Of a stretch of DNA of 64,000 bases, positions 1 to 64,000 are shown piece by piece. Origin of the DNA: an uncultured Roseovarius sp. (GTDB lineage Bacteria > Pseudomonadota > Alphaproteobacteria > Rhodobacterales > Rhodobacteraceae); contig CANMOU010000001.1 in the NCBI GenBank assembly GCA_947499555.1, positions 372,001-436,000 on the forward strand. Direction: 5' to 3'. Numbering within the stretch: position 1 is the first letter of the stretch; each line of letters starts with the position of its first letter. Below the pieces are notes generated by a model. That model had not been told where the DNA came from. It searched no databases and saw nothing but the letters and a program-made list of their open reading frames with translations. The translations under genes and the position numbers were made by a program.

Positions 1-1
1 A

Positions 2-529
2 AACGGGGATCCCATTCGCACCCCTGCTGATCTTGAAGGCAAGAAGGTGCGCGTCTTCGGCAAGACATTGGGTGATTTCGTGTCCGCCGCCGGTGGTGCT
101 CCGACGCTCATCTCGGGATCAGAGCAATACCTGGCCTATCAGCGGGGCACGGTTGATGTTGGTATGACGGGCGTGTCAGGCGTGAAATCGCGGAAACTCT
201 GGGAGGTTATGGATACGATCACTGTGACAAACCATGCCAATATCGAGTTTGTCGTTGTGGTCAACAATGACTGGTGGAATGGGCTTTCGCCGGAGATCCA
301 GGGCCACATCACCGAGGCTGCCGCGATGGCGCAGGCCGATGTGCGCGACAAGATGGCCTCAATCGAAAGCGAGGCCTATGCCGCAGCCAAAGAAAACGGC
401 ATGACCGTGGTCGAACTGACCGATGACGAGCTTGAGCAGTGGAACGCGGTTTCCCAGCCTGTTTTCGACTCCTACATCGCGGCGACCGGTGATACCGGCC
501 AGAAGATTCTGGACGCCGCTGGAAAGTGA
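2..529 (+). CDS. TRAP transporter substrate-binding protein, C-terminal part
   Basis: C-terminal about 175 residues of a DctP-type periplasmic solute receptor; the 5' end lies outside the window and the frame is open from base 2. Recognisable DctP features are the GKKVRVFGK strand, the YLAYQRGTVDVGMTG segment, where DctP proteins usually show a Q-R/G-x-V-D-G motif, and the late helix HITEAAAMAQADVRDK. It would deliver its ligand, usually a carboxylate, to the two membrane subunits encoded 54 bases downstream. The lyase gene that follows suggests an organic acid ligand, but the ligand cannot be read from this fragment. Confidence 0.9.
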   Translation, partial: NGDPIRTPADLEGKKVRVFGKTLGDFVSAAGGAPTLISGSEQYLAYQRGTVDVGMTGVSGVKSRKLWEVMDTITVTNHANIEFVVVVNNDWWNGLSPEIQGHITEAAAMAQADVRDKMASIESEAYAAAKENGMTVVELTDDELEQWNAVSQPVFDSYIAATGDTGQKILDAAGK

Positions 530-583
530 AAAAATTCAGTTCGGGCAGTGTCATAAAGGCGCTGCCCGGCGGAAATTGACCAA

Positions 584-1081
584 ATGCACATCATAACCTC
601 GATATCCCGTGCGGCGGGCCTCTTGGGGGCATGCCTGATGGCGGCCACAGGCGCAATGCTGACCTACGAGGTCATCGCGCGCTATTTCTTCATCAAGCCG
701 ACAATCTGGGCGGCTGAGCTCAGCCAACTTTGCCTGATCTGGGGGTGTCTTCTGGCCATGGGCTGGGTGCTTAGCCTGAAGCGGCACATCACGGTCAACG
801 CCGTCACTGCGCTCTTGCCTCGACCGGTGCAGAAAATCTGCGTGGCGGTGTCATTGCTGATCCTGATCGCGTTTTCGGTCATCGTCATGATCTGGGGCTG
901 GGAGATCTTTCACGACAGCTGGGTTCGCGAGCGAACGACTGGATCCCTGCTCAACCTGCCGATCTGGGTGGCGGAGCTATCGGTGCCGGTTGGCTTTGCT
1001 TTGCTGACCGCTCAGGCGATTGTCGAGCTGCTTTCATTGCGAACGGGCCACACGGCCTCGCTCGGGAGCAGTCACGAGTGA
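584..1081 (+). CDS. TRAP transporter small permease (DctQ family)
   Basis: Protein of 165 residues, the usual size of the small TRAP membrane subunit. Four hydrophobic segments are visible, at about residues 7-27, 44-64, 84-106 and 125-147. The conserved W-A-x-E pair seen in DctQ proteins is present (TIWAAELSQL), as is ITVNAV after the second helix. It forms the membrane complex with the large permease, whose start codon overlaps this gene's stop (GTGA at 1078-1081), so the two are translationally coupled. Same operon as the upstream receptor gene. Confidence 0.92.
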   Translation: MHIITSISRAAGLLGACLMAATGAMLTYEVIARYFFIKPTIWAAELSQLCLIWGCLLAMGWVLSLKRHITVNAVTALLPRPVQKICVAVSLLILIAFSVIVMIWGWEIFHDSWVRERTTGSLLNLPIWVAELSVPVGFALLTAQAIVELLSLRTGHTASLGSSHE

Positions 1082-2352
1082 GCATTTTACTGATCCTGTT
1101 CTGTCTTTTTGCGCTGCTTCTTGTCGGCGTGCCGGTGGCCTTTGCGCTTGGCGGGCTGGGTCTTGCGATGCTGATCCTTGGAGGCTTCTCGCCGCTCATG
1201 GCCCCGCAGGCCATCCTGTCAACGCTTGATGGTTTCATCCTTCTGGCGGTGCCGCTTTTCCTGCTGATGTCCAATGTCCTGCTCAAAGGCGGCGTCGGGC
1301 GCGATCTTTTCGCGGCGGTGCAGGCCTGGGTGGGGCACTGGCCTGGAGGGCTGGCCGTCGCCACGATCCTCAGCTGCGGCTTGTTCGCCGCGATCTCGGG
1401 CTCTTCCGTGGCAACGGCGGCGACGATTGGCACCGTGGCGATCCCGGAAATGGTCAACCGGGGTTATGACAAGAGGTTCGTCTACGGGCTTTTGGCCGCA
1501 GGCGGCACATTGGGCATTCTGATCCCACCTTCGATTCCAATGATCGTCTTCGGCTTCGTGGCCGAGGAATCGGTGATAGCGCTTTTCCTCGCCGGGATCG
1601 GACCGGGGCTGCTGCTGGTGGGTCTCTTCGTGATCTTTGCCATGCTTTATGCGCGCCTGTCGGATGGCTACACGCCTGTGCCGAAAGCCGACCGGGCACA
1701 AAGGATTAGCTCGTCATTCCGCGCCTTGCCCTCTTTCGCTTTGGCACTTCTGATCGTGCTTGGGCTTTACTCCGGTGCGTTCACGCCGACAGAGGCCGCA
1801 GCTGTCGGGTTTGCCGCAGCCATCCTGATCACGGTGTTCTGGTTGCGCACCCTGACATGGGCCGCGTTCTGGGAGGCGGTGCGCGAAAGCGCGATCACGA
1901 CAGCCGCCATTCTGCTGATCGTTGCCGGGGCCAAGGTCTTTGGTAAGGCCATTGCGCTTTATCGCATTCCGCAGGATATCTCGGCCTTCATCGCGGCCAA
2001 TATCGACGGTCCGCTGGTCTTCATCCTGCTGGTCTGTATCGTGCTTCTGCTCATGGGGCTGGTCTTTGAGGCGCTGTCGATGATCCTGATCATGACCCCG
2101 GTCTTGTTGCCGGCGGCGATGGGGCTGGGCTTTGACCCGATCTGGTTTGGTATTTTCATGGTAATCATGGTGGAATGCGCGCTGATCACCCCGCCGGTCG
2201 GATTGAACCTGTATGTCATCCAGGCCGTGGCGCGGGTGTCTTTGGGAGAGGTCGCGCGGGGCGTCTGGCCTTTCCTGCTTCTCATGCTGGTGACTGTCGC
2301 TATCCTTTACATTTGGCCTGACCTGGCCCTTTTCATCCCTTTCAAATGGTGA
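1078..2352 (+). CDS. TRAP transporter large permease (DctM family)
   Basis: Protein of 424 residues, typical for DctM, with about 11-12 membrane segments. Family motifs include VPVAFALGG near the N-terminus, the SGSSVATAATIGTVAIPEM signature (about residues 102-120), GGTLGILIPPSIPMIVFG and the C-terminal TPPVGLNLYVIQ. This is the sodium-coupled channel subunit of the importer. GTG start overlaps the DctQ stop, indicating translational coupling. Seven bases separate its stop from the next gene, so the lyase gene is very probably co-transcribed. Confidence 0.95.
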   Translation: MSILLILFCLFALLLVGVPVAFALGGLGLAMLILGGFSPLMAPQAILSTLDGFILLAVPLFLLMSNVLLKGGVGRDLFAAVQAWVGHWPGGLAVATILSCGLFAAISGSSVATAATIGTVAIPEMVNRGYDKRFVYGLLAAGGTLGILIPPSIPMIVFGFVAEESVIALFLAGIGPGLLLVGLFVIFAMLYARLSDGYTPVPKADRAQRISSSFRALPSFALALLIVLGLYSGAFTPTEAAAVGFAAAILITVFWLRTLTWAAFWEAVRESAITTAAILLIVAGAKVFGKAIALYRIPQDISAFIAANIDGPLVFILLVCIVLLLMGLVFEALSMILIMTPVLLPAAMGLGFDPIWFGIFMVIMVECALITPPVGLNLYVIQAVARVSLGEVARGVWPFLLLMLVTVAILYIWPDLALFIPFKW

Positions 2353-2359
2353 GGCATCC

Positions 2360-3244
2360 ATGACCAAGGCATCGAGATTGCGGACCCTCTTGCAAGAAGA
2401 CACATGCCACATCATGCCATGCTGCTTCGATGCCCTGTCGGCGAAGCTTATTGCGCAGGAAGGGTACGCGCTGACCTTCATGTCGGGCTTTGCCGCCTCG
2501 GCAAGTCGGATTGGCGCGCCCGACCTCGGGTTGATGAGCTATGGCGAGGTTGTGGATCAGGTGCGCAACATTGCCGATGCCATCGATATCCCGCTGATCG
2601 GCGATGGCGACACCGGATATGGGAACGCGATGAACGTGCGGCGCACGGTGACGGGCTTTGCGCGCGCCGGATCGGCGGCGGTCATGATCGAGGATCAACT
2701 GGCCCCGAAACGATGCGGCCACACCCCCGGCAAGGCCGTGGTTGGGCGTGATGAGGCCTTTGACCGGATCCGGGCGGCGGTGGATGCAAGAGAAGAAATA
2801 CGCGCGGGCGGCGGCGATATCCTGATCCTTGCGCGCACCGATGCGCGGCATGATCACGGGCTTGGCGAAGCCATTTCCCGCGCCGAGCACTTTGCCGATC
2901 TCGGGGCTGATATCCTGTTTGTCGAGGCCCCGCGCAACGAGGCGGAAATGCGTGAGATTTCCCGCGCCGTGCCTCTGCCGCAAATGGCGAATATCGTCGA
3001 AGGCGGTGAGACACCCGATCTGCCGAATGCGGTCCTCAGAGATATCGGGTACTCGATCGCGGCTTACCCACTTTCGCTGATGGCGGCGGCCATGCAGGCC
3101 ATGGTGACCTGCCTTCAATCCATGCGCGAAGATGCGCGGCCGGGGCGGATGGATTTTGCCGAATTACGGAACAGGATCGGTTTCGAGGACTATTACGCGG
3201 CTTCGCAGAAATATGCCTCTGCCAAACGCGAGGAGAGAGGGTGA
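2360..3244 (+). CDS. isocitrate lyase / PEP mutase superfamily lyase
   Basis: Protein of 294 residues in the ICL/PEPM superfamily (methylisocitrate lyase, 2,3-dimethylmalate lyase, oxaloacetate hydrolase and carboxyphosphonoenolpyruvate mutase relatives). Visible motifs are GDGDTGYGN (metal and substrate loop), IEDQ and KRCGH at about residue 114, which carries the catalytic cysteine of true C-C lyases; this argues for a lyase rather than a phosphonomutase. A Mg-dependent retro-aldol cleavage or decarboxylation of a 2-hydroxy or 2-oxo diacid is expected. It closes the TRAP operon, so its substrate may be the imported acid (inference). A strong hairpin follows at 3294-3320. The exact substrate is not determinable here. 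Confidence 0.85.
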   Translation: MTKASRLRTLLQEDTCHIMPCCFDALSAKLIAQEGYALTFMSGFAASASRIGAPDLGLMSYGEVVDQVRNIADAIDIPLIGDGDTGYGNAMNVRRTVTGFARAGSAAVMIEDQLAPKRCGHTPGKAVVGRDEAFDRIRAAVDAREEIRAGGGDILILARTDARHDHGLGEAISRAEHFADLGADILFVEAPRNEAEMREISRAVPLPQMANIVEGGETPDLPNAVLRDIGYSIAAYPLSLMAAAMQAMVTCLQSMREDARPGRMDFAELRNRIGFEDYYAASQKYASAKREERG

Positions 3245-3293
3245 AAGCTCGGGGTTTGTCGCCGTCTGGCGTATAGTCGAACCTGGACGTAAG

Positions 3294-3320
3294 AAGCCCC
3301 GCCAATATGGCGGGGCTTTC
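3294..3320. terminator. bidirectional intrinsic terminator
   Basis: Perfect 11-bp stem (AAGCCCCGCCA paired with TGGCGGGGCTT, loop ATA) between the convergent lyase gene and mmsA. The flanking T/A tracts are short (TTTC, GAA), so efficiency is uncertain, but position and stem strength fit a shared terminator. Confidence 0.75.
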
Positions 3321-3345
3321 TGGTTTCAAAGAGCAAATGCCCAAC

Positions 3346-4845
3346 TTACTCCATCGGTTTGAAGTTGAACTCGCCACCTTCCTTGATGCCCGAGGGCCAG
3401 CGTGAGGTGATCGTCTTGGTCCGCGTATAGAAGCGGAACGCATCCGGCCCGTGCTGATTGAGATCGCCAAAGGCCGATTTCTTCCAGCCCCCAAAGGTGT
3501 GATAGGCAAGAGGCACTGGGATCGGGACGTTTATGCCCACCATCCCAATATTGATCCGCTGGGCAAAATCGCGCGCTGTGTCACCATCGCGGGTAAAGAT
3601 AGCCGTGCCATTGCCATATTCGTGGTCCATGGCAAGGCCTATCGCCTCGTCGTATGACCCTGCGCGCACGGTCGAAAGCACCGGGCCGAAGATTTCCTTG
3701 CGATAGATGTCCATGTCCGGCGTCACCCGGTCAAAGAGATGCGGACCGACGAAAAAGCCGTCCTCATACCCCTGAAGCGAGAAGTCGCGGCCATCCACGA
3801 CAAGTTCTGCGCCCTGTTGGATGCCTGACTCGATGAGGCCCAGAATATTCTGCTTGGCGGCTGCGGTGACCACCGGGCCGTAATCCACGTCATCGCCTGC
3901 GGTGTAGGGGCCAACCTTCAGCTTTTCGATCCGCGGCACGAGCTTTTCCACGAGACGGTCTGCGGTCTCATCACCCACCGGCACCGCCACCGAAATGGCC
4001 ATGCAGCGTTCCCCGGCCGCGCCATATCCCGCACCAATCAGTGCATCAGCGGCCTGATCCATATCGGCATCTGGCATGACGATCATGTGGTTCTTGGCCC
4101 CGCCGAAGCACTGGACCCGCTTACCGTTGGAACAGCCGCGCCCGTAGATATATTCGGCAATCGGGGTCGAGCCGACAAAGCCGATGGACTGCACGATGTC
4201 ATTGTCGAGCATCGCATCAACGGCTTCTTTGTCGCCATTGACGACCTGCAGCAGGCCCTTGGGCAGGCCGGCTTCTTCCATCAGTTCGGCCAGCATGATC
4301 GGCACAGATGGGTCACGCTCGGACGGTTTGAGGATAAAGGCGTTGCCGCAGGCAAGAGCCGGCGCGAACATCCACATCGGGATCATGGCGGGGAAATTGA
4401 ACGGTGTGATACCGCCCGTCACGCCCAAAGGCTGACGCATGGAATACATGTCAATGCCGGGGCCTGCGCTGTCGGTGAATTCACCTTTGAGCATCTGTGG
4501 CGCGCCGATGCAGTACTCCACCACTTCAAGCCCGCGCTGCACATCGCCCTTGGCATCCGGGAAGGTCTTGCCATGCTCCGAGCTGAGCGCCTCGGCCAGC
4601 TTGTCCATGTCTCGATTGAGAAGATCGACGAATTTCATCATCACCCGCGCCCGGCGCTGCGGGTTAGTGGCGCCCCATGCAGGTTGGGCGGCTGCCGCGA
4701 TTTCGACCGCGTGGTCAAACTCTTCCTTGCTGGCCAATGGGCAGCGCGACTGCACCTCACCCGTGGCGGGGTTGAACACGTCGGAAAACCGGCCGGACGT
4801 GCCGGGCACGCGTTCGCCGTTGATGTAATGGGTCAGATCTTTCAT
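3346..4845 (-). CDS. mmsA: CoA-acylating methylmalonate-semialdehyde dehydrogenase
   Basis: Aldehyde dehydrogenase superfamily protein of 499 residues. It matches the MMSDH subfamily: N-terminal HYINGERVPGTSGR, PLGVTGGITPFNFPAMIP, FGGAKNHMIVMPDADMDQ and GAAGERCMAISV with the catalytic cysteine, and C-terminal INVPIPVPLAYHTFGGWK. It converts (methyl)malonate semialdehyde to propionyl-CoA or acetyl-CoA in valine, inositol and beta-alanine catabolism. The ATG at 4845 is chosen because GGAGGAG lies 6 bases upstream; a frame extension to 4869 lacks this. Divergent from a LysR-type gene with a shared 119-bp promoter region, so that regulator is the likely controller. Confidence 0.95.
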   Translation of the reverse strand: MKDLTHYINGERVPGTSGRFSDVFNPATGEVQSRCPLASKEEFDHAVEIAAAAQPAWGATNPQRRARVMMKFVDLLNRDMDKLAEALSSEHGKTFPDAKGDVQRGLEVVEYCIGAPQMLKGEFTDSAGPGIDMYSMRQPLGVTGGITPFNFPAMIPMWMFAPALACGNAFILKPSERDPSVPIMLAELMEEAGLPKGLLQVVNGDKEAVDAMLDNDIVQSIGFVGSTPIAEYIYGRGCSNGKRVQCFGGAKNHMIVMPDADMDQAADALIGAGYGAAGERCMAISVAVPVGDETADRLVEKLVPRIEKLKVGPYTAGDDVDYGPVVTAAAKQNILGLIESGIQQGAELVVDGRDFSLQGYEDGFFVGPHLFDRVTPDMDIYRKEIFGPVLSTVRAGSYDEAIGLAMDHEYGNGTAIFTRDGDTARDFAQRINIGMVGINVPIPVPLAYHTFGGWKKSAFGDLNQHGPDAFRFYTRTKTITSRWPSGIKEGGEFNFKPME

Positions 4846-4920
4846 GGGAACTCCTCCAAGCTTTGTCACGCAGGATAGTGTTGCATTTTTAGTGGGAAAA
4901 GAGGCAATATCTCAAAAAGG

Positions 4921-4938
4921 TTTTGCATTTTTGCAAAA
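4921..4938. promoter_or_regulatory. inverted repeat, probable LysR-type operator
   Basis: TTTTGCA and TGCAAAA (7-bp arms, 4-base T spacer) sit 27 bases before the LysR-type start. A second copy of the half-site, TTGCATTTTT, lies at 4881-4890 nearer mmsA. The T-N-A dyad and the position between two divergent genes fit a LysR-family autoregulatory and activation region. No experiment supports it here. Confidence 0.5.
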
Positions 4939-4964
4939 TGCTATGGAGCTATCTGGAGTTGTCC

Positions 4965-5861
4965 ATGGACGCAAAGTGGGATGATTTGAGGGTGTTTCTC
5001 GCTGTTGCACGCTCGGAAAGCCTGTCTGGGGCAGGGCGCGCGCTCAAACTTGATCCTGCTACCGTGGGGCGGCGCATTGGCCGTCTAGAGCGTGTTTACA
5101 GCACACCGCTTTTTGCCAAGTCACCAACCGGGTACGCCCTCACCGATGCAGGGCAGCGGCTTATGGCCCATGCCAGCCGTGCTGAGCTTGCCATGCAGGA
5201 CGCCTCTGAAGAGCTGGCTGGCCAAGCTGGGGGGTTGTCTGGGCAAATTCGCATTGGCGCACCCGATGGCGTGGCCAATTATCTTCTGCCACAGGTCTGT
5301 GCATCAATCGCGGCCGAGAACCCCGAACTGGAAGTACAGATCGTCGCACAACCGCGCGTCTTCAGCCTGACCCGACGCGAGGCTGACATGGTTGTGGCTG
5401 TCAGTCCACCCACGGCCGGACGGCTCAGCGTCCAGAAAATCAGCGACTACAGCCTGCACCTGGCGGCCTCTGGGGCATATTTGCAGCACGCGCCAGCGAT
5501 AACTGCGCTAAGTGATCTCAAGGCGCACCGCATGGTGGGTTACATTCCCGACATGATTTTCGACAAAGAGCTGGATTACCTTCATGAAACCGGGGTTGAA
5601 CGGGTCGCGCTGGCGTCAAACTCGGTCGCGGTGCAGATGAACTGGATTAAACAGGGCGGTGGTGTGGGCATCGTGCACGATTTTGCCTGTGCCTGGTTTG
5701 AGGACGTGATCAAAGTGCTGCCGGAGGTCTTCAATCTCACCCGCAGCTTCTATCTGGTGCGTCACGAAGATGACCGCAGACTGGAACGGATGAACCGGTT
5801 TGCCGAGGCGCTGAGCACCGGCATTCGGCAAGAGGTGGCGCGCCTTGAGGGGAAAACTTGA
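4965..5861 (+). CDS. LysR-family transcriptional regulator
   Basis: Protein of 298 residues with an N-terminal winged helix-turn-helix (WDDLRVFLAVARSESLSGAG, then DPATVGRRIGRLE at about 30-42) and a periplasmic-binding-like effector domain from about residue 90 (LSGQIRIGAPDGVANYLLP). The start at 4965 places the HTH at the normal distance from the N-terminus and has GGAG just upstream. In alphaproteobacteria this LysR subtype is often found beside mmsA; here it is divergent from mmsA and probably controls it and itself through the repeats at 4881-4938. Confidence 0.9.
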   Translation: MDAKWDDLRVFLAVARSESLSGAGRALKLDPATVGRRIGRLERVYSTPLFAKSPTGYALTDAGQRLMAHASRAELAMQDASEELAGQAGGLSGQIRIGAPDGVANYLLPQVCASIAAENPELEVQIVAQPRVFSLTRREADMVVAVSPPTAGRLSVQKISDYSLHLAASGAYLQHAPAITALSDLKAHRMVGYIPDMIFDKELDYLHETGVERVALASNSVAVQMNWIKQGGGVGIVHDFACAWFEDVIKVLPEVFNLTRSFYLVRHEDDRRLERMNRFAEALSTGIRQEVARLEGKT

Positions 5862-5915
5862 CAGAAATCTGCGTCTAAGAGACGCTGAAGACAGATATTT
5901 GAGAGAGGGACCAAA

Positions 5916-6350
5916 ATGATTGTTCAGCAGATTCTGCAGTCAAAGGGCAATGACGCGGTGATTACCGTGACACCAAAGACCAAAGTGTCCGAGGCCGTAT
6001 CGCTTCTGGCAGAGCACCGTATCGGTGGCTTGGTGGTCTCTGAGGATGGGTCTGCCGCGGATGGTATCCTGTCGGAACGCGACATTGTGAGGGCGCTCTC
6101 GGCAAAAGGCGCCACCTGCCTGACCGATCAAGTCTCAGAGCTGATGACACCTGATCCGGTCTGCTGTTCGCGCCAGGATGGGGCTGATCTTGTCCTTGCA
6201 CGGATGACGGACGGGCGGTTTCGCCATATGCCCGTTGTGGAAGACGGCAAGCTTGTGGGCATCGTGACAATCGGTGACGTGGTCAAGGCCCGCCTGCAGG
6301 AGCTCTCCATGGAGAAAGAGGCGCTGGAGCATATGGTGATGGGGCACTAA
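5916..6350 (+). CDS. tandem CBS-domain protein
   Basis: Cytoplasmic protein of 144 residues consisting of two CBS motifs and little else: first at about residues 8-65 (KVSEAVSLLAEHRIGGLVV, then GILSERDIVRAL), second at about 76-133 (ELMTPDPVCC, then DGRFRHMPVVEDGKLVGIV). Such stand-alone Bateman modules bind adenine nucleotides and usually act as energy or redox sensors for partner proteins. No catalytic domain is present. AGAGAGG upstream of the ATG serves as ribosome-binding site. Partner unknown. Confidence 0.9.
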   Translation: MIVQQILQSKGNDAVITVTPKTKVSEAVSLLAEHRIGGLVVSEDGSAADGILSERDIVRALSAKGATCLTDQVSELMTPDPVCCSRQDGADLVLARMTDGRFRHMPVVEDGKLVGIVTIGDVVKARLQELSMEKEALEHMVMGH

Positions 6351-6461
6351 CGCCTCGGCCTCTTTCACTGCTCCACAAATACTCAAATCCGCGCTCGGCG
6401 CTTGCAATCACCCCGGTCCTGGTGTTGCTTGCTCGGGCAATTCATCAAAGAGGCCTATTTC

Positions 6462-6962
6462 ATGCGCATCGGTCTGTATCCTGGCACGTTTGATCCGATC
6501 ACGTTGGGTCATACCGACATCATCGCGCGCGCCGCGACGCTGGTGGATCGTTTGGTGATCGGCGTGGCGATCAATCGCGACAAGGGCCCGCTTTTTTCCC
6601 TTGAAGAACGTGTGGCCATGGTTGAGGCGGAATGCGCCGGGATTTGCAAAGACACCGGTGTCGAGATTGTCGCGCACCCCTTCGAAAATCTGTTGATCGA
6701 CTGTGCCCGGGATGTCGGGGCCAGCGTGATTATCCGCGGCCTGCGGGCTGTGGCGGATTTTGAGTACGAATTCCAGATGGTGGGCATGAACCGGGCGATG
6801 GACGACCGCATTGAGACGGTCTTTCTGATGGCCGATGCGCGGCGTCAGGCGATTGCCAGCAAGCTGGTGAAGGAAATCGCCCGGCTCGGCGGGGATGTGT
6901 CCAAGTTTGTTCCGACGGAAGTGAACACGGCCCTCACCGCGAAATACATCGCCAAATCGTAA
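6462..6962 (+). CDS. coaD: phosphopantetheine adenylyltransferase
   Basis: Protein of 166 residues, the standard CoaD length. Nucleotidyltransferase motif GTFDPITLGHTDI near the N-terminus (T-x-G-H), IRGLRAVADFEYEFQM in the middle and a C-terminal KLVKEIARLGGDVSKFVP helix are diagnostic. It makes dephospho-CoA from 4'-phosphopantetheine and ATP, the penultimate step of CoA synthesis. ATG at 6462 chosen because MRIGLYPGTFDP is the normal N-terminus. It converges on the outer-membrane protein gene with only 9 bases between the stops. Confidence 0.97.
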   Translation: MRIGLYPGTFDPITLGHTDIIARAATLVDRLVIGVAINRDKGPLFSLEERVAMVEAECAGICKDTGVEIVAHPFENLLIDCARDVGASVIIRGLRAVADFEYEFQMVGMNRAMDDRIETVFLMADARRQAIASKLVKEIARLGGDVSKFVPTEVNTALTAKYIAKS

Positions 6963-6971
6963 AGGCGTGCA

Positions 6972-7586
6972 TCAGAAATTCTGCGTCAAACCCAGTTTCA
7001 GCACGGCAACGCCACCGATATCCACGGATATCGGCCCGCTGAGGGTGTTGCTGACCTCGCCAAAGCGCATATAGGCGGCCTCGGCGCGCAGGTTCCATCC
7101 TTCTTGAAAAGGCGCTTCATAGCCGACCCCAACCTGCCATCCGGGCGTTACGTCAGAGCTATGACCACTGCCGCTCAGCATCTGCGTCACACTGGCCGCA
7201 CCATATCCCACAGTGCCATAGATCAGACCACGCCCCGTATCGTGCCCGAACCGGGCTTTGACAAACCCATAGCCATCAATGTCGGTGCGGCAGCCCACGC
7301 AGTTGGTTTGTGTCGCTCCCTCGATTTCACTGACGGCCAGTTCAAGCTCAATCCCATAAACGGTTTTGTCGCGTTGCCAGCTGCGGCCACCGTAAAGCCC
7401 GGCAACCATGCCATCGGTAGTGAAATCTCCGGTGCTGGTCGCCCCCTGGGTCCAGCGTGAGGTGCTTGTGCCGTAGCCCAGAAAGCCGCCAGCATACCAT
7501 CCGCTCGAGGCGTCCTGCGCATAAGTTGGCATCGGAGAAAGGGTCAACAGGCCCATGACGAGGGCGGTACTCGGAAACTTGAACAT
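6972..7586 (-). CDS. outer-membrane beta-barrel protein
   Basis: Protein of 204 residues with a signal peptide (cleavage expected after TYAQ at about residue 24) and alternating amphipathic strands: WYAGGFLGYGTST, KTVYGIELELAVSE, DGYGFVKARFGHD, GWQVGVGYEAPF. It ends in KLGLTQNF, the C-terminal aromatic signature read by the BAM complex. Size and strand pattern match the small OmpA/OmpW-like 8-stranded porin-family proteins of alphaproteobacteria. Exact role unknown; structural or adhesive roles are common in this class. Single gene with its own upstream region. Confidence 0.82.
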   Translation of the reverse strand: MFKFPSTALVMGLLTLSPMPTYAQDASSGWYAGGFLGYGTSTSRWTQGATSTGDFTTDGMVAGLYGGRSWQRDKTVYGIELELAVSEIEGATQTNCVGCRTDIDGYGFVKARFGHDTGRGLIYGTVGYGAASVTQMLSGSGHSSDVTPGWQVGVGYEAPFQEGWNLRAEAAYMRFGEVSNTLSGPISVDIGGVAVLKLGLTQNF

Positions 7587-7759
7587 TGCACACTCTTTGA
7601 ATCTAATTCGAATGAATGCGAATTAGCACAGGCGCGCGGCATGCTGGCGCAAAACCTTAACTTTTGGTTAACGCTTGGATTGGCGCTGCAAGGTCAGACG
7701 AGGCTGGCTCTGATGGCCGCCACTTCCGGCATAAGGTTTGGAAAAAGGTCGGACGCGTG

Positions 7760-8185
7760 TCAATCGGGTCGTTTAAAACGATCCGGCGGGATGACGGCGA
7801 TCACAGTCAATTCGACCAAGAGTTCTGGCGCCCAAAGTCCAGCAACCTGAACACCTGTCGCTGCTGGCCCAAACTCTTGGTGCAATCTCGCCGCGCGTGC
7901 TCGTGTGATGGCTTCTTTGTCTTCAACGCGAGTAAAGTAAGTCGTGAGCGAAACGATATCCTGCATCGCGCCGCCCATTGCCGCGAGGATCGTCTCAATA
8001 TGATCCAGCGCTGCGTGGGTCTGCGCCTCCGCATCATCCCCGCCGATAAGCGCGCCATCGGCATCCCAGGCCACTTGTCCGGTCAAATGGACGCGCCGAC
8101 CCTCAGGCTCAACCACGGAATGGTTCATCGGAAATCCGTCACGAGGCCATGTACCCGGTGGGTTGGCATGAAGGCGATCACTCAT
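7760..8185 (-). CDS. RidA/YjgF family protein
   Basis: Protein of 141 residues of the YjgF/YER057c/UK114 family: GRRVHLTGQVAWDADG (first sheet), AQTHAALDHIETILAAMGG (long helix), DIVSLTTYFTR and the C-terminal VELTVIAVIPPDRF. The family hydrolyses reactive enamine/imine intermediates or acts as related deaminases. The conserved Arg that contacts the ligand carboxylate in RidA proper is not obvious, so a divergent subgroup is likely. ATG at 8185 overlaps the GAPDH stop (ATGA), showing translational coupling to gap; why the two are coupled is not explained. Confidence 0.85.
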   Translation of the reverse strand: MSDRLHANPPGTWPRDGFPMNHSVVEPEGRRVHLTGQVAWDADGALIGGDDAEAQTHAALDHIETILAAMGGAMQDIVSLTTYFTRVEDKEAITRARAARLHQEFGPAATGVQVAGLWAPELLVELTVIAVIPPDRFKRPD

Positions 8186-9189
8186 GATAAATCTCCCATC
8201 ACAGCGGCCACATCCAGCATGCGGTTGGAAAAGCCCCACTCATTGTCATACCAGCACAACACGCGCCCCATCGTGTTGTCGAGCACACGGGATTCATGGG
8301 TGTCAAAAACGCAGGAAAGCGGGTTGTGGTTGAAGTCGCGCGAGACAAGGGGTTTTTCCGACAGGCCAAGCACAGCTTGCATCGGGCCGTTTGCCGCGTC
8401 TCTGACTGCCGCCTCGATTGTCTCGGGTGTCAGAGTCTTCTCGCTTTCAAAGGTGAAATCAATGGCCGACACATTTGGCGTTGGCACGCGAATGGCGGTT
8501 CCATCAAGTTTCCCGGCAAGCTCTGGCATGACCAGGCCCACAGCGCGGGCTGCGCCGGTGGTCGTGGGGATGATGTTTTCAGCCGCCGCCCGCGCGCGGC
8601 GGGGGTCTTTGTGTCCGCTGTCCAAAAGGCGCTGTGACGCTGTGTAAGAGTGGATCGTCGTCACAAACCCGCGCCGGATGGCGAAGGCCCGATGAAGCAC
8701 CTGCGCAATGGGAGAAAGGCAGTTGGTCGTGCAGGAGGCGTTCGAGACAATCTTGTCATTCGCCGCGATATCTCCTTCATTCACGCCGAAAACCACCGTG
8801 CGTTCCACGCCTTTGCCCGGGGCCGAGATCAACACCTTCCCGGCACCGGCCTGCAGATGTTTCGAGGCACCAGGCACGTCACGAAAGACGCCAGTGCATT
8901 CCATCACGATGTCGACGTTCAGGTCGCGCCAGGGCAGGGCGGCCGGGTCGCGCTCGGCAAAGACGGCAATCGGCCCGTGCCCGATATCCAGGGTTCCCTC
9001 GCCTGTATTCACCGCGCCGGGAAACGCGCCGTGCACGGTATCATGCGCTAGCAGCATGGCATTGGTTTCCAGCGGCATCAGATCATTGATTGCCACCACT
9101 TCAAGGTCATCGCGTCTGGTCTCGTGAAGGGCGCGCAGGATATTGCGGCCAATACGGCCAAATCCGTTGATGGCAAGGCGCGTGGGCAT
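8182..9189 (-). CDS. gap: glyceraldehyde-3-phosphate dehydrogenase, NAD-type paralogue
   Basis: GAPDH of 335 residues. Rossmann motif INGFGRIGRN, the active-site block SNASCTTNCLSPI and the TTTGAARAVG phosphate-binding loop are present. Residue 36 is Asp (AINDL), which normally selects NAD over NADP. ATG at 9189 is preceded by AAGGAG. It lies upstream of and overlaps the RidA gene, and a 47-codon membrane-protein gene lies 77 bases upstream. A second, different gap gene is 1.3 kb away on the same strand, so the two are probably used under different carbon regimes (inference). Erythrose-4-phosphate dehydrogenase is a less likely alternative. Confidence 0.93.
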   Translation of the reverse strand: MPTRLAINGFGRIGRNILRALHETRRDDLEVVAINDLMPLETNAMLLAHDTVHGAFPGAVNTGEGTLDIGHGPIAVFAERDPAALPWRDLNVDIVMECTGVFRDVPGASKHLQAGAGKVLISAPGKGVERTVVFGVNEGDIAANDKIVSNASCTTNCLSPIAQVLHRAFAIRRGFVTTIHSYTASQRLLDSGHKDPRRARAAAENIIPTTTGAARAVGLVMPELAGKLDGTAIRVPTPNVSAIDFTFESEKTLTPETIEAAVRDAANGPMQAVLGLSEKPLVSRDFNHNPLSCVFDTHESRVLDNTMGRVLCWYDNEWGFSNRMLDVAAVMGDLS

Positions 9190-9265
9190 GGCAGCTCCTT
9201 TCCGTGGGTAGTTCGTGCCCGCAATGTGACGCGTCGACGTCGCAGAGGCCACCCGATTCCTGCGC

Positions 9266-9409
9266 TTAGCGCCAGAACTTCACCCACTCGACAAGATCAA
9301 TGAATTTCCGTGCAAGGAAAACCGAGCCGGACATCTCAAACAGAACTGCATCAAGGATCAACGCGACCAGCACAGACAGGCCGAGAAAGAGGGCTATTTT
9401 ATTGGTCAT
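9266..9409 (-). CDS. 47-residue single-span membrane protein
   Basis: Short open frame that begins MTNKIALFLGLSVLVALILD and ends LARKFIDLVEWVKFWR. Residues 5-25 form one hydrophobic membrane span; the C-terminal half is an amphipathic, basic and aromatic helix. No frameshift or stop disturbs it and it fills the gap between gap and the LuxR-type gene. I do not recognise a named family. It has the look of a conserved small inner-membrane protein, and its position hints at co-expression with gap. Coding is inferred from composition and placement only. Confidence 0.65.
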   Translation of the reverse strand: MTNKIALFLGLSVLVALILDAVLFEMSGSVFLARKFIDLVEWVKFWR

Positions 9410-9468
9410 GCGCCTGTGTGCTCTTGTTTTGGGCAAGATAGGCCAAGCGGGCGTGGCCGCGCAAGATG

Positions 9469-9984
9469 TCAGCGCGGCTCATGGTTAAGAAGAGGGCTGG
9501 CGACAAGATCATCAATCAGCAGGCCCAAAAGCGCCCCGCGCCCCTGCACGTCGGCCTTGCGGTAGACGGCGTTGAGCTGCGACTTGACCGTGCCTTCCGC
9601 CGCGCCGCGCAACTGGGCCGTTTCGGCAATGGAAAAACCCTTGATCGCAAAAAGCGCCACATCGCGTTCGGCAGGTGTCAGGTTCCAGGTATCGAAATGC
9701 GCCGCAATAACCTCTGCCAAAGCGCCCGACGCCACTGACACCTGGCTTTCTAGCTGCGCCTTGCGTCGCGTAAGGCCACGCAGGACGTGCAGTTCCACGA
9801 CCACCGCAAGGCCCAGGCTCAGAGCTGCCAGTCCCTCTGTCGTGGCATAGACAGGCGAGGCACCAGAAAACGCACCGCTGCGAAAGTCCTCGACCACATC
9901 CCACAAAAAGAACGCGGTGCATAAAAGCTGCACCGCGATCAGGGCCACAAGCAGGCCGGGCTTTTCGATGATTGCTTTGCTCAT
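9469..9984 (-). CDS. membrane-anchored LuxR-type HTH protein
   Basis: Protein of 171 residues. Two hydrophobic spans (LLVALIAVQLLCTAFFLWDV at about 11-30 and LAALSLGLAVVVELHVL at about 52-68) precede a cytoplasmic linker and a C-terminal LuxR/FixJ-type helix-turn-helix: LTPAERDVALFAIKGFSIAE, GTVKSQLNAVYRKADV (about 102-145). There is no receiver or ligand-binding domain, so the membrane part itself may be the sensor. Tethering would keep the DNA-binding domain at the inner membrane. Targets unknown; the gap cluster next door is a candidate. Confidence 0.85.
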   Translation of the reverse strand: MSKAIIEKPGLLVALIAVQLLCTAFFLWDVVEDFRSGAFSGASPVYATTEGLAALSLGLAVVVELHVLRGLTRRKAQLESQVSVASGALAEVIAAHFDTWNLTPAERDVALFAIKGFSIAETAQLRGAAEGTVKSQLNAVYRKADVQGRGALLGLLIDDLVASPLLNHEPR

Positions 9985-10041
9985 GGTCCAAGCATTACGT
10001 GGCTCGGACTTGCATTGCCAGCGCCACGAACCGATAGGCGA

Positions 10042-10305
10042 TCAATCGTCGTCCTCGTCCTCAAGCTCGGTCTCGACAACGTTGAGATTGGCATCAAGTG
10101 TCAGCTCGTAAAGCGCGCCATCTTTCCTCGCCTCTACCTCATACCCGCCATCCTCGGCTTCAATCTCGGTGATCTGATAGCCCCGGTCGGCCAATTTGTC
10201 CGTGATCTGGGTAAGTGTTTCGGCAGTGAGCGTGCCTCCGTCAGAGGCGAATGCGGCGACAGAGCCTGTGGCGATGGCAAGGCAAAGGGCGATAATACGT
10301 GTCAT
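10042..10305 (-). CDS. small secreted PepSY-domain protein
   Basis: Protein of 87 residues with a signal peptide (MTRIIALCLAIATGSVAAFA) and one PepSY-like module: LTQITDKLADRGYQITEIEA, EVEARKDGALYELTLDANLN. The tail is strongly acidic (ETELEDEDDD). Periplasmic PepSY proteins are thought to bind or inhibit partners such as peptidases, or to bind cations; nothing here identifies the partner. The ATG at 10305 follows GGAAAGGA and starts the signal peptide, so the longer frame upstream is not used. Confidence 0.85.
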   Translation of the reverse strand: MTRIIALCLAIATGSVAAFASDGGTLTAETLTQITDKLADRGYQITEIEAEDGGYEVEARKDGALYELTLDANLNVVETELEDEDDD

Positions 10306-10444
10306 GAAGTGATCCTTTCCGTTTTGATCGTTGCGCGGGGTCGTGCCCCGATGCGGCAAAACTGGGGATCGGCGACGGCCGGTCCCATCGCACTTTGGTG
10401 GCAGAAAGGCCGGTCTCAAACTAAAGTTTATCGGTCCTGATGAC

Positions 10445-10479
10445 AAAAAAGCCCCCGGCGCGGTCGCGTCGGAGGCTTT
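10445..10479 (-). terminator. intrinsic terminator of the second gap gene
   Basis: On the minus strand a 12-pair GC-rich stem with one wobble and one mismatch (bases 10451-10476) is followed by six T residues. It lies 27 bases beyond the gap stop at 10506, so it ends that transcript and insulates the PepSY gene. Confidence 0.85.
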
Positions 10480-10505
10480 GAATTACAAGGAGTTATATGG
10501 CGATC

Positions 10506-11507
10506 TTACGACAGGCGCGCCATTGCCACGGCCACATCCGCCATGCGGCACGAAAACCCCCATTCATTGTCGTACCACGCCAGCACGCGCACCAGTCGTC
10601 TGCCGGTGACCTTGGTCTGATCAGGCGCAAAGATCGAACTTTCCTCGGTGTGGTTGAAGTCGATCGATACCTTGGGTTCGGGATCATAGCCCAGCACGCC
10701 TTTCATCGGGCCTGCTGCGGCCTCGGCCACAACTTCGTTCACATCCGCTTCGGTGACGTCCTTCTTGGCGATGAATGTCAGATCCACCGCCGAGACATTC
10801 GGTGTCGGCACACGGATGGCCGAGCCGTCAAGCTTGCCTTTCAGCTCTGGCAGCACTTCTCCCAGAGCCTTCGCCGCACCCGTGGAGGTTGGGATCATCG
10901 ACATGGCGGCCGCACGCGCGCGGTAAAGATCCTTGTGGCGACGGTCCAATGTGGGCTGGTCACCGGTATAGGCGTGGATCGTGGTCATGATGCCACTTTC
11001 GATGCCGATGCCTTCGTGCAGAGCCTTGGCCACGGGGGCAAGGCAGTTGGTGGTGCAGGACCCGTTCGAGATCATGCGCTCACCGGGCTGCAGGTCTTTG
11101 TCATTCACACCGTAAACCACGGTGCGGTCGACGTTTTTGCCCGGAGCGGAAAGCAGAACCTTACCGGCGCCGCGCTCGAGATGTTTCTTGGCCTTTTCGC
11201 CGTCGTTGAATTTGCCGGTGCATTCCAGCACGACATCGACGCCGGACCAGTCCAACTCATCCATGTCATAGGTCGAGAACATTTCCATCGGACCCCGGCC
11301 CAGATCCATGGTGCCATTGCCCAGAACGATCTCATTCGGGAAGCGGCCATGCACACTGTCATACTTCATCAGATGCGCCGCTGTCTCCAGCGGGCCAGTG
11401 GCGTTGACCTTGGCCACCTTGATGTCGTTGCGTGTGCTGGCGGCGATATTGGCGAGGGTACAGCGTCCGATCCGGCCGAAGCCATTGATGCCGACGGTAA
11501 TGGTCAT
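10506..11507 (-). CDS. gap: glyceraldehyde-3-phosphate dehydrogenase, GapB-like paralogue
   Basis: GAPDH of 333 residues with INGFGRIGR, active-site SNGSCTTNCLAPV and STGAAKALG. The residue that selects NAD in GapA enzymes is not Asp but Ala36 (KVNATG), as in NADP-using GapB enzymes such as that of Bacillus subtilis, so NADP(H) use and a gluconeogenic or biosynthetic role are plausible. The ATG at 11507 has AGGAG 7 bases upstream; an in-frame TTG at 11513 would sit too close to it. A strong terminator follows and a near-perfect 25-bp palindrome lies 87 bases upstream. The gene is monocistronic. Confidence 0.94.
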   Translation of the reverse strand: MTITVGINGFGRIGRCTLANIAASTRNDIKVAKVNATGPLETAAHLMKYDSVHGRFPNEIVLGNGTMDLGRGPMEMFSTYDMDELDWSGVDVVLECTGKFNDGEKAKKHLERGAGKVLLSAPGKNVDRTVVYGVNDKDLQPGERMISNGSCTTNCLAPVAKALHEGIGIESGIMTTIHAYTGDQPTLDRRHKDLYRARAAAMSMIPTSTGAAKALGEVLPELKGKLDGSAIRVPTPNVSAVDLTFIAKKDVTEADVNEVVAEAAAGPMKGVLGYDPEPKVSIDFNHTEESSIFAPDQTKVTGRRLVRVLAWYDNEWGFSCRMADVAVAMARLS

Positions 11508-11593
11508 GAACAATCTCCTGAAACGAAGGGTTTGGCAGGCATATAGACCCAGGTTAAGCGACCCGAAAGGTGGAAAATGCCCTGTTTCAATGT

Positions 11594-11618
11594 GTTTGCG
11601 GTAACGGTTATCGCAAAC
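11594..11618. promoter_or_regulatory. 25-bp palindrome upstream of gap, LacI-type operator candidate
   Basis: The arms GTTTGCG and CGCAAAC enclose GTAACGGTTAT; apart from the central base only one pair of positions breaks the symmetry. The inner TAAC-N-GTTA form resembles operators of LacI-family regulators, a family that in alphaproteobacteria includes CceR, a controller of central carbon genes. It lies 87-111 bases before the GAPDH ATG. The regulator assignment is inference. Confidence 0.6.
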
Positions 11619-12071
11619 GTAGGGGTAGCGTCCCTAACAGGGAAACAATTCAGCGCAAAGCAAGGGATTTTGTCAGTTGCTCCGTCAGGTCCGTTGCGCA
11701 GGGTAGGTGGGTTGGAAACCCACCCTACAAAATTGGCCGCAGAGGTCGAATTTGGATCAATGACTGCTTTGAGCCCATTCAACCCCTCTGCTCATCGCAC
11801 ACAAGGCACGGAATCGAGGGGCATAGCCCCGCCGTGCCAGCGCCGGACCGGCCCTTTGGGCCGGCGCTTTGTTGACGTAAGGCGCTCCGAAGATTTGGCT
11901 GACTGACTTGTCGGGCATAAAGCGTGTTGGTCACACTTCGGATGCGCCGTCCCCCGGTCCGCCGCTGTCACCGCTCGGTCGATGACCGCAAAGTCCCGCA
12001 CAGCGGACCATGGGTCAAAACTCTGAGCGGCGCGGGTTTTGTCACAGACAGAGGCGCTGCTTCCCCATAAC
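11619..12071. other. intergenic stretch without a convincing gene
   Basis: About 450 bases between gap and the end of tkt. It holds a palindromic repeat at 11703-11728, a degenerate copy of a TGACTGCTTTGAGCCCA repeat at 11760-11776 and a GC-rich inverted repeat at about 11839-11868 (GCGCC and GGCGC outside a GGCCC-TTT-GGGCC hairpin) followed by TTTG. Open frames here have no initiation signal and no recognisable protein. It reads like accumulated intergenic repeats. Confidence 0.5.
11703..11728. repeat. short palindromic intergenic repeat (GGTGGGTT type)
   Basis: GTAGGTGGGTT and AACCCACCCTAC form an imperfect hairpin with one bulged base. Related GGGT-rich hairpins occur at 17422-17442 and 20248-20270, all intergenic, which suggests a small REP-like family. 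Confidence 0.45.
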
Positions 12072-14087
12072 TCAAAGAAGTGATTTCGCCTTTTCCGCGA
12101 CGGCCTCAGGTGTGATGCCGAATTTCTCGTAAAGCACCTCTGCCGGGGCCGAGGCGCCAAAGCCATGCATGCCGACAAATCCGGATTTCTCGCGTTTGCC
12201 GCGTTCGCCGTAAAGCCAGCGGTCCCAGCCGAAACGGATCGCGGCCTCAACCGCCACACGGACCGGGCCACCGGGAAGAACCTTGCGGCGGTAGGCCTCG
12301 TCCTGCTCCTCGAAAAGCTCCCAGCAGGGCATGGAGACCACGCGCGTGCCGATGCCTTCGGCTTGCAGCAGATCGCGCGCTTTCATGGCAATCTCGACCT
12401 CAGACCCTGTGGCCATGAGGAGTGCCTGCCGTTTGCCGTCGGCATCGGCCAGCACATAGGCGCCCTGGGCGGTGAGGTTGCGTTGTTTGTGTTCGGTGCG
12501 CAGCGTCGGCAGGCCTTGTCGCGTCAAAGACAGGACGGAAGGCGTTGATTTTGAAGAAAAAGCCAGCTCCCAGGACTCTGCTGTTTCCACCGTGTCGCAG
12601 GGCCGAAATACCATCGTGTTGGGCGTCGCTCGGCTGATCGCCAGATGCTCAACAGGCTGGTGTGTCGGGCCGTCCTCGCCAAGACCGATGCTGTCATGGG
12701 TCATGACAAACACCGTGGGCACTTTCATCAACGCGGCCAGCCGCATCGCGGGGCGAGCGTAATCGGTGAAGCACATGAAGGTGCCGCCATAGGGCTTGAT
12801 CCCACCATGCAGCGCCATGCCGTTCATTGCCGCCGCCATGCCATGTTCGCGAATGCCGTAATGGATGTAGCGGCCTTTGCGGTTGGTGTCGTCAAAGACC
12901 GTCATGTCGCCCGATTTGGTGTTGTTCGACCCCGACAGGTCGGCCGAGCCGCCAATGGTTTCCCTCATGATCGGGTTGATCACCTCAAGCACCATTTCGC
13001 TTGATTTGCGGGTGGCGACTTTCGGGGCTTCCTCGGAGACCTGCTTTTTCAACGCGCGGATGCGAGAAGAAAGTGACTTGGGGACGTCTCCGGCCATGAC
13101 GCGGGCAAATTCGGCCTGGCGGCGCTCGGATTGCCCGGCCAGACGTGTAGCCCAGTCCGCGTGCGCCTCCGCGCCGCGGGCGCCAATCGCCTCCCAGGCG
13201 GATTTGATGTCATCAGGCACTTCAAACGGGCCGCCAACCCAGCCATAGGCATCCTTGGCCGCCTGCAACTGGCCCGGATCGGTCAGCGCACCATGGCCTT
13301 TGGATGTGTCCTGCGCCGCGTGACCCAAGGCGATATGTGTCTTGCAAGCAATCATTGTCGGACGACGGCCGGTCTTGGCCTTGGTCAGGGCGGCATCAAT
13401 CGCCTCGGGGTCATGTCCGTCACATTCCAGCACCTGCCACCCAGACGCACGGAAGCGTTTGACCTGATCGGTGCGGTCGGCCAGATCGACGGTTCCGTCG
13501 ATGGTGATATTGTTGTTGTCCCAAAGCACGATGAGCTTGCCCAGACCCAGACGCCCGGCAAGGCCAATGGCCTCATGGCTGACGCCCTCCATCAGGCACC
13601 CGTCACCGGCGATGACATAGGTGTGGTGATCCACCAGCTTGCGCCCGAACCGCGCGCGCAGCGCCTCTTCGGCAATGGCAAAGCCCACGGCATTTGAAAT
13701 CCCCTGACCCAGTGGTCCGGTGGTGGTTTCAATTCCGTCATGCAGGAAGTTTTCCGGGTGGCCTGCGGTGATTGCGCCCCATTGACGGAAATTCTTGATC
13801 TGATCGAGCGTCATGCCGGGCGAGCCGGTCAGGTAAAGCAGGGAATAGATCAGCATCGAGCCGTGCCCAGCAGACAGGATAAAGCGATCACGATCCGGCC
13901 AGAGCGGTGCGCTGGCGTCGAATTTCAGGTGCTTCTCAAAAAGCACCGTGGCCACATCAGCCATCCCCATCGGCATGCCGGAATGGCCGGAATTCGCGGC
14001 ATGAACCGCATCAAGCGTAAGTGCGCGAATGGCGGCGGCTTTGTTCCAGTGATCGGGATGAGCAGAGCGCAGGGCGGCAATATCCAC
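12072..14087 (-). CDS. tkt: transketolase
   Basis: Protein of 671 residues, full length. Motifs: [17 protein letters not shown], the ThDP-binding stretch [13 protein letters not shown] through [23 protein letters not shown], and C-terminal half FGGTF-like [20 protein letters not shown] and [20 protein letters not shown]. It moves two-carbon ketol units in the pentose phosphate and Calvin-type pathways. GTG at 14087 is chosen because the conserved N-terminus starts there and AAGGAAG lies 8 bases upstream. Transcribed on the same strand as both gap genes, though a 560-base gap and a terminator separate it from them. Confidence 0.97.
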
Positions 14088-14292
14088 GGGGCAGCTTCCT
14101 TTGGGGCTAGGTCCTGTTGGATGGGTGCATATCAGCCCCTTCTCAAAGATCAAGCGCGTCCATGCCGGGATTTGCATATGGGGGCGCATTTTACATACCC
14201 TTTGGCTAGACTAATCTTCAGTCAGGCACGTCAGGCGATTCGGCATCAAAGCGGAAGGTCCTGATCCAAAGAGACAACAGGGACAGAGGATC

Positions 14293-14790
14293 ATGAGCGA
14301 GATTGAAGAGTATCAGCGCCGGATCAGTGCTGCGCTGGACCGGATTGGTCAGCAGCTCGATGCGCGCGCGGAAGCTGGAGATACCGCTGCAGCAGCGGAA
14401 TTGCAGCAGGCACTTGATGACGAAAAACTGGCCAATGAGCAGCTTGAAGAGCGCGTCAGGTCGCTGAAGGAAAAACGCGATGCGATCCAGGAAGAGCTTG
14501 ATGCACTGCGCGAGCAAAACACGCAGGCGCTCGCGAAATTTGATCGTCAACTTCAGTCCTTGCGCCGGGCCAATGAACAGCTTCGCCAGAACAACACGGC
14601 GCTGCGTGATGCAAACGCGGCGGGCGTCGGTGAGGCGCATCTGATCAACAAATCCATGATGGCTGAACTGGAAAGCATGCGGGCCACGCGCGATGCCGAC
14701 CGGGCCGAGACCGACGCCGTGCTCGCAGAACTCAGCGCGTTGATCGACAGCGCCTCGGACGCGGACGCACCAGAGCAGGAGGACGCGTGA
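14293..14790 (+). CDS. coiled-coil protein coupled to zapA
   Basis: Hydrophilic protein of 165 residues, almost entirely heptad-rich helix from about residue 3 to 150 (LANEQLEERVRSLKEKRDAI, LDALREQNTQALAKFDRQLQ), with an acidic C-terminus. No signal peptide or membrane span. Its stop overlaps the zapA start (TGATG), and coiled-coil genes of this sort commonly precede zapA in alphaproteobacteria. A role in the division ring, perhaps like ZapB, is inferred from coupling and structure, not from a recognised family signature. Confidence 0.8.
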   Translation: MSEIEEYQRRISAALDRIGQQLDARAEAGDTAAAAELQQALDDEKLANEQLEERVRSLKEKRDAIQEELDALREQNTQALAKFDRQLQSLRRANEQLRQNNTALRDANAAGVGEAHLINKSMMAELESMRATRDADRAETDAVLAELSALIDSASDADAPEQEDA

Positions 14791-15176
14791 TGCCAGAAGT
14801 TGATGTGGAAATCGGCGGACGCAAGTTCGAAGTCGCCTGCCAGGCCGGCGAAGAGCATTACTTGCGCGCCGCTGCTGCCATGCTCGATGAGGAAGCCAGC
14901 TTGCTGACAGCCCAGATCGGGCGCATTCCCGAGGCGCGCATGCTTTTGATGGCGGGGCTTATGCTGGCCGACAAGACAGCGGGTGTGCAGGACAAACTGC
15001 GCGAGGCCGACGACAAGATGACTGAAAAGGAAGCTGAGCTGGAGCAGCTTCGCAACGCACAGCCCGGCGAGGTCCAGCGCATCGAGGTGCCGGTTGTGCC
15101 AAAGGCCGCATTAGAGTCTTTGGACGCGCTGGCCAAACGTGCCGAGGCGCTGGCGGACCGCGCGGAATCTGCCTGA
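14790..15176 (+). CDS. zapA: cell division protein ZapA
   Basis: Protein of 128 residues with the ZapA fold: PEVDVEIGGRKFEVACQAGE (beta strands), EHYLRAAAAMLDEEASLL helix, then a long C-terminal coiled coil. ZapA bundles FtsZ filaments at the division site. ATG at 14790 shares its A with the stop of the previous gene and has AGGAGG 7 bases upstream; the in-frame GTG three bases earlier is less well spaced. The terminator at 15208-15244 ends the two-gene operon. Confidence 0.92.
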   Translation: MPEVDVEIGGRKFEVACQAGEEHYLRAAAAMLDEEASLLTAQIGRIPEARMLLMAGLMLADKTAGVQDKLREADDKMTEKEAELEQLRNAQPGEVQRIEVPVVPKAALESLDALAKRAEALADRAESA

Positions 15177-15207
15177 CGGAACGAACTGGCTGAAGTGTTT
15201 CATCAAC

Positions 15208-15244
15208 GAAAAACTCCGGCGCATCGCCAGCGCCGGAGTTTTTT
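15208..15244. terminator. strong bidirectional intrinsic terminator
   Basis: Perfect 11-bp stem AACTCCGGCGC / GCGCCGGAGTT with a 7-base loop, A tract on the left and T tract on the right. It lies between zapA and the convergent sucD, and the U tract is good in both directions. Confidence 0.95.
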
Positions 15245-15265
15245 GGTTATGGTTGGGCGAAGAGG

Positions 15266-16147
15266 TTACGCCACCAGTTTTTCGACGACATCGCCGAAGG
15301 AGGATGGCGTGGGGACAATGGTCACGCCAGCCTGTTTGAGGATATCGACCTTCTCTTGTGCGGATTCTCCGAAGGCAGACACGATCGCCCCCGCATGACC
15401 CATCCGGCGACCCTTGGGCGCCGAGAGGCCCGCGATATAGGCAGCGACCGGCTTGGTCATGTGGTCGCGGATATACTCCGCTGCTTCGGCCTCTTGCGGA
15501 CCGCCGATTTCACCAACCAGAACAACGGCGTCGGTATCGGGATCGGACTCAAACAGTTCAAGGATGTCCTTGAAACTTGATCCGTTGATCGGGTCGCCGC
15601 CGATGCCGATGGAAGAGGACACACCGATTCCACGCTCGCTCATCTGGCTTGCGGCTTCATAGCCAAGCGTCCCGGACCGACCCACGATGCCCACGCGACC
15701 GGGCTTGTAGATATGCGGCGGCATCAGGCCGGCAAAGCCTTCGCCCGGCGTGATAATCCCCGCGCAGTTCGGGCCAATAAGGCGCATCCGATCTTCTTTT
15801 TTGTAGCGGCGCATGTAGCGTTTGACGTGGATCATGTCCTGCGCCGGGATACCGTCGGCAATGCAAACGCAGGTTTTGATACCTGCATCCGCAGCTTCCA
15901 TGATGCTGTCGGCTGCAAAGGGAGGCGGCACGAAGCTGACCACCAATTCTGCGCCGGTCTCGGCCACAGCACCTTTCACGGTGTTGAAGACGGGCAGGCC
16001 AAGATGCTTGGTCCCGCCTTTGCCCGGGGTCACGCCGCCCACAACATTGGTGCCGTGGTTGATCATGTCCTGGGTGTGAAAGCTTCCGATCCGCCCAGTG
16101 ATGCCGGTGACCAGAACCTTGGTGTCTTTGTTAATGATGATCGACAT
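15266..16147 (-). CDS. sucD: succinyl-CoA synthetase alpha subunit
   Basis: Protein of 293 residues. The N-terminal CoA-binding Rossmann domain has VLVTGITGRIGSFHTQ and the phosphohistidine loop has GHAGAIVSAFGESAQEK near the C-terminus. SRSGTLGYEA-like GRSGTLGYEAASQMSERG and GIGGDPINGSSF are further signatures. With SucC it makes ATP or GTP from succinyl-CoA in the TCA cycle. ATG at 16147 overlaps the sucC stop by one base (TGATG), so an in-frame extension upstream is rejected. Transcription ends at the 15208-15244 hairpin. sucAB are not adjacent within this window. Confidence 0.97.
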   Translation of the reverse strand: MSIIINKDTKVLVTGITGRIGSFHTQDMINHGTNVVGGVTPGKGGTKHLGLPVFNTVKGAVAETGAELVVSFVPPPFAADSIMEAADAGIKTCVCIADGIPAQDMIHVKRYMRRYKKEDRMRLIGPNCAGIITPGEGFAGLMPPHIYKPGRVGIVGRSGTLGYEAASQMSERGIGVSSSIGIGGDPINGSSFKDILELFESDPDTDAVVLVGEIGGPQEAEAAEYIRDHMTKPVAAYIAGLSAPKGRRMGHAGAIVSAFGESAQEKVDILKQAGVTIVPTPSSFGDVVEKLVA

Positions 16148-17331
16148 CAGCTTGCCTCCGCCATCTGGGTTGCGCGCCATGCTCTGACGACTTTATCCGC
16201 GGCCTCTGCCAGAGAGCTGGCTGTTTCGATGTTCAGACCGCTTTCTGCGAGAAGTTTGAGCCCTTCCTCGACATTCGTGCCCGACAGGCGCACGACGAGC
16301 GGCATTTTAAGATCAAGCTCTTTCACCGCGAGGATCACCCCCTCGGCGATCCAGTCACAGCGGTTGATGCCCGCAAAAATGTTCACAAGGATGGCTTCAA
16401 CATTGGGATCATTGAGCACTGCCTTGAAGGATTTCAGAACCCGCTCAGGGCTCGCTCCGCCGCCCACATCGAGGAAGTTGGCAGGTTCCCCACCGGCCAT
16501 CTTGATCATATCGAGCGTCGCCATGGCAAGACCCGCGCCGTTTACGATACAGCCGATTTCACCCTCAAGGCCAATGTAGTTCAAACCACGATCACCGGCA
16601 TAGGTTTCGCGCGGATCTTCCTGGCTTTTGTCGCGCAGCTCGGAAATCTTTGGGTGGCGGTAGAGCGCATTGGTGTCAAAGCTGACCTTGGCGTCAAGCG
16701 CCACGATCTCATTGCTGGCGGTCACCACCAACGGGTTGATCTCAACCATGTTGGCGTCCATTTCGGACATCATCTGGTAGCAGCCCATGATGGTCTTGCT
16801 GGCTTGTGCGATCAGCTGCGGCTCAAGACCAAGCGAAAAGGCGATCTCGCGGGCCTGAAAGGCCTGCATGCCCACAGCGGGGTCCACGACGGACCGGATG
16901 ATCGAGTCAGGTTCTTCGGCAGAGATTTCCTCGATCTCCATGCCGCCTTGCGCCGAGGCCACCACCACGACCCGCTCAAGTTTGCGGTCCATCACGAAGC
17001 CCAAATAGATTTCCTGACGGATATCGGTGGCCTCTTCAATGTAGAGACGGCTGACCATTTTGCCCTGTGGGCCGGTCTGATGCGTGATCAGCTTGCGCCC
17101 CAGCATCCATTGCGCCGCATCCCAGACTTCCTGCTCACTGCGGCAGATCCGAACACCGCCCGCCTTACCGCGCGCGCCCGAGTGGATCTGTGCCTTGACC
17201 ACCCAAGTGTCGCCTGACAGCTCCGAGCAGCGATAGACAGCTTGCTCCGGACTGTAGGCAATCCCGCCACGGGGAATGTTGACGCCGAATTTCTGTAATA
17301 ACTTCTTGGCTTGGTACTCGTGGATATCCAT
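16147..17331 (-). CDS. sucC: succinyl-CoA synthetase beta subunit
   Basis: Protein of 394 residues with the ATP-grasp domain ([40 protein letters not shown]) and the C-terminal ligase domain ([44 protein letters not shown]). It provides the nucleotide-binding half of the enzyme. ATG at 17331 has GGAGG 9 bases upstream. The TTG one codon earlier is a less likely start. The upstream region carries three back-to-back palindromes at 17490-17556. Confidence 0.97.
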
Positions 17332-17421
17332 CAAGCGGATCCTCCCTAGATTTGTCTGAGCCTAACGTGGGGGAAAGCAGGCAGTTTCGCTATGTCCCTG
17401 CGGGTAAGAAATTCTGCATCG

Positions 17422-17442
17422 CGGGTAGGGCGGTGCTACCCG
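17422..17442. repeat. palindromic element CGGGTAG-N7-CTACCCG
   Basis: Seven-base perfect arms around GGCGGTG, 91 bases upstream of sucC. It shares the GGGTA/TACCC theme with the repeats near 11703 and 20248. It could be a regulatory hairpin in the sucC leader or a member of an intergenic repeat family. Confidence 0.4.
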
Positions 17443-17489
17443 TTGACTGGTCTTCTGGATGCGATGGGACACACCCAACTTTGGAGGAA

Positions 17490-17556
17490 TTAGAATTTAC
17501 GCAAATTCTAAATCAGCAAACACGCGTTTGCTGAGGCATTTTCTACTTAGAAAATG
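17490..17556. repeat. array of three consecutive 9-bp-arm palindromes
   Basis: Three perfect inverted repeats lie nearly end to end. The first is TTAGAATTT and AAATTCTAA (17490-17511) and the second TCAGCAAAC and GTTTGCTGA (17513-17534); both have the loop ACGC. The third is CATTTTCTA and TAGAAAATG (17537-17556), separated by CT. Arm sequences differ but arm length and loop are conserved, so structure seems to be what is kept. It stands between the sucC promoter region and the 3' end of a decayed gene. Confidence 0.8.
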
Positions 17557-17786
17557 AGGTACGAAATCCACCGGATCGGTAGCTGGTTGCAAAAGATGAT
17601 CACTTGGCCTCGGTTTTCCAGCGCGTGATAACCTCGTCTGGCCAATTCGGCTTTCAAGACCTCGCGCCCGACATACCGATCCACATCCCGAAGTTGGCGC
17701 CGGACGACTCTGCCGTCTCGCGCCGCCTAGGAGGAAAAATGCTCGCTGAACCACTGTTCAACAGAAATCGGGCCACGCGTCTGCAT
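17547..17786 (-). pseudogene. small gene interrupted by an in-frame TAG
   Basis: Starting at ATG 17786 the frame reads MQTRGPISVEQWFSEHFSS, then an amber stop at 17727-17729, then 59 further sense codons including VVRRQLRDVDRYVGREVLKA and GYHALENRGQVIIFCNQLPI before TAA. The post-stop part has the regular charge pattern of a real globular protein and stays in the same frame as the start, so this looks like an intact small gene of about 78 residues killed by one nonsense change. I do not recognise a named family. Alternatives are a sequencing error at 17728 or amber read-through. Confidence 0.6.
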
Positions 17787-17827
17787 GGCCCAACTCTTTG
17801 TCCAGTTAGATTAATAGTGCGTTAGTC

Positions 17828-18805
17828 CTAGCCCGGTGTCACCAGATCGCCCGGGCGTTCGCCTTTCAGAAACGCCTCAAGATTGTCGATGGCGCGGTGG
17901 CCCATCGCCTCTCGCGTGCCGTCGGTGGCGCTGCCCAGATGCGGGGCAAGGACGACGTTGTCGTAATTCAGGAACCGCGGGTCAAGCGCGGGCTCGTTGT
18001 GATAAACATCCAGACCTGCTGCCGAAAGTTTGCCACTGTCGAGCGCATCAAAGAGCGCATCTTCATCAACCACATCGCCGCGCGCCGAATTGACCAGGAT
18101 TGCGCCCGGTTTGAGCGCGTCAAAGATCTCGGCATTGATCATCTTGTACGTGTCTGCGCCACCAGGGCAATGCAGCGACAGAAAATCAGATTGTGCCGCA
18201 ACCTCGGTCATTGAGCCAAGCTGCTCGGCACTGCCATTGGCGGACTTGATGTCATCGGGCACGTTCCAGGCGTCTTGAAACACCACACGCATGCCAAAGC
18301 CGTTATGGGCGCGGCGCGCCATTGCCTGGCCGATACGGCCAAATCCGATGATCCCAAGGGTAGCACCCGTGACTTTCTTGCCGATCATATGCGTGGGCCG
18401 CCACCCCGCCCAATGGCCCGCGCGCGTCTCGCGCTCGCCCTCGCCAATACGGCGTGCGGCGGCGAACATCAGGCCCATCGCCAAATCGGCGGTGCAGTCG
18501 GTGAGCACATCAGGCGTGTTGGTGACCGCGATATCATTGGCGTGGGCTGCGTCTATATCGATGTGATTGAAGCCGACCCCGTAATTGGCAAAAACCCTGA
18601 GCTTTCCCTTCGCTGCCGGGTAGAACTCGGCAGGAATTTTGTCAGAGACCGTTGGCATGATCACGTCAAAGGTTTCAGCCGCCGCCATCCATTCATCATG
18701 GCTCATGGATGTATCGGGATTGCGCAGCGTCACCTCGCCAAGCCCGGCCTGTTCAAGCCGCTCTTCTGCCGCCTTGGGCCAGGCTCTGGTCACCAGTATC
18801 TTCAT
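17828..18805 (-). CDS. D-2-hydroxyacid dehydrogenase (hydroxypyruvate/glyoxylate reductase type)
   Basis: Protein of 325 residues. NAD-binding GFGRIGQAMARRA at about 153-165 and the catalytic triad of the family: Arg in NSARGDVVDEDALFDAL, Glu in YHNEPALDP and His in LAPHLGSATDG. It would reduce hydroxypyruvate or glyoxylate to D-glycerate or glycolate. The neighbouring serine-glyoxylate aminotransferase makes hydroxypyruvate from serine, so D-glycerate formation is the best guess. The two genes are 127 bases apart, and a symmetrical operator pair sits between them, so this gene probably has its own regulated promoter. Confidence 0.9.
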   Translation of the reverse strand: MKILVTRAWPKAAEERLEQAGLGEVTLRNPDTSMSHDEWMAAAETFDVIMPTVSDKIPAEFYPAAKGKLRVFANYGVGFNHIDIDAAHANDIAVTNTPDVLTDCTADLAMGLMFAAARRIGEGERETRAGHWAGWRPTHMIGKKVTGATLGIIGFGRIGQAMARRAHNGFGMRVVFQDAWNVPDDIKSANGSAEQLGSMTEVAAQSDFLSLHCPGGADTYKMINAEIFDALKPGAILVNSARGDVVDEDALFDALDSGKLSAAGLDVYHNEPALDPRFLNYDNVVLAPHLGSATDGTREAMGHRAIDNLEAFLKGERPGDLVTPG

Positions 18806-18828
18806 AAGTCTTCCTGTCTGTAAGAAAC

Positions 18829-18865
18829 GTTTCGCGAAAACCTCTCACAAGGCTTTTCGCGAAAC
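18829..18865. promoter_or_regulatory. paired TTTCGCGAAA operators upstream of the reductase gene
   Basis: GTTTCGCGAAAA (18829-18840) and its exact reverse complement TTTTCGCGAAAC (18854-18865) are 13 bases apart. Each arm also contains the 10-base palindrome TTTCGCGAAA. The centres are 25 bases apart, which suits two dimers or a tetramer. The pair ends 24 bases from the ATG at 18805 and so probably overlaps the promoter or transcript start, which points to repression. The regulator is not identifiable. Confidence 0.7.
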
Positions 18866-18932
18866 ATGACATATCATGCACGCACTCTGCAGAATTCGCC
18901 TGACCCGAAAAGATCAGGGCAGGCGAGCTGCG

Positions 18933-20144
18933 TCACGCGGCCTTTGCGACGACAGCGTTCACATTCGGCGTCGTTGCGCGAAACGCAGACTGCGCGGCGG
19001 CCACACCAGAGCCGGGCTCAATCTTGGCCCCGGCATCGACCAGCGCCATTTCTGCCGCCGAGATAGCACCGCAAAGCATTACAGGGTTGAGCGACCCAAG
19101 ATGCCCGATGCGGAACGCCTTGCCCATCAGCTTGTTCAGCCCCGTGCCCAGCGAAGTCTGGTACTTGTAGTAGGCCGTCGAGATCACGTCCCGGGCGTCG
19201 ACGCCTTCGGGCGCATAGATGGCCGACACAGTGTCCGAATGCCATTCCGGGCCGCGCGCAACCAGTTCGCAACCGTCCCAGGCGGCCACTGCCGCACGCA
19301 CACCTTCGGCAAGCCGGTGATGGCGCGCCCAGATGCTTTCCATGCCGGTATCCAACATCATGTCGAGCGAGCAGCGTAGGCCGCGCAAGAGCTGCGTTGC
19401 AGGCGTGTAGGGGAAGTAGCCGGTGTCGTTCAGCTTGATCATGTCTTCGAAGCTGAAATAGCAGCGCTTCATCCCGGCGTTTTCCAGCGCCGCGTTGGCT
19501 TTCAGTGCTTTTTCAGACACGCCCAGAATGCCAAGACCCGCTGGCAGCATGAAGCCCTTCTGTGAGCCTGAAACAGCAAGATCGACACCCCATTTGTCCA
19601 TCTCGAACTCAATGGAGGCAATTGAACTGACGCCATCAACAAAAAGCATCGCCGGGTGGCTGGCAGCATCCAGTGCAGCACGCACGCCAGCGATATCCGA
19701 GGTCACGCCTGTGGCGGTTTCGTTTTGCGTGGCAAAGACGGCCTTGATCTTGTGTTGCTTATCGGCCGCAAGACGCGCGGCATAGTCTTCAACCGGGACG
19801 CCCTTGCCCCATTCCACATCGATCACCTCGACATCGAGGCCCAGACGCTCGGCCATATCCACCCACAGAAGGGAAAACTGGCCAAAGCGCGACATCAGAA
19901 CCTTGTCGCCTGCCTGAAGCGTATTCTGGATGGCCGATTCCCACGCGCCGGTGCCAGAGGACGGGAAGACAAAGATCCGGCCCTCTTCCATACGGTAGGC
20001 CTTTTTTAGGTCGGTGAGCAGACCTTGAACGAAGTCGGGAAAATCAGGGGCGCGCATGTCTTCCATCGGGACATTCATCGCCTGACGCACGGGTTCCGGC
20101 ACGTTGGTGGGGCCAGGAATAAAGAGGTGCTGATATCCGTTCAT
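18933..20144 (-). CDS. serine-glyoxylate aminotransferase family protein
   Basis: Class V PLP-dependent aminotransferase of 403 residues. FIPGPTNVPEPVRQAM at the N-terminus, SSGTGAWESAIQNTL (cofactor phosphate region), FVDGVSSIAS with the ring-stacking Asp, and SGSQKGFMLPAGLG with the Schiff-base lysine are all visible. Family members transfer the amino group from serine (or alanine, aspartate) to glyoxylate, giving glycine. BhcA of the beta-hydroxyaspartate cycle belongs to the same family, but no bhcBCD genes are nearby, while a hydroxypyruvate reductase is; the serine route is therefore favoured. Confidence 0.9.
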   Translation of the reverse strand: MNGYQHLFIPGPTNVPEPVRQAMNVPMEDMRAPDFPDFVQGLLTDLKKAYRMEEGRIFVFPSSGTGAWESAIQNTLQAGDKVLMSRFGQFSLLWVDMAERLGLDVEVIDVEWGKGVPVEDYAARLAADKQHKIKAVFATQNETATGVTSDIAGVRAALDAASHPAMLFVDGVSSIASIEFEMDKWGVDLAVSGSQKGFMLPAGLGILGVSEKALKANAALENAGMKRCYFSFEDMIKLNDTGYFPYTPATQLLRGLRCSLDMMLDTGMESIWARHHRLAEGVRAAVAAWDGCELVARGPEWHSDTVSAIYAPEGVDARDVISTAYYKYQTSLGTGLNKLMGKAFRIGHLGSLNPVMLCGAISAAEMALVDAGAKIEPGSGVAAAQSAFRATTPNVNAVVAKAA

Positions 20145-20247
20145 CTGTGTCTTGCTCCATATCTCATCTTAATAGGGCTACGGAGCTACCATGCATTTTT
20201 CGTCTGGGAAGAGGGTATTTGGCCCAAAACCCGTGAAACTGCCCGAA

Positions 20248-20270
20248 GGGTGGGTAAATCCTACCCGCCC
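20248..20270. repeat. palindromic repeat GGGTGGGTA-N5-TACCCGCCC
   Basis: Nine pairs including one G-T, loop AATCC, in the region upstream of the aminotransferase gene. Similar in composition and layout to the hairpins at 11703-11728 and 17422-17442. Confidence 0.45.
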
Positions 20271-20301
20271 GGGTGAGAAAATGTCTGGAATCTGCGTCAC
20301 G

Positions 20302-20317
20302 GCATACTTTGGTATGC
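20302..20317. promoter_or_regulatory. GCATAC-TTTG-GTATGC dyad in a divergent promoter region
   Basis: Perfect 6-bp arms located 158 bases before the aminotransferase ATG and 120 bases before the divergent LuxR-type gene. GGTATGC dyads are typical of GntR-family operators, but this is only a resemblance. Confidence 0.35.
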
Positions 20318-20436
20318 AAATTTTTCCTTTGATTTCATCGGGTTCCAATGCTCTAGTGTCGGAATTCATGCATCCGGTAACGGGCGGATTGCGTCATAGT
20401 GTATAAGATTCGCATCAGAAAGTTGCCCGAACCGAC

Positions 20437-21081
20437 ATGGCCTCTCAGATTAGTTCTCCTGACACGCAAGAGACTCGGCCACGGGTTATTGTCGCGGACC
20501 GGCAACTGATCGTGTGCCAGGGTATCGGCTCTCTCGTGGCGCAGATCGATGAAGTTGAGCTTGGCGATTATGCCACTGACAAGGCCAGCCTGCGAAAACT
20601 GCTCACCCAGACGCAGGACAAGACCATTCTTATTCTCGGGGTCCGGCTGGCAGATGGCGACCTCACCCATGTGCTGGACATGGTGCGCAAGGATCATCCC
20701 GAAGTGATGGTCGTGGTGGTGGCTGAAGACAGCGAGTTTGCCTTCATCCGCACGGCCATCAAATCCGGCGCGAACTCCGTCTGCATGATGGGGCAGGTCC
20801 TGACCAGCCTGCCGCGCATTCTGGGCAAGTTGATTGACGGGCATTCGATCGTTCCAACCGATATCTTGCGCAAGCTGACATCCGAGGCGGCGGATACGTT
20901 ATCAAGGCGTGAGCACGAGATACTTGGGCTTCTGGGCGACGGCCTGACCAATTTTCAGATATCGGCCCGGCTAGGGCTGAGCGAAAACACGGTCAAATAT
21001 TATCTCAAGGCGATCTACCAGAAGCTGGAGGTAAATTCCCGGGGGGCGGCAATTGCGAAATATGTGGCGGGGAATTACTAG
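20437..21081 (+). CDS. LuxR-family regulator with degenerate receiver domain
   Basis: Protein of 214 residues. Residues about 12-130 follow the receiver fold ([40 protein letters not shown]), but the strand that should carry the phospho-accepting Asp reads [14 protein letters not shown], with Gly in its place, so it is probably not phosphorylated. The C-terminal HTH is standard: [20 protein letters not shown] then [19 protein letters not shown]. No histidine kinase is adjacent. It may respond to protein or ligand contact instead. Start ATG 20437 has only a weak ribosome-binding site. Confidence 0.85.
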
Positions 21082-21109
21082 CGCGCCAGCCGTCTTGCTG
21101 CTGACTTTG

Positions 21110-21655
21110 TCAGACCGCGCGCCAAGCGCCGGGTTGCAGGGCTGCGAGCGTCCAATCTCCCACCTGCCAACGTACAAGCCGAAGTGTGGGATGGCCCACA
21201 TGAGCGGTCATGCGGCGCACCTGGCGATTGCGGCCCTCTGACAGAGTGATCTCCAACCAGCTGTCCGGGACGGATTTGCGGAACCGGATGGGCGGGTCAC
21301 GCTCCCAGAGCTCTGGCGGATCAATGCGCCGGGTCTTGGCCGGGCGAGTGGGGCCGTCCTTCAGCGTAATGCCATCGCGAAGCGCCTTGATGGCCGCGTC
21401 GTCCGGACATCCCTCAACCTGCGCCAGATAGGTCTTTTCCGTCTTGAACCGCGGATCTGCCAGCCGCGCCTGAAGACGGCCATTATCGGTCAGCACCAAA
21501 AGGCCTTCGCTGTCCCGGTCAAGGCGTCCGGCGGGGTACACATCCGGTACATCGATATAGTCAGACAGTGTGGCGCGCGTACTGTCGGCATTTCCCGTGT
21601 CCGTGAATTGCGAGAGCACGCCGTAAGGTTTGTTGAACAGGATGATCCGGGTCAC
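21110..21655 (-). CDS. 23S rRNA pseudouridine synthase, RluE type
   Basis: Protein of 181 residues in the RsuA/RluB/E/F family: [14 protein letters not shown], catalytic [17 protein letters not shown] with the essential Asp, KTYLAQVEG and the C-terminal [20 protein letters not shown]. The absence of an N-terminal S4 domain and the short length match RluE, which modifies U2457 of 23S rRNA in E. coli. Lies 12 bases downstream of trpE on the same strand and may be co-transcribed. Confidence 0.9.
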
Positions 21656-21667
21656 GGGATCGCCTGA

Positions 21668-23179
21668 TCAGCCATTGTCATCCCGGTCAAACCGCGCCGC
21701 ATCCGCAGCCGCCCGCCGGATGGCGTTCGATTTATGCACCGTTTCCATGAATTCGGCCTCGGGATCACTGTCATAGACAACGCCGCCTCCGGCCTGGATG
21801 TAGAGCTTCTGGTCTTTGACCACCGCGGTGCGCAGCGCGATACAGACATCCATGTCGCCGCCTGCGCTGAAATAGCCGACACCACCGCCATAGACGCCAC
21901 GTTTCTCTGGTTCGAGCTCGTCGATAATCTCCATCGCCCGCACTTTGGGTGCACCCGAAACCGTACCTGCCGGAAGCCCGGCCAGAAGGGCCGAGAGCGC
22001 GTCGTGTTCCTCACTCAGCTCGCCCACCACGTTCGAGACGATATGCATCACGTGACTGTAGCGCTCGATGATAAACTCTTCGGTCGGACGCACTGTGCCG
22101 ATCTTGGCGACCCGGCCCACGTCGTTGCGGCCCAGATCCAGAAGCATGAGATGTTCGGCCAGTTCCTTGGGATCGGCCAGAAGATCGGCTTCATTGGCGC
22201 GATCCTCATCCGGTGTCGCACCGCGCGGACGTGTTCCGGCAATCGGCCGGATCGTCACCTCGCCATCCATGACCCGCACAAGGATTTCGGGGCTCGCACC
22301 CACAACCTGAAACCCGCCGAAATTGAAGTAGAACATAAAGGGCGACGGATTTGTGCGCCGCAGGCTGCGATAGAGCGTGAAAGGCGGGCGAGAGAACGCC
22401 TGCGTCCAGCGCTGGCTTGGGACAACCTGAAAGATGTCGCCGGCGCGGATATATTCCTTGGCCGTCTCAACCGCGGCTTTGTACCCGTCGCGCGTGAAGT
22501 TCGATTGCGGCTCGGCGCTTTCGTCGGCTTCACCCAGATCGCGCGCCTGTTGGGGCAGGGCGCGTTCCATATCCCGCACCGCGTCCATCACGCGCTCTGC
22601 CGCCTGTGCATAGGCCGCCCGTGCGCTTTGCCCTTCGCTGACCCAGGCCGGAGAGACAACCGTCACATCGCCTTTCACACCGTCAAGAACAGCAATGACC
22701 GAAGGGCGTAGCAAACACGCATCCGGCAGGCCCAGGGGGTCAGGATTCACATTCGGCAAATGCTCGACCAGGCGGATCATGTCGTAGCCAAGATAACCAA
22801 AGAGGCCCGCGCTGGCGGCGGGCAGATCGTCCGGCAGGTCAATGCGGCTTTCGGCAATGAGGTCACGCAGCCGCTCCAGCGGGCCGCCATCAAGCTCGGA
22901 GAAGGCCTCTGAGTCGTATCGGGCCTGACGGTTGATGCGGCTGGTGCTGCCGTGGCACTGCCAGATCAGATCCGGCTTCATGCCAATGATGGAATAGCGC
23001 CCGCGCACCTCACCACCGGTGACCGATTCCAGCATGAACGCGTCGCGCGCCGCCCCTGTCATCTTGAGCATCAACGACACAGGCGTATCGAGATCAGCGG
23101 CCAGCTTGGCATAGACCACCTGGTTCTCGCCTACCTCATACCCTTTGGCGAAGGCGTCAAATGATGGGGTTAGATCCAA
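21668..23179 (-). CDS. trpE: anthranilate synthase component I
   Basis: Protein of 503 residues. The N-terminal domain has the tryptophan-feedback region in the form AFMLESVTGGEVRGRYSIIG. The chorismate-binding domain has GTRPRGATPDEDRANEADLL, LLDLGRNDVGRVA, HVMHIVSNVVGEL and GTVSGAPKVRAMEIIDELEP. It makes anthranilate from chorismate with ammonia supplied by TrpG, the first step of tryptophan synthesis. No trpG or trpDC is seen in the window. Twelve bases downstream of the PpiD gene. Confidence 0.97.
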   Translation of the reverse strand: MDLTPSFDAFAKGYEVGENQVVYAKLAADLDTPVSLMLKMTGAARDAFMLESVTGGEVRGRYSIIGMKPDLIWQCHGSTSRINRQARYDSEAFSELDGGPLERLRDLIAESRIDLPDDLPAASAGLFGYLGYDMIRLVEHLPNVNPDPLGLPDACLLRPSVIAVLDGVKGDVTVVSPAWVSEGQSARAAYAQAAERVMDAVRDMERALPQQARDLGEADESAEPQSNFTRDGYKAAVETAKEYIRAGDIFQVVPSQRWTQAFSRPPFTLYRSLRRTNPSPFMFYFNFGGFQVVGASPEILVRVMDGEVTIRPIAGTRPRGATPDEDRANEADLLADPKELAEHLMLLDLGRNDVGRVAKIGTVRPTEEFIIERYSHVMHIVSNVVGELSEEHDALSALLAGLPAGTVSGAPKVRAMEIIDELEPEKRGVYGGGVGYFSAGGDMDVCIALRTAVVKDQKLYIQAGGGVVYDSDPEAEFMETVHKSNAIRRAAADAARFDRDDNG

Positions 23180-23191
23180 GGTCGGTGCCCG

Positions 23192-25033
23192 TTATTGAAA
23201 GTTCAGATGCACGGCATTGATCGCCGCATCGTCAAGCTCGATGCCTGCGCGGGAGCGGATATCGGTGGCCAGAAGCTGCAGGTAATCGCGTGCAACCGTG
23301 CCCGCAGCCTCATTGCGCAGCTGGCTGATCGTTGCCTGCAGCTCCTCGTCTTCGCTGTCGGGTGGCAGGATCGAACCGAGCTTGAGGATGAACACGCGGC
23401 CCGGCCCTTCGATGACCGAAACCTCGCCTTCTGTCATGGCAAAGACCTGGTCGAGAAAATCGGCGGGCGCACCATCGACAAAGCCGCGGCGGGTGACATC
23501 CTGAGTTCCGGTCACCGGCAGCCCGACTTCTTCAAAGCTTTGCCCGGTGCGCAGGTTCTCTGCCAGTGGCGTCACTTTTTCAACGAGAAGTGCGGTATAC
23601 GCTTCGTTTGTCCACCCTGCTTCAACCGCGTCGCGCACCTCATCCAGAGGGATCAATTCCGGCGGCAGCACCTCGTCCAGACGCATGGCAAAAAGACTGC
23701 CATCATCAAGCTGCATCACTTCGGGAAAATCGTCTTCGGTCAATGCGGCGGCGGCGGCGCGGAAGCCTTCGTAAGCCGCGATCTCATCTGAGACCCCGGC
23801 ATGCCAGTCAATCTGCGCGACCTGCATATCCGTCTCGTTGCCCAGATCCTCGATCGAGGCGCCAGCCGCCAAGAGATCGTCAATCGGGTCAATCTGCGCC
23901 TCTACCACGCGACGGGCGCGGTCTGCACCCACGGTTTCGCGCAATTGCGGCAGGGCTTCCTCAAAACTCGTCTCCTGCGCTTCCAGAATGGCGTTGACGC
24001 GGAACAGGGCCGGGCCAAGGTTGGTTTCAAGCGGGCCCACGACATGGCCGGTCAGGGCAGCGAAGACCTCGTCGGCTGAGGCGCCAAGATCGTCGACAGT
24101 CACCACGCCAAGATCGGTGTCGGACAGATCAAGACCGCGTTCGGTCACAAGTCTGGAAAACGTCACCTCGCCAATCGCCACGCGCTGGCTTGCGGTTTCT
24201 GCATCCTCCACAGTTGGAAAGACCAGACGATCCAGCATCCGCCGCTCGGGCTGAACGAACTGTTCCAGCTGCGCCTCATAGGCATCACGCAGGGATTGCT
24301 CATCTATCTCGACTGTATCGACGATCATCTCCGGCGTCAGCCAGGCATAGGTGATGCGCTTGGCCTCTGGCCGGGTAAACAGCGTGGCGTTTTCCTGATG
24401 ATAGGTCTTCAGGTCGGCCTCGGTCGGCTCTGTCACCCCAACCTCAACGTCGTTGCGGGTCTGCAGGCTCCAGGTGATCTTGCGGCGCTCTCCAAGGAAG
24501 GACTCCAAAGTCGCGCCATAGGCCTCGGGCAGGGTGACCCCAGCCAAAATTGCCGCCTGCAAAAAGCTGCGCGTTGTTTCGCGGCGCATGCTTTCTTCAA
24601 AATCTCGCTCTGACAGACCAGATTGCTCAAGTGTAAATCGGTAAGCCTCGCGATTGAACTCACCATCACCGCCGCGGAACTGCGGCATGCCAAGGATCTG
24701 TTCGCCGATCACCTCATCGCCAACGGAAACGCCGCTGGCAATCATCTCATGGTCGAAAGCCGCCTGTGTGATGAGCTGCGACATGACCCGCTCTGGCACG
24801 CCTTCGGCACTGGCCTGCACAAAGCTGACCCGCTCGCCACGCGCCGCCTGCAGGGCGTTGATCTCTTGTTGCAGGCCTCGGAAGTACTCATCGACGCGGA
24901 TATCCGCCTCACCCACTTGGCCCACGCTGCGCAATGTGCCGGACAGACTTGTAACGCCAAAGCCGCCAAGCCCCAGAATAAGCAGGCCCATAAGGATCCA
25001 GACCAAAGGTTTGGTGATGCTTTTCGATGCCAT
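23192..25033 (-). CDS. PpiD-like periplasmic peptidylprolyl isomerase / folding factor
   Basis: Protein of 613 residues: one N-terminal membrane anchor (residues about 9-31, LVWILMGLLILGLGGFGV), a SurA-N-type chaperone domain (about 35-190; LITQAAFDHEMIASGVSVGD), a linker, and parvulin-like segments (ITYAWLTPEMI; RRMLDRLVFPTVEDAETASQ; TGTQDVTRRGFVDGAPADFL). This is the SurA_N_3/PpiD architecture of alphaproteobacteria. It would help fold exported proteins at the periplasmic face. It precedes trpE on the same strand, an arrangement that appears incidental. The isomerase domain is divergent, so chaperone activity may dominate. Confidence 0.88.
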   Translation of the reverse strand: MASKSITKPLVWILMGLLILGLGGFGVTSLSGTLRSVGQVGEADIRVDEYFRGLQQEINALQAARGERVSFVQASAEGVPERVMSQLITQAAFDHEMIASGVSVGDEVIGEQILGMPQFRGGDGEFNREAYRFTLEQSGLSERDFEESMRRETTRSFLQAAILAGVTLPEAYGATLESFLGERRKITWSLQTRNDVEVGVTEPTEADLKTYHQENATLFTRPEAKRITYAWLTPEMIVDTVEIDEQSLRDAYEAQLEQFVQPERRMLDRLVFPTVEDAETASQRVAIGEVTFSRLVTERGLDLSDTDLGVVTVDDLGASADEVFAALTGHVVGPLETNLGPALFRVNAILEAQETSFEEALPQLRETVGADRARRVVEAQIDPIDDLLAAGASIEDLGNETDMQVAQIDWHAGVSDEIAAYEGFRAAAAALTEDDFPEVMQLDDGSLFAMRLDEVLPPELIPLDEVRDAVEAGWTNEAYTALLVEKVTPLAENLRTGQSFEEVGLPVTGTQDVTRRGFVDGAPADFLDQVFAMTEGEVSVIEGPGRVFILKLGSILPPDSEDEELQATISQLRNEAAGTVARDYLQLLATDIRSRAGIELDDAAINAVHLNFQ

Positions 25034-25091
25034 GCTCTTCCTCGCAAATGACGGCTTTTACGTCAGATTGCCCGTGTATCTATTCGGTCTC

Positions 25092-26285
25092 TCAGGCTTG
25101 GGCAATAGGCCAGCGCAGGGCAGCAAGCCGATCAAAGAGAAGGCCCACCTCTTCGCGGTTCACATTTGCGAAAGCGATCCGGAACTGCCTTTTGCCGTCC
25201 GGGTTGCCTTCGGGCTGAAACATTGTGCCGGGCAGGGCTAAGACACCTGCCTCTTGCACCAGCTTCCTTGCAAGCTCGGCGGAGGACTCTTCAAACGGGT
25301 GCCGCATATAAGCGAAATAGGCCCCACATCCCATCAGCTTCCAACCCGCCCCGGCCAATTTGGGCATGTTGTCTTCAATCGCCGCGCGACGATCAAGGAT
25401 CTCGGCCCGTTCACCGGCCAGCCATTGTGAGAGGTTCTGCATGCCCCAAAGCGCCGCGATCTGTCCAAGCTGGTTGGGGCAAATCGTAACGGTGTCGAGA
25501 AACTTCTCCACCTCGGCCAGCAAAGCGGTGCTTGCCACCATCGCGCCAACACGGTGACCGGTCAGGCGGTACGCCTTTGAAAAAGAGTAAAGCTGGACCA
25601 GGGTCTGGTCCCAGTCCGGCTCTTGCAAAAGTGCATGCGGTGCGCCGCTGCGGGCGTCAAAATCGCGGTAGGTCTCATCCACGATAAGCGTCAGCCCGCG
25701 CTCCTGCGCCAATTTGAAGTACCCAAGTACCAGATCGGCCGGATACTCCACACCGCCCGGGTTGTTCGGCGTGACCAGAACGATGGCGCGCGTCCGGTCG
25801 GTGATCAGCTTTTTGGCTGCGTCCGGGTCGGGCAGCAAATTGTCATCGGTTGGCAGCGGCACAGTGGTGACACCTGCCATATCGAGCCACATTTTATGGT
25901 TGAAATACCAAGGTGTTGGCAGGATGACTTCATCCCCTTCCGAACAGAGCGCCGTAATCGCGGCACTAAAGGCCTGATTGCAGCCCGAGGTGATGGCGAC
26001 CTGTTCCGGCATGATCGCGCCGCCATAGGCCGCGCCCCATTGGCTGGCCACCTCTGCGCGCAGATCGGGGCGGCCAAGGACCGGTCCGTAAAGATGTGCC
26101 TCGGGCAGGTTGAGCGCAGCCTCGGCAATCACCTTGCGCAGAGTCTCGGGCGGCGGATCAACCGGGGCGGCCTGGCTTACATTGATCAGCGGGCGATCTG
26201 GCGAGAAAGTCACGCCATCAAGCCAGCGGCGCGCCTCCATTACCGGCGGAGAAAACGTGGTTTGCGTACGCGATAGATGTCCCAT
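25092..26285 (-). CDS. class I/II pyridoxal-phosphate aminotransferase
   Basis: Protein of 397 residues, fold type I. The cofactor motifs are TSGCNQAFSAAI (phosphate loop), VTPNNPGGVEYP with the Asn that holds the pyridine ring, VDETYRDFD and YSFSKAYRLTGHRVGAMVAS with the Schiff-base lysine. The Arg that binds the substrate carboxylate is in KRQFRIAFANV. It resembles aspartate/branched or methionine-type aminotransferases but substrate choice cannot be settled. Its stop is 58 bases from the ppiD start, and Gpt lies directly upstream with 3 bases between them. Confidence 0.88.
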   Translation of the reverse strand: MGHLSRTQTTFSPPVMEARRWLDGVTFSPDRPLINVSQAAPVDPPPETLRKVIAEAALNLPEAHLYGPVLGRPDLRAEVASQWGAAYGGAIMPEQVAITSGCNQAFSAAITALCSEGDEVILPTPWYFNHKMWLDMAGVTTVPLPTDDNLLPDPDAAKKLITDRTRAIVLVTPNNPGGVEYPADLVLGYFKLAQERGLTLIVDETYRDFDARSGAPHALLQEPDWDQTLVQLYSFSKAYRLTGHRVGAMVASTALLAEVEKFLDTVTICPNQLGQIAALWGMQNLSQWLAGERAEILDRRAAIEDNMPKLAGAGWKLMGCGAYFAYMRHPFEESSAELARKLVQEAGVLALPGTMFQPEGNPDGKRQFRIAFANVNREEVGLLFDRLAALRWPIAQA

Positions 26286-26288
26286 CTC

Positions 26289-26786
26289 TCACGCCCCCCG
26301 GTAAGGTTCGACATACTGCAAAGCCATGTCCCACGGGAAGAAAATCCACGTATCCTGGCTCACCTCTGTCACAAATGTATGCACCAGTTCGCGCCCTTTT
26401 GGCTTGGCATAAACAGTCGCCACATGGGCCTGCGGCAGAAGCTTGCGAACCAGTTCCAGCGTTCGACCTGTATCGACGAGGTCATCAATAACAAGAACGC
26501 CGTCGCCTTGTCCCATCAGCTTCATGTCTGGCGATTTCAGAATAACTGCCTCGCTTTGGGTCTGATGGTCATAGGATTTCACGCTGATCGTATCGACAGC
26601 GCGCACATCCAGTTCGCGCGCGATGATCATTGCCGGCGCCATACCGCCGCGCGTGATGGCGACAATCGCACGCCAGCCATCTTCCGGCGCTTCCCCCTGT
26701 AGCCGCCAGGCCAGCGCGCGCGCATCGCGATGCAACTGATCCCAACTGACGTGAAAGCCTTTTTCGTGGGGCAGGCGGTCGGTCAT
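26289..26786 (-). CDS. gpt: xanthine phosphoribosyltransferase
   Basis: Protein of 165 residues with the PRPP-binding motif [17 protein letters not shown] and the N-terminal ARALAWRL and [20 protein letters not shown] segments typical of Gpt. It salvages xanthine and guanine to XMP and GMP. Three bases separate it from the aminotransferase gene downstream, so the two are probably one transcript. Length and motifs are complete. Confidence 0.95.
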
Positions 26787-26804
26787 GGCAGCCGTCCTTC
26801 GAAG

Positions 26805-27416
26805 CTAGGTGCGATCAATGAGCAAACGCAGGCCAAGAAGGCCCAGAACGCTGCCCGCAATGCGATCAATATGGGGTTTGAGAGCCGCATAGCGCGTGCG
26901 CACGGCGGCGGTGGAAAGCACAATCGCCAGAACAGGCTGCAACACGAATTCAACAAGGAGATGGTTCAGAAAGATCAGACCCTTGTCAGCGGGTGTTAAA
27001 GTGGCCGGAAAGATCACGACAATCACCGCAGCAGCAAAAAACACCGATTTCGGATTGGCGACGTTGACGAGAAACCCGGCGATGAACGCCCGTCTGTCCG
27101 CGCGCTGAGGCGCGTCCTGCGGAAGCGGGTCGCGCGCGTGTCGCCACATCTGAATAGCGATCCAAATGAGGTAGGCCGCACCAGCGAACTTCATGATCAT
27201 GTAAGCCCATGGGAAGAGGATAAAGAGCGTCTGCAAACCCAAGAGCGCCGCAAGAGTCCAAAGTGCTGCCATCGTGCCCAGGCCAAGTGCCGTCATAATC
27301 CCGGCGCGGCGGCCATAGGTCAGTGTCTGGCGGGTGAGGAACAGAAGGCTGGGACCCGGGCTGAGAATGGCCAGCAAAAGCGCCGCGTTGAAAGCAATGA
27401 GATGGCCAAGCTCCAT
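26805..27416 (-). CDS. LysE family exporter
   Basis: Protein of 203 residues with six membrane segments. The family signature near the N-terminus is visible: LLAILSPGPSLLFLTRQTL, followed by GRRAGIMTALGLGTMAAL. Another conserved block is GFLVNVANPKSVFFAAAVI. Members (LysE, RhtB and relatives) export amino acids or related small molecules by proton antiport. The substrate is unknown. Nine bases from the fabI stop, on the same strand. Confidence 0.93.
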   Translation of the reverse strand: MELGHLIAFNAALLLAILSPGPSLLFLTRQTLTYGRRAGIMTALGLGTMAALWTLAALLGLQTLFILFPWAYMIMKFAGAAYLIWIAIQMWRHARDPLPQDAPQRADRRAFIAGFLVNVANPKSVFFAAAVIVVIFPATLTPADKGLIFLNHLLVEFVLQPVLAIVLSTAAVRTRYAALKPHIDRIAGSVLGLLGLRLLIDRT

Positions 27417-27425
27417 CTAGGCCAC

Positions 27426-28232
27426 TCAGGTCTTGTCGATGTCAGGCGCATCAACCGCCTTCATGCCAACCACGTGATAGCCGGCATCCACATGCAGGTT
27501 CTCGCCCGTGACGCCGCTGCCCAGATCGGACAGCAGATAAAGCGCGGATTTGCCCACATCATCAATCGACACGTTGCGCCGCAAGGGCGAGTTCAGCTCA
27601 TTCCATTTCAGAATGTAGCGGAAATCGCCGATGCCGGATGCCGCAAGGGTTTTGATTGGCCCCGCGCTGATCGCGTTGACCCGGATGCCGTCCTTGCCGA
27701 GGTCCTCGGCGAGATACTTAACGGACGCCTCAAGCGCGGCCTTGGCGATACCCATCACATTGTAATGGGGCATGACCTGTTCGGCACCATAATAGGTCAG
27801 TGTCAGCATCGCGCCGCCATTGTTCATCATCTTTTCCGCCCGCTGCGCAACTGCGGTGAAGGAATAGACCGAGATATCCATCGTCATCATGAAATTGTCG
27901 CGGCTGGTGTCCACGTACCGGCCGCGCAGCTCGTTCTTGTCGGAAAACCCGATGGCATGAACAATGAAGTCCAGGTTGTCCCAACGCTGTTGCAGCCCGG
28001 CGAAAAGCGCATCGATCGAGGCAGGGTCGCTGACGTCACAAGGCAGAACAATATCAGAGCCGAGTTGCGCGGCCAAAGGTTCCACGCGTTTCTTCAGCGC
28101 CTCGCCCTGAAAGGAAAAGGCCAGTTCGGCACCCGCTTCAGCGCAGGCTTTGGCGATCCCCCAGGCGATGGACTTGTCATTGGCAAGGCCCATAATGAGC
28201 CCACGTTTGCCTGCCATCAAAGAGTTCGACAT
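27426..28232 (-). CDS. fabI: enoyl-[acyl-carrier-protein] reductase (NADH)
   Basis: Protein of 268 residues, a short-chain dehydrogenase of the FabI type: MAGKRGLIMGLANDKSIAWG nucleotide-binding start, HAIGFSDKNELRGRYVDTS, and the catalytic Tyr-x6-Lys in YNVMGIAKAALEASVKYLAE. RVNAISAGPIKTLAASGI is also diagnostic. It performs the last reduction of the fatty acid elongation cycle and is the triclosan target in many bacteria. The start at 28232 gives the standard N-terminus; longer frames upstream are not expected. Divergent from pdxH. Confidence 0.97.
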   Translation of the reverse strand: MSNSLMAGKRGLIMGLANDKSIAWGIAKACAEAGAELAFSFQGEALKKRVEPLAAQLGSDIVLPCDVSDPASIDALFAGLQQRWDNLDFIVHAIGFSDKNELRGRYVDTSRDNFMMTMDISVYSFTAVAQRAEKMMNNGGAMLTLTYYGAEQVMPHYNVMGIAKAALEASVKYLAEDLGKDGIRVNAISAGPIKTLAASGIGDFRYILKWNELNSPLRRNVSIDDVGKSALYLLSDLGSGVTGENLHVDAGYHVVGMKAVDAPDIDKT

Positions 28233-28401
28233 ATCATGCCCCCGGCCCGTGTTTTTGGTGTATAGTTGCTTTAGGCGATCGGACACGCGGCATCAAGAGC
28301 CTGACGGGATACCTCATATGGACAGGTTGACAATCTTGCCTGGTTGTAACGTCTGATCGAACCCATGTACCGGTGGTGAGTACGGGAAAAAGGGAAGCGG
28401 G

Positions 28402-29007
28402 ATGCGTGAGCGCGACGGAAAGTTTGCCGGAGATGATCCGTTTGAAATCGCGCGCGCCTGGCTTGCAGAGGCGGGTGCGACCGAGGTCAATGATCCCAAT
28501 GCGATGGCTTTGGCCACGGTCGATGCGTCGGGTCTGCCCAATGTGCGGATGGTGCTGCTCAAGGACATCACGGACGATGCGTTCTGGTTCTATACCAATT
28601 TCGGCAGCGCCAAGTCGCGTGAGATTGACGCGACGGGAAAAGCGGCGATCGTCCTGCATTGGAAGTCGCTGCGCCGCCAGATCAGGGTGCGCGGTGAGGT
28701 CACGCGCGAGGAAGGGCCAGAGGCGGATGCCTATTACGCCTCCCGTTCTCTCAAAAGCAGGCTGGGGGCCTGGGCGTCGCGGCAATCCGAGCCGTTGAGC
28801 TCGCGCGCGCACCTGATGGCCGAGGTGGCAAAGGTCACTGCCGCGAAGGGAACCAACCCCGAAAGGCCGCCCTTTTGGGGTGGTTTCAAGATCGCGCCGG
28901 TCGAGATTGAGTTCTGGGCAGATGGCGCGTTTCGGCTTCATGACCGGTTCGTTTGGCGGCGTGAGTCGGCGTCGGATTCATGGAATGTTCAAAGGTTAAA
29001 CCCATGA
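28402..29007 (+). CDS. pdxH: pyridoxamine 5'-phosphate oxidase
   Basis: Protein of 201 residues, normal for PdxH. FMN-binding blocks [40 protein letters not shown] and [16 protein letters not shown] are present, followed by [32 protein letters not shown] and the conserved C-terminal DRFVWRR plus WNVQRLNP. It oxidises pyridoxine/pyridoxamine phosphate to PLP. The gene is divergent from fabI with 169 bases between them. GGGAAGCGGG precedes the ATG. Confidence 0.97.
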
Positions 29008-29630
29008 CGTTGACGTTACGCCAAATGCAAGTCATTGATTGCGGGTGCAATTTTGGAACCGAATTCGCTTTCGCCGCATCGCAAAGTGGATTAGATTCTG
29101 GGCCTAAATTCGGGTGGGACCAACACAGTGACTGACGAAACTACATCAACACGCACCGTGCATGGCCGCGTGAAGTGGTTTGACCCTGTCAAGGGATTTG
29201 GTTTCGTGCTTGCCGATGAGGGCGGGCCAGACATTCTGTTGCACGCAAATGTCCTGAGGAATTTTGGTCAAAGCTCTGTCGCAGATCGCGCCGGTGTCCT
29301 GCTTGAAGTCCAAAAGACGGAGCGCGGCGAGCAGGCCGTCGAGGTGCTTGAGATCGAGCCCCCCGAGGATATTGAAAGTTCCGGTCTGGCCGATCTTGAT
29401 GACATTGATCCTGAGGTCATCCGGTCTGCCCCGCTTGAACCGGCGCGGGTGAAGTGGTTCGACAAGGGCAAGGGCTTTGGCTTTGCCAACACCTTCGGAC
29501 GCGAGGAAGACGTCTTTGTTCACGTTGAAGTGTTGCGCCGCTCCGGTCTGGCCGATCTGCAGCCCGGAGAAGCGCTTGCAATCCGCGTGATCGAAGGCAA
29601 GCGTGGTCGTATGGCCACGGAGGTGTGCGG

Positions 29631-30119
<489 letters not shown>

Positions 30120-30200
30120 CAACAGGGCGAATTTTTCTCGGAGCGGATCGACACGAGGTCTTTTCAAACCGAACAAACCTCGATAGAGGAGACCACGGTC

Positions 30201-30277
30201 CGGGGCGTGGCGCAGTCTGGTAGCGCACCTGTTTTGGGTACAGGGGGTCGTAGGTTCGAATCCTGCCGCCCCGACCA
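30201..30277 (+). tRNA. tRNA-Pro (anticodon TGG)
   Basis: 77 bases forming a complete cloverleaf with encoded CCA. Acceptor CGGGGCG pairs with CGCCCCG, anticodon stem CCTGT/ACAGG encloses the loop TTTGGGT with anticodon TGG at 30235-30237, and the T loop is GTTCGAATC. The position after DUF192 and its own spacing suggest a single-gene transcript. Confidence 0.97.
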
Positions 30278-30635
30278 TCTCCTCCAAATGTTGTGATTCT
30301 TGCCACAGGCCCACCGCATCGTGTCGGACGCCGCCGTTATGTTTCAAATTCTTTCCCTGTAGGATTTTTTATTTTCTGAAAAGGATCAACATCCGCATGC
30401 GCTGGTCTGACGTAATGCAAAGCTTTTGTTCAGCACGCTAAACCGGCCTCATCAAAGCGCTTTTTGGATTGAGCCCGCGACGTGCCATGGGGTGTTCGGA
30501 TTGTGGATGAATCGGCTGCCGGAAAACCACGACAGCCAGAATGCATTCGTCAACTAGATTTATTTCAATTTTGTAAAAAAAACCCGTTGACCTAATATGG
30601 CTCCATACGTCAGGTTGTGTGGGCAAGTCGACAAG
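30278..30635. other. intergenic stretch upstream of nrdJ, no gene seen
   Basis: About 360 bases, more AT-rich than its surroundings, with no supported open frame, repeat or RNA. A TTGACC hexamer at 30588-30593 could be a -35 element, but no good -10 follows at the right distance. Confidence 0.4.
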
Positions 30636-30651
30636 CCACAAGATATAGTGG
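30636..30651. promoter_or_regulatory. NrdR box upstream of nrdJ
   Basis: CCACAAGATATAGTGG matches the NrdR box pattern (ACACwATATmTwGTGT-like 16-bp palindrome). NrdR boxes normally come in pairs about 15-16 bases apart and repress ribonucleotide reductase genes when dATP/ATP is bound. Only one clear copy is visible; the expected upstream partner position (about 30604-30620) carries only a weak GTTGTGT half. It is 167 bases before the nrdJ ATG. Confidence 0.75.
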
Positions 30652-30688
30652 TGCGGGACTTAAGGCAGGGACGTTTACCCAGAAAGAC

Positions 30689-30737
30689 CTCCGGATGATC
30701 CGGAGAGATGAAGAGCGGCATGGTTCAGGCGCCGCTC
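30689..30737 (+). other. two hairpins in the nrdJ leader
   Basis: CTCCGGA-TGA-TCCGGAG (30689-30705) and GAGCGGC-N11-GCCGCTC (30713-30737) lie between the NrdR box and the nrdJ start, followed by a GGGAGTTTTG stretch. No cobalamin B12-box motif is present. The structures could be a leader with regulatory or stability function. Confidence 0.4.
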
Positions 30738-30818
30738 CGCGGGAGTTTTGTCTTTGGTATTCGCTTGATTTGCGCACCCTTTGAGGGGGCAGGTTGAACA
30801 ACTTTTGACGGGGCGGCA

Positions 30819-33800
30819 ATGAAGATCGATCGCAAATTTACCAAGGCAGGCAAAGACGCTTATGCGGATATCGAGTTTGTAAAAACAAGCTCTGAAATCA
30901 GGAATCCCGATGGCACGACGGTATTCAAGCTCGATGATGTCGAAGTGCCCGCAAGCTGGAGCCAGGTGGCCAGCGATGTGATCGCGCAGAAATATTTCCG
31001 CAAGGCCGGTGTGCCGATTGCTCTGAAGAAGGTTGAGGAAGACGGCGTGCCCGACTTCCTCTGGCGCTCGGTGCCGGCCAAGTCGGACACAGCCAAAACC
31101 GGCGAGACAAGTGCCAAGCAGGTGTTTGATCGCCTGGCCGGGGCCTGGGCTTATTGGGGCTGGAAAGGCGGCTATTTCTCGGACGAGAAAGACGCGCGCG
31201 CTTACTTCGATGAAATGCGCTACATGCTCGCGCGCCAGATGGCCGCGCCCAACAGCCCGCAGTGGTTCAACACCGGTCTGCACTGGGCTTATGGCATCGA
31301 CGGGCCGGGGCAGGGGCATCACTATGTGGACTACCAAACTGGTGAGTTGACCAAATCCACAAGCGCGTATGAACATCCTCAACCGCACGCCTGCTTCATC
31401 CAGTCCGTGGCCGATGACCTTGTGGGCGATGGCGGGATCATGGATCTCTGGGTGCGCGAAGCGCGTCTCTTTAAATATGGCTCGGGCACGGGCACGAACT
31501 TTTCCTCCCTGCGCGGTGCCGATGAGCCGCTGTCGGGTGGTGGCAAATCCTCTGGTCTGATGGGGTTCCTGAAGATTGGCGACCGCGCCGCCGGTGCGAT
31601 CAAATCCGGTGGCACCACGCGGCGCGCGGCGAAGATGGTGATCTGCGACGTGGATCACCCTGATATCGAGGACTTCATCAACTGGAAGGTCATCGAAGAG
31701 CAGAAAGTGGCGTCCATCGTCGCCGGCTCCAAGATGCACGAGGCCAAGCTGAACGAGATTTTCGCAGCCATCCGCGCCTGGGACGGAAGCTCTGAAGATG
31801 CAGTGGATCCGGCCAAGAACGCCAGCCTGAAGACCGCCATTCGTGGCGCAAAGAAATCTGCCATTCCAGAGACTTATGTCAAACGCGTGCTCGACTATGC
31901 GCGTCAAGGATATGACAGCATCGAATTCCCCACATACGACACGGACTGGGATAGTGAAGCATACGCCTCCGTATCGGGGCAGAACTCTAACAACTCCATC
32001 CGAGTCACCGACGCGTTCCTCTATGCGGTCAAGAAAGACGCCGATTGGGAGTTGACAAACCGCACGGATGGCAACGTGTCCAAGACAATCAAGGCGCGCG
32101 ATCTCTGGGAAAAGGTGGGCCATGCCGCCTGGGCCTGCGCCGATCCGGGCATTCAGTATCACGACACGGTCAATGCCTGGCACACTTGCCCGGAAGATGG
32201 CCAGATCCGCGGCTCCAATCCGTGCTCGGAATACATGTTCCTCGATGACACGGCCTGCAACCTCGCCTCGATGAACCTGCTGCAGTTCTACGATGGCGAA
32301 GAGTTTGACGCTGAATCCTATATGCACGCCACGCGGCTCTGGACGCTGACGCTCGAAATCTCGGTGATGATGGCGCAATTCCCATCCAAGGAGATCGCGC
32401 AGTTGAGCTATGAGTTCCGCACATTGGGCCTTGGCTACGCCAATATCGGCGGGCTCCTGATGAATATGGGGCTGGGCTATGACAGCGATAAGGGCCGCGC
32501 GCTTTGCGGGGCACTAACCGCGGTGATGACCGGCGTGTCCTACGCGACATCCGCCGAGATCGCCAAGGAGCTTGGGCCATTTGCCGGATACGAGCGCAAC
32601 AAGGATCACATGCTGCGCGTGATGCGCAATCACCGCAACGCCGCCTATGGCGCGACCGAAGGTTATGAAGATCTGTCGGTCAAGCCTGTGCCGCTGGACT
32701 TGGCCAACTGCCCCGACAACCGTCTGGCTGATCTGGCGATGGCCAGCTGGGATGAGGCGCTGAAGCTGGGCGAAAAGCACGGCTATCGCAATGCGCAGGC
32801 CACCGTGATCGCGCCCACCGGCACCATCGGTCTGGTGATGGATTGCGACACGACAGGGATTGAGCCGGACTTTGCGCTGGTGAAATTCAAGAAGCTCGCC
32901 GGTGGCGGCTATTTCAAGATCATCAACCAATCCGTGCCCGCCGCGCTTGAAAAGCTTGGCTACGGCAGCGCACAGATCGAAGAGATCGTCGCCTATGCGG
33001 TGGGTCATGGCTCTATCGGTAATGCGCCGGGTGTGAACCACACCTCGCTCACCGGCCACGGGTTTGGCCCCAATGAACTAGGGAAAATCGACGCCGCCGT
33101 CGGCAGCGCCTTTGACATCCGGTTTGTGTTCAACCAGTGGACGCTGGGCGAAGAGTTCTGCCAGAACGTGCTGGGCATCCCGGCAGAAAAGCTGAATGAC
33201 CCGACCTTCGATCTTCTGGCAAGCCTCGGCTACTCAAAAGCCGATATTGAAGCCGCGAATGATCATGTTTGCGGAACGATGACACTCGAGGGCGCGCCGC
33301 ATCTGAGCGAAGAACACTACCATATCTTCGACTGTGCCAACCCCTGCGGCAAAAAGGGCAAGCGCTTCCTTTCGGTGAACAGCCACATCGACATGATGGC
33401 CGCCGCGCAGAGCTTTATCTCCGGCGCGATCTCGAAAACCATCAACATGCCCAATGACGCCACCATCGAAGATTGTCAGGCCGCTTATGAGCGCAGCTGG
33501 AAGATGGGGATCAAGGCCAACGCGCTCTACCGGGACGGCTCAAAACTGAGCCAGCCTCTGGCCGCTGCCCTGGTTGAGGATGATGACGAGGCCGCCGAAA
33601 TCCTTGAATCCGGCACGCCGCAAGAAAAGGCACAGGTGCTGGCCGAGAAGATCGTCGAGAAAGTGGTCGTCAAAGAGATCATGAAGTCTCACCGCGAGAA
33701 AATGCCGGAACGCCGCAAGGGTTACACCCAAAAGGCCGTGGTTGGCGGGCACAAGGTTTACTTGCGCACCGGCGAGTATTCTGACGGCTCTCTGGGCGAG

Positions 33801-34484
33801 ATCTTCATCGACATGCACAAGGAGGGCGCGGGCTTCCGCGCGATGATGAACAACTTCGCCATCGCGGTCTCGGTCGGCCTGCAATACGGCGTGCCACTCG
33901 AAGAGTTCGTCGATGCCTTCACCTTCACCAAGTTTGAGCCTGCGGGCATGGTGCAGGGCAATGACAGCATCAAGAATGCCACCTCGATCCTCGACTATAT
34001 CTTCCGCGAATTGGCGGTGAGCTACCTGGATCGCACCGATCTGGCCCATGTCAAACCCGAAGGGGCGTCCTTTGATGACCTGGGACGTGGCGAAGAGGAA
34101 GGTGTGAGCAATATCAAGGAGATGTCTGGCGAAGCTACCACGAACTCCCTGGAAGTGCTCAAGCAGATCAGCTCAACCGGCTACCTGCGCAAGCGCCTGC
34201 CACAAGAGCTCGTGGTGCTCAATGGCGGGCAGTCCATCGGCGCGACGGCTTTGGCCGGTGCCGACCCGGAAGTCGCGCTGCAAACTCTTGTGCCGGAAAC
34301 CGCGACTGCGGCACTGGCCACCGGAACCGCAACAAGCACAGCCGCCACAATGGACGCCGCCACCAAGGCCAAGATGCAAGGCTACGAGGGCGAGGCCTGC
34401 GGCGAATGCGGAAACTACACGCTGGTGCGCAACGGCACCTGCATGAAATGCAACACCTGCGGCTCAACGAGCGGGTGTAGCTGA
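30819..34484 (+). CDS. nrdJ: adenosylcobalamin-dependent (class II) ribonucleotide reductase
   Basis: Protein of 1221 residues, the size of the long NrdJ enzymes of alphaproteobacteria. Seen in order: [73 protein letters not shown] with the active-site Asn-x-Cys-x-Glu, [20 protein letters not shown], and a C-terminal zinc-type module [20 protein letters not shown] ending in CGSTSGCS with the redox cysteines. It makes deoxyribonucleotides independently of oxygen but needs vitamin B12. Controlled probably by NrdR through the box at 30636. No nrdA/B appears in the window, so B12 supply may be vital for growth. Confidence 0.97.
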
Positions 34485-34492
34485 ACCAAACA

Positions 34493-34682
34493 CGCGCTCC
34501 CAAGCGCGAAGGGACCGGCTGGCGTCCCCAGATTGCCGCCGGTCCCGACGAAACAGGGCCAAGACGCGACAAACGCGTCGCCCAAAGCCACACGGGGCGG
34601 GTGCGCTCGCCCCTGACGGCGCTCAGGCCGCAGGCAGAAACCGGGCGGTACAAATAGTGAGCCTGAGTGGCGAAACTCTGAC
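34493..34682 (+). other. highly structured region downstream of nrdJ
   Basis: Five successive perfect inverted repeats in 190 bases: CGCGCT/AGCGCG (34493-34508, 4-base loop), GGGACCGGC/GCCGGTCCC (34511-34546), GACGCG/CGCGTC (34563-34579, 5-base loop), GGGGCG/CGCCCC (34594-34613) and CTCAGGC/GCCTGAG (34622-34667). They are followed by the intrinsic terminator. No open frame fits. It may be the structured 3' UTR of nrdJ or an independent small RNA. Confidence 0.5.
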
Positions 34683-34708
34683 CGGGGGGCTTTTAGCCCC
34701 CCGTTTTT
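34683..34708 (+). terminator. intrinsic terminator after nrdJ
   Basis: CGGGGGGCT-TTT-AGCCCCCCG followed by TTTTTC. Nine-pair GC-rich stem and a U tract on the plus strand; it ends the nrdJ transcript or the structured RNA before the convergent FkbM gene. Confidence 0.93.
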
Positions 34709-34715
34709 CTTTGGA

Positions 34716-35372
34716 TTACTTGCGTTTGCGCCATTCTTCCCAGACGAAGGGATAGACCCAGGCGCAGTCATGCGTGGCGCTCAACGCCTCCCGAATGGCG
34801 TCCCGCTTGGGGATAAAGCCTTCGTCGAATAGGTGAAACTGCACTTGCAGCTTCTCCACCCGCGCCATGACGCCAGCGTCGATGAGGGCGGGCAAAAGAT
34901 CATATTCCCCGCCTTCGATATTCATCTTCATCAGTTCGATCGACGAAAACTGATGCGCGTCAAAAAACCGCGACACTGCGTGGATAGGGGCCTCGATATT
35001 CCCGCCGCCATCGGCAACGGATGAAGACGCATTATCGGCATCCGACAGATGCATCTTATCGTCCCTGGAGCCCAGGGCAAAAGGATAGACCGAGATGCGG
35101 AACTTATCGGCATATTTCGCCTCCAGCTCCTTCGCAAATCTCGGGTGCGGCTCGAAGATATGAACCTTGGCGTCCGGCGCATCGGCCAGAACCACATCTG
35201 TCCACTCCCCCTTGTAGCCGCCAAAATCAAACACGGTCGGCTCTGTCGGCAGGTCGGAATAAGATTTCAGCCGCTCCGCCGCATTGTCGCGCCGCCACGC
35301 TTTGAAGGCGTCGTAAAACAAGCCCTTCCACGGGTTTTTGCGCCGATCCAACCATCTCTTGAGCGATGCCAT
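34716..35372 (-). CDS. FkbM family methyltransferase
   Basis: Protein of 218 residues of the FkbM SAM-dependent methyltransferase group: TVFDFGGYKGEWTDVVLADA (motif I variant of the SAM site), KVHIFEPHPRFAKELEAKYA, and IELMKMNIEGGEYDLLPALI. Members methylate hydroxyls of sugars or polyketides, often in surface polysaccharide or glycolipid synthesis. Here it is an isolated gene and the acceptor is unknown. ATG at 35372 gives a normal N-terminus; a longer frame to 35426 has no added domain. Confidence 0.88.
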   Translation of the reverse strand: MASLKRWLDRRKNPWKGLFYDAFKAWRRDNAAERLKSYSDLPTEPTVFDFGGYKGEWTDVVLADAPDAKVHIFEPHPRFAKELEAKYADKFRISVYPFALGSRDDKMHLSDADNASSSVADGGGNIEAPIHAVSRFFDAHQFSSIELMKMNIEGGEYDLLPALIDAGVMARVEKLQVQFHLFDEGFIPKRDAIREALSATHDCAWVYPFVWEEWRKRK

Positions 35373-35432
35373 GTGCTGTGCCTGTCCGTTTTGATCCGGT
35401 GTAGTGGCACGCGACGCCAGAGGCAAGCCGGA

Positions 35433-36485
35433 CTAGGGGGCGGCGCGCTGAACCATGCCGAACAAATCGCGCGGGTCATCGGGGTCGGCCAGAAGATCAA
35501 GCTCAACAAAAGCACCAGCCTCGCGGATATGGTCGCGCACATAACGAAGCGCCGAGAAGTCCTCGATGGCAAAGCCCACACTGTCAAAAAGCGTAATCTG
35601 GCGATCGCTGGTCCGCCCCTCGGCCTGACCGGTGATGACCTGCCAGAATTCCGTCACCGGGTGGTCATCGGCCATCTGCTGGATCTCGCCTTCAATCCGC
35701 GTCTGTTCCGGAAATTCGACAAAGATATCAGAGCGATGCAGGATGGCTGGGGCGAGCTCGGTCTTGCCGGGGCAATCCCCGCCGATAGCGTTGATATGCA
35801 CCCCTTCGCCGACCATGTTGTCGGTCAGGATCGTGGCATATTGCTTGTCCGCCGTGCAGGTCGTGATGATCTGCGCGCCCTCCATACTGTCCTCCGCGCT
35901 CGCGCAAGACACGACATTGAGCCCCAAGCCCTCAAGATTACGTGCAGCCTTCTCGGTGGCCTTTGGGTCAACATCCCAAAGCCGCACGGTCTTGAGCCCG
36001 CAAAGCGCCTTCATGGCAAGGCTCTGAAACTCTGATTGCGCGCCATTGCCGATCATCGCCATGGTGTCGGCCCCCTTGGGCGCAAGATATTTCGCCACCA
36101 TGGCCGATGTCGCCGCTGTGCGCAGGGCCGTCAGGATCGTCATCTCGGTCAGAAGTACCGGATAACCGGTGTCCACATCCGCCAGAAGACCAAAGGCGGT
36201 GACGGTCTGAAGACCTTCTTTCGTATTCTTGGGGTGGCCGTTGACGTACTTGAAGCCATAGGCCTCTCCATCCGAGGTGGGCATCAGCTCGATCACACCC
36301 ACATCCGAATGGCTGGCCACCCGCGGGGTCTTGTCAAACAGCTCCCAGCGTTTGAAATCGGCTTCGATATACTCGGCGAGGCCTCTCAGCATCGGTTCAA
36401 TGCCGATGTGATGCACCAGCTTCATCATGTGATCGACAGATACAAATGGAACAAGCGCCTTGTCGGAAGGGGAAAGGCTGCTCAT
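35433..36485 (-). CDS. ornithine cyclodeaminase
   Basis: Protein of 350 residues of the OCD/mu-crystallin family. YPVLLTEMTILTALRTAATS contains the substrate-binding arginine, AMIGNGAQSEFQSLAM is the NAD-binding Rossmann loop, and HINAIGGDCPGKTELAP carries the catalytic Asp. It converts ornithine to proline with release of ammonia. Start overlaps the arginase stop by one base. Together arginase and OCD turn arginine into proline and urea. Confidence 0.93.
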   Translation of the reverse strand: MSSLSPSDKALVPFVSVDHMMKLVHHIGIEPMLRGLAEYIEADFKRWELFDKTPRVASHSDVGVIELMPTSDGEAYGFKYVNGHPKNTKEGLQTVTAFGLLADVDTGYPVLLTEMTILTALRTAATSAMVAKYLAPKGADTMAMIGNGAQSEFQSLAMKALCGLKTVRLWDVDPKATEKAARNLEGLGLNVVSCASAEDSMEGAQIITTCTADKQYATILTDNMVGEGVHINAIGGDCPGKTELAPAILHRSDIFVEFPEQTRIEGEIQQMADDHPVTEFWQVITGQAEGRTSDRQITLFDSVGFAIEDFSALRYVRDHIREAGAFVELDLLADPDDPRDLFGMVQRAAP

Positions 36486-37411
36486 CAGAACACTCCCGTC
36501 GGGCGGTCAAAGACGCGGCGGCCAAGAGCCGAGGCGGCCAGATCGACCATCACCTGCGCGGTGCGGCCACGTTCATCAAGATGTGGGTTGAGTTCCACAA
36601 GATCGAGCGAGGTCATCAGCCCGCTGTCACAGATCATTTCCATCACCAGATGCGCTTCACGAATGGTCGCGCCGCCCGGAACGGTGGTGCCCACTGCAGG
36701 CGCGTAGGTCGGGTCAAGAAAGTCCACGTCGAGCGAGACATGCAACGCCCCGCCTGCGCGCGCAACATCATCAAGGAATGCCGCCAAGGGCCGGGCAATG
36801 CCCTTTTCATCAATCGTGCGCATATCGTGGCACAGCGCATCGGTGCCTTGCAGGAACTCACGCTCTTCGGGATCGACGGACCGCAGGCCCAGAAAGCAGA
36901 TATTGGCAAAGGGCACCGGGTTTCTGACTTCGGGAAACCCGTCAAAGCCCGCGCGGCCGCTGGCATAGCCCAGAGGCGTGCCATGCATGTTGCCCGAGGC
37001 GGTGGTGTGAGGCGTGTGGAAATCCGTATGCGCATCAAGCCAGAGCACGAATTGCGCCTGGTTTGATTTGGCCGCGTGGTTGGCCGCGCCAACAACCGTG
37101 CCCAGTGACAAGCTGTGATCGCCACCAAGAAACACCGGCAGGCCTTCGGGCATGGCGCGCTCGGCTGCGTCGATCAGCGTTTGTGTCCAGCCAATAGTCA
37201 GCGCCGGTTCAAACAGGTGATCCGGCAGGCTGGCCGGCACCTCAGCGGGTGCGGCCGAAAGATTGCCCCAGTCCTGCACATCCAGGCTCAGATCGCGCAA
37301 CGCGTCGCCCAGCCCGGCCACACGGTAGGCATCTGGCCCCATCAGGCATCCAGGTCTTTTCTTACCACTGTCGACAGGCGCGCCAATCAGAATACAGCTC
37401 TTGCCACTCAT
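36485..37411 (-). CDS. arginase
   Basis: Protein of 308 residues of the ureohydrolase family. All manganese-binding blocks are present: GGDHSLSLGT, LWLDAHTDFHT-type segment and SLDVDFLDP. GNMHGTPLGY and the VPGGATIREAHLVM-like C-terminal block point to arginase rather than agmatinase. It hydrolyses arginine to ornithine and urea. First gene of a two-gene operon with OCD, divergent from an Lrp-type regulator that probably responds to arginine or ornithine (inference). Confidence 0.93.
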   Translation of the reverse strand: MSGKSCILIGAPVDSGKKRPGCLMGPDAYRVAGLGDALRDLSLDVQDWGNLSAAPAEVPASLPDHLFEPALTIGWTQTLIDAAERAMPEGLPVFLGGDHSLSLGTVVGAANHAAKSNQAQFVLWLDAHTDFHTPHTTASGNMHGTPLGYASGRAGFDGFPEVRNPVPFANICFLGLRSVDPEEREFLQGTDALCHDMRTIDEKGIARPLAAFLDDVARAGGALHVSLDVDFLDPTYAPAVGTTVPGGATIREAHLVMEMICDSGLMTSLDLVELNPHLDERGRTAQVMVDLAASALGRRVFDRPTGVF

Positions 37412-37447
37412 CGGTGATATCTCCTTCGTCTTGTGGCCAAAATGATT

Positions 37448-37480
37448 GCGAAATGGGGTATTGTGAAGGTGCCATTTTGC
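37448..37480. promoter_or_regulatory. inverted repeat, probable Lrp-type operator
   Basis: GCGAAATGG and CCATTTTGC (one mismatch) enclose 15 bases in the divergent promoter region of arginase and the Lrp-family gene. AT-rich spaced dyads in this position are typical of Lrp/AsnC autoregulatory sites. Confidence 0.5.
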
Positions 37481-37526
37481 GCTAAACGGAACCCGATCTC
37501 ACGGTTCGAAAGGCGAAAGTGTCAAA

Positions 37527-37955
37527 ATGGATGAAAAGGATCGGCAACTTCTCTCCGCTCTGCGGCACGATGCCCGGGCGTCTTTGTCCGAATTGGCCGG
37601 ACTATTGGGCGTCTCGCGCACAACCGTCCGCGCGCGGATAGACCGGCTCAAAGCGCGCGGTGATATCATCGGCTTTACTGTGCAGGTGCGTGGCGATGCG
37701 CATCGCGACGCTGTGCGAGGTCTCATGATGCTGGGGATCGAGGGCAGGGGGGCAGACCGGATCGTGCGCCACATTAGCGGAATAAGCGCGGTGCGCGCCG
37801 TGCATTCCACCAATGGCCGCTGGGATCTGATCGCTGAGATTGGCACCCGCACCTTGGAGGAGTTTGACGATGTGCTCTCGGTTATCCGCCGGATCGAAGG
37901 GGTCGCGACATCCGAGACGAACCTGCTCTTGAACACCAAGAAACAGGCCGGATAG
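37527..37955 (+). CDS. Lrp/AsnC family transcriptional regulator
   Basis: Protein of 142 residues. N-terminal HTH: MDEKDRQLLSALRHDARASL followed by LAGLLGVSRTTVRARIDRLK. C-terminal RAM domain: GLMMLGIEGRGADRIVRHI, VRAVHSTNGRWDLIAEIGT. It is divergent from the arginase-OCD operon, where Lrp-type activators such as the ornithine- or arginine-responsive ones are common. Coinducer not determined. Confidence 0.93.
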   Translation: MDEKDRQLLSALRHDARASLSELAGLLGVSRTTVRARIDRLKARGDIIGFTVQVRGDAHRDAVRGLMMLGIEGRGADRIVRHISGISAVRAVHSTNGRWDLIAEIGTRTLEEFDDVLSVIRRIEGVATSETNLLLNTKKQAG

Positions 37956-37961
37956 GATGGC

Positions 37962-38423
37962 TTAGCTGTGGCGGATCGCCTGCAACCAAAGACCAGCAAG
38001 GACGAGGGCCGCGATCATGTTCCAGCTTGCCATCGAAAGCCCCAGCATGGACCAGGCCACCTCGTCGCATCGCACCAGCGGCGCGGCCAGGATCTGATCC
38101 ATAAGCTCTTGCGCCGAAAGCCCTTCGGTGCCCTGCGCTGAGCATGTGGCGGGGCCTTCCCACCAACCCTTTTCGACACCGGTATGATAGGCCCCGATCG
38201 CCGCCGTGCCGAGCGCCGCAATCATGCCAAGCAGCGGCAACAGAATGCCGGGCACAAAAAGCGCCAGCGCGCCCACGCCCATCGCCACCCCATGCGGCCA
38301 GCGCTGCCAGAGGCAAAGCTTGCAAGGTGCCAGCCCACCAAGATGTTGAAAGGCAAAAGCGGCAATCAGCAAGGCGGCGGAACCGCCTGCGGCCAGAAAG
38401 ATGTATCGATTGCGCAGGCTCAT
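37962..38423 (-). CDS. dsbB: disulfide bond formation protein B
   Basis: Protein of 153 residues with four membrane segments. The quinone-linked CxxC pair lies in APCKLCLWQRWPHG after helix 1, and the second periplasmic pair is in the loop CSAQGTEGLSAQELMDQILA through VRCDEV. It reoxidises DsbA and passes electrons to quinone. ATG at 38423 overlaps the YqaA stop (ATGA), so the two genes are coupled; a long in-frame upstream extension belongs to the YqaA gene read in another frame. Confidence 0.93.
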   Translation of the reverse strand: MSLRNRYIFLAAGGSAALLIAAFAFQHLGGLAPCKLCLWQRWPHGVAMGVGALALFVPGILLPLLGMIAALGTAAIGAYHTGVEKGWWEGPATCSAQGTEGLSAQELMDQILAAPLVRCDEVAWSMLGLSMASWNMIAALVLAGLWLQAIRHS

Positions 38424-38998
38424 AGGAACTTCAACACGTAAAAGCCGCCGAAAAGCAGCACGACAAAAAGAATGGTCATCAGCCCAAGCCGCTTTTCGAT
38501 GAAGTCGCGGATCGGTGCCCCGAATTTCCACAACAGGTATGCCACCAGATAGAACCGCAGGCCGCGCGCCAGGATCGACGTCGCGATAAAGGTAAAGAGA
38601 GGCATGCCGGTCCAGCCCGACATGATGGTGATAACCTTGTAGGGAAAGGGCGTGACGCCCGCAGTCAAAACCGCCCAAAAGCCCAGATCATTGAATTTCT
38701 CGCTGAAGGCATCCATGGCCTCACCCTTGCCAAGCGCCTCGAGGATCGGCAGGCCAAGCTGCTCATAGGCGAAGGCCCCGATGGCATAACCCAAAAGGCC
38801 GCCCAGAACCGAGCTGACAAGAGCGACGCTTGCGATCAGCCAGGCCCGCGAGGGGCGGGCGATGATCATCGGGATCATCAGAACATCGGGTGGGATCGGA
38901 AAGACCGAGCTTTCGACGAACGCGACCACCGCCAGCACCCAAAGCGCACGCGGATGATCGGCCAGTGAGATAACCCAATCGTAAAGACGTCGCAGCAT
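38420..38998 (-). CDS. YqaA family membrane protein (DedA/VTT superfamily)
   Basis: Protein of 192 residues with about five hydrophobic segments. FVESSVFPIPPDVLMIPMII is the signature re-entrant region of the VTT/DedA superfamily, followed by VLGGLLGYAIGAFAYEQLG and AVLTAGVTPFPYKVITIMSG. Members are thought to be lipid scramblases or transporters that affect envelope homeostasis. Translationally coupled with dsbB downstream. Confidence 0.92.
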   Translation of the reverse strand: MLRRLYDWVISLADHPRALWVLAVVAFVESSVFPIPPDVLMIPMIIARPSRAWLIASVALVSSVLGGLLGYAIGAFAYEQLGLPILEALGKGEAMDAFSEKFNDLGFWAVLTAGVTPFPYKVITIMSGWTGMPLFTFIATSILARGLRFYLVAYLLWKFGAPIRDFIEKRLGLMTILFVVLLFGGFYVLKFL

Positions 38999-39127
38999 AT
39001 TCTGCCCTTGTTCACCTCAATGCCTGCGAATGATCACGCGGGTCCCTCGTGGTCAAGTGCAAAGACGGGAATTGGCGCGGTTATGCTCTGGACGTGCCCG
39101 CGCGCTTTGGCTACATGTCTGTCGCGT

Positions 39128-39213
39128 GCCCAAGTGGCGGAATGGTAGACGCAGGGGATTCAAAATCCCCCGCCTTCACGGGCGTGAGAGTTCGAGTCTC
39201 TCCTTGGGCACCA
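39128..39213 (+). tRNA. tRNA-Leu (anticodon CAA)
   Basis: 86-base class II tRNA with encoded CCA. Acceptor GCCCAAG pairs with CTTGGGC, anticodon stem GGGGA/TCCCC encloses TTCAAAA with anticodon CAA at 39161-39163, a long variable arm (CGCCTTCACGGGCGTGA) follows, and the T loop is GTTCGAGTC. Confidence 0.97.
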
Positions 39214-39447
39214 AGAAACCATCCTCCTTTTCTGATCATTGTTCACCGTGGCGCGGGCAGAGCGGAGCGATTTTTTCCGCTTTCGATACAGTATGTCGAA
39301 ACGCCGCCGTCTGTTTCCGAAACAGCATCAAGAAAGCCGGGTAAATGGCGGAAATAAGGCAATTTCACTGGATTTCCTTTGGCTCGCGCACGTACCCGGT
39401 CTATGCAGGAAGGGTGTGTGTAACGTTAATTATTTGGGGATGAACTC

Positions 39448-40080
39448 GTGTTCAAAACACTCAAGCTTGCCGCCGCCCTGGTTCTGGGGCTGTCGGCAAC
39501 CTCTGCAAGTGCAGCAACTTTCACCTATGACCTGTTTGACCATCCCGATGGCGCGCTGAGCGCTTTCGACTATGGCCTGCGTCTGGACTACTACGAACGG
39601 ATTTTCTCTTTCGAGAATGGCGGCGATGCGCAGTTGGTCTATAACGACGCCGATCGCACCGCGACCATTTCGGGAACCATGCGCGAAAGCCTGGGGAACG
39701 GTCTATTTGGCGAGTTGTGGTCGATTGTCTATTCCTTGACCGGTCTGACCGATCTTGGAGGTGGCGCCTTCCGCAGCGAAACCAGCTCTGGCTCGGGCAG
39801 CATTTCGCTGGGCATGACGTCGCTCTTGCTGGGGACCAAATCGAACGGGTCTTACTACTTTGAACTGGATGATGACGGATACCGCCTTGGCGGCCATGCC
39901 GGCTTTTCAAGCGATACCTTCGTGGGTCGCGGTTGGGTCGATCCCTATCCGAATCTTGGTGGCGCAAACGACTTCCTCTTTGTCGCCGAGCTTGCACCTG
40001 TCCCGCTGCCAGCAGGGGCCTGGCTGCTCCTGTCGGGGATCCTGGGGTTCGGCGTCATGAAGCGCAGACAGCGCGGCTAG
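39448..40080 (+). CDS. VPLPA-CTERM sorted exported protein
   Basis: Protein of 210 residues. A signal peptide (ALVLGLSATSASA) is followed by a beta-rich body of low complexity in charge (SGSGSISLGMTSLLLGT) and a C-terminal sorting signal: VPLPAGAWLLLSGILGFGVM then KRRQRG. The VPLPA motif, hydrophobic span and basic tail define the VPLPA-CTERM class processed by a dedicated exosortase. No exosortase is in this window, so it must be elsewhere. The body is of unknown function; such proteins are linked to extracellular polymer. GTG start follows GGGGATGA. Confidence 0.88.
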   Translation: MFKTLKLAAALVLGLSATSASAATFTYDLFDHPDGALSAFDYGLRLDYYERIFSFENGGDAQLVYNDADRTATISGTMRESLGNGLFGELWSIVYSLTGLTDLGGGAFRSETSSGSGSISLGMTSLLLGTKSNGSYYFELDDDGYRLGGHAGFSSDTFVGRGWVDPYPNLGGANDFLFVAELAPVPLPAGAWLLLSGILGFGVMKRRQRG

Positions 40081-40103
40081 GACCAAAATCCAAAAACCAG
40101 AAG

Positions 40104-40138
40104 AGCGCGCCACCACCGGTTTGGCGCGCTTTTTCTTT
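40104..40138 (+). terminator. intrinsic terminator after the VPLPA-CTERM gene
   Basis: AGCGCGCCA and TGGCGCGCT enclose 9 bases and are followed by TTTTCTTT. It lies 24 bases after the stop at 40080. Confidence 0.92.
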
Positions 40139-40200
40139 GTGCCGCGACCATGTATGCTTGGCAGAATGTAGAAGGTCTTGCCGGGGGTCGAGGACAGATT

Positions 40201-40578
40201 ATGAGAATAACCGCTCTTGCCTTGATCGCTGCGATATCCGCGCTGCATTTCTACATCGCATGGTTCGAGATCTTCGCGTGGGAAACCCGCGGTCCGAAAG
40301 TCTTTACCGACTTTCCGGTCGAGCTTTTCCCGCAGACAACTGAGTTGGCAGCAAATCAGGGACTCTATAACGCCTTCCTGGCTGTCGGATTGGCGTGGTC
40401 GCTTTTCATCGCTGACCGACGCTGGCAGGTCAATGTCGCCACCTGTTTCCTGCTTTTCGTGGCTGTCGCGGGCATCTTCGGCGCGGCAACGGCGGCTGTG
40501 AAAATCCTGTTTGTTCAGACTGTGCCCGCCGTCGTGGCGCTGGTGCTATTGAGATTGGGAGGACAACGGGCGGACTAG
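40201..40578 (+). CDS. DUF1304 membrane protein
   Basis: Protein of 125 residues with four membrane segments. LHFYIAWFEIFAW at the start and TELAANQGLYNAFLAVGLAW in the second helix are the DUF1304 signature. Function of the family is unknown. ATG at 40201 is chosen because the first helix starts there and GAGG lies upstream; an ATG 51 bases earlier would only add a hydrophilic tail. Confidence 0.88.
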   Translation: MRITALALIAAISALHFYIAWFEIFAWETRGPKVFTDFPVELFPQTTELAANQGLYNAFLAVGLAWSLFIADRRWQVNVATCFLLFVAVAGIFGAATAAVKILFVQTVPAVVALVLLRLGGQRAD

Positions 40579-40623
40579 CTGGCAAGCGGGACCGTCCGAT
40601 AGCGTCACACCAGAAGATCGCCG

Positions 40624-41907
40624 CTAATTCCTGACCCCTCCAACCCAAACTGCCTTCACGGCCCGGTCATCTCCCATCATGATCGTTGGGAAAATGGCTT
40701 CCCAGATATCCTCTGCCCGCGCGTGGCGCTGCGCGATATCGGGGGTCGAGGCCAGATCGATGGCCACCAGATCTGCTTCCATGCCCCGCGCGATGCGCCC
40801 GATCTTATCGCCCATATGCAAAGCCTGCGCCGAGCCTGCCGTGGCCAGCCACCAAAGCTGCGCGGGATGCAGGGCAGTGCCGGAAAGCTGGGCAATCTCA
40901 TAGGCCGCAGCCATGGCGCGCAGCATCGAAAAGGACGACCCGCCGCCAGTATCGGTGGCGAGGCCCAGGTTGATCCCGTCCGCCACCCGGGCGGCCAGAT
41001 CGAAAAGGCCAGACCCGATGAAAGTGTTGGAGGTGGGACAATGGATGACGGAGGCGCCCAGCGCGGCCAGCCGCGCGCGCTCTCGCGGCGTCAGATGAAT
41101 GGCATGCCCATAAAGGCCCCGCGCGCCCAGAAGACCATGCCGCTCATAGGTGTCCAGGTAATCCCGCGCCAGCGGGAAGAGCTCGGAGGCTTTGCGAATT
41201 TCCTCTTTTTGCTCAGAGAGATGGGTTTGCATCAGGCAATTCGGCTCTTCGCCCCAAAGCACGCCCAGAGCGTCAAGTTGATCGGGTGTCGATGTGAGCG
41301 AAAAGCGCGGTGTGATGGCATAGCTCAGCCTGTCTTGTCCGTGCCAACGTGCGATCAGCGCCTTGCTGTCGTCATAGGCCGATTGTGCGGTATCACACAG
41401 GCCCGCTGGCGCGCCGCGATCCATGCAGGTTTTGCCCGCCACAGCCCGTAACCCGCGCTGCTGCGCCTCGGCGAAAAAGGCGTCGACGCTAGCCGCGTGG
41501 CTGGTGCAGAAGCTTGCCACCGTCGTGGTGCCATGGCTGAGCGTAAGATCGAGATACCGTGCCGCAATCTTGCGGGCGTAGTCCGGGTCGTGAAACCGCA
41601 TCTCTTCCGGAAAAGTATAGGTCTCCAACCAGTCAAGAAGCCGCTTGCCCCAGCTCGCGATGATCGCCGTTTGCGGATAATGCGCATGCGCATCCACAAA
41701 TCCCGGTGAAATGAGATGCCCGTCAAAGCCATGTATCTCGGCTTCGGGGGCGGCTTTGCGCAAGGTGCCCAATGCGCCAACCTGCACCACCACGCCATCA
41801 GAAATGAGCACGGCCTCTTCAATGCGCGCAACAGTTTCGGCATCCGCCTCAAATGGTGAGCCTTCAAAACAAAGCACATGCCCTGTGATGATTTGTGCGC
41901 CTGACAT
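40624..41907 (-). CDS. guaD: guanine deaminase
   Basis: Protein of 427 residues of the amidohydrolase superfamily. Metal ligands are in FVDAHAHYPQTAII; SHGTTTVASFCTSHAASVDA and MDRGAP-type TCMDRGAPAGL are typical of GuaD; THLSEQKEEI and HAIHLTPRERARL supply the later histidines; ATDTGGGSSFSMLR carries the final Asp. It converts guanine to xanthine, which could feed the Gpt salvage enzyme or purine breakdown. ATG at 41907 gives the family N-terminus. Confidence 0.93.
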   Translation of the reverse strand: MSGAQIITGHVLCFEGSPFEADAETVARIEEAVLISDGVVVQVGALGTLRKAAPEAEIHGFDGHLISPGFVDAHAHYPQTAIIASWGKRLLDWLETYTFPEEMRFHDPDYARKIAARYLDLTLSHGTTTVASFCTSHAASVDAFFAEAQQRGLRAVAGKTCMDRGAPAGLCDTAQSAYDDSKALIARWHGQDRLSYAITPRFSLTSTPDQLDALGVLWGEEPNCLMQTHLSEQKEEIRKASELFPLARDYLDTYERHGLLGARGLYGHAIHLTPRERARLAALGASVIHCPTSNTFIGSGLFDLAARVADGINLGLATDTGGGSSFSMLRAMAAAYEIAQLSGTALHPAQLWWLATAGSAQALHMGDKIGRIARGMEADLVAIDLASTPDIAQRHARAEDIWEAIFPTIMMGDDRAVKAVWVGGVRN

Positions 41908-42032
41908 GGCTCTGCGTCCCGTCCTGTTCAGAGCAAAGGATAGGCGGATGGCGAAACGCCGTAAATGCAAGACTTGGCGTTGTTTTCCACGCAGGCGTTG
42001 CGTACAACACCGGCAAGAGAGAAGGGGCGCGC

Positions 42033-43427
42033 ATGGCCGAAGAGCTTGAGCATATCGAAGAGACGCCCGAGCGCGAAGAGGATGCCTATGTCCTTGATCG
42101 TCAGGCCGTGGCGCGCATCATGCATGCGGTCGACAACGATGATCAGGCGGCGCTTTGGGAAGAGCTTGAGCCGCTCCACCCGGCCGACATTGCCGACCTT
42201 CTCGAACAGATCAGCGCCTTTGACCGCCGCCGCCTGATTGGGCTTTACGGCCATGAGTTTGACGGTGACGTGCTCACCGAGCTGGATGAAAGCATCCGCG
42301 AAGAGGTGATTTCGATCCTGCGTCCAGAGGTTCTGGCCGAAGCGGTACGCGATCTGGAATCCGACGATGTGGTCGATCTTGTCGAGGACCTCGAAGAGGA
42401 TCAGGCCGCCGCCATCCTTGAGGTTCTGGAGGACAGTGACAGGACGCTCGTTGAGCAATCGCTGACCTATCCGGAATATTCCGCCGGCCGTCTGATGCAG
42501 CGCGAGGTGGTCATGGCGCCCGAACACTGGAATGTTGGGGAAGCGATTGATTTCATTCGCAATCAGGATGATCTGCCGGATCAGTTTTACCACGTCACAC
42601 TGGTGGACCCGCGCCTCAAACCGGTGGGCAATGTCACCTTGGGCCGCCTCATGGCCTCGCGCCGTGAAGTATTGTTGAGCTCAATCGTCGAAGAAACTTT
42701 CCACGTCATCCCCGTGACACAGGATGAAGCCGATGTGGCCTACGCGTTCAACCAATATCACCTGATCTCGGCCCCGGTCGTGGATGATAACGAGCGCCTT
42801 GTCGGGGTCATCACCATCGACGATGCGATGGCCGTTCTGGATGAAGAGCATGAAGAGGACATCCTGCGCTTGGCTGGCGTCGGCGAGGAAAGCAGCCTTT
42901 CCGACCGCGTGGTCGAAACCACCAAGCGGCGGTTTCCATGGCTTGCCGTCAATCTGGTGACAGCCATTCTGGCCTCACTGGTCATCGCCCAGTTCGAAGA
43001 TGCGATTGCCCAGATCGTCGCCTTGGCTGTTCTCATGCCCATCGTGGCGTCCATGGGCGGCAATGCCGGCACGCAAAGCCTGACCGTGGCGGTGCGCGCG
43101 ATTGCCACCAAGGACCTCACTGGCTCAAACGTCTGGCGGTTCATCCGCCGCGAGGTTCTGGTGGGTCTGGTCAATGGCATCATCTTTGCCGTGGTCATGG
43201 GGATCGTGGGCGTCCTTTGGTTTGGCGGCCCGGAAATTGGCTATGTCATTGGCGCGGCGATGGTCATCAACCTTGTCATGGCCGGGCTGGCGGGCACGGT
43301 GATCCCCGTCATGCTGGACCGTCTGGGCATTGACCCGGCGCTGGCCTCGGGCGCGTTTGTAACCACGGTCACGGATGTGGTGGGCTTCTTTGCCTTTCTC
43401 GGCCTGGCCGCGTTGGTGCTTTTGTGA
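42033..43427 (+). CDS. mgtE: magnesium transporter MgtE
   Basis: Protein of 464 residues with the complete MgtE plan: acidic N-domain (about 30-140; LHPADIADLLEQISAFDRRR), two CBS domains (about 150-270; SAPVVDDNERLVGVITIDDA) and a five-helix channel (about 300-464) with MGGNAGTQSLTVAVRAIAT and the conserved Mg-coordinating P-loop region. The cytoplasmic domains gate the channel by sensing Mg. ATG at 42033 follows GAAGGGG. The gene that follows overlaps it by 4 bases. Confidence 0.95.
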   Translation: MAEELEHIEETPEREEDAYVLDRQAVARIMHAVDNDDQAALWEELEPLHPADIADLLEQISAFDRRRLIGLYGHEFDGDVLTELDESIREEVISILRPEVLAEAVRDLESDDVVDLVEDLEEDQAAAILEVLEDSDRTLVEQSLTYPEYSAGRLMQREVVMAPEHWNVGEAIDFIRNQDDLPDQFYHVTLVDPRLKPVGNVTLGRLMASRREVLLSSIVEETFHVIPVTQDEADVAYAFNQYHLISAPVVDDNERLVGVITIDDAMAVLDEEHEEDILRLAGVGEESSLSDRVVETTKRRFPWLAVNLVTAILASLVIAQFEDAIAQIVALAVLMPIVASMGGNAGTQSLTVAVRAIATKDLTGSNVWRFIRREVLVGLVNGIIFAVVMGIVGVLWFGGPEIGYVIGAAMVINLVMAGLAGTVIPVMLDRLGIDPALASGAFVTTVTDVVGFFAFLGLAALVLL

Positions 43428-43990
43428 GCGATCTGGCAATGATCAAGGCCGAGGCGCGCAAGGCCGCCTTCGCGCGGCGCAAGGCGGCCCATGAAGCGGC
43501 ACATCCCGGGGCGGCGGGCGTGTTGTCGCAAGTGCTGGCAGGATATCGCGCTGTGCCGCTTGCTGGCTACATGCCGATCCGAACCGAGATCGATCCGCGC
43601 CCGGCCATGGCAGAAGCAAGCGCCCATGGGCTTGTGGGCGTGCCGGTCATCGAGGCGGAAGGCAAGCCGCTGCATTTCTCGCGGTGGGAACCGGATGGCC
43701 CGATGAAAGACGGACCTTTCGGGGCGCAAATTCCGGAAGTTGACGATTTTTTCGAACCCGAAATCCTGATTGTGCCGCTGGTGGCGTTTGACAGGGCGGG
43801 CGGACGGCTGGGCTATGGCGGTGGGTTTTATGACCGCACGTTAGAGCTTTTGCGCTCAAAACGCGCAACACTTGCCATCGGCTTTGCCTATGCGGCGCAA
43901 GAGGCAGAAAACCTGCCGCTTGAACCAACAGATCAGCCGCTCAACTTGGTGGTGACAGAGGCGGAGGTGATCGAATTTGGCCCAACATGA
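43424..43990 (+). CDS. 5-formyltetrahydrofolate cyclo-ligase
   Basis: Protein of 188 residues. PLAGYMPIRTEIDPRPAM, ILIVPLVAFDRAGGRLGYGG and GGFYDRTLELLRSKRATLAI are the diagnostic blocks, with the ATP-binding glycine-rich loop GYGGGFYDR. It converts 5-formyl-THF to 5,10-methenyl-THF with ATP. The GTG start overlaps the mgtE stop (GTGA), which implies coupled translation, though the two functions are not obviously related. Confidence 0.93.
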   Translation: MSDLAMIKAEARKAAFARRKAAHEAAHPGAAGVLSQVLAGYRAVPLAGYMPIRTEIDPRPAMAEASAHGLVGVPVIEAEGKPLHFSRWEPDGPMKDGPFGAQIPEVDDFFEPEILIVPLVAFDRAGGRLGYGGGFYDRTLELLRSKRATLAIGFAYAAQEAENLPLEPTDQPLNLVVTEAEVIEFGPT

Positions 43991-44465
43991 TTACACAGCG
44001 CGCGTCACTTGGACAGGCAATCGCGGGCAGGGCACGTCAAGCTATCGCGCCTATGACCGGACCTGGAATATCGAGACGCCCGGAAAACCCGTGGTGCATT
44101 GCTCGAACGACCCGCTTCTGGGAGGGGACCCCACGCTGCACAATCCCGAAGACCTTTTGATCGCCGCGCTCAGCGCCTGTCACATGCTGTGGTATCTGCA
44201 TCTGGCCAGCAATGCGGGCATCGCGGTGCAGGCCTACGCCGATGATCCCCTCGCCATTGGTGAGACCGACAAGACCGGCGCGAGCCGGTTTCTCAGCGCG
44301 ACATTGCGCCCTGTAATCACCGTACCCGAGGGCACCGACCTGACCATTGCAGACGCCATCCATCATGAGATCCACAAGACCTGTTTCATCGCGCGGTCGG
44401 TGAATTTCCCCGTAGGATACGCGGCCCGGTACGAGGTTTCCGCGCTAACGCCTTTGGAGAAATAG
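43977..44465 (+). CDS. OsmC family protein
   Basis: Protein of 162 residues of the OsmC/Ohr superfamily: HDYTARVTWTGNRGQGTSSY, LLGGDPTLHNPEDLLIAALS, ACHMLWYLHLASNAGI with the first redox cysteine, and HKTCFIARSVNFPV with the second. It is expected to reduce organic peroxides by thiols. It uses TTG at 43977 as start: the strong GGAGGTGA lies 9 bases upstream and MAQHDYTA is the normal N-terminus, and no ATG or GTG is available. The gene overlaps its neighbour by 14 bases. Confidence 0.88.
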   Translation: MAQHDYTARVTWTGNRGQGTSSYRAYDRTWNIETPGKPVVHCSNDPLLGGDPTLHNPEDLLIAALSACHMLWYLHLASNAGIAVQAYADDPLAIGETDKTGASRFLSATLRPVITVPEGTDLTIADAIHHEIHKTCFIARSVNFPVGYAARYEVSALTPLEK

Positions 44466-44543
44466 ATAAAATGCGTTCTGTGCCATAATATTGCTCTAAA
44501 TCCGTGGCAAGTTGGCCCATCGAGAAAACGAGAAGGCAGAGCA

Positions 44544-44765
44544 ATGCAACCCAAAACAGTCGGTTTTCAGGCCGATACAGGCGTGCAACGACGGTGTCAT
44601 CGCTGCAAAGGTGACGGGCGCGCGCCCTGCCAGATTTGTTACGGAAAAGGTATTGTGATCAAAAGCCGAGACAGGCTTGGCAAACCCATTGAAGACCGCT
44701 GTTCGGGGTGCTTTGGCAACAAAAGCTGCAAATGCCCGATCTGTAATGGAACTGGATTTTCCTGA
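44544..44765 (+). CDS. small DnaJ-type zinc-finger protein
   Basis: Protein of 73 residues with four CxxC pairs: CHRCKGDGRAPCQICYGKG and CSGCFGNKSCKCPICNGTG. The repeated C-x-x-C-x-G-x-G pattern is that of the DnaJ cysteine-rich zinc domain, here without any J-domain. AGAAGG upstream of the ATG. Such mini-proteins may serve as zinc-dependent chaperone or thiol modules; no partner is evident. It is not clearly part of an operon. Confidence 0.82.
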   Translation: MQPKTVGFQADTGVQRRCHRCKGDGRAPCQICYGKGIVIKSRDRLGKPIEDRCSGCFGNKSCKCPICNGTGFS

Positions 44766-44779
44766 TCCTTCTCAATTGC

Positions 44780-45676
44780 CTAACGAACGATCTTCATCGC
44801 CGTTTCTTCAAAAAGTGACATCACGCGCGTGGGCCGCAAAGCGGCCAGCCGTGCAATCGCGACCGAGCTTTGGCGCACATCGTCCACAAGCGGGCGAATG
44901 GCGAGTTTGCGGCCGTCATAGGTCATATCCCCTTCGGGTCGTGTCACAAGCAGGGAATAGCCCAACCCACAGCCAACCATGCCACGGACCATCTCGATTG
45001 AGGGCGTGCTGTGCGCAACCCGCGGCATGAGACCCGCGTCACGAAAAAGCCCAAGAAAGTAGTCCCGGCTTGGCGGCACATCCAGCAGGATCAATGGCTC
45101 CGCCACCAGATCGGCAAGCGCGATCATGGGGCGCTCTGCCAGCGGATTCTCGGTCGAAAGCACCACATAGGGTCGGCGCGACAAAAGCGGGACGACATGC
45201 AGGTCAGGCGGCAAATCAATGTCATAAAGCAGCGCCAAGTCCAGTTGCCCGTTTTGCAAGGCCGCCACAATCCAGTCCTGCGGTCCTTCCCGAAGCTGCA
45301 ATCGAATACCGGGATGCGTGGCGCTGAGGTTTTGGATCAACCCCGGCAAAACTGACGGCGCAAGCGTGCTGAAACTGCCAATCCTCAGGTCACCTTCAAG
45401 TTTTGTGCCGGTTTCCATCGTTTGCCGTTCAAGATCAGAGGCATGCGCGAGAAGACTGCGCGCTGATTGAACAATCTTTTCTGCCGCCGATGTGGGCGTG
45501 ACACCGCGCGAGGGATGGCGCAACAAAAGCTGTACCCCCAACTGTTCTTCCAATTTCGACAGGGCGACCGAGATCGTTGGTTGCGAGACATTCAGCTTGG
45601 CCGCCGCACCTGCGACGGAGCGGGTGTCGATGCAGGCCAGAAGATATTCCAATTGGCGCAATGTATATCGATGCAT
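44780..45676 (-). CDS. LysR-family regulator of the HpaB/Rieske operon
   Basis: Protein of 298 residues. HTH at about 2-62: YTLRQLEYLLACIDTRSVAG, LNVSQPTISVALSKLEEQLG. Effector domain from about 90 (EGDLRIGSFSTLAPSVLPGL). It is divergent from the oxygenase operon with only 90 AT-rich bases between the two starts, so it is almost certainly its controller. The effector is probably the substrate or an intermediate. Confidence 0.92.
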   Translation of the reverse strand: MHRYTLRQLEYLLACIDTRSVAGAAAKLNVSQPTISVALSKLEEQLGVQLLLRHPSRGVTPTSAAEKIVQSARSLLAHASDLERQTMETGTKLEGDLRIGSFSTLAPSVLPGLIQNLSATHPGIRLQLREGPQDWIVAALQNGQLDLALLYDIDLPPDLHVVPLLSRRPYVVLSTENPLAERPMIALADLVAEPLILLDVPPSRDYFLGLFRDAGLMPRVAHSTPSIEMVRGMVGCGLGYSLLVTRPEGDMTYDGRKLAIRPLVDDVRQSSVAIARLAALRPTRVMSLFEETAMKIVR

Positions 45677-45766
45677 GACTTAGTTAAAAACTATAGCATG
45701 ATTAAATACAATGAATTTTGATAAATGTTCGTTGAAACGTATGGTTTCCGGAAATGGAGAAAAACC

Positions 45767-46297
45767 ATGACAGCCGCCCTGCATCTTCCTTTCGTCCCAC
45801 AGGAAACGCCCGAAAGTTTTGTGGCCGCAATGGCCGGGGCGGCGGCGCAGGTCTCGGTGGTGACCACGGATGGTCCTGCCGGTCGGTTTGGGATCACGGT
45901 CAGTGCCTTCTCATCGGTCTCCGCAGACCCGCCGATGATCCTTGTTTGCATCAACCGGCGCAGCCCGGCGGTTGCAGCGATTGAAGAAAACGGGGTGTTC
46001 TGCGTCAATCTGCTTGGCGATGATCAAAGTCCCATCGCCAATTGTTTTGCAGGGCGGGCAGGGGACATCGCGCCCTATGACTTCGATTGCGCGAAATGGA
46101 ATGCTGGCATGACCGGCGCGCCGGTCCTGTCGGGTGCCCTGGCGAATTTCGATTGTACGATTGAAGCCTCCCATGATGCAGGCTCTCATCGCATCTTCAT
46201 CGGGCGTGTCGCGCTTGCGCTTTCCAGCGAGGCCGCGCCGCTCGCATTTTCCAACCGGGCCTATAAAGGCCTGCGACCGCTTTCAGCCAAAGGATAA
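45767..46297 (+). CDS. flavin reductase (HpaC-like)
   Basis: Protein of 176 residues of the flavin reductase domain family: AQVSVVTTDGPAGRFGITVS, AFSSVSADPPMILVCINRRS, NGVFCVNLLGDDQ and the C-terminal HRIFIGRVALAL. It should supply FADH2 or FMNH2 made with NAD(P)H to the HpaB-like oxygenase encoded 4 bases downstream. ATG at 45767 follows GGAG; the 14-codon in-frame extension is not conserved in character. Confidence 0.92.
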   Translation: MTAALHLPFVPQETPESFVAAMAGAAAQVSVVTTDGPAGRFGITVSAFSSVSADPPMILVCINRRSPAVAAIEENGVFCVNLLGDDQSPIANCFAGRAGDIAPYDFDCAKWNAGMTGAPVLSGALANFDCTIEASHDAGSHRIFIGRVALALSSEAAPLAFSNRAYKGLRPLSAKG

Positions 46298-46301
46298 TCA
46301 C

Positions 46302-47762
46302 ATGATCCGCACCGGAGACGAATACCGCCAGTCCATCAATGATGGCCGCCAGATCTGGATTAATGGCGAAAAGGTCAAAGACCCCTGCACGCATCCGCAG
46401 TTCAAGCCGGTGATCGATGTGCGCGCGCGCATCTACGACATGCAGCATGATGCCGCCACACAAGACAAGATGACCTATGAAGAGCAAGGCGAACGCTATG
46501 CCATCGGTCTGCGCCTGCCTTACGAGCAGCAGGATTGGAAAGACAAGCGTGACGCTGTTGATCTGGTGCTGAAGGATGTGGGCGGCGTGGTGACGCGGAT
46601 GGGTGATGAAACCATCGGCGAGATGTGGTCGCTTTGGGACGGCAAGGACATTCTAAATGAGATTGACCCGCGTTTTGCCACGAATATCGAACGCCACATT
46701 CACCAGTGCATCAAGGATGATCCGTTCCATGTTTCGGCCAATACCGATCCCAAGGGCGACCGCTCCAAGGCGCCGCAGGATCAGGATCCGGACATGCTTG
46801 TCCATGTGGTCAAAGAGACCGATGCCGGCATCATCATTCGTGGGGCAAAATATGAAACCGCCGCCGCCTATTCCAATCAGGCGTTCCTGAAGCCCACGAT
46901 TGCAAACTGGGGCAATGACAAGCTCAGTGATTACGCGTTGGGCTGTATCGTTCGCATGAACGCGCCGGGCGTCAAACATATCTGTCGGACAGGTTTTGCC
47001 GGGCGGGCACCCACGGATGATTATCCGCTGTCAAATCGCGTCGATGAGATCGACACGCTGATGATCCTCGATAATGTGCTGATCCCGTGGGAGGACATCC
47101 TGTTTTATCAGCACACCCGCGCCGCCGCCTTCATCCGCACGACCTTGCACCGGTACTCGGCCTTCCCCTTCGTGCAGCGCACGCTGAGCTATGCCGACCT
47201 GATCATCGGAGCCGCGCTTTGGAACGTGAAGCAGACCGGCCTCGACAAGCAGCAGGCTGTACAGGAGAAGCTGAGCGAACTGGCAGTCTGGCGCGAAGGC
47301 ATCGATGCCTTCCTGACCGCCTCGATTGCCATGGCCGAGAAAAGCCCCAACGGTCTCTTGATGCCCAACCAGTCAATGCTGATGTCGGGCCGTGTGCATG
47401 CGCTGACCAACCTGCCCAAGATGATGCATATCGCGCGCGAGCTGTGTGGCGGCCAGATCTGCGTTACACCCGATGCCGCCACCTTTGCCGCCGCTGACAC
47501 CAAGCCATGGATGGACAAGTTTTACACGATCAACGAGGAGTGGGTGGCCGATGACCGCCGCAAACTTCTCAGCCTTGCGCGAGATCTACTGAATTCGGAC
47601 TATGCCGGGCATCGCCTGACCTTCCAGCTTTTCGCCCAATCGCCGCCCTTCGCCCAACTGGCGGCGGTCTATCGCAATTTCGATTGGCAAGGCCCGCTGG
47701 AATTTGCTCACAAGGCGGCGGAATTGTCTGATAATGTCTGGGGCAAAGGCACCCGGCACTAG
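46302..47762 (+). CDS. HpaB-like flavin-dependent monooxygenase
   Basis: Protein of 486 residues in the 4-hydroxyphenylacetate 3-hydroxylase/acyl-CoA-dehydrogenase-fold family: MIRTGDEYRQSINDGRQIWI, the D-P-K-x-D-R loop as NTDPKGDRSKAP, ETDAGIIIRGAKYETAAAYS, and LIPWEDILFYQHTRAAAF. With reduced flavin from the adjacent reductase it hydroxylates a phenolic or N-heteroaromatic ring, or opens it as in relatives that act on pyrrole- or pyridine-type acids. Substrate is not assignable. Four bases behind the reductase and ten before a Rieske gene. Confidence 0.92.
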   Translation: MIRTGDEYRQSINDGRQIWINGEKVKDPCTHPQFKPVIDVRARIYDMQHDAATQDKMTYEEQGERYAIGLRLPYEQQDWKDKRDAVDLVLKDVGGVVTRMGDETIGEMWSLWDGKDILNEIDPRFATNIERHIHQCIKDDPFHVSANTDPKGDRSKAPQDQDPDMLVHVVKETDAGIIIRGAKYETAAAYSNQAFLKPTIANWGNDKLSDYALGCIVRMNAPGVKHICRTGFAGRAPTDDYPLSNRVDEIDTLMILDNVLIPWEDILFYQHTRAAAFIRTTLHRYSAFPFVQRTLSYADLIIGAALWNVKQTGLDKQQAVQEKLSELAVWREGIDAFLTASIAMAEKSPNGLLMPNQSMLMSGRVHALTNLPKMMHIARELCGGQICVTPDAATFAAADTKPWMDKFYTINEEWVADDRRKLLSLARDLLNSDYAGHRLTFQLFAQSPPFAQLAAVYRNFDWQGPLEFAHKAAELSDNVWGKGTRH

Positions 47763-47771
47763 GATTCCGCC

Positions 47772-48920
47772 ATGACCCGTCACGACCCCGCGCTGTCCCC
47801 AATGCAAGAGCTGGCCGAAAACACCGCCCAGCCCTTTGAACAGGCGCGCGCGATGCCAAAATCGGTCTACACGACCCCGGCGTTCCTGCAGGCCGAGCTG
47901 GACCACGTGTTCAAACGCGACTGGTTCTGCGTGACCAGATCCGATGCGCTGGCCAATCCCGGCGATTACACGACGCTTGATCTGGCCGGGCAACCGATCA
48001 TGGTGATCCGCGATGGCGATGGGCAGCTGCGCGCGCAATCCAATGTCTGTTTGCACCGCATGTCCACCTTGCTGGAGGGATCCGGAAACACTCGGTCCAT
48101 CGTGTGTCCCTACCATGCCTGGACCTACAACCTCGATGGCTCCTTGCGCGGTGCGCCCGCCATGACACTCAATGAAAGCTTCTGCAAAGACGCCTATGTG
48201 CTGCCGCAGGTCCGCTGTGAAGAGTGGCTGGGCTGGGTGATGGTCACGCTGAACCCCGATGCGCCGCCTGTGGCCCAACAACTGGCCGATGTGGAGGCGC
48301 TGGTCGAAGATTTCGGCATGAAGCATTACACGCAAACCTTCTTCGAGACCCACAGCTGGGACACCAACTGGAAGGTGCTGGCTGAAAACTTCATGGAAAG
48401 CTATCACCTGCCGGTCTGTCATGCCAAAACCGTCGGTGGCCTGAGCAAGCTTGAGGAGATGGTCTGCCCGCCGGGTGAGCCTGCGTTCAACTACCACTGG
48501 ATCTTCAAAGAGCCGCATTTCACGCTGGCCAATGCGCACCCGACCAACACACGGCTCAAGGGCGACAGGCGGCGGATGACATTTCTTTTCGCAATCTATC
48601 CCAGCCTGCTCATCACCCTGACACCGGGGTATTTCTGGTACCTTTCCCTGCACCCCCACGGCGTCGGGCAGGTCGAAATCCGTTATGGTGGTGGCATGTC
48701 GCCGGAATTTGTCAATGACCCCGAGGCGCAAAGCCATTTCGAGGCGGTCAAGGCCCTTCTGGATGATGTGAATATCGAGGATCGCGGCTGCACCGAAAAA
48801 GTCTTCCGCGGATTGTGCTCGGATGTGGCGACGCCCGGACATCTCAGCCATCTTGAGCGGCCAAATTATGATTTCGCCCGTTATCTCAATACCCGGATCA
48901 ACCGGCCTGGCCAGGACTGA
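47772..48920 (+). CDS. Rieske oxygenase, single-component alpha subunit (first)
   Basis: Protein of 382 residues. Rieske 2Fe-2S ligands are in CLHRMSTLLEG and CPYHAW (C-x-H...C-x-x-H). The mononuclear iron site is in ENFMESYHLPVCHAKT (H-x4-H) with a later carboxylate in DDVNIEDRG. No small beta subunit is encoded, which places it with the alpha-3 type oxygenases that act on glycine betaine, carnitine, stachydrine and similar N-methyl compounds or on aromatic acids. No dedicated Rieske reductase is in the cluster, so electrons must come from elsewhere. Confidence 0.93.
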   Translation: MTRHDPALSPMQELAENTAQPFEQARAMPKSVYTTPAFLQAELDHVFKRDWFCVTRSDALANPGDYTTLDLAGQPIMVIRDGDGQLRAQSNVCLHRMSTLLEGSGNTRSIVCPYHAWTYNLDGSLRGAPAMTLNESFCKDAYVLPQVRCEEWLGWVMVTLNPDAPPVAQQLADVEALVEDFGMKHYTQTFFETHSWDTNWKVLAENFMESYHLPVCHAKTVGGLSKLEEMVCPPGEPAFNYHWIFKEPHFTLANAHPTNTRLKGDRRRMTFLFAIYPSLLITLTPGYFWYLSLHPHGVGQVEIRYGGGMSPEFVNDPEAQSHFEAVKALLDDVNIEDRGCTEKVFRGLCSDVATPGHLSHLERPNYDFARYLNTRINRPGQD

Positions 48921-48923
48921 ACG

Positions 48924-49337
48924 ATGATGCACAAACGCATTCGCCCTTTCAACACCAAGGAAACCTATCCCGAACAGAAGCTCGACAATGACCTAAGCCA
49001 GGGCGTCGTGGCGCGCGGCACAATGGTGTTTCTGCGCGGACAGGTGAGCCAGGATCTTGACACCCGTGAAAGCCTGCATGTGGGCGACGCTGCCCGTCAA
49101 ACCGCCAAGACGATGGAAAACATCCAGATGCTGCTGGAAGAGGCGGGCACGACAATGGAGGCTGTGTGCCGTATCGTCGTGTATCTCACCGACATCCGCT
49201 ATCGCGAAGCGGTCTATCAGGAAATGGGCAAATGGCTCAAAGGGGTGCATCCCTGTTCGACCGGCCTTGTCGTGCCTGCGCTTGCGCGTCCCGAATGGGT
49301 GGTTGAGATCGAAGTCACCGCCGTGATCCCAGATTGA
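48924..49337 (+). CDS. RidA/YjgF family protein, candidate deaminase
   Basis: Protein of 137 residues. Family blocks: GTMVFLRGQVSQDLDTRESL, ARQTAKTMENIQMLLEEAG, CRIVVYLTDIRYREAVYQEM and PALARPEWVVEIEVTAVIPD; the Arg in the last block matches the carboxylate-binding Arg of active RidA proteins. Wedged between two Rieske genes, it may deaminate an enamine or aminomuconate-like ring-opening product, as the RidA-fold 2-aminomuconate deaminases do (inference). Two adjacent ATG codons, at 48924 and 48927, are possible starts. Confidence 0.9.
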   Translation: MMHKRIRPFNTKETYPEQKLDNDLSQGVVARGTMVFLRGQVSQDLDTRESLHVGDAARQTAKTMENIQMLLEEAGTTMEAVCRIVVYLTDIRYREAVYQEMGKWLKGVHPCSTGLVVPALARPEWVVEIEVTAVIPD

Positions 49338-49345
49338 GGTTCCAG

Positions 49346-50503
49346 ATGCGTGCCGATGCCATTCTCAAGCAGCTTGCGCAGTCTGCAAAAGGTCCCCTGA
49401 ACCGAGCGGTAAGTGCCGACCCCCGCATTTACCGGGATAAAGACATTGCCGGGCAGGAAGAAGAACGCATCTTCCGGCACGATTGGCTGTGTCCGGGCCT
49501 AGCCGCCGAGATCCCCAACCCGGGTGATTACATCACGTTTACCATTGCCGGTGATCCGATCTTCACGATCCGGGACAAGGCCGGGCAAATCAGAACATTT
49601 TCAAATGTTTGCCGTCACCGCATGATGCAATTGCTTGAGGACCGGGGCTGTACCAGCCGCGTCATCTGCCCATACCATGCCTGGACCTATGATCTGTCCG
49701 GCAAACTGATCGGTGCCGGCCACATGGAACGCACGGAAGGGTTTGAGAAATCCGCGATTTGCCTGCCCGAGATCCGCACGGAAATCTGGAATGGCTGGAT
49801 TTATGTCACGCTCAACCCAGATGCCCAGCCGGTGAAAGAGACGCTTGCGCCTTTGCATGACGTGGTGGCGCGCTATGAGATGGAAAACTACGTGCCGGTG
49901 GTGCGCGAAGAGCATGTCTGGAACACCAACTGGAAGCTTCTGACCGAAAACTTCATGGAAGGCTACCATCTTCCGGTTGCGCACAAAGCGACGGTTGGTG
50001 CGTGGTTCCCGGTTGAAAAAACCGTCTTCCCCGAAGAGGTACACGAGGCCTTCACCTATCAGACCTTTCAGAAAGTGGGCAACGCGACCTACGGGCAGGC
50101 ACATCCCGATAACACGCGTCTCGAAGGCGACTGGCGCATCACGTCTGTCCTGCCAACGGTCTTTCCGACCCATATGTACGTATTGGCACCGGATCATCTT
50201 TGGTATCTCAGCCTGCGTCCTCGCGGAGTTGGTCAGGTCGATGTGCGCTTTGGCGTGGCGATTGCGCCCGAGGTGGACCAGATGCTTGGCTTTGCTGATG
50301 AGCGTCAGGCGTGGATCGAGGATCTGACGACATTCTTTGAGCATGTGAACGCCGAAGACCGGCAGGTGGTGGAAGGCATCTTTGCCGGATCGGCCGCCTC
50401 GCAGGCCGCGCCCGGACCGCTAAGCTGGCTTGAACGCGAGATCCACGATTTCCAGAAATACCTTTCCCGCCGTTTGGGTGAGGGGAGCGGACAAGAGCCT
50501 TGA
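49346..50503 (+). CDS. Rieske oxygenase, single-component alpha subunit (second)
   Basis: Protein of 385 residues, clearly paralogous to the first Rieske gene of the operon: CRHRMMQLLEDRGC, CPYHAWTYDLSGKLIGAG, and iron site ENFMEGYHLPVAHKAT. It differs in the substrate-pocket half (PVEKTVFPEEVHEAFTYQTF), so the two probably act at different steps or on different positions. ATG at 49346 follows GAGG; a TTG four codons earlier is possible. Eight bases after the RidA gene. Confidence 0.93.
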   Translation: MRADAILKQLAQSAKGPLNRAVSADPRIYRDKDIAGQEEERIFRHDWLCPGLAAEIPNPGDYITFTIAGDPIFTIRDKAGQIRTFSNVCRHRMMQLLEDRGCTSRVICPYHAWTYDLSGKLIGAGHMERTEGFEKSAICLPEIRTEIWNGWIYVTLNPDAQPVKETLAPLHDVVARYEMENYVPVVREEHVWNTNWKLLTENFMEGYHLPVAHKATVGAWFPVEKTVFPEEVHEAFTYQTFQKVGNATYGQAHPDNTRLEGDWRITSVLPTVFPTHMYVLAPDHLWYLSLRPRGVGQVDVRFGVAIAPEVDQMLGFADERQAWIEDLTTFFEHVNAEDRQVVEGIFAGSAASQAAPGPLSWLEREIHDFQKYLSRRLGEGSGQEP

Positions 50504-50510
50504 GGACACC

Positions 50511-51188
50511 ATGACTTTTTCGATTGCAGGCCATTGCGCGCGGACCGGGCAGTTTGGCGTGGCTATTACCACCTCTTCGATCTCGGTCGGATCACGCTGC
50601 CCGCATGCCCGCGCCGGTGTGGGGGCCGTGGCCACGCAGAACGTCACGGACCCACACCTGGCCACGCTGGTTCTGGATGCCATGCAAGACGGGCAAAGCG
50701 CGGCAGAGGCCATTGCCGGGGTCGTGAAGGGGCGCGCGAATATCGACTACCGCCAACTGACGGCGGTGGATGCGCAAGGGACGACCGCGCATTTCACCGG
50801 TGAGAATATTCTTGGCGCGAATGCCATCAGCGAAGCCCCGCATTGCGTGGCGGCAGGCAACCTTCTGTCATCGGTCGCCGTGGCGCGAGGCATCACCGAC
50901 GGGTTCATGTCCGACCCAGGCGCGCATCTCGCCGAGCGCCTTTTACGCGGGATCGAAGGCGGGCTGGCCGCCGGAGGGGAAGAAGGCCCGGTGCATTCCG
51001 CCGCCCTGATCGTGGCGGATAAAATGCCCTTCTACCTTGTTGATTTGCGGGTGGACTGGGAAGAGGACGGCCCGATCGAGAAACTGCGCGGCTTGTGGCA
51101 GGCCTACGCGCCGCAGATGCAGGATTACCTCAACCGCGCCATCAATCCCGCCGCCGCCCCAAGCTATGGCGTAGCCGGGGACCCCTGA
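50511..51188 (+). CDS. DUF1028 family protein
   Basis: Protein of 225 residues. The DUF1028 N-terminus is clear (MTFSIAGHCARTGQFGVAIT, then ITTSSISVGSRCPHARAGVG), as is GNLLSSVAVARGITDGFMSD. The family has an Ntn-hydrolase-like look with a proposed amidase or peptidase activity that is not established. Members often sit in amino acid or heterocycle catabolic clusters, as here at the end of the oxygenase operon. A role in hydrolysing an amide intermediate is possible but unproven. Confidence 0.88.
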   Translation: MTFSIAGHCARTGQFGVAITTSSISVGSRCPHARAGVGAVATQNVTDPHLATLVLDAMQDGQSAAEAIAGVVKGRANIDYRQLTAVDAQGTTAHFTGENILGANAISEAPHCVAAGNLLSSVAVARGITDGFMSDPGAHLAERLLRGIEGGLAAGGEEGPVHSAALIVADKMPFYLVDLRVDWEEDGPIEKLRGLWQAYAPQMQDYLNRAINPAAAPSYGVAGDP

Positions 51189-51208
51189 CAGAACTCAAAT
51201 TCGCGCCG

Positions 51209-51313
51209 CGTTAACCTTTTGTAGCGCTGAAAGCTGCACCGACGTAATACCGACAGGATACCGACGTGATACCGACGTTGGGATTGCAGCAAAATAAGGC
51301 CGTTAACCTTTTG
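51209..51313. repeat. 11-bp tandem repeats flanked by a 13-bp direct repeat
   Basis: Four tandem 11-base units of the form ATACCGACGTG lie at 51236-51279 (the first diverged at its start). CGTTAACCTTTTG occurs at both 51209-51221 and 51301-51313, on either side. Repeats spaced one helical turn apart suggest protein binding on one face of DNA upstream of the ymdB-type gene. TTAACC resembles a CtrA half-site, but no full TTAA-N7-TTAA is present. Confidence 0.6.
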
Positions 51314-51388
51314 GCGCGGCGGGTCGTTTTTCTGGCCTCAAATAAACCTGCTCTTGCCCTTTATGCCCCTCCGCTCTACCACCGCTGA

Positions 51389-52201
51389 ATGCGAGTCCTT
51401 TACCTTGGCGATATCGTAGGCCGCGCCGGGCGGCAGGCCATCATTGACCGTCTGCCGCAGCTGCGCAGCGACTGGAAACTCGATTTCGTGGTGGTCAATG
51501 GCGAGAACGCAACCGGCGGCGTTGGCCTCAGCGGTGCGCATGCCAAACTGCTTCTAGAGACCGGGGTCGATTGCCTGACACTTGGGGATCATGCCTTTGA
51601 TCAAAAGGATATGCTGCAATATATCGAGACCGAGCCGCGCATCATCCGACCGCTGAATTTCGCCAAGGATGCCCCAGGGCGTGGACATCGGGTTTTCTCG
51701 GATGCGCGAGGGCGAAAAATCCTTGTCGCTCAGATCCTTGGCCAGGTCTTCATGAAACGCGCCTTTGCCGATCCTTTCAGCGCGGTTGATGTGGTGATGA
51801 AGGCCCATGTGCCCGGTGGCGCGGTCCAGGCAAGCCTGATTGATGTCCATTGCGAGGCCACCAGTGAGAAGATGGGCATGGGCCATTACTGCGATGGCCG
51901 CGCCAGCATCGTGGTGGGCAGCCACACCCATGTTCCGACAGGCGATGCACAGATCCTTCCGGGCGGCACCGCCTATCTGACGGATGCGGGTATGTGCGGC
52001 GACTACCTGAGCGTCATTGGCATGGAAAAAGCTGAACCCATGCGCCGCTTCGTGACAGGTATGGGCAAGGAACGTTTCAAACCCGCTATGGGCGAGGTCA
52101 CGCTTTGCGGCCTTTTGGTGGAAACCGATGACAAAACCGGCAAAGCCACCCACGCCGAAATGATCCGCCACGGCGGACGCCTTCACCAGAGCACACCATG
52201 A
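51389..52201 (+). CDS. YmdB-type metallophosphoesterase (TIGR00282 family)
   Basis: Protein of 270 residues. Metal-binding blocks: MRVLYLGDIVGRAGRQAI, FVVVNGENATGGVGLS, LTLGDHAFDQKDML, FVDVHCEAT-like SLIDVHCEATSEKMGMGHYC and VVGSHTHVPTGD. The Bacillus homologue YmdB hydrolyses 2',3'- and 3',5'-cyclic nucleotides. The ATG at 51389 gives the family N-terminus; the ribosome-binding site is weak. Stop overlaps the start of the transporter gene (ATGA). Confidence 0.93.
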   Translation: MRVLYLGDIVGRAGRQAIIDRLPQLRSDWKLDFVVVNGENATGGVGLSGAHAKLLLETGVDCLTLGDHAFDQKDMLQYIETEPRIIRPLNFAKDAPGRGHRVFSDARGRKILVAQILGQVFMKRAFADPFSAVDVVMKAHVPGGAVQASLIDVHCEATSEKMGMGHYCDGRASIVVGSHTHVPTGDAQILPGGTAYLTDAGMCGDYLSVIGMEKAEPMRRFVTGMGKERFKPAMGEVTLCGLLVETDDKTGKATHAEMIRHGGRLHQSTP

Positions 52202-53139
52202 AGGCAAATCTCTGGCTCTATGCTGTGCTTTTCGTGATGGGCGCGGGGTGGGGGTTGACCATTCCGCTGACCAAAATCGCGGTCAGCACCGGCCATCAAC
52301 CCCTTGGGTTGATCTTCTGGCAGTTGGTGGTTGTCGTGATTATGCTGGGTGGCGTGACGTTGGTCCGGGGACGGCGTTTAGTGATTGCACGTCAATACCT
52401 TAAGCTTTTCGTCATGGTGGCTCTGTGCGGTGCGGTCCTGCCCGATATCTTCTTCTATCTGGCCGCAGCCGAACTGCCGGGCGGGATCATGTCCATCGTC
52501 ACGGCCACGGTTGCGATGTTCTCTTTGCCGATTGCCATCGCGCTGGGCAATGAACGCTTCGAAGCAAAGCGGCTTCTGGGCCTAATCTTCGGGCTATGCG
52601 GCATCGTTCTGCTTGTCGGGCCGGAGGCAAGTCTGCCTTCGGGGACAAATGCAATCTTCGTTCTCGTGGCGCTGTGCGCGCCGATGCTTTACGCCACAGA
52701 AGGGAATCTGGTGGCGAAATGGGGCACGCAAGGTCTTGATCCCATGCAGGTGATTTTTGGCGCGTCGCTTATTGGCATCCTGCTTACATTCCCACTCGCA
52801 CTGACATCAGGACAGTGGATCAATCCACTGAAAACATTTGGAATACCTGAAATTGCCTTGATAGCGGCGGCGGCGCTGCACGCGCTGGTCTATGCCTGCT
52901 ATGTCTGGATGGTCGGACGCGCGGGATCGGTGTTTGCGGCTCAGACAAGCTACGTTGTGACGGCCATGGGCGTGTTGTGGTCGCTGGCGATCCTGAACGA
53001 GACCTATTCCGTCTGGGTCTGGCTGGCGCTTGCGGTGATGCTTCTGGGCATGTTCCTTGTCCAGCCCAGAGCCGCCAGAGTGCTTGTGCCCGGGCGTGTG
53101 ATCGAAGATGATCCGGTCGAGACCCCCGGTCACTCATAA
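52198..53139 (+). CDS. EamA-type (DMT superfamily) transporter
   Basis: Protein of 313 residues with ten membrane segments arranged as two five-helix EamA repeats (GAGWGLTIPLTKIAVSTGHQ; LVALCAPMLYATEGNLVAKW). Probably a small-molecule exporter. Coupled to the ymdB-type gene by a 4-base overlap. Substrate unknown. Confidence 0.9.
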   Translation: MKANLWLYAVLFVMGAGWGLTIPLTKIAVSTGHQPLGLIFWQLVVVVIMLGGVTLVRGRRLVIARQYLKLFVMVALCGAVLPDIFFYLAAAELPGGIMSIVTATVAMFSLPIAIALGNERFEAKRLLGLIFGLCGIVLLVGPEASLPSGTNAIFVLVALCAPMLYATEGNLVAKWGTQGLDPMQVIFGASLIGILLTFPLALTSGQWINPLKTFGIPEIALIAAAALHALVYACYVWMVGRAGSVFAAQTSYVVTAMGVLWSLAILNETYSVWVWLALAVMLLGMFLVQPRAARVLVPGRVIEDDPVETPGHS

Positions 53140-53153
53140 GGAGCGGCTCTGAC

Positions 53154-54935
53154 GTGATAGCCTCGCTTGATCTGAGCCAGTCGATGCAGGCACTCATTGC
53201 CCTTGGCGTCGTGGCGGCGATGTTCTTTCTTTTCATACGAGAGATTTATCCGACCGAAGTTGTCGCCCTAGGCGGCGCGGCGGTGTTGCTGGCATCGGGT
53301 GTTTTGCCTTACGAGGACGCTTTGGGCGTTCTGTCCAATCCGGCCCCCTGGACCATCGCCGGGATGTTCATCATCATGGGGGCCTTGGTGCGCACCGGCG
53401 CGCTTGATGCCTTCACCAATTTGGCGGATCGTCAGGCCAAGGTGAATCCGAAATTGGCCATCGGCATGCTGATGCTTTTCGTGGTGGTCGGGTCTGCCTT
53501 CATGAACAACACCCCCGTTGTCGTTGTCATGATCCCGATTTTCGTGCAACTGGCGAGATCGCTTGGCGTGACCGCGTCCAAGATGCTGATACCGCTCAGT
53601 TATGCAGCAATCCTCGGGGGCAGTTTGACGTTGATCGGGACGTCGACAAACCTGCTTGTCGATGGTGTGGCGCGCGCGCAGGGCATGGCGCCTTTCACCA
53701 TCTTCGAGGTCACCCCGCTGGCCGTCTGTCTGGTGGCCTGGGGTGCGGTTTACCTTTACTTCATCGCGCCACGTTTACTGCCGGATCGCGAGAGCATGGC
53801 CGATATGCTGTCTGATCGCTCAAAGATGAAGTTCTTCACCGAAGCTGTGATCCCGCCCGAAAGCAACCTCATCGGCCGGGAAGTGACCGGCGTGCAGCTT
53901 TTCAAGCGCGACGGTGTACGCCTGATTGACGTTATCCGGGGCGATCTGTCCTTGCGACGCAACCTCAAAGGCGTGGAGCTTCAGGTGGGTGACCGTGTCG
54001 TTCTGCGCACGCAGATGACCGAGCTTCTGAGCCTGCAGAGCAACAAGGAACTCAAGCGAGTTGATCAGGTATCGGCGGTGGAAACCACCACGGTTGAAGT
54101 TCTGATCACGCCGGGTTGCCGGATGGTCGGGCGCAGCCTTGGCTCGCTGCGGCTGCGGCGGCGGTATGGTGTCTACCCGCTGGCCGTACATCGCCGGAAT
54201 CAGAATATCGGCATGCAGCTTGATGAGCTGATCGTGCGTGTCGGCGACACGCTTCTGCTTGAAGGCGCGCCGGAAGACATCAAGCGTCTCGCGGCGGATA
54301 TGGATCTGGTCGATGTAAGCCAACCTTCGGCACGGGCCTACCGGCGAGGGCATGCGCCCGTGGCGCTTGTGGCGCTTTCGGGCATCGTGATCCTCGCGGC
54401 ACTTGGCGTCGCCCCGATCCTGGCACTGACAATTGTGGCGCTGGCCGTGGTGCTGTTTGCGCGCTGCATCGATGCCGACGAGGCGTTTTCGTTCGTGGAT
54501 GGGCGTCTTTTGGCACTCATCTTCTCGATGCTAGCCGTGGGCGCCGCGCTTGAGGCATCAGGCGCGGTTGCCCTGATTGTCGAGGCGATTGCACCGCTTT
54601 TGTCGATGATGCCCCCGTTCCTGCTGGTCTGGGCGATTTACATCATCACCTCGGTTCTGACCGAACTGATCAGCAATAATGCCGTCGCGGTGGTGATCAC
54701 CCCGATTGCCATCGGCCTGGCGGATGCGCTTGGGGTCGATGCGCGACCCTTGGTGGTGGCGGTCATGGTGGCCGCCTCTGCCAGTTTTGCAACGCCAATC
54801 GGTTATCAGACGAACACGTTGGTCTACGGACCGGGCGGGTATAAATTTACCGATTTCATGAAGGTGGGTATACCGCTGAACCTGAGTGTCGGACTTCTGG
54901 CCAGCGCGCTTATCCCGCTGATCTGGCCGCTTTGA
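53154..54935 (+). CDS. SLC13-type permease with two TrkA-C domains
   Basis: Protein of 593 residues: membrane half 1 (about 10-210), two cytoplasmic RCK/TrkA-C domains (about 220-385; VIPPESNLIGREVTGVQLFK and VLITPGCRMVGRSLGSLRLR) and membrane half 2 (about 395-593). AILGGSLTLIGTSTNLLVDG carries the conserved SNT-like substrate/sodium motif and LTELISNNAVAVVITPIAIG its repeat. Members are anion transporters (sulfate, dicarboxylates). GTG start 10 bases after AAGGAG. Probably co-transcribed with the EamA gene 14 bases upstream. Confidence 0.92.
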   Translation: MIASLDLSQSMQALIALGVVAAMFFLFIREIYPTEVVALGGAAVLLASGVLPYEDALGVLSNPAPWTIAGMFIIMGALVRTGALDAFTNLADRQAKVNPKLAIGMLMLFVVVGSAFMNNTPVVVVMIPIFVQLARSLGVTASKMLIPLSYAAILGGSLTLIGTSTNLLVDGVARAQGMAPFTIFEVTPLAVCLVAWGAVYLYFIAPRLLPDRESMADMLSDRSKMKFFTEAVIPPESNLIGREVTGVQLFKRDGVRLIDVIRGDLSLRRNLKGVELQVGDRVVLRTQMTELLSLQSNKELKRVDQVSAVETTTVEVLITPGCRMVGRSLGSLRLRRRYGVYPLAVHRRNQNIGMQLDELIVRVGDTLLLEGAPEDIKRLAADMDLVDVSQPSARAYRRGHAPVALVALSGIVILAALGVAPILALTIVALAVVLFARCIDADEAFSFVDGRLLALIFSMLAVGAALEASGAVALIVEAIAPLLSMMPPFLLVWAIYIITSVLTELISNNAVAVVITPIAIGLADALGVDARPLVVAVMVAASASFATPIGYQTNTLVYGPGGYKFTDFMKVGIPLNLSVGLLASALIPLIWPL

Positions 54936-54950
54936 GGAGAGCGTCTTGAT

Positions 54951-55451
54951 ATGAGTATTTTTGGAACAGTGAAAGTTCTGGTGTTATGCGCCATGGGACT
55001 GGCTGTGGCAGCCTGTGGGACGCGGGAGAGCGCGCCCGCAGCGCCACCGGAGCCGCCGCTTTATCCCAATGAAACGCCTCAGATCCGGGCGTTGATCAAT
55101 GAGTATGCAGATTTCTACGAGGTGCCGCGCTCTTTGGTGCATCGGGTGGTCCAGCGAGAAAGTGACTACCGGCCAAAGGCGCGCAACGGTCCCTATTGGG
55201 GGATGATGCAGATCCTGCCCGCCACGGCGCGCGGTATGGGATTTCGCGGAGAACCAAGTGATCTGCTTGATGCGGAAACCAATCTGAAATGGGCGGTGAA
55301 ATATCTTCGCGGTGCATGGCTTGTCTCGGATGGCAGCGAACCCAAAGCGGTGCAGTGGTACGCGCGCGGCTATTACTATGAGGCGCGCGACAGGTGCCTT
55401 CTGATGGAAACCGGCTTGCGCGAGCGTGAGGTGGCAAAGCATTGCCGCTGA
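54951..55451 (+). CDS. lipoprotein lytic transglycosylase
   Basis: Protein of 166 residues with a lipobox (GLAVAAC, lipidated Cys at about 22) and an SLT domain of family 1: LVHRVVQRESDYRPKARNG with the catalytic Glu, WGMMQILPATARGMGFRG, LLDAETNLKWAVKYLRGA. It should cleave peptidoglycan glycan strands at the outer membrane's inner face, like MltE/MltC. Fifteen bases after the permease gene. Confidence 0.92.
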   Translation: MSIFGTVKVLVLCAMGLAVAACGTRESAPAAPPEPPLYPNETPQIRALINEYADFYEVPRSLVHRVVQRESDYRPKARNGPYWGMMQILPATARGMGFRGEPSDLLDAETNLKWAVKYLRGAWLVSDGSEPKAVQWYARGYYYEARDRCLLMETGLREREVAKHCR

Positions 55452-55504
55452 GACGGGACTGAATTATAGACGGCGCAAAGCAGGAATATCAGTGGAGGTT
55501 CGCC

Positions 55505-56254
55505 ATGGCCGGCCATTCAAAATGGGCAAATATCCAGCACCGCAAGGGTCGGCAGGATGCCGTGCGCGCGAAGCTTTTTTCAAAGCTTTCCAAAGAGATC
55601 ACAATCGCTGCCAAGATGGGCGATCCGGACCCGGACAAGAACCCGCGTCTGCGTCTGGCGGTCAAGGAAGCCAAGTCGCAATCCATGCCCAAGGACAATA
55701 TCGAACGCGCGATCAAGAAGTCGGTTGCCGGTGAGGGCGATGATTACGAAGAAATCCGGTATGAGGGCTATGGACCCAACGGCGTGGCCGTGATTGTTGA
55801 GGCGCTGACCGATAACCGCAACCGCACGGCCAGCACGGTGCGGTCAACCTTTACCAAGAATGGCGGGAACCTGGGCGAAACGGGCTCTGTGGCGTTCATG
55901 TTCGAACGCAAGGGCGAAGTCAGCTATCCCGCCGAGATCGGCGATGCCGATACGGTGATGATGGCTGCGATTGAAGCCGGTGCCGAGGATGTGGAAAGCA
56001 GCGAGGATGGCCATATCATCTGGTGCGCGGATACCGACCTCAATGACGTGTCCAATGCGCTTGAAGCGGAGCTGGGCGAAAGCGAGCACACCAAGCTTGT
56101 TTGGCGGCCAACAACGACCACTGAGCTTGATCTGGAAGCCATGCAGAAGCTGATGAAGCTCATCGACGCGCTGGAAGATGATGACGACGTGCAGAACGTC
56201 ACCACCAACTTTGAGGCCTCTGACGAAGTGATGGCGCAGCTTGCGGCGGAGTGA
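55505..56254 (+). CDS. YebC/PmpR family protein
   Basis: Protein of 249 residues, full length. [20 protein letters not shown] is the family hallmark, followed by [35 protein letters not shown] and the C-terminal [16 protein letters not shown]. Known members act as DNA-binding regulators or, as recent work on the family indicates, help ribosomes on difficult sequences. Often near ruvC in other genomes, which is not in this window. AGTGGAGG upstream of the ATG. Confidence 0.96.
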
Positions 56255-56306
56255 ATTTGGTTGTTTCGGGCGAGGGGTCGGGCTGGGTTTCACAAGGGAC
56301 ACCAAA

Positions 56307-56335
56307 GGTCGGCTTTGAGCCCAAAGCGGTCATGA
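56307..56335. repeat. degenerate intergenic repeat, GCTTTG-AGCC-CAAAGC hairpin
   Basis: The core GCTTTGAGCCCAAAGC forms a 6-bp hairpin. Related but decayed copies share TGAC-GC-TGAGCCCA at 11760-11776 and 57058-57077. All are intergenic, and two of the three flank the low-GC gene 56413-57060. Confidence 0.5.
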
Positions 56336-56412
56336 CAGAGTACAAATAGGTTTAGACTCGCCTCGTTGTCATAGATGTTGGATCGAAATTTGCAGCAGTC
56401 TGGAAACACATC

Positions 56413-57060
56413 TTGTCCACATCATTTGACGTCATACCGTTAACAGATGAGAGGCCAACCTTTGGTGCAGTCGCTGATTTAGCTCACCTGAGGTTTAGAG
56501 AGTTTTTGTCTGTTTTCGGAATCCATGCTGAGTTCAACATTTGCTTTGAGGCTTTCAAAAGCGGCGTCTCGTATGACCAAAAAACGTCGAGAACACCCAG
56601 TTCCAATGAATCCTTTGGGGAAAACCCAGAAGAAGAATATTTAAGGGTGTTCTTGAAAGAAATCGACGGCAGTGCCTTCATTTACTTTGATAAATTGAGC
56701 GACTTTGAGGAAACCCCTCAAGACCCATGGTGGCGGCTAAATCTGCACCTGGAAGACGGGGGGAACAAGTTACCAAATCTTGAGCAAAAGAAAGCTAAAG
56801 GCAAGGAAGTTGACCGCCTTTGGTATATTACGAGATATGGAGGTTCACCCAAATCTATCCACTTGCTGTATGGAGTAATGGCCGGTGCAATGGCAGAGTT
56901 AACGAATGGCATTGTGACTTCCAGCCAATGGGACATGTCCAAGCTCCCGACAACCTGTCCTGACTTCTATCAGTGGTACATCGCACAGCACATGCGACTC
57001 GGAGGCTGGGAGAAAGAGTGTGTTGAAGAAATCCGCAAACTCGCAAAAACCGTTGGATGA
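56413..57060 (+). CDS. unknown protein of low-GC origin
   Basis: Protein of 215 residues, unrecognised. It is soluble, with no signal peptide or membrane span, and is rich in aromatic and charged residues (YLRVFLKEIDGSAFIYFDKL; DRLWYITRYGGSPKSIHLLY). The base composition is markedly more AT-rich than the neighbours and codon use is mixed, a sign of transfer. The only start in the right place is a TTG at 56413 with a weak GGAAA upstream, so the true 5' end is uncertain. Flanked on both sides by the TGAGCCCA repeat. Confidence 0.6.
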   Translation: MSTSFDVIPLTDERPTFGAVADLAHLRFREFLSVFGIHAEFNICFEAFKSGVSYDQKTSRTPSSNESFGENPEEEYLRVFLKEIDGSAFIYFDKLSDFEETPQDPWWRLNLHLEDGGNKLPNLEQKKAKGKEVDRLWYITRYGGSPKSIHLLYGVMAGAMAELTNGIVTSSQWDMSKLPTTCPDFYQWYIAQHMRLGGWEKECVEEIRKLAKTVG

Positions 57061-57122
57061 CTGCCCTGAGCCCAAAGTGACGAATGCTGCGCAGACTACG
57101 AATGACTTCTTTCGGAGCCACC

Positions 57123-57761
57123 TCAATATGAACCTCGAAGCGCTTCATAGGAAACCATGACGTGTTTGGCGAAGGCCGGACGTTTTTGAAGGCGGTCATA
57201 ATAGCGAGAAAGATTTGTGAGTTCTGGACGCTGCCAGTCCAGCGAAAAATACCGGTACAATATGTGGCCACAAGCAATATCAGCGAATGTAAAATCCTCT
57301 CCGCCGATCCAATTTCTGCCGGAGAGACGCCCATCGAGCATTTCTGCAAGTGGCACAAGGCGCTCTGATGCCTTGGCCAATATTTTGGGATCGCGGGTCG
57401 CAGGAGGCAGTCGAACATCGTAGACAAATACCTCGAGAACGGCTTCAGTAAATGTGTTCTTGCCCCATTCCGCCCATGTATCGAGCGGTCCGCGTTGTTG
57501 CGGGTCTTCAGGCCAAAACGTATCGCATCCAAACTTTGCGCCAACATATCGAAGGATTGCTGCGCTCTCAAACATCTGCATTGGGCCATCTAACAGAACG
57601 GGGACACGGCCCATCGGGTTCATCGCCAGATAGTCGTCAGTGCTTGTTGAAGCATGGCCGTGCCCGTAGTCTAAACGCCGATGCTCTACGCCCAACTCAT
57701 TGATGGCCCACATGACCAATTGGACACTCGATGAGTTCCGACGCCCGTATATCGTTATCAT
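57123..57761 (-). CDS. glutathione S-transferase family protein
   Basis: Protein of 212 residues. Thioredoxin-fold N-domain: MITIYGRRNSSSVQLVMWAI with a Ser in the catalytic position, NPMGRVPVLLDGPMQMFESA with the cis-Pro and the Glu-Ser glutathione site. Helical C-domain: GEDFTFADIACGHILYRYF with the N-capping motif. It probably conjugates or reduces with glutathione. It shares the lower GC of the preceding gene and lies convergent to it, so both may have arrived together. Confidence 0.92.
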   Translation of the reverse strand: MITIYGRRNSSSVQLVMWAINELGVEHRRLDYGHGHASTSTDDYLAMNPMGRVPVLLDGPMQMFESAAILRYVGAKFGCDTFWPEDPQQRGPLDTWAEWGKNTFTEAVLEVFVYDVRLPPATRDPKILAKASERLVPLAEMLDGRLSGRNWIGGEDFTFADIACGHILYRYFSLDWQRPELTNLSRYYDRLQKRPAFAKHVMVSYEALRGSY

Positions 57762-58038
57762 GTGTTTGCCTTCTATCGTTAGGGTTTCTTCTAGCTCGAG
57801 ACGATATTACCTGACAACGAACCTTGGAATAGTCGAGCGAAAGTTCGCTTCGTCCGCATACCCGCCATTTCGAGTTTTGTGTTCGCCCTGTGATCCGGTG
57901 CCGGCTGGAGCAAAACCGTCGCCCATGCGCAACTCAGCTTTTGTCGTAACGCAAAATCAATACATCGGCGTATTCGTGGCATGTAGCGGCAGATTCAACA
58001 CTTGCTTGGCCCTCGGGATCGCGGCACACTGAGGGCCT
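57762..58038. other. intergenic stretch, no gene seen
   Basis: About 280 bases between the GST start and the riboswitch. Open frames on both strands lack initiation signals and protein-like composition. CGAGCGAAAGTTCGCTTCG at 57835-57853 contains a small GCGAA/TTCGC hairpin. It presumably holds the promoters for GST and the riboswitch transcript, but none is clear enough to call. Confidence 0.4.
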
Positions 58039-58200
58039 CAAGGTGCCGTGCGGTTGCGCGGAGAATTGGGAAGCCGGTGCAAGTCCGGCACTGCCCCCGC
58101 AACGGTAAGGATGGGGGATGCTGCATAAAGTCACTGAGGTGTCATTGCCTTGGGAAGACGCGGCATCCGGAAAACCCGCCAAGTCCGGAAACCAGCCTTG
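58039..58200 (+). ncRNA. cobalamin (AdoCbl-type) riboswitch
   Basis: Complete aptamer. The closing stem P1 is CAAGG (58039-58043) with CCTTG (58196-58200). The core contains GGGAAGCCGGTGCAAGTCC, the B12-box stretch CTGCCCCCGCAACGGTAA (58091-58108), GTCACTG and the distal GGGAAGACG and CAAGTCCGGAAACCAGCC (58180-58197). It senses cobalamin and controls the gene that starts 113 bases later. The element is complete and every conserved block is in order. Confidence 0.97.
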
Positions 58201-58266
58201 GATCAACGTCAAGCCGCGGGGGGCGGTGCGGGCGTGTGAGACAGGGGCTCGCATCGCCAGATTTTG

Positions 58267-58305
58267 TCCTCCGCCCCAATCCGGCCCGGGGTGTGGCCGG
58301 AGGAG
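58267..58305 (+). promoter_or_regulatory. ribosome-binding site with sequestering hairpin (riboswitch expression platform)
   Basis: TCCTCC (58267-58272) can pair with GGAGGA (58299-58304), the ribosome-binding site of the 90-residue gene; between them CCGGCC (58281-58286) pairs with GGCCGG (58295-58300). No terminator with a U tract occurs before the gene. This points to translational control by the riboswitch. Confidence 0.6.
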
Positions 58306-58313
58306 TAAAGAAA

Positions 58314-58586
58314 ATGACAGTCAGCCGGATTCTGGATGGGTTGGAACGCAGTGAGGCAACCGGACGGGACGCCGATGCAATAGCGCGCCTTGGGTTTCTG
58401 GAATGGGTCTTAACCCAGCCCGATGCGGTCACGTCGAAAGATGTGACTGAGGCCTTGCATGATGCTTCTGTGCAAAACCCGACAAGTGCAGCTGCGCGTG
58501 CTTTTGTCGACGTACTGCGCGCGGCGCGCCATGTGTCGGTGTTGCCGGTGCGTCGGGGCGGCCGACAGGCGCGACACCTGCATTAG
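58314..58586 (+). CDS. cobalamin-riboswitch-controlled small protein of unknown function
   Basis: Protein of 90 residues starting MTVSRILDGLERSEATGRDA. The first 70 residues are predicted helical, amphipathic and balanced in charge (AIARLGFLEWVLTQPDAVTS; EALHDASVQNPTSAAARAFV); the last 20 are basic with His-Leu-His at the end. No signal peptide, membrane span or cysteine. The GGAGGAG ribosome-binding site 8 bases before ATG and the upstream riboswitch make it a true gene. I do not recognise it, nor does it resemble BtuB, Cob or Met proteins that usually follow this riboswitch. Possible roles include a B12-status effector or a partner of B12 enzymes such as NrdJ. Confidence 0.7.
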   Translation: MTVSRILDGLERSEATGRDADAIARLGFLEWVLTQPDAVTSKDVTEALHDASVQNPTSAAARAFVDVLRAARHVSVLPVRRGGRQARHLH

Positions 58587-58610
58587 GTGTCCCTGATCGG
58601 GAGAGCGAAT

Positions 58611-58800
58611 AAAAAAACGGCGACGTCTGGGAGGAGGAGCGACGTCGCCGTTTCTTCACGTCCGGCTCCGGGGAGGAGGAGTGGAGCCATTGGTGTCTTC
58701 TCGGGCCACAAAGACCCAGTATTTTAAAGCGGCAAACCCAAAGGAGGAGGAGCGGGCCTGTCGCGAACACAGACGTCTAGGGAGGAAGTTAAGACGCCTG
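58611..58800 (-). ncRNA. array of four CUCCUCC-loop hairpins (CcsR-like small RNAs)
   Basis: Minus-strand transcript reading from about 58800 to 58611 with four stem-loops. Stems: CGTCT/AGACG (58774-58796), GCGGCA plus CCC with GGG plus TGTCGC (58729-58764), GGCTCC/GGAGCC (58664-58688) and a 13-bp AAACGGCGACGTC stem (58615-58653). Loops are 13-14 bases and read, on the minus strand, CTTCCTCCC, CTCCTCCTCC, CTCCTCCTCCCC and CTCCTCCTCCCA. The last hairpin is followed by seven T and doubles as terminator. This matches the CcsR/cuckoo RNA family of Rhodobacterales, which is stress-induced. The usual upstream DUF1127 gene is absent. Confidence 0.82.
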
Positions 58801-59088
58801 ATCTCTGTATAGGTAGCGCCTCTGGTGGTCGGGCTTTTGCCCTTTAGCGACCATGTCGAGTGACACCCGTTATTCTCGTTAGGGGGCGATATTGCTGCCC
58901 TGCAGCGATTAAGGTAATCAAATGCTGCATCTGCACAATACCCTTTCGATGCAAGTCTGCCATGCAGAAAATGCATGAAAAGATTGTTCTTTTTTGTGCG
59001 GAGCGCTGAAATAATCGCCGGTTCGAAGACCTGTTGGCCCACGTGCCGTAAAACTGAAGCAACTGCCAAAAATTGAGGCGAAGAGAAA
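58801..59088. other. intergenic stretch between the hairpin array and apbC
   Basis: No convincing gene. On the minus strand it must hold the promoter of the hairpin array; a GGTC...GGGC-AAAA-GCCC-GACC dyad at 58828-58853 is a candidate regulatory or structural element just upstream of the first hairpin. On the plus strand TTGTTC (58984-58989) and TGAAAT (59007-59012), 17 apart, could be the apbC promoter. Confidence 0.4.
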
Positions 59089-60159
59089 ATGTCTGACGTG
59101 CTCGACCGCGTGCGTGCGGTGCTTGAAAAAATCGATTTGCCGGATGGTGGCACGCTTATGTCGCGCGACATGGTGCGCGCCATGCGAATCGATGCCGGGC
59201 ATTTACGCTTTGTCATTGAAGCGCCCTCTGCAAAGGTGGCGCAGCATATGGAGCCGCTGCGCGCTGCGGCGGAGCGGGCCGCTCTCTCAGTCAATGGTGT
59301 CGAGAGCGTTTCGGTTGCGCTGACGGCGCATGCAGATGCGGGACAGTCTCAGACCCCCCAGCTCAAGATCGGCGGTCATCCGAAAGGCGGCGATCGTTCG
59401 ATCCGCCCGGCAAGCGTGGGGTCCATTCTGGCCATTGCCAGCGGAAAGGGCGGCGTTGGCAAGTCGACCGTCTCGTCAAACCTTGCTGTGGCGCTTGCAA
59501 AAGCAGGCCGCCAGGTCGGGCTTCTGGATGCCGACATTCATGGCCCCAGCCAGCCGCGCATGATGGGCAGCGCCCAACGGGCTGCCAGCCCTGATGGCAA
59601 GATCATTACGCCGCTTTTGGCGCATGGCGTGAAGCTGATGTCGATTGGATCGATGATGGAGGACGGAAAGGCGGTGATCTGGCGCGGTCCGATGCTGATG
59701 GGAGCGTTGCAGCAAATGATGAGCCAGGTGGATTGGGGCGATCTTGACGTGCTCATCGTTGATTTGCCGCCGGGGACCGGGGATGTGCAACTGACGCTGT
59801 GCCAGCGCGCCGCACCGACGGGTGCAATTGTCGTCTCGACGCCGCAGGACGTTGCGCTTCTTGATGCCCGTAAAGCGATCAACATGTTTCAGACGCTTCA
59901 GACGCCAATACTGGGGCTTATCGAGAACATGTCGCTGTTTCACTGCCCGCATTGCGGCAAGGAAACCGAGATTTTTGGTCATGGCGGGGTGGCGCAGGAG
60001 GCAGAGCGCCTTGGCGTGCCGCTGCTTGCGGCATTGCCGATCGATCTTGAAACCCGTCTTGGAGGCGACGCAGGAACGCCTGTCGCCTTGGGGCAGGGCC
60101 CCATGGCGGAGGCCTATCTTCGTCTGGCAGACCGGCTGATTCAGGGCGGCGTTGCCTAG
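59089..60159 (+). CDS. apbC: Mrp/ApbC iron-sulfur cluster carrier ATPase
   Basis: Protein of 356 residues: N-terminal MIP18/DUF59-type domain (about 1-85) and a P-loop NTPase domain with the deviant Walker A ASGKGGVGKSTVSSNLAVAL (about 122-141), IVDLPPGTGDVQLTL and the cluster-binding CPHCG (about 285-289). It assembles and transfers 4Fe-4S clusters. In some genomes it is near cobalamin genes, as here next to a B12 riboswitch, though no shared transcript is evident. The start follows GAGGCGAAGAG. Confidence 0.95.
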   Translation: MSDVLDRVRAVLEKIDLPDGGTLMSRDMVRAMRIDAGHLRFVIEAPSAKVAQHMEPLRAAAERAALSVNGVESVSVALTAHADAGQSQTPQLKIGGHPKGGDRSIRPASVGSILAIASGKGGVGKSTVSSNLAVALAKAGRQVGLLDADIHGPSQPRMMGSAQRAASPDGKIITPLLAHGVKLMSIGSMMEDGKAVIWRGPMLMGALQQMMSQVDWGDLDVLIVDLPPGTGDVQLTLCQRAAPTGAIVVSTPQDVALLDARKAINMFQTLQTPILGLIENMSLFHCPHCGKETEIFGHGGVAQEAERLGVPLLAALPIDLETRLGGDAGTPVALGQGPMAEAYLRLADRLIQGGVA

Positions 60160-60322
60160 CGCTCTCTCCCCGATGCACCGTGACGGTGCTGTGAGACCTC
60201 GTTAATCCCATCCCCTTACTTCCCCTCGCCGTGTGACACAGGCGACTGCCCTGTGCCTGAGGCTGGCAAATCTTGAGACGCCTGAAACGGAAACAACGTA
60301 TCGGGTGCGGAAAGGGGAACTG

Positions 60323-62617
60323 ATGAATAAAGCGATCACCGAGGGGCTTGTCTTTCAACCACCGGCTTTTGCAAATGGCCTGGACGTTTGGTCAAGCGGC
60401 GATGGAACGGCCGGCTCGGCCACTTATGACAATGCGGCCAACGCGGCCTTTGTCCCGGCAGATCAGGATTTCGGTGGGGCGCTGGAGATTCAGAAAACCG
60501 ACGCGGTGCAGAAATTGCGCTACACCGGCCAGACGCCGCTTTTGCCAGGGTGCTATCTTCAGATCAAAGCGCGGATCAAAGCGCTTTCGGGCAATTTGCC
60601 GTCGGTCAGGATCGCCGGGTGGGCCGGAGGCGCGGGGGATGTGCATGTCACGGGCCTCACGGAGGCCGGCCCGTCCGTGGCGCTGACGAGTTACGGCGAT
60701 GTGGTCGAGATCACGGCGATTGTCGGGACAGGCGCGCGCGGTGGCGTCGACATGCCTTGGGGGACCGAGCCGCTTTACGGCCATTTTGGGCTTGACCTGA
60801 CCGGGAGCAATGGCGGCGTGGTGCGCATTGATGATATTGAAATCAATGATGTTACCAACATTTACCTCAGCGAAATTCAGGCCCGCGTCGATGTGCGTGA
60901 CTATGGTGCCATAGGTGACGGCGTGCAGGACAATCAGGTGGCTTTTGAAGCTGCCGACGCCGCCGCCAATGGGCGCGAGATCCTGGTTCCCGAGGGCACA
61001 TATCTTCTAAGCGACAGCGTGACATTTCAGAACCCGGTGTTCTTCGAGGGCGAAGTCAGCATCGCGGATGACAAGATCCTGTCGCTGACCAAGAATTTCG
61101 ATCTGCCAAGCTATGTCGATGCCTTTGGTGGCGACACCGAGCAGGCATTCAAGAAGGCCTACCAGGCGCTTCTCAACAATCCCGGCCATGTCGAGCTTGA
61201 TCTGAAAGGGCGCAAGGTTGCTTTGCGAGCGCCGGTTGATATGCAGGCCGCCGTCTCGAACAGGACGTTTTATGCCTCGCGGCACGTGATCAAGAACGGG
61301 CAGTTTTCAGTCTTTCCCGGCCCCAACTGGGACACCGATTTGCTGACGTCACAGGCCAGCTATTCAGCCAGCGCCGCCAAAACCCTGTCCAACGTCGTCA
61401 ATGTTGCCAATATCCCGATCGGCGCGCTTGTCGAGGGCACCGGTGTGGGGCGCGAGGTATATGTGCGGGACAAGAATGTCGGCGCACAGACCCTGACGCT
61501 AAGCCAGCCGCTTTATGACGCTGTGGGTACGCAAACCTATACCTTCCGCCGGTTCAAATACATTTGGGATTTCAGCGGTTTTGCTCAAGTCTCCAAGATG
61601 CATGTCTCGAATATTGAATTCCAATGCGGGGATGATTGCAGCGGTATTCTTCTTCCTCCTGCGGGCACGGCCAACCACTTTCGGGATTGCTTCATGACCA
61701 ATCCACTGAACCGGGGCATCACCAGCCATGGCGAAGGGGATCAGGGGCTTCTGGTCGACCGCTGCAACTTCTCAACCGATGAAAGCTCGAAACTGGTGAC
61801 CGAGCGGCAGGTCGTGGCGCTGAACTGCAATGCAAATGATGTGAAGATACGGCATTGCCGGGCCTCTCATTTTTTGCATTTCGCTGTTCTGGCCGGCTCG
61901 TCCAGCATCATCATCGGCAATCACATCTTTCAGGGCGACAGTGCCGATCCCGGACCCCGCAGTGCCGGGCTTGTCCTGACGCGCACCAACAATCGCGGCA
62001 CAATCACCGGCAATTACATCGACAGTTGCTCGATTGAATGGGGCAATGAGCATGATGCCACACCGGATTTCGGATCAGAGTTTTCGTTCAGCGCCTTGTC
62101 CATCACCGGCAACATTTTCCTCAGCCAAAGCAGCGCGCCGTCGTTCAACTTCCTTATCGTCAAACCGTACGGCCCCGGCCATTTCATCAACGGGCTGACG
62201 GTGACGGGCAACACGGTCCGGCTGGTTGATGGCTCGATTGCCCGCTTTGAGGGTATTGATACAAGCTTTGCGCCGCTTGATTTCGACAAGTTCAGAAACA
62301 TCCGGTTTGAAGACAACAGCTTCTTCAACCTTAATCATCATGTCGAAAACCCGCTTGTGCTGCGCCATGATGAGCCAAGTGTGCAGGCCACATGGGTGGT
62401 CGAGCCGCATCCGAACCTGCCTTTCGAGGCCCGCACGCAAACCGTCGAATCCGTGGTCCCTGACGGTGCCATTCGCGACACGGTGAATGCGGTGTATTAC
62501 GGGCTGCCTTACTTTGAAGCCGGGCAGGGGCCCAATCAGGATCAGGTCAACCTGCGGTGGGAAAAAGCGGTGAGAGGCGCGGTGGTGATGCGGATCCGGA
62601 TTGACGATCCGATCTAG
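60323..62617 (+). CDS. large beta-helix protein, Pectate_lyase_3 / GH28-related
   Basis: Protein of 764 residues without a recognisable signal peptide. Residues about 1-175 look like a carbohydrate-binding-type jelly roll (FANGLDVWSSGDGTAG, GCYLQIKARIKALSGNLPSV). At about 190-260 comes the Pectate_lyase_3 signature RVDVRDYGAIGDGVQDNQVA plus EILVPEGTYLLSDSVTF. The remainder has right-handed beta-helix repeats rich in ITGNYID, LSITGNIFL, LTVTGNTVRL. Such proteins are polysaccharide-acting enzymes or tailspike-like adhesins. Export would need a non-Sec route. ATG at 60323 follows AAAGGGGAA. Confidence 0.85.
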   Translation: MNKAITEGLVFQPPAFANGLDVWSSGDGTAGSATYDNAANAAFVPADQDFGGALEIQKTDAVQKLRYTGQTPLLPGCYLQIKARIKALSGNLPSVRIAGWAGGAGDVHVTGLTEAGPSVALTSYGDVVEITAIVGTGARGGVDMPWGTEPLYGHFGLDLTGSNGGVVRIDDIEINDVTNIYLSEIQARVDVRDYGAIGDGVQDNQVAFEAADAAANGREILVPEGTYLLSDSVTFQNPVFFEGEVSIADDKILSLTKNFDLPSYVDAFGGDTEQAFKKAYQALLNNPGHVELDLKGRKVALRAPVDMQAAVSNRTFYASRHVIKNGQFSVFPGPNWDTDLLTSQASYSASAAKTLSNVVNVANIPIGALVEGTGVGREVYVRDKNVGAQTLTLSQPLYDAVGTQTYTFRRFKYIWDFSGFAQVSKMHVSNIEFQCGDDCSGILLPPAGTANHFRDCFMTNPLNRGITSHGEGDQGLLVDRCNFSTDESSKLVTERQVVALNCNANDVKIRHCRASHFLHFAVLAGSSSIIIGNHIFQGDSADPGPRSAGLVLTRTNNRGTITGNYIDSCSIEWGNEHDATPDFGSEFSFSALSITGNIFLSQSSAPSFNFLIVKPYGPGHFINGLTVTGNTVRLVDGSIARFEGIDTSFAPLDFDKFRNIRFEDNSFFNLNHHVENPLVLRHDEPSVQATWVVEPHPNLPFEARTQTVESVVPDGAIRDTVNAVYYGLPYFEAGQGPNQDQVNLRWEKAVRGAVVMRIRIDDPI

Positions 62618-62625
62618 CGGGCGCG

Positions 62626-63276
62626 TCAGAAGCGCAGCCACATCCCGACCTTGATGCGCAAATCGTCGCTGTTGATCAACCCGGTCGTCGCGCCAAGCTC
62701 AATATGGCGGCCGGGTTTCGTTTCGAATACGAATGATGGTGCAAGACGCGCATAAGGCTCACCATCGCTTGGCACGCCACTTTGCAATTGCAGGATGATC
62801 ATGCTGCGCGCGTTTGGTTTGATCCCAAAGGTGAAATCGGTTTCCAGCAGACCCTCCGCGTGGTCGTAAATCAGACCGCGCATATCAACGGAAATCCAGG
62901 CTGAGCGCTGGAAAACCTTCGTGCCGCGCCCCCAGGACAGGGCAGGGCGCAGGGCAAGGGAATCATCGACAAACCCCGCCCCCATCTCAACCGCCGCCAC
63001 AGAGGATTGCGCGCCCGAGCGCAAAGGCCAGCGCAAAAAGGCGATCGCCTTTGTAAGGTCGGTCTGCCGCCCTCCGCCGTCAAATCCCAGAGTGACGTTG
63101 TTTTTCAGGCCGTACTCCACAAAAAGGGAGACCGGGCTGTCCTCGGGGGTCTCGGTGCTGGCCTCGATCGAAAAGCTGAGAAAACCTTTGCCTTCGTCAC
63201 GCGGCCAGGCTCCGGCCCAAAGGATCTGAGGCCAGAGAAGCAGGGAAAACAGGAGCAGCACGCGCGCACGGATCAT
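62626..63276 (-). CDS. small outer-membrane beta-barrel protein
   Basis: Protein of 216 residues with a signal peptide (MIRARVLLLFSLLLWPQILWA) and alternating strands (GFLSFSIEASTET, VSLFVEYGLKNNVTLGFDGG, ARSMIILQLQSGV). It ends KVGMWLRF with a C-terminal Phe, as outer-membrane barrels do. Convergent with the beta-helix gene (8 bases between stops). Function unknown; it could be a surface or export partner for neighbouring envelope proteins. The ATG at 63276 has GAGG 5 bases upstream. Confidence 0.78.
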   Translation of the reverse strand: MIRARVLLLFSLLLWPQILWAGAWPRDEGKGFLSFSIEASTETPEDSPVSLFVEYGLKNNVTLGFDGGGRQTDLTKAIAFLRWPLRSGAQSSVAAVEMGAGFVDDSLALRPALSWGRGTKVFQRSAWISVDMRGLIYDHAEGLLETDFTFGIKPNARSMIILQLQSGVPSDGEPYARLAPSFVFETKPGRHIELGATTGLINSDDLRIKVGMWLRF

Positions 63277-63340
63277 AAGCACCTCGCGCGAGCATCTTGA
63301 GGAAAGGTGGTAAACCAGAGGTTAACGGCGCTGGTCGGAT

Positions 63341-63865
63341 TTAGCCGGTTTTATCCAGTTCAACGACCGCCAGCCCCAATTTCCGGGCGGCGGCCAGTGA
63401 CAGGATACCCGACTCAAGCCCTTGCGGTGCCTGATACGCTCTGACTGCTGCCCGCGTTCGGGGGTCCATCGTGGCCGTGATCGGCCCGCGGTAAAACCCG
63501 CGTGCTTTCAGGGCACGCTGCACCGAAGCGATAAAATCGGGCGTCAGGTCCGTCGCACAAGGCGTCTCGAACCAGGTCTCAACACGCTCTTGCACGATCT
63601 CTTGACGCGTCTCGGTCTTGTAGATTGCAGGGCGCAGAACCTCTCCGTTTGCTTGTATTTCAGCCGGGTGCAAAAGCACCTGTCGGGTTACGGTCTCAAT
63701 CACGGCAGGTCGCACGGATTTGCCCCAGCAGCTGCCCGGTTTTGCCCCCGGTGGCGCGGTTTCAAGGCGCTGCACAACATCGGGTTCATCCACGCCCGAC
63801 AAAGCACTGTCACAGCCCACAAGAGCCGTACTTGCCATAATGGCAAGAAGAATGGATCTGATCAT
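63341..63865 (-). CDS. peptidoglycan-binding-domain lipoprotein
   Basis: Protein of 174 residues. Lipobox STALVGC places the lipidated Cys at residue 18. The middle holds two related short blocks, RPAVIETVTRQVLLHP and RPAIYKTETRQEIVQE, suggestive of an internal duplication. The C-terminus is a PG_binding_1 domain (about 110-165): IASVQRALKARGFYRGPITA, MDPRTRAAVRAYQAPQGL. It should link the outer membrane to peptidoglycan. Directly upstream of the barrel protein on the same strand, 64 bases apart. Confidence 0.88.
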   Translation of the reverse strand: MIRSILLAIMASTALVGCDSALSGVDEPDVVQRLETAPPGAKPGSCWGKSVRPAVIETVTRQVLLHPAEIQANGEVLRPAIYKTETRQEIVQERVETWFETPCATDLTPDFIASVQRALKARGFYRGPITATMDPRTRAAVRAYQAPQGLESGILSLAAARKLGLAVVELDKTG

Positions 63866-64000
63866 CTGCTCGTGCCTTTTCGGCTTTGTTTGCCTGTTAT
63901 CTTACAGTGTTTTAGCCATCGTGGAAAGCGTCGAGTATGATGGCAAGCGACGCATCACAACTGCCAAGGACCAGTCGCGGTCTGCGACGTGCCTCTGCAA
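63866..64000. other. window end, upstream region of the lipoprotein gene
   Basis: 135 bases with no open frame of note. It presumably holds the promoter of the lipoprotein gene; no element is clear enough to name. Confidence 0.4.

Follow-up and report, generated by a model that had tools for sequence, protein, structure and literature searches.

The minus strand of the window (the whole stretch of 64,000 nucleotides that was analysed) carries four stem-loops with anti-Shine-Dalgarno loops at 58800-58611, with CUCCUCCUCC in three of them and the shorter UUCCUCCC in hairpin 1. We consider it probable that this array is a cuckoo/CcsR-type sRNA gene, from which an LsrB/VtlR-activated precursor would be made and cut into sRNAs that block strong Shine-Dalgarno sites. 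The new element, as seen by sequence comparison, is a rigid promoter block with a TGCA-N6-GCAT box upstream of such arrays (127/132 loci), as in the LsrB-activated NfeR1 promoter of Sinorhizobium.

In the proposed mechanism, a LysR regulator of the LsrB/VtlR type would bind the TGCA-N6-GCAT box (about -71 to -58) and activate minus-strand transcription from about 58904, generating a precursor of about 290 nt that would terminate at hairpin 4 and its U7 tract and would probably be cleaved between the hairpins to give RNAs with one or two hairpins each. Several interchangeable CUCCUCC loops would be exposed on each transcript and would pair with strong GGAGGAG Shine-Dalgarno sites and lower the translation of those mRNAs. 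The DUF1127 (CcaF1-like) gene, which normally lies between promoter and array, would have been lost in an ancestor of the clade, so that the promoter would now drive the array directly. Against this explanation it must be noted that the window has a weak hairpin 1 and a weak -10 element (TACCTT), that the Rfam gathering scores are not reached and that the 15-mer of the regulator motif is three mismatches away from its published form.

Structure of the array

The features of the array are as follows.

58770-58800, minus strand: hairpin 1, with the loop UAACUUCCUCCCU, a degenerate form of the motif (fold)
58729-58764, minus strand: hairpin 2, with the loop (G)CUCCUCCUCCUU (fold)
58702-58718, minus strand: small motif-free spacer hairpin (GGGUC-UUUGU-GGCCC) between hairpins 2 and 3 (fold)
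58664-58688, minus strand: hairpin 3, with the loop ACUCCUCCUCCCC (fold)
58615-58653, minus strand: hairpin 4, with a terminator-like stem and the loop GCUCCUCCUCCCA (fold z -5.7; covariation)
58611-58617, minus strand: U7 tract, the predicted transcript end (sequence)
58612-58700, minus strand: Rfam CcsR1 match of 50.0 bits, covering hairpins 3 and 4

The four minus-strand stem-loops described in the original prediction are all included in the minimum-free-energy fold of 58600-58820 (221 bases), which has an energy of -81.6 kcal/mol, compared with a shuffle mean of -62.3 (z -4.5), and none of 200 shuffles is as good. The hairpin picker finds four such hairpins in the window, in a single cluster. 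When the whole window is shuffled 60 times with preservation of its dinucleotides, single hairpins are common (mean 2.6, maximum 7), and the biggest cluster within 220 bases has two hairpins, in one of the 60 shuffles, versus four in the real cluster. Loops of 13-14 bases had been claimed for all four hairpins, and this claim fails for hairpin 1 (UAACUUCCUCCCU, one CUCC repeat short) and hairpin 2 (12 bases). The terminal U7 tract is present, at 58617-58611, and is found only on the last of the window's hairpins; the terminator scan reports no site at hairpin 4, the loop of which exceeds the length limit of the scan. Short hairpins resembling the spacer hairpin are also seen by eye in relatives. 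In the nearest relative (L012 and L224, G008), inspection by eye shows a stem-loop that is kept at the place of hairpin 2, with the anti-Shine-Dalgarno loop missing.

Conservation of loops and variation of stems

Relatives were compared at the mrp locus, mrp being the divergent neighbour of the array. The sample consists of 80 named mrp loci, being the best 80 of at least 558 as chosen by Mrp similarity, and of 62 loci of the genus (61 with the mrp type of the window and one paralogue as a control). For the latter, 85 genomes of the genus were searched, 81 of which have an mrp match; genomes in which the match was just the paralogue or an incomplete gene are outside these counts. Together with the window this gives 143 loci, and removal of nine duplicates, the paralogue (L285) and a truncated locus (L093) leaves 132. 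The closest named relative among the matches listed is an uncultured Roseovarius with an 87% identical Mrp; records of the window's own genome were possibly excluded.

The synteny check in related genomes that accompanied the original prediction is positive, as at least one such hairpin is found in each of the 132 distinct mrp loci, with 600 hairpins in total. In these 600 loops CTCCTCC occurs 563 times, TCCTCCC 593 times and the exact CCTCCTCCC 482 times, counts that are partly built in, since the picker required a related motif. The same hairpins have 226 distinct six-base 5' stem ends. When the motif is left out of the search, and the only requirement is a long stem with a T run after it, downstream of the promoter block, 105 hairpins are found in 93 loci, of which 100 have a CCTCC loop; on the opposite strand there are 20 such hairpins, none with a CCTCC loop.

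The last two hairpins were also aligned with MAFFT, in 26 rows (the window and 25 of 31 extracted loci; L237, L240, L243, L248, L254 and L264 were removed by hand). The loop cores TCCTCCC and CCTCC are invariant in this alignment. Hairpin 4 has an outer stem that is partly invariant and inner pairs that change. Because the register shifts at hairpin 3, pairs were counted for hairpin 4 only, where both sides have changed in 4 of 11 pairs and 100% of the counted cells are paired. None of 500 shuffles reaches the set of five measures, except for the pair types, reached by 24 of 500, in a control in which relatedness remains. These comparisons agree with the claim that the loops are kept and the stems vary.

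The longest chain per locus ranges from 1 to 22 hairpins, and 37 of the 132 loci have more than four. The 22 hairpins are those of Primorskyibacter flagellatus CGMCC 1.12644 (L096 1173-2465), where they form 11 tandem copies of a 118-bp unit of two hairpins. The near-identical loops, this spread in chain length and the lack of a common targeting sequence in the stems (226 distinct ends) would also fit a global anti-Shine-Dalgarno buffer, in which the loops are a dose of generic competitors for strong sites without a defined gene set. We regard this as an unlikely reading that nevertheless carries some weight, and it is at odds with the defined targets given in the available parts of the reports on NfeR1 and CcsR (ntrB and flhR, respectively; PMC10746234, PMC8307010).

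Relation to known RNA families

The covariance check proposed for the array has a divided outcome. The array matches CcsR1 (RF02791) with 50.0 bits (E 6.8e-11), where the gathering score is 65.3, and alpha-r14/NfeR1 (RF02344) with 43.8 bits (E 2.1e-6; 48.3 bits in a smaller search), where it is 58.8. By the Rfam thresholds, the array is a called member of neither CcsR1 nor ar14. The matches are well above background, the runner-up CcsR1 score in the genome being 18.8 bits, and the CcsR-like design is upheld. When 20 chosen syntenic relatives are compared with all of Rfam, the ar14 cut-off is passed by two (L073, L101) and that of CcsR1 by none. A second array in the same genome was considered and rejected, as all other CcsR1 scores are at most 18.8 bits and chance-level matches also occur in 12 of 14 control genomes.

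Cuckoo RNAs are said to have been defined in 2015 by two to four adjacent hairpins with variable stems and the CCUCCUCCC motif in every loop. In the window, the exact CCUCCUCCC is present in hairpins 3 and 4, CCUCCUCCU in hairpin 2 and UUCCUCCC in hairpin 1. Judged by its design and by the resemblance of its last hairpin to that of CcsR1, the array looks to be of the cuckoo type, a family of stress RNAs.

Three known systems can be compared with it. CcsR1-4/ccaF1 of R. sphaeroides (RF02791, CIN1 locus) likewise consists of hairpins in a row, with loops of the CCUCCUCCC type; in the Rfam alignment (CcsR1) its last hairpin has a similar CGGCG stem, and the relatives of the window share with it a DUF1127 gene at the same position. 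This system differs in that the window has no DUF1127 gene, scores under the Rfam cut-off and has a promoter block that looks LTTR-controlled rather than RpoHI/RpoHII-controlled. NfeR1/alpha-r14 of Sinorhizobium meliloti (RF02344) is likewise a free-standing array with anti-Shine-Dalgarno loops, and its LsrB box TGCA-N6-GCAT is at a nearly equal distance from the start, which in the window is a predicted one. Unlike the window, NfeR1 has three hairpins, reported targets in the ntrB and ABC-transporter mRNAs and a -35/-10 of CTTAGAC-N17-CTATAT, and the window is under the RF02344 cut-off. The third system is that of AbcR1/AbcR2 and the DUF1127 genes of the LsrB/VtlR regulon in Rhizobiales, where an orthologous regulator and a similar box motif serve anti-Shine-Dalgarno RNAs and DUF1127 genes; the AbcR RNAs are of a different family, and the regulator of Rhizobiales adjoins trxB, unlike in the window's genome.

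The open literature that was searched, in the parts accessible, contains for Rhodobacterales no account of an LsrB/VtlR box at CcsR-type arrays and no description of CcsR loci without DUF1127 or of arrays with more than four hairpins. An earlier description is possible in the papers that founded this field (Reinkensmeier and Giegerich 2015; Billenkamp 2015; Gruetzner 2021). A term search of two sRNA papers, on Ruegeria and Paracoccus, matched no expression evidence.

The predicted promoter and its candidate regulator

The following elements are predicted upstream of the array.

58962-58975, minus strand: LTTR box TGCATTTTCTGCAT, of the form TGCA-N6-GCAT, located approximately at -71 to -58 relative to the predicted start (sequence)
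58952-58966, minus strand: VtlR-like 15-mer TGCATGGCAGACTTG, overlapping the LTTR box (mismatch count to the published motif)
58933-58938, minus strand: predicted -35 element TTGTGC within the conserved ATTGTGCANNYGCAGCA (conservation)
58911-58916, minus strand: predicted -10 element TACCTT, consensus TATcTT (inferred from the promoter rows)

The suggestion that the array has its own promoter is supported by this conserved, promoter-like block. In the alignment the block reads CxTATGCAxTTGCTGCATAGCAGCATTG, followed by 11-12 bases, ATTGTGCAnnTGCAGCAT and a TATcTT-like -10. Both block motifs are in register in 127 of the 132 loci, TGCR-N6-GCAY is in a fixed register in 112 of 132, and ATTGTGCANNYGCAGCA is matched perfectly by the window and by 112 of the 143 loci. 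The GCAT, ATTGTGCA and GCAGCA columns are 87-100% conserved, compared with a mean of 39% further upstream, a figure that is partly built in by the anchoring of the promoter rows on the block motifs (with up to 4 and 2 mismatches). A generic sigma-70 scan finds no site at the predicted -10/-35.

In the part of PMC10746234 that is available, the LsrB box of NfeR1 is TGCA-N6-GCAT at -72 to -57. The same form is found at 58975-58962 in the window, some -71 to -58 relative to the predicted start, which is estimated to be near 58904. The published VtlR motif, as quoted in the available part of PMC12595884, is matched with at most two mismatches in 96 of 132 loci, versus 0 of 396 shuffles. The 15-mer of the window has three mismatches to this motif (in reverse complement), and 6 of 396 shuffles score equally well; to the degenerate pattern of the family it has two mismatches. 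Genome-wide, the 15-mer gives 42 sites with at most two mismatches (8 for the reversed control), and the two best of these, with one mismatch, are inside open frames; on these grounds its use as a regulon finder was rejected.

In seven loci of Sulfitobacter/Roseobacter (L057, L060, L064, L065, L068, L069 and L074) the block is present twice, once before each array, and the mrp-proximal copy has no TATcTT-like -10. Next to mrp, these seven loci have a short array that lacks DUF1127, and after it come DUF1127 and a second array. Both array and block are missing from L285, the single paralogous mrp locus that was examined. These arrangements suggest that the block is associated with the array and not with mrp.

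With respect to the regulator, LsrB was called unique to Rhizobiales in 2025 (PMC11975290, available part), and the trxB-vtlR order is described as well conserved in Alphaproteobacteria (PMC7486931, available part). A LysR gene directly follows trxB in 16 of 30 trxB loci from different families of the class, and a profile of 10 of these 16 proteins matches the structure of A. tumefaciens LsrB (9HH1) with 414.5 bits, the next match having 173. With this profile, one protein of the window's genome stands out (365 bits versus 188 for the next regulator), and the same gap is seen in six other tested genomes of the family. Its best solved relative is 9HH1 (252.7 versus 116 bits). By these comparisons the genome encodes a clear LsrB/VtlR orthologue (G000:C1:346449-347312; L319 1453-2418, minus strand), the gene of which is outside the window and does not adjoin trxB. 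Other candidates were rejected: in L003, the LysR neighbour of the DUF1127 gene is LrhA-like, and there is no LysR gene within the 1.5-kb flanks of trxB in the window's genome, where the neighbour looks Lrp/AsnC-like by eye. A box before trxB (two mismatches) is not kept in the one other genus examined (best there five mismatches), and the search for conserved boxes at trxB and lsrB was negative.

An array of the same RNA family could also be transcribed by RpoHI/RpoHII, as in R. sphaeroides, with the LTTR-like block serving mrp or being a secondary input. Such a promoter is reported for the R. sphaeroides ccaF1-CcsR operon in the available parts of PMC10253847 and PMC8307010, and by eye the -35 TTG and the -10 TATcTT would be indistinguishable from a relaxed RpoH site. 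The position and sequence of the box, which match the LsrB site of NfeR1, the duplication of the block with arrays and not with mrp in seven loci, the LsrB orthologue in the genome and the paralogous mrp locus without block all make this improbable, and the promoter is predicted to be of the LsrB/VtlR type, not of the RpoHI/RpoHII type reported for CcsR of R. sphaeroides. A terminator-like or protein-coding repeat chain without RNA function is very hard to maintain: hairpin 4 and its U7 resemble an intrinsic terminator and open reading frames on the minus strand run across the array, but the core loop columns are invariant, the inner stem columns covary, the upstream block is conserved in register and the U tract is confined to the window's last hairpin.

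Absence of the DUF1127 gene

In agreement with the claim that the array lacks its usual DUF1127 gene, no such gene is found at 58801-59088, and Pfam PF06568 matches three places in the genome, none of them at the array locus. The predicted -10 element is only about 110 bases from hairpin 1. When a profile of such genes is used, a DUF1127 gene is found within 1.8 kb beyond mrp in 116 of the 132 loci; in 114 of these 116 carriers the promoter block precedes the DUF1127 gene and a hairpin follows within 200 nt, the other two having no recognisable block. In five of the first eight relatives, inspection by eye shows a small DUF1127-like gene that separates the promoter block from the array. The Pfam model, used on 24 genomes, matches the locus in 12 of 12 carriers and in 0 of 12 non-carriers, the window's genome being one of the latter.

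In the Mrp tree (133 rows; a quick method, unrooted, with SH-aLRT in place of bootstrap) six changes, each forced by well-supported branches, are needed to account for the 16 loci that lack the gene, and the window is in an 11-row clade without DUF1127 (SH-aLRT 98). These changes are read as losses because the non-carriers are few and nested among carriers, and on this comparison secondary loss is the best explanation of the missing gene. In loci that lack the gene, the first loop follows the ATTGTGCA motif at a median distance of 90 bases (63-161), and in loci that have it at a median of 335 (79-475). Relocation of the gene was considered and rejected, since the three remaining DUF1127 genes (C1:1504860, 793037 and 464940) have no hairpin with a CCTCC loop (score at least 16) within 1.5 kb. 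All 12 tested relatives with an mrp-linked DUF1127 gene have at least one other such gene. In L003 (1459-2652) a DUF1127 gene is divergent from the LrhA-like LysR gene, and in the window's genome and several relatives a DUF1127 match is 34-39 kb from mrp.

It is tempting to speculate, with an expectation that falls short of an even chance, that LsrB/VtlR and anti-Shine-Dalgarno arrays were already paired in an ancestor of both Rhizobiales and Rhodobacterales, and that Rhodobacteraceae have conserved the array as the output, with the DUF1127 protein being dispensable and the hairpin number (up to 22) evolving as a dosage setting for the redox-controlled damping of genes with strong Shine-Dalgarno sites. 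If this is true, the pairing is no rhizobial invention. The predictions bear on two published statements, one restricting LsrB to Rhizobiales and the other describing CcsR arrays as an output of RpoH. The isolated array provides a testable circuit (candidate regulator, exact box, array and candidate targets), the repeated natural absence of DUF1127 offers ready-made mutants for asking if CcaF1-like proteins are needed for RNA maturation, and the spread of 1-22 hairpins permits a dosage test.

Neighbouring genes and candidate targets

The array is flanked by the following features.

59089-60159, plus strand: mrp/ApbC-type Fe-S carrier gene, the divergent neighbour and synteny anchor
58314-58586, plus strand: convergent 90-aa orphan gene under a cobalamin riboswitch
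58024-58214, plus strand: cobalamin riboswitch RF00174, 123.8 bits

The array does face a B12-controlled gene, as had been stated, since the convergent gene at 58314-58586 follows the riboswitch. Its 90-aa protein has no Pfam or NCBIfam match; homologues are present in 39 of the 143 mrp loci (duplicates included), and letters of the riboswitch core are upstream in 36 of these 39. Among the 39 loci, a loop-fitting GGAGGAG before the B12 gene is confined to the window and its three closest relatives. This limitation to the window's clade led to the rejection of the B12 gene as a conserved target, a further positive row (L251) being an over-long extract. Judged from these loci, the facing of the B12-controlled gene is a matter of synteny, and a targeting role is weakly supported.

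Pairing with Shine-Dalgarno sites is reported for NfeR1 on ntrB (PMC10746234) and for CcsR on flhR (PMC8307010), in the parts of these papers that are available. In the window's genome, GGGAGGAG within 3-10 bases of an ATG has 10 matches (two at one site), versus 4 when the pattern is reversed. The resulting list represents strong Shine-Dalgarno sites and should not be taken for one of targets. The genes at these sites, as identified by eye from translations, include a formate dehydrogenase alpha subunit, a CoxS-like subunit, a glutamate dehydrogenase and a MerR-type gene, and the C1-metabolism flavour of the list would fit CcsR in R. sphaeroides.

Elsewhere in the window's genome there is a lone hairpin with a CCTCCTCCC loop (L009 1488-1516, minus strand), located about 20 bases past the stop codon of a gene that we take to be phasin-like, and ahead of a terminator-like hairpin. 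It is possible that this lone hairpin is a 3'-UTR cuckoo-type RNA.
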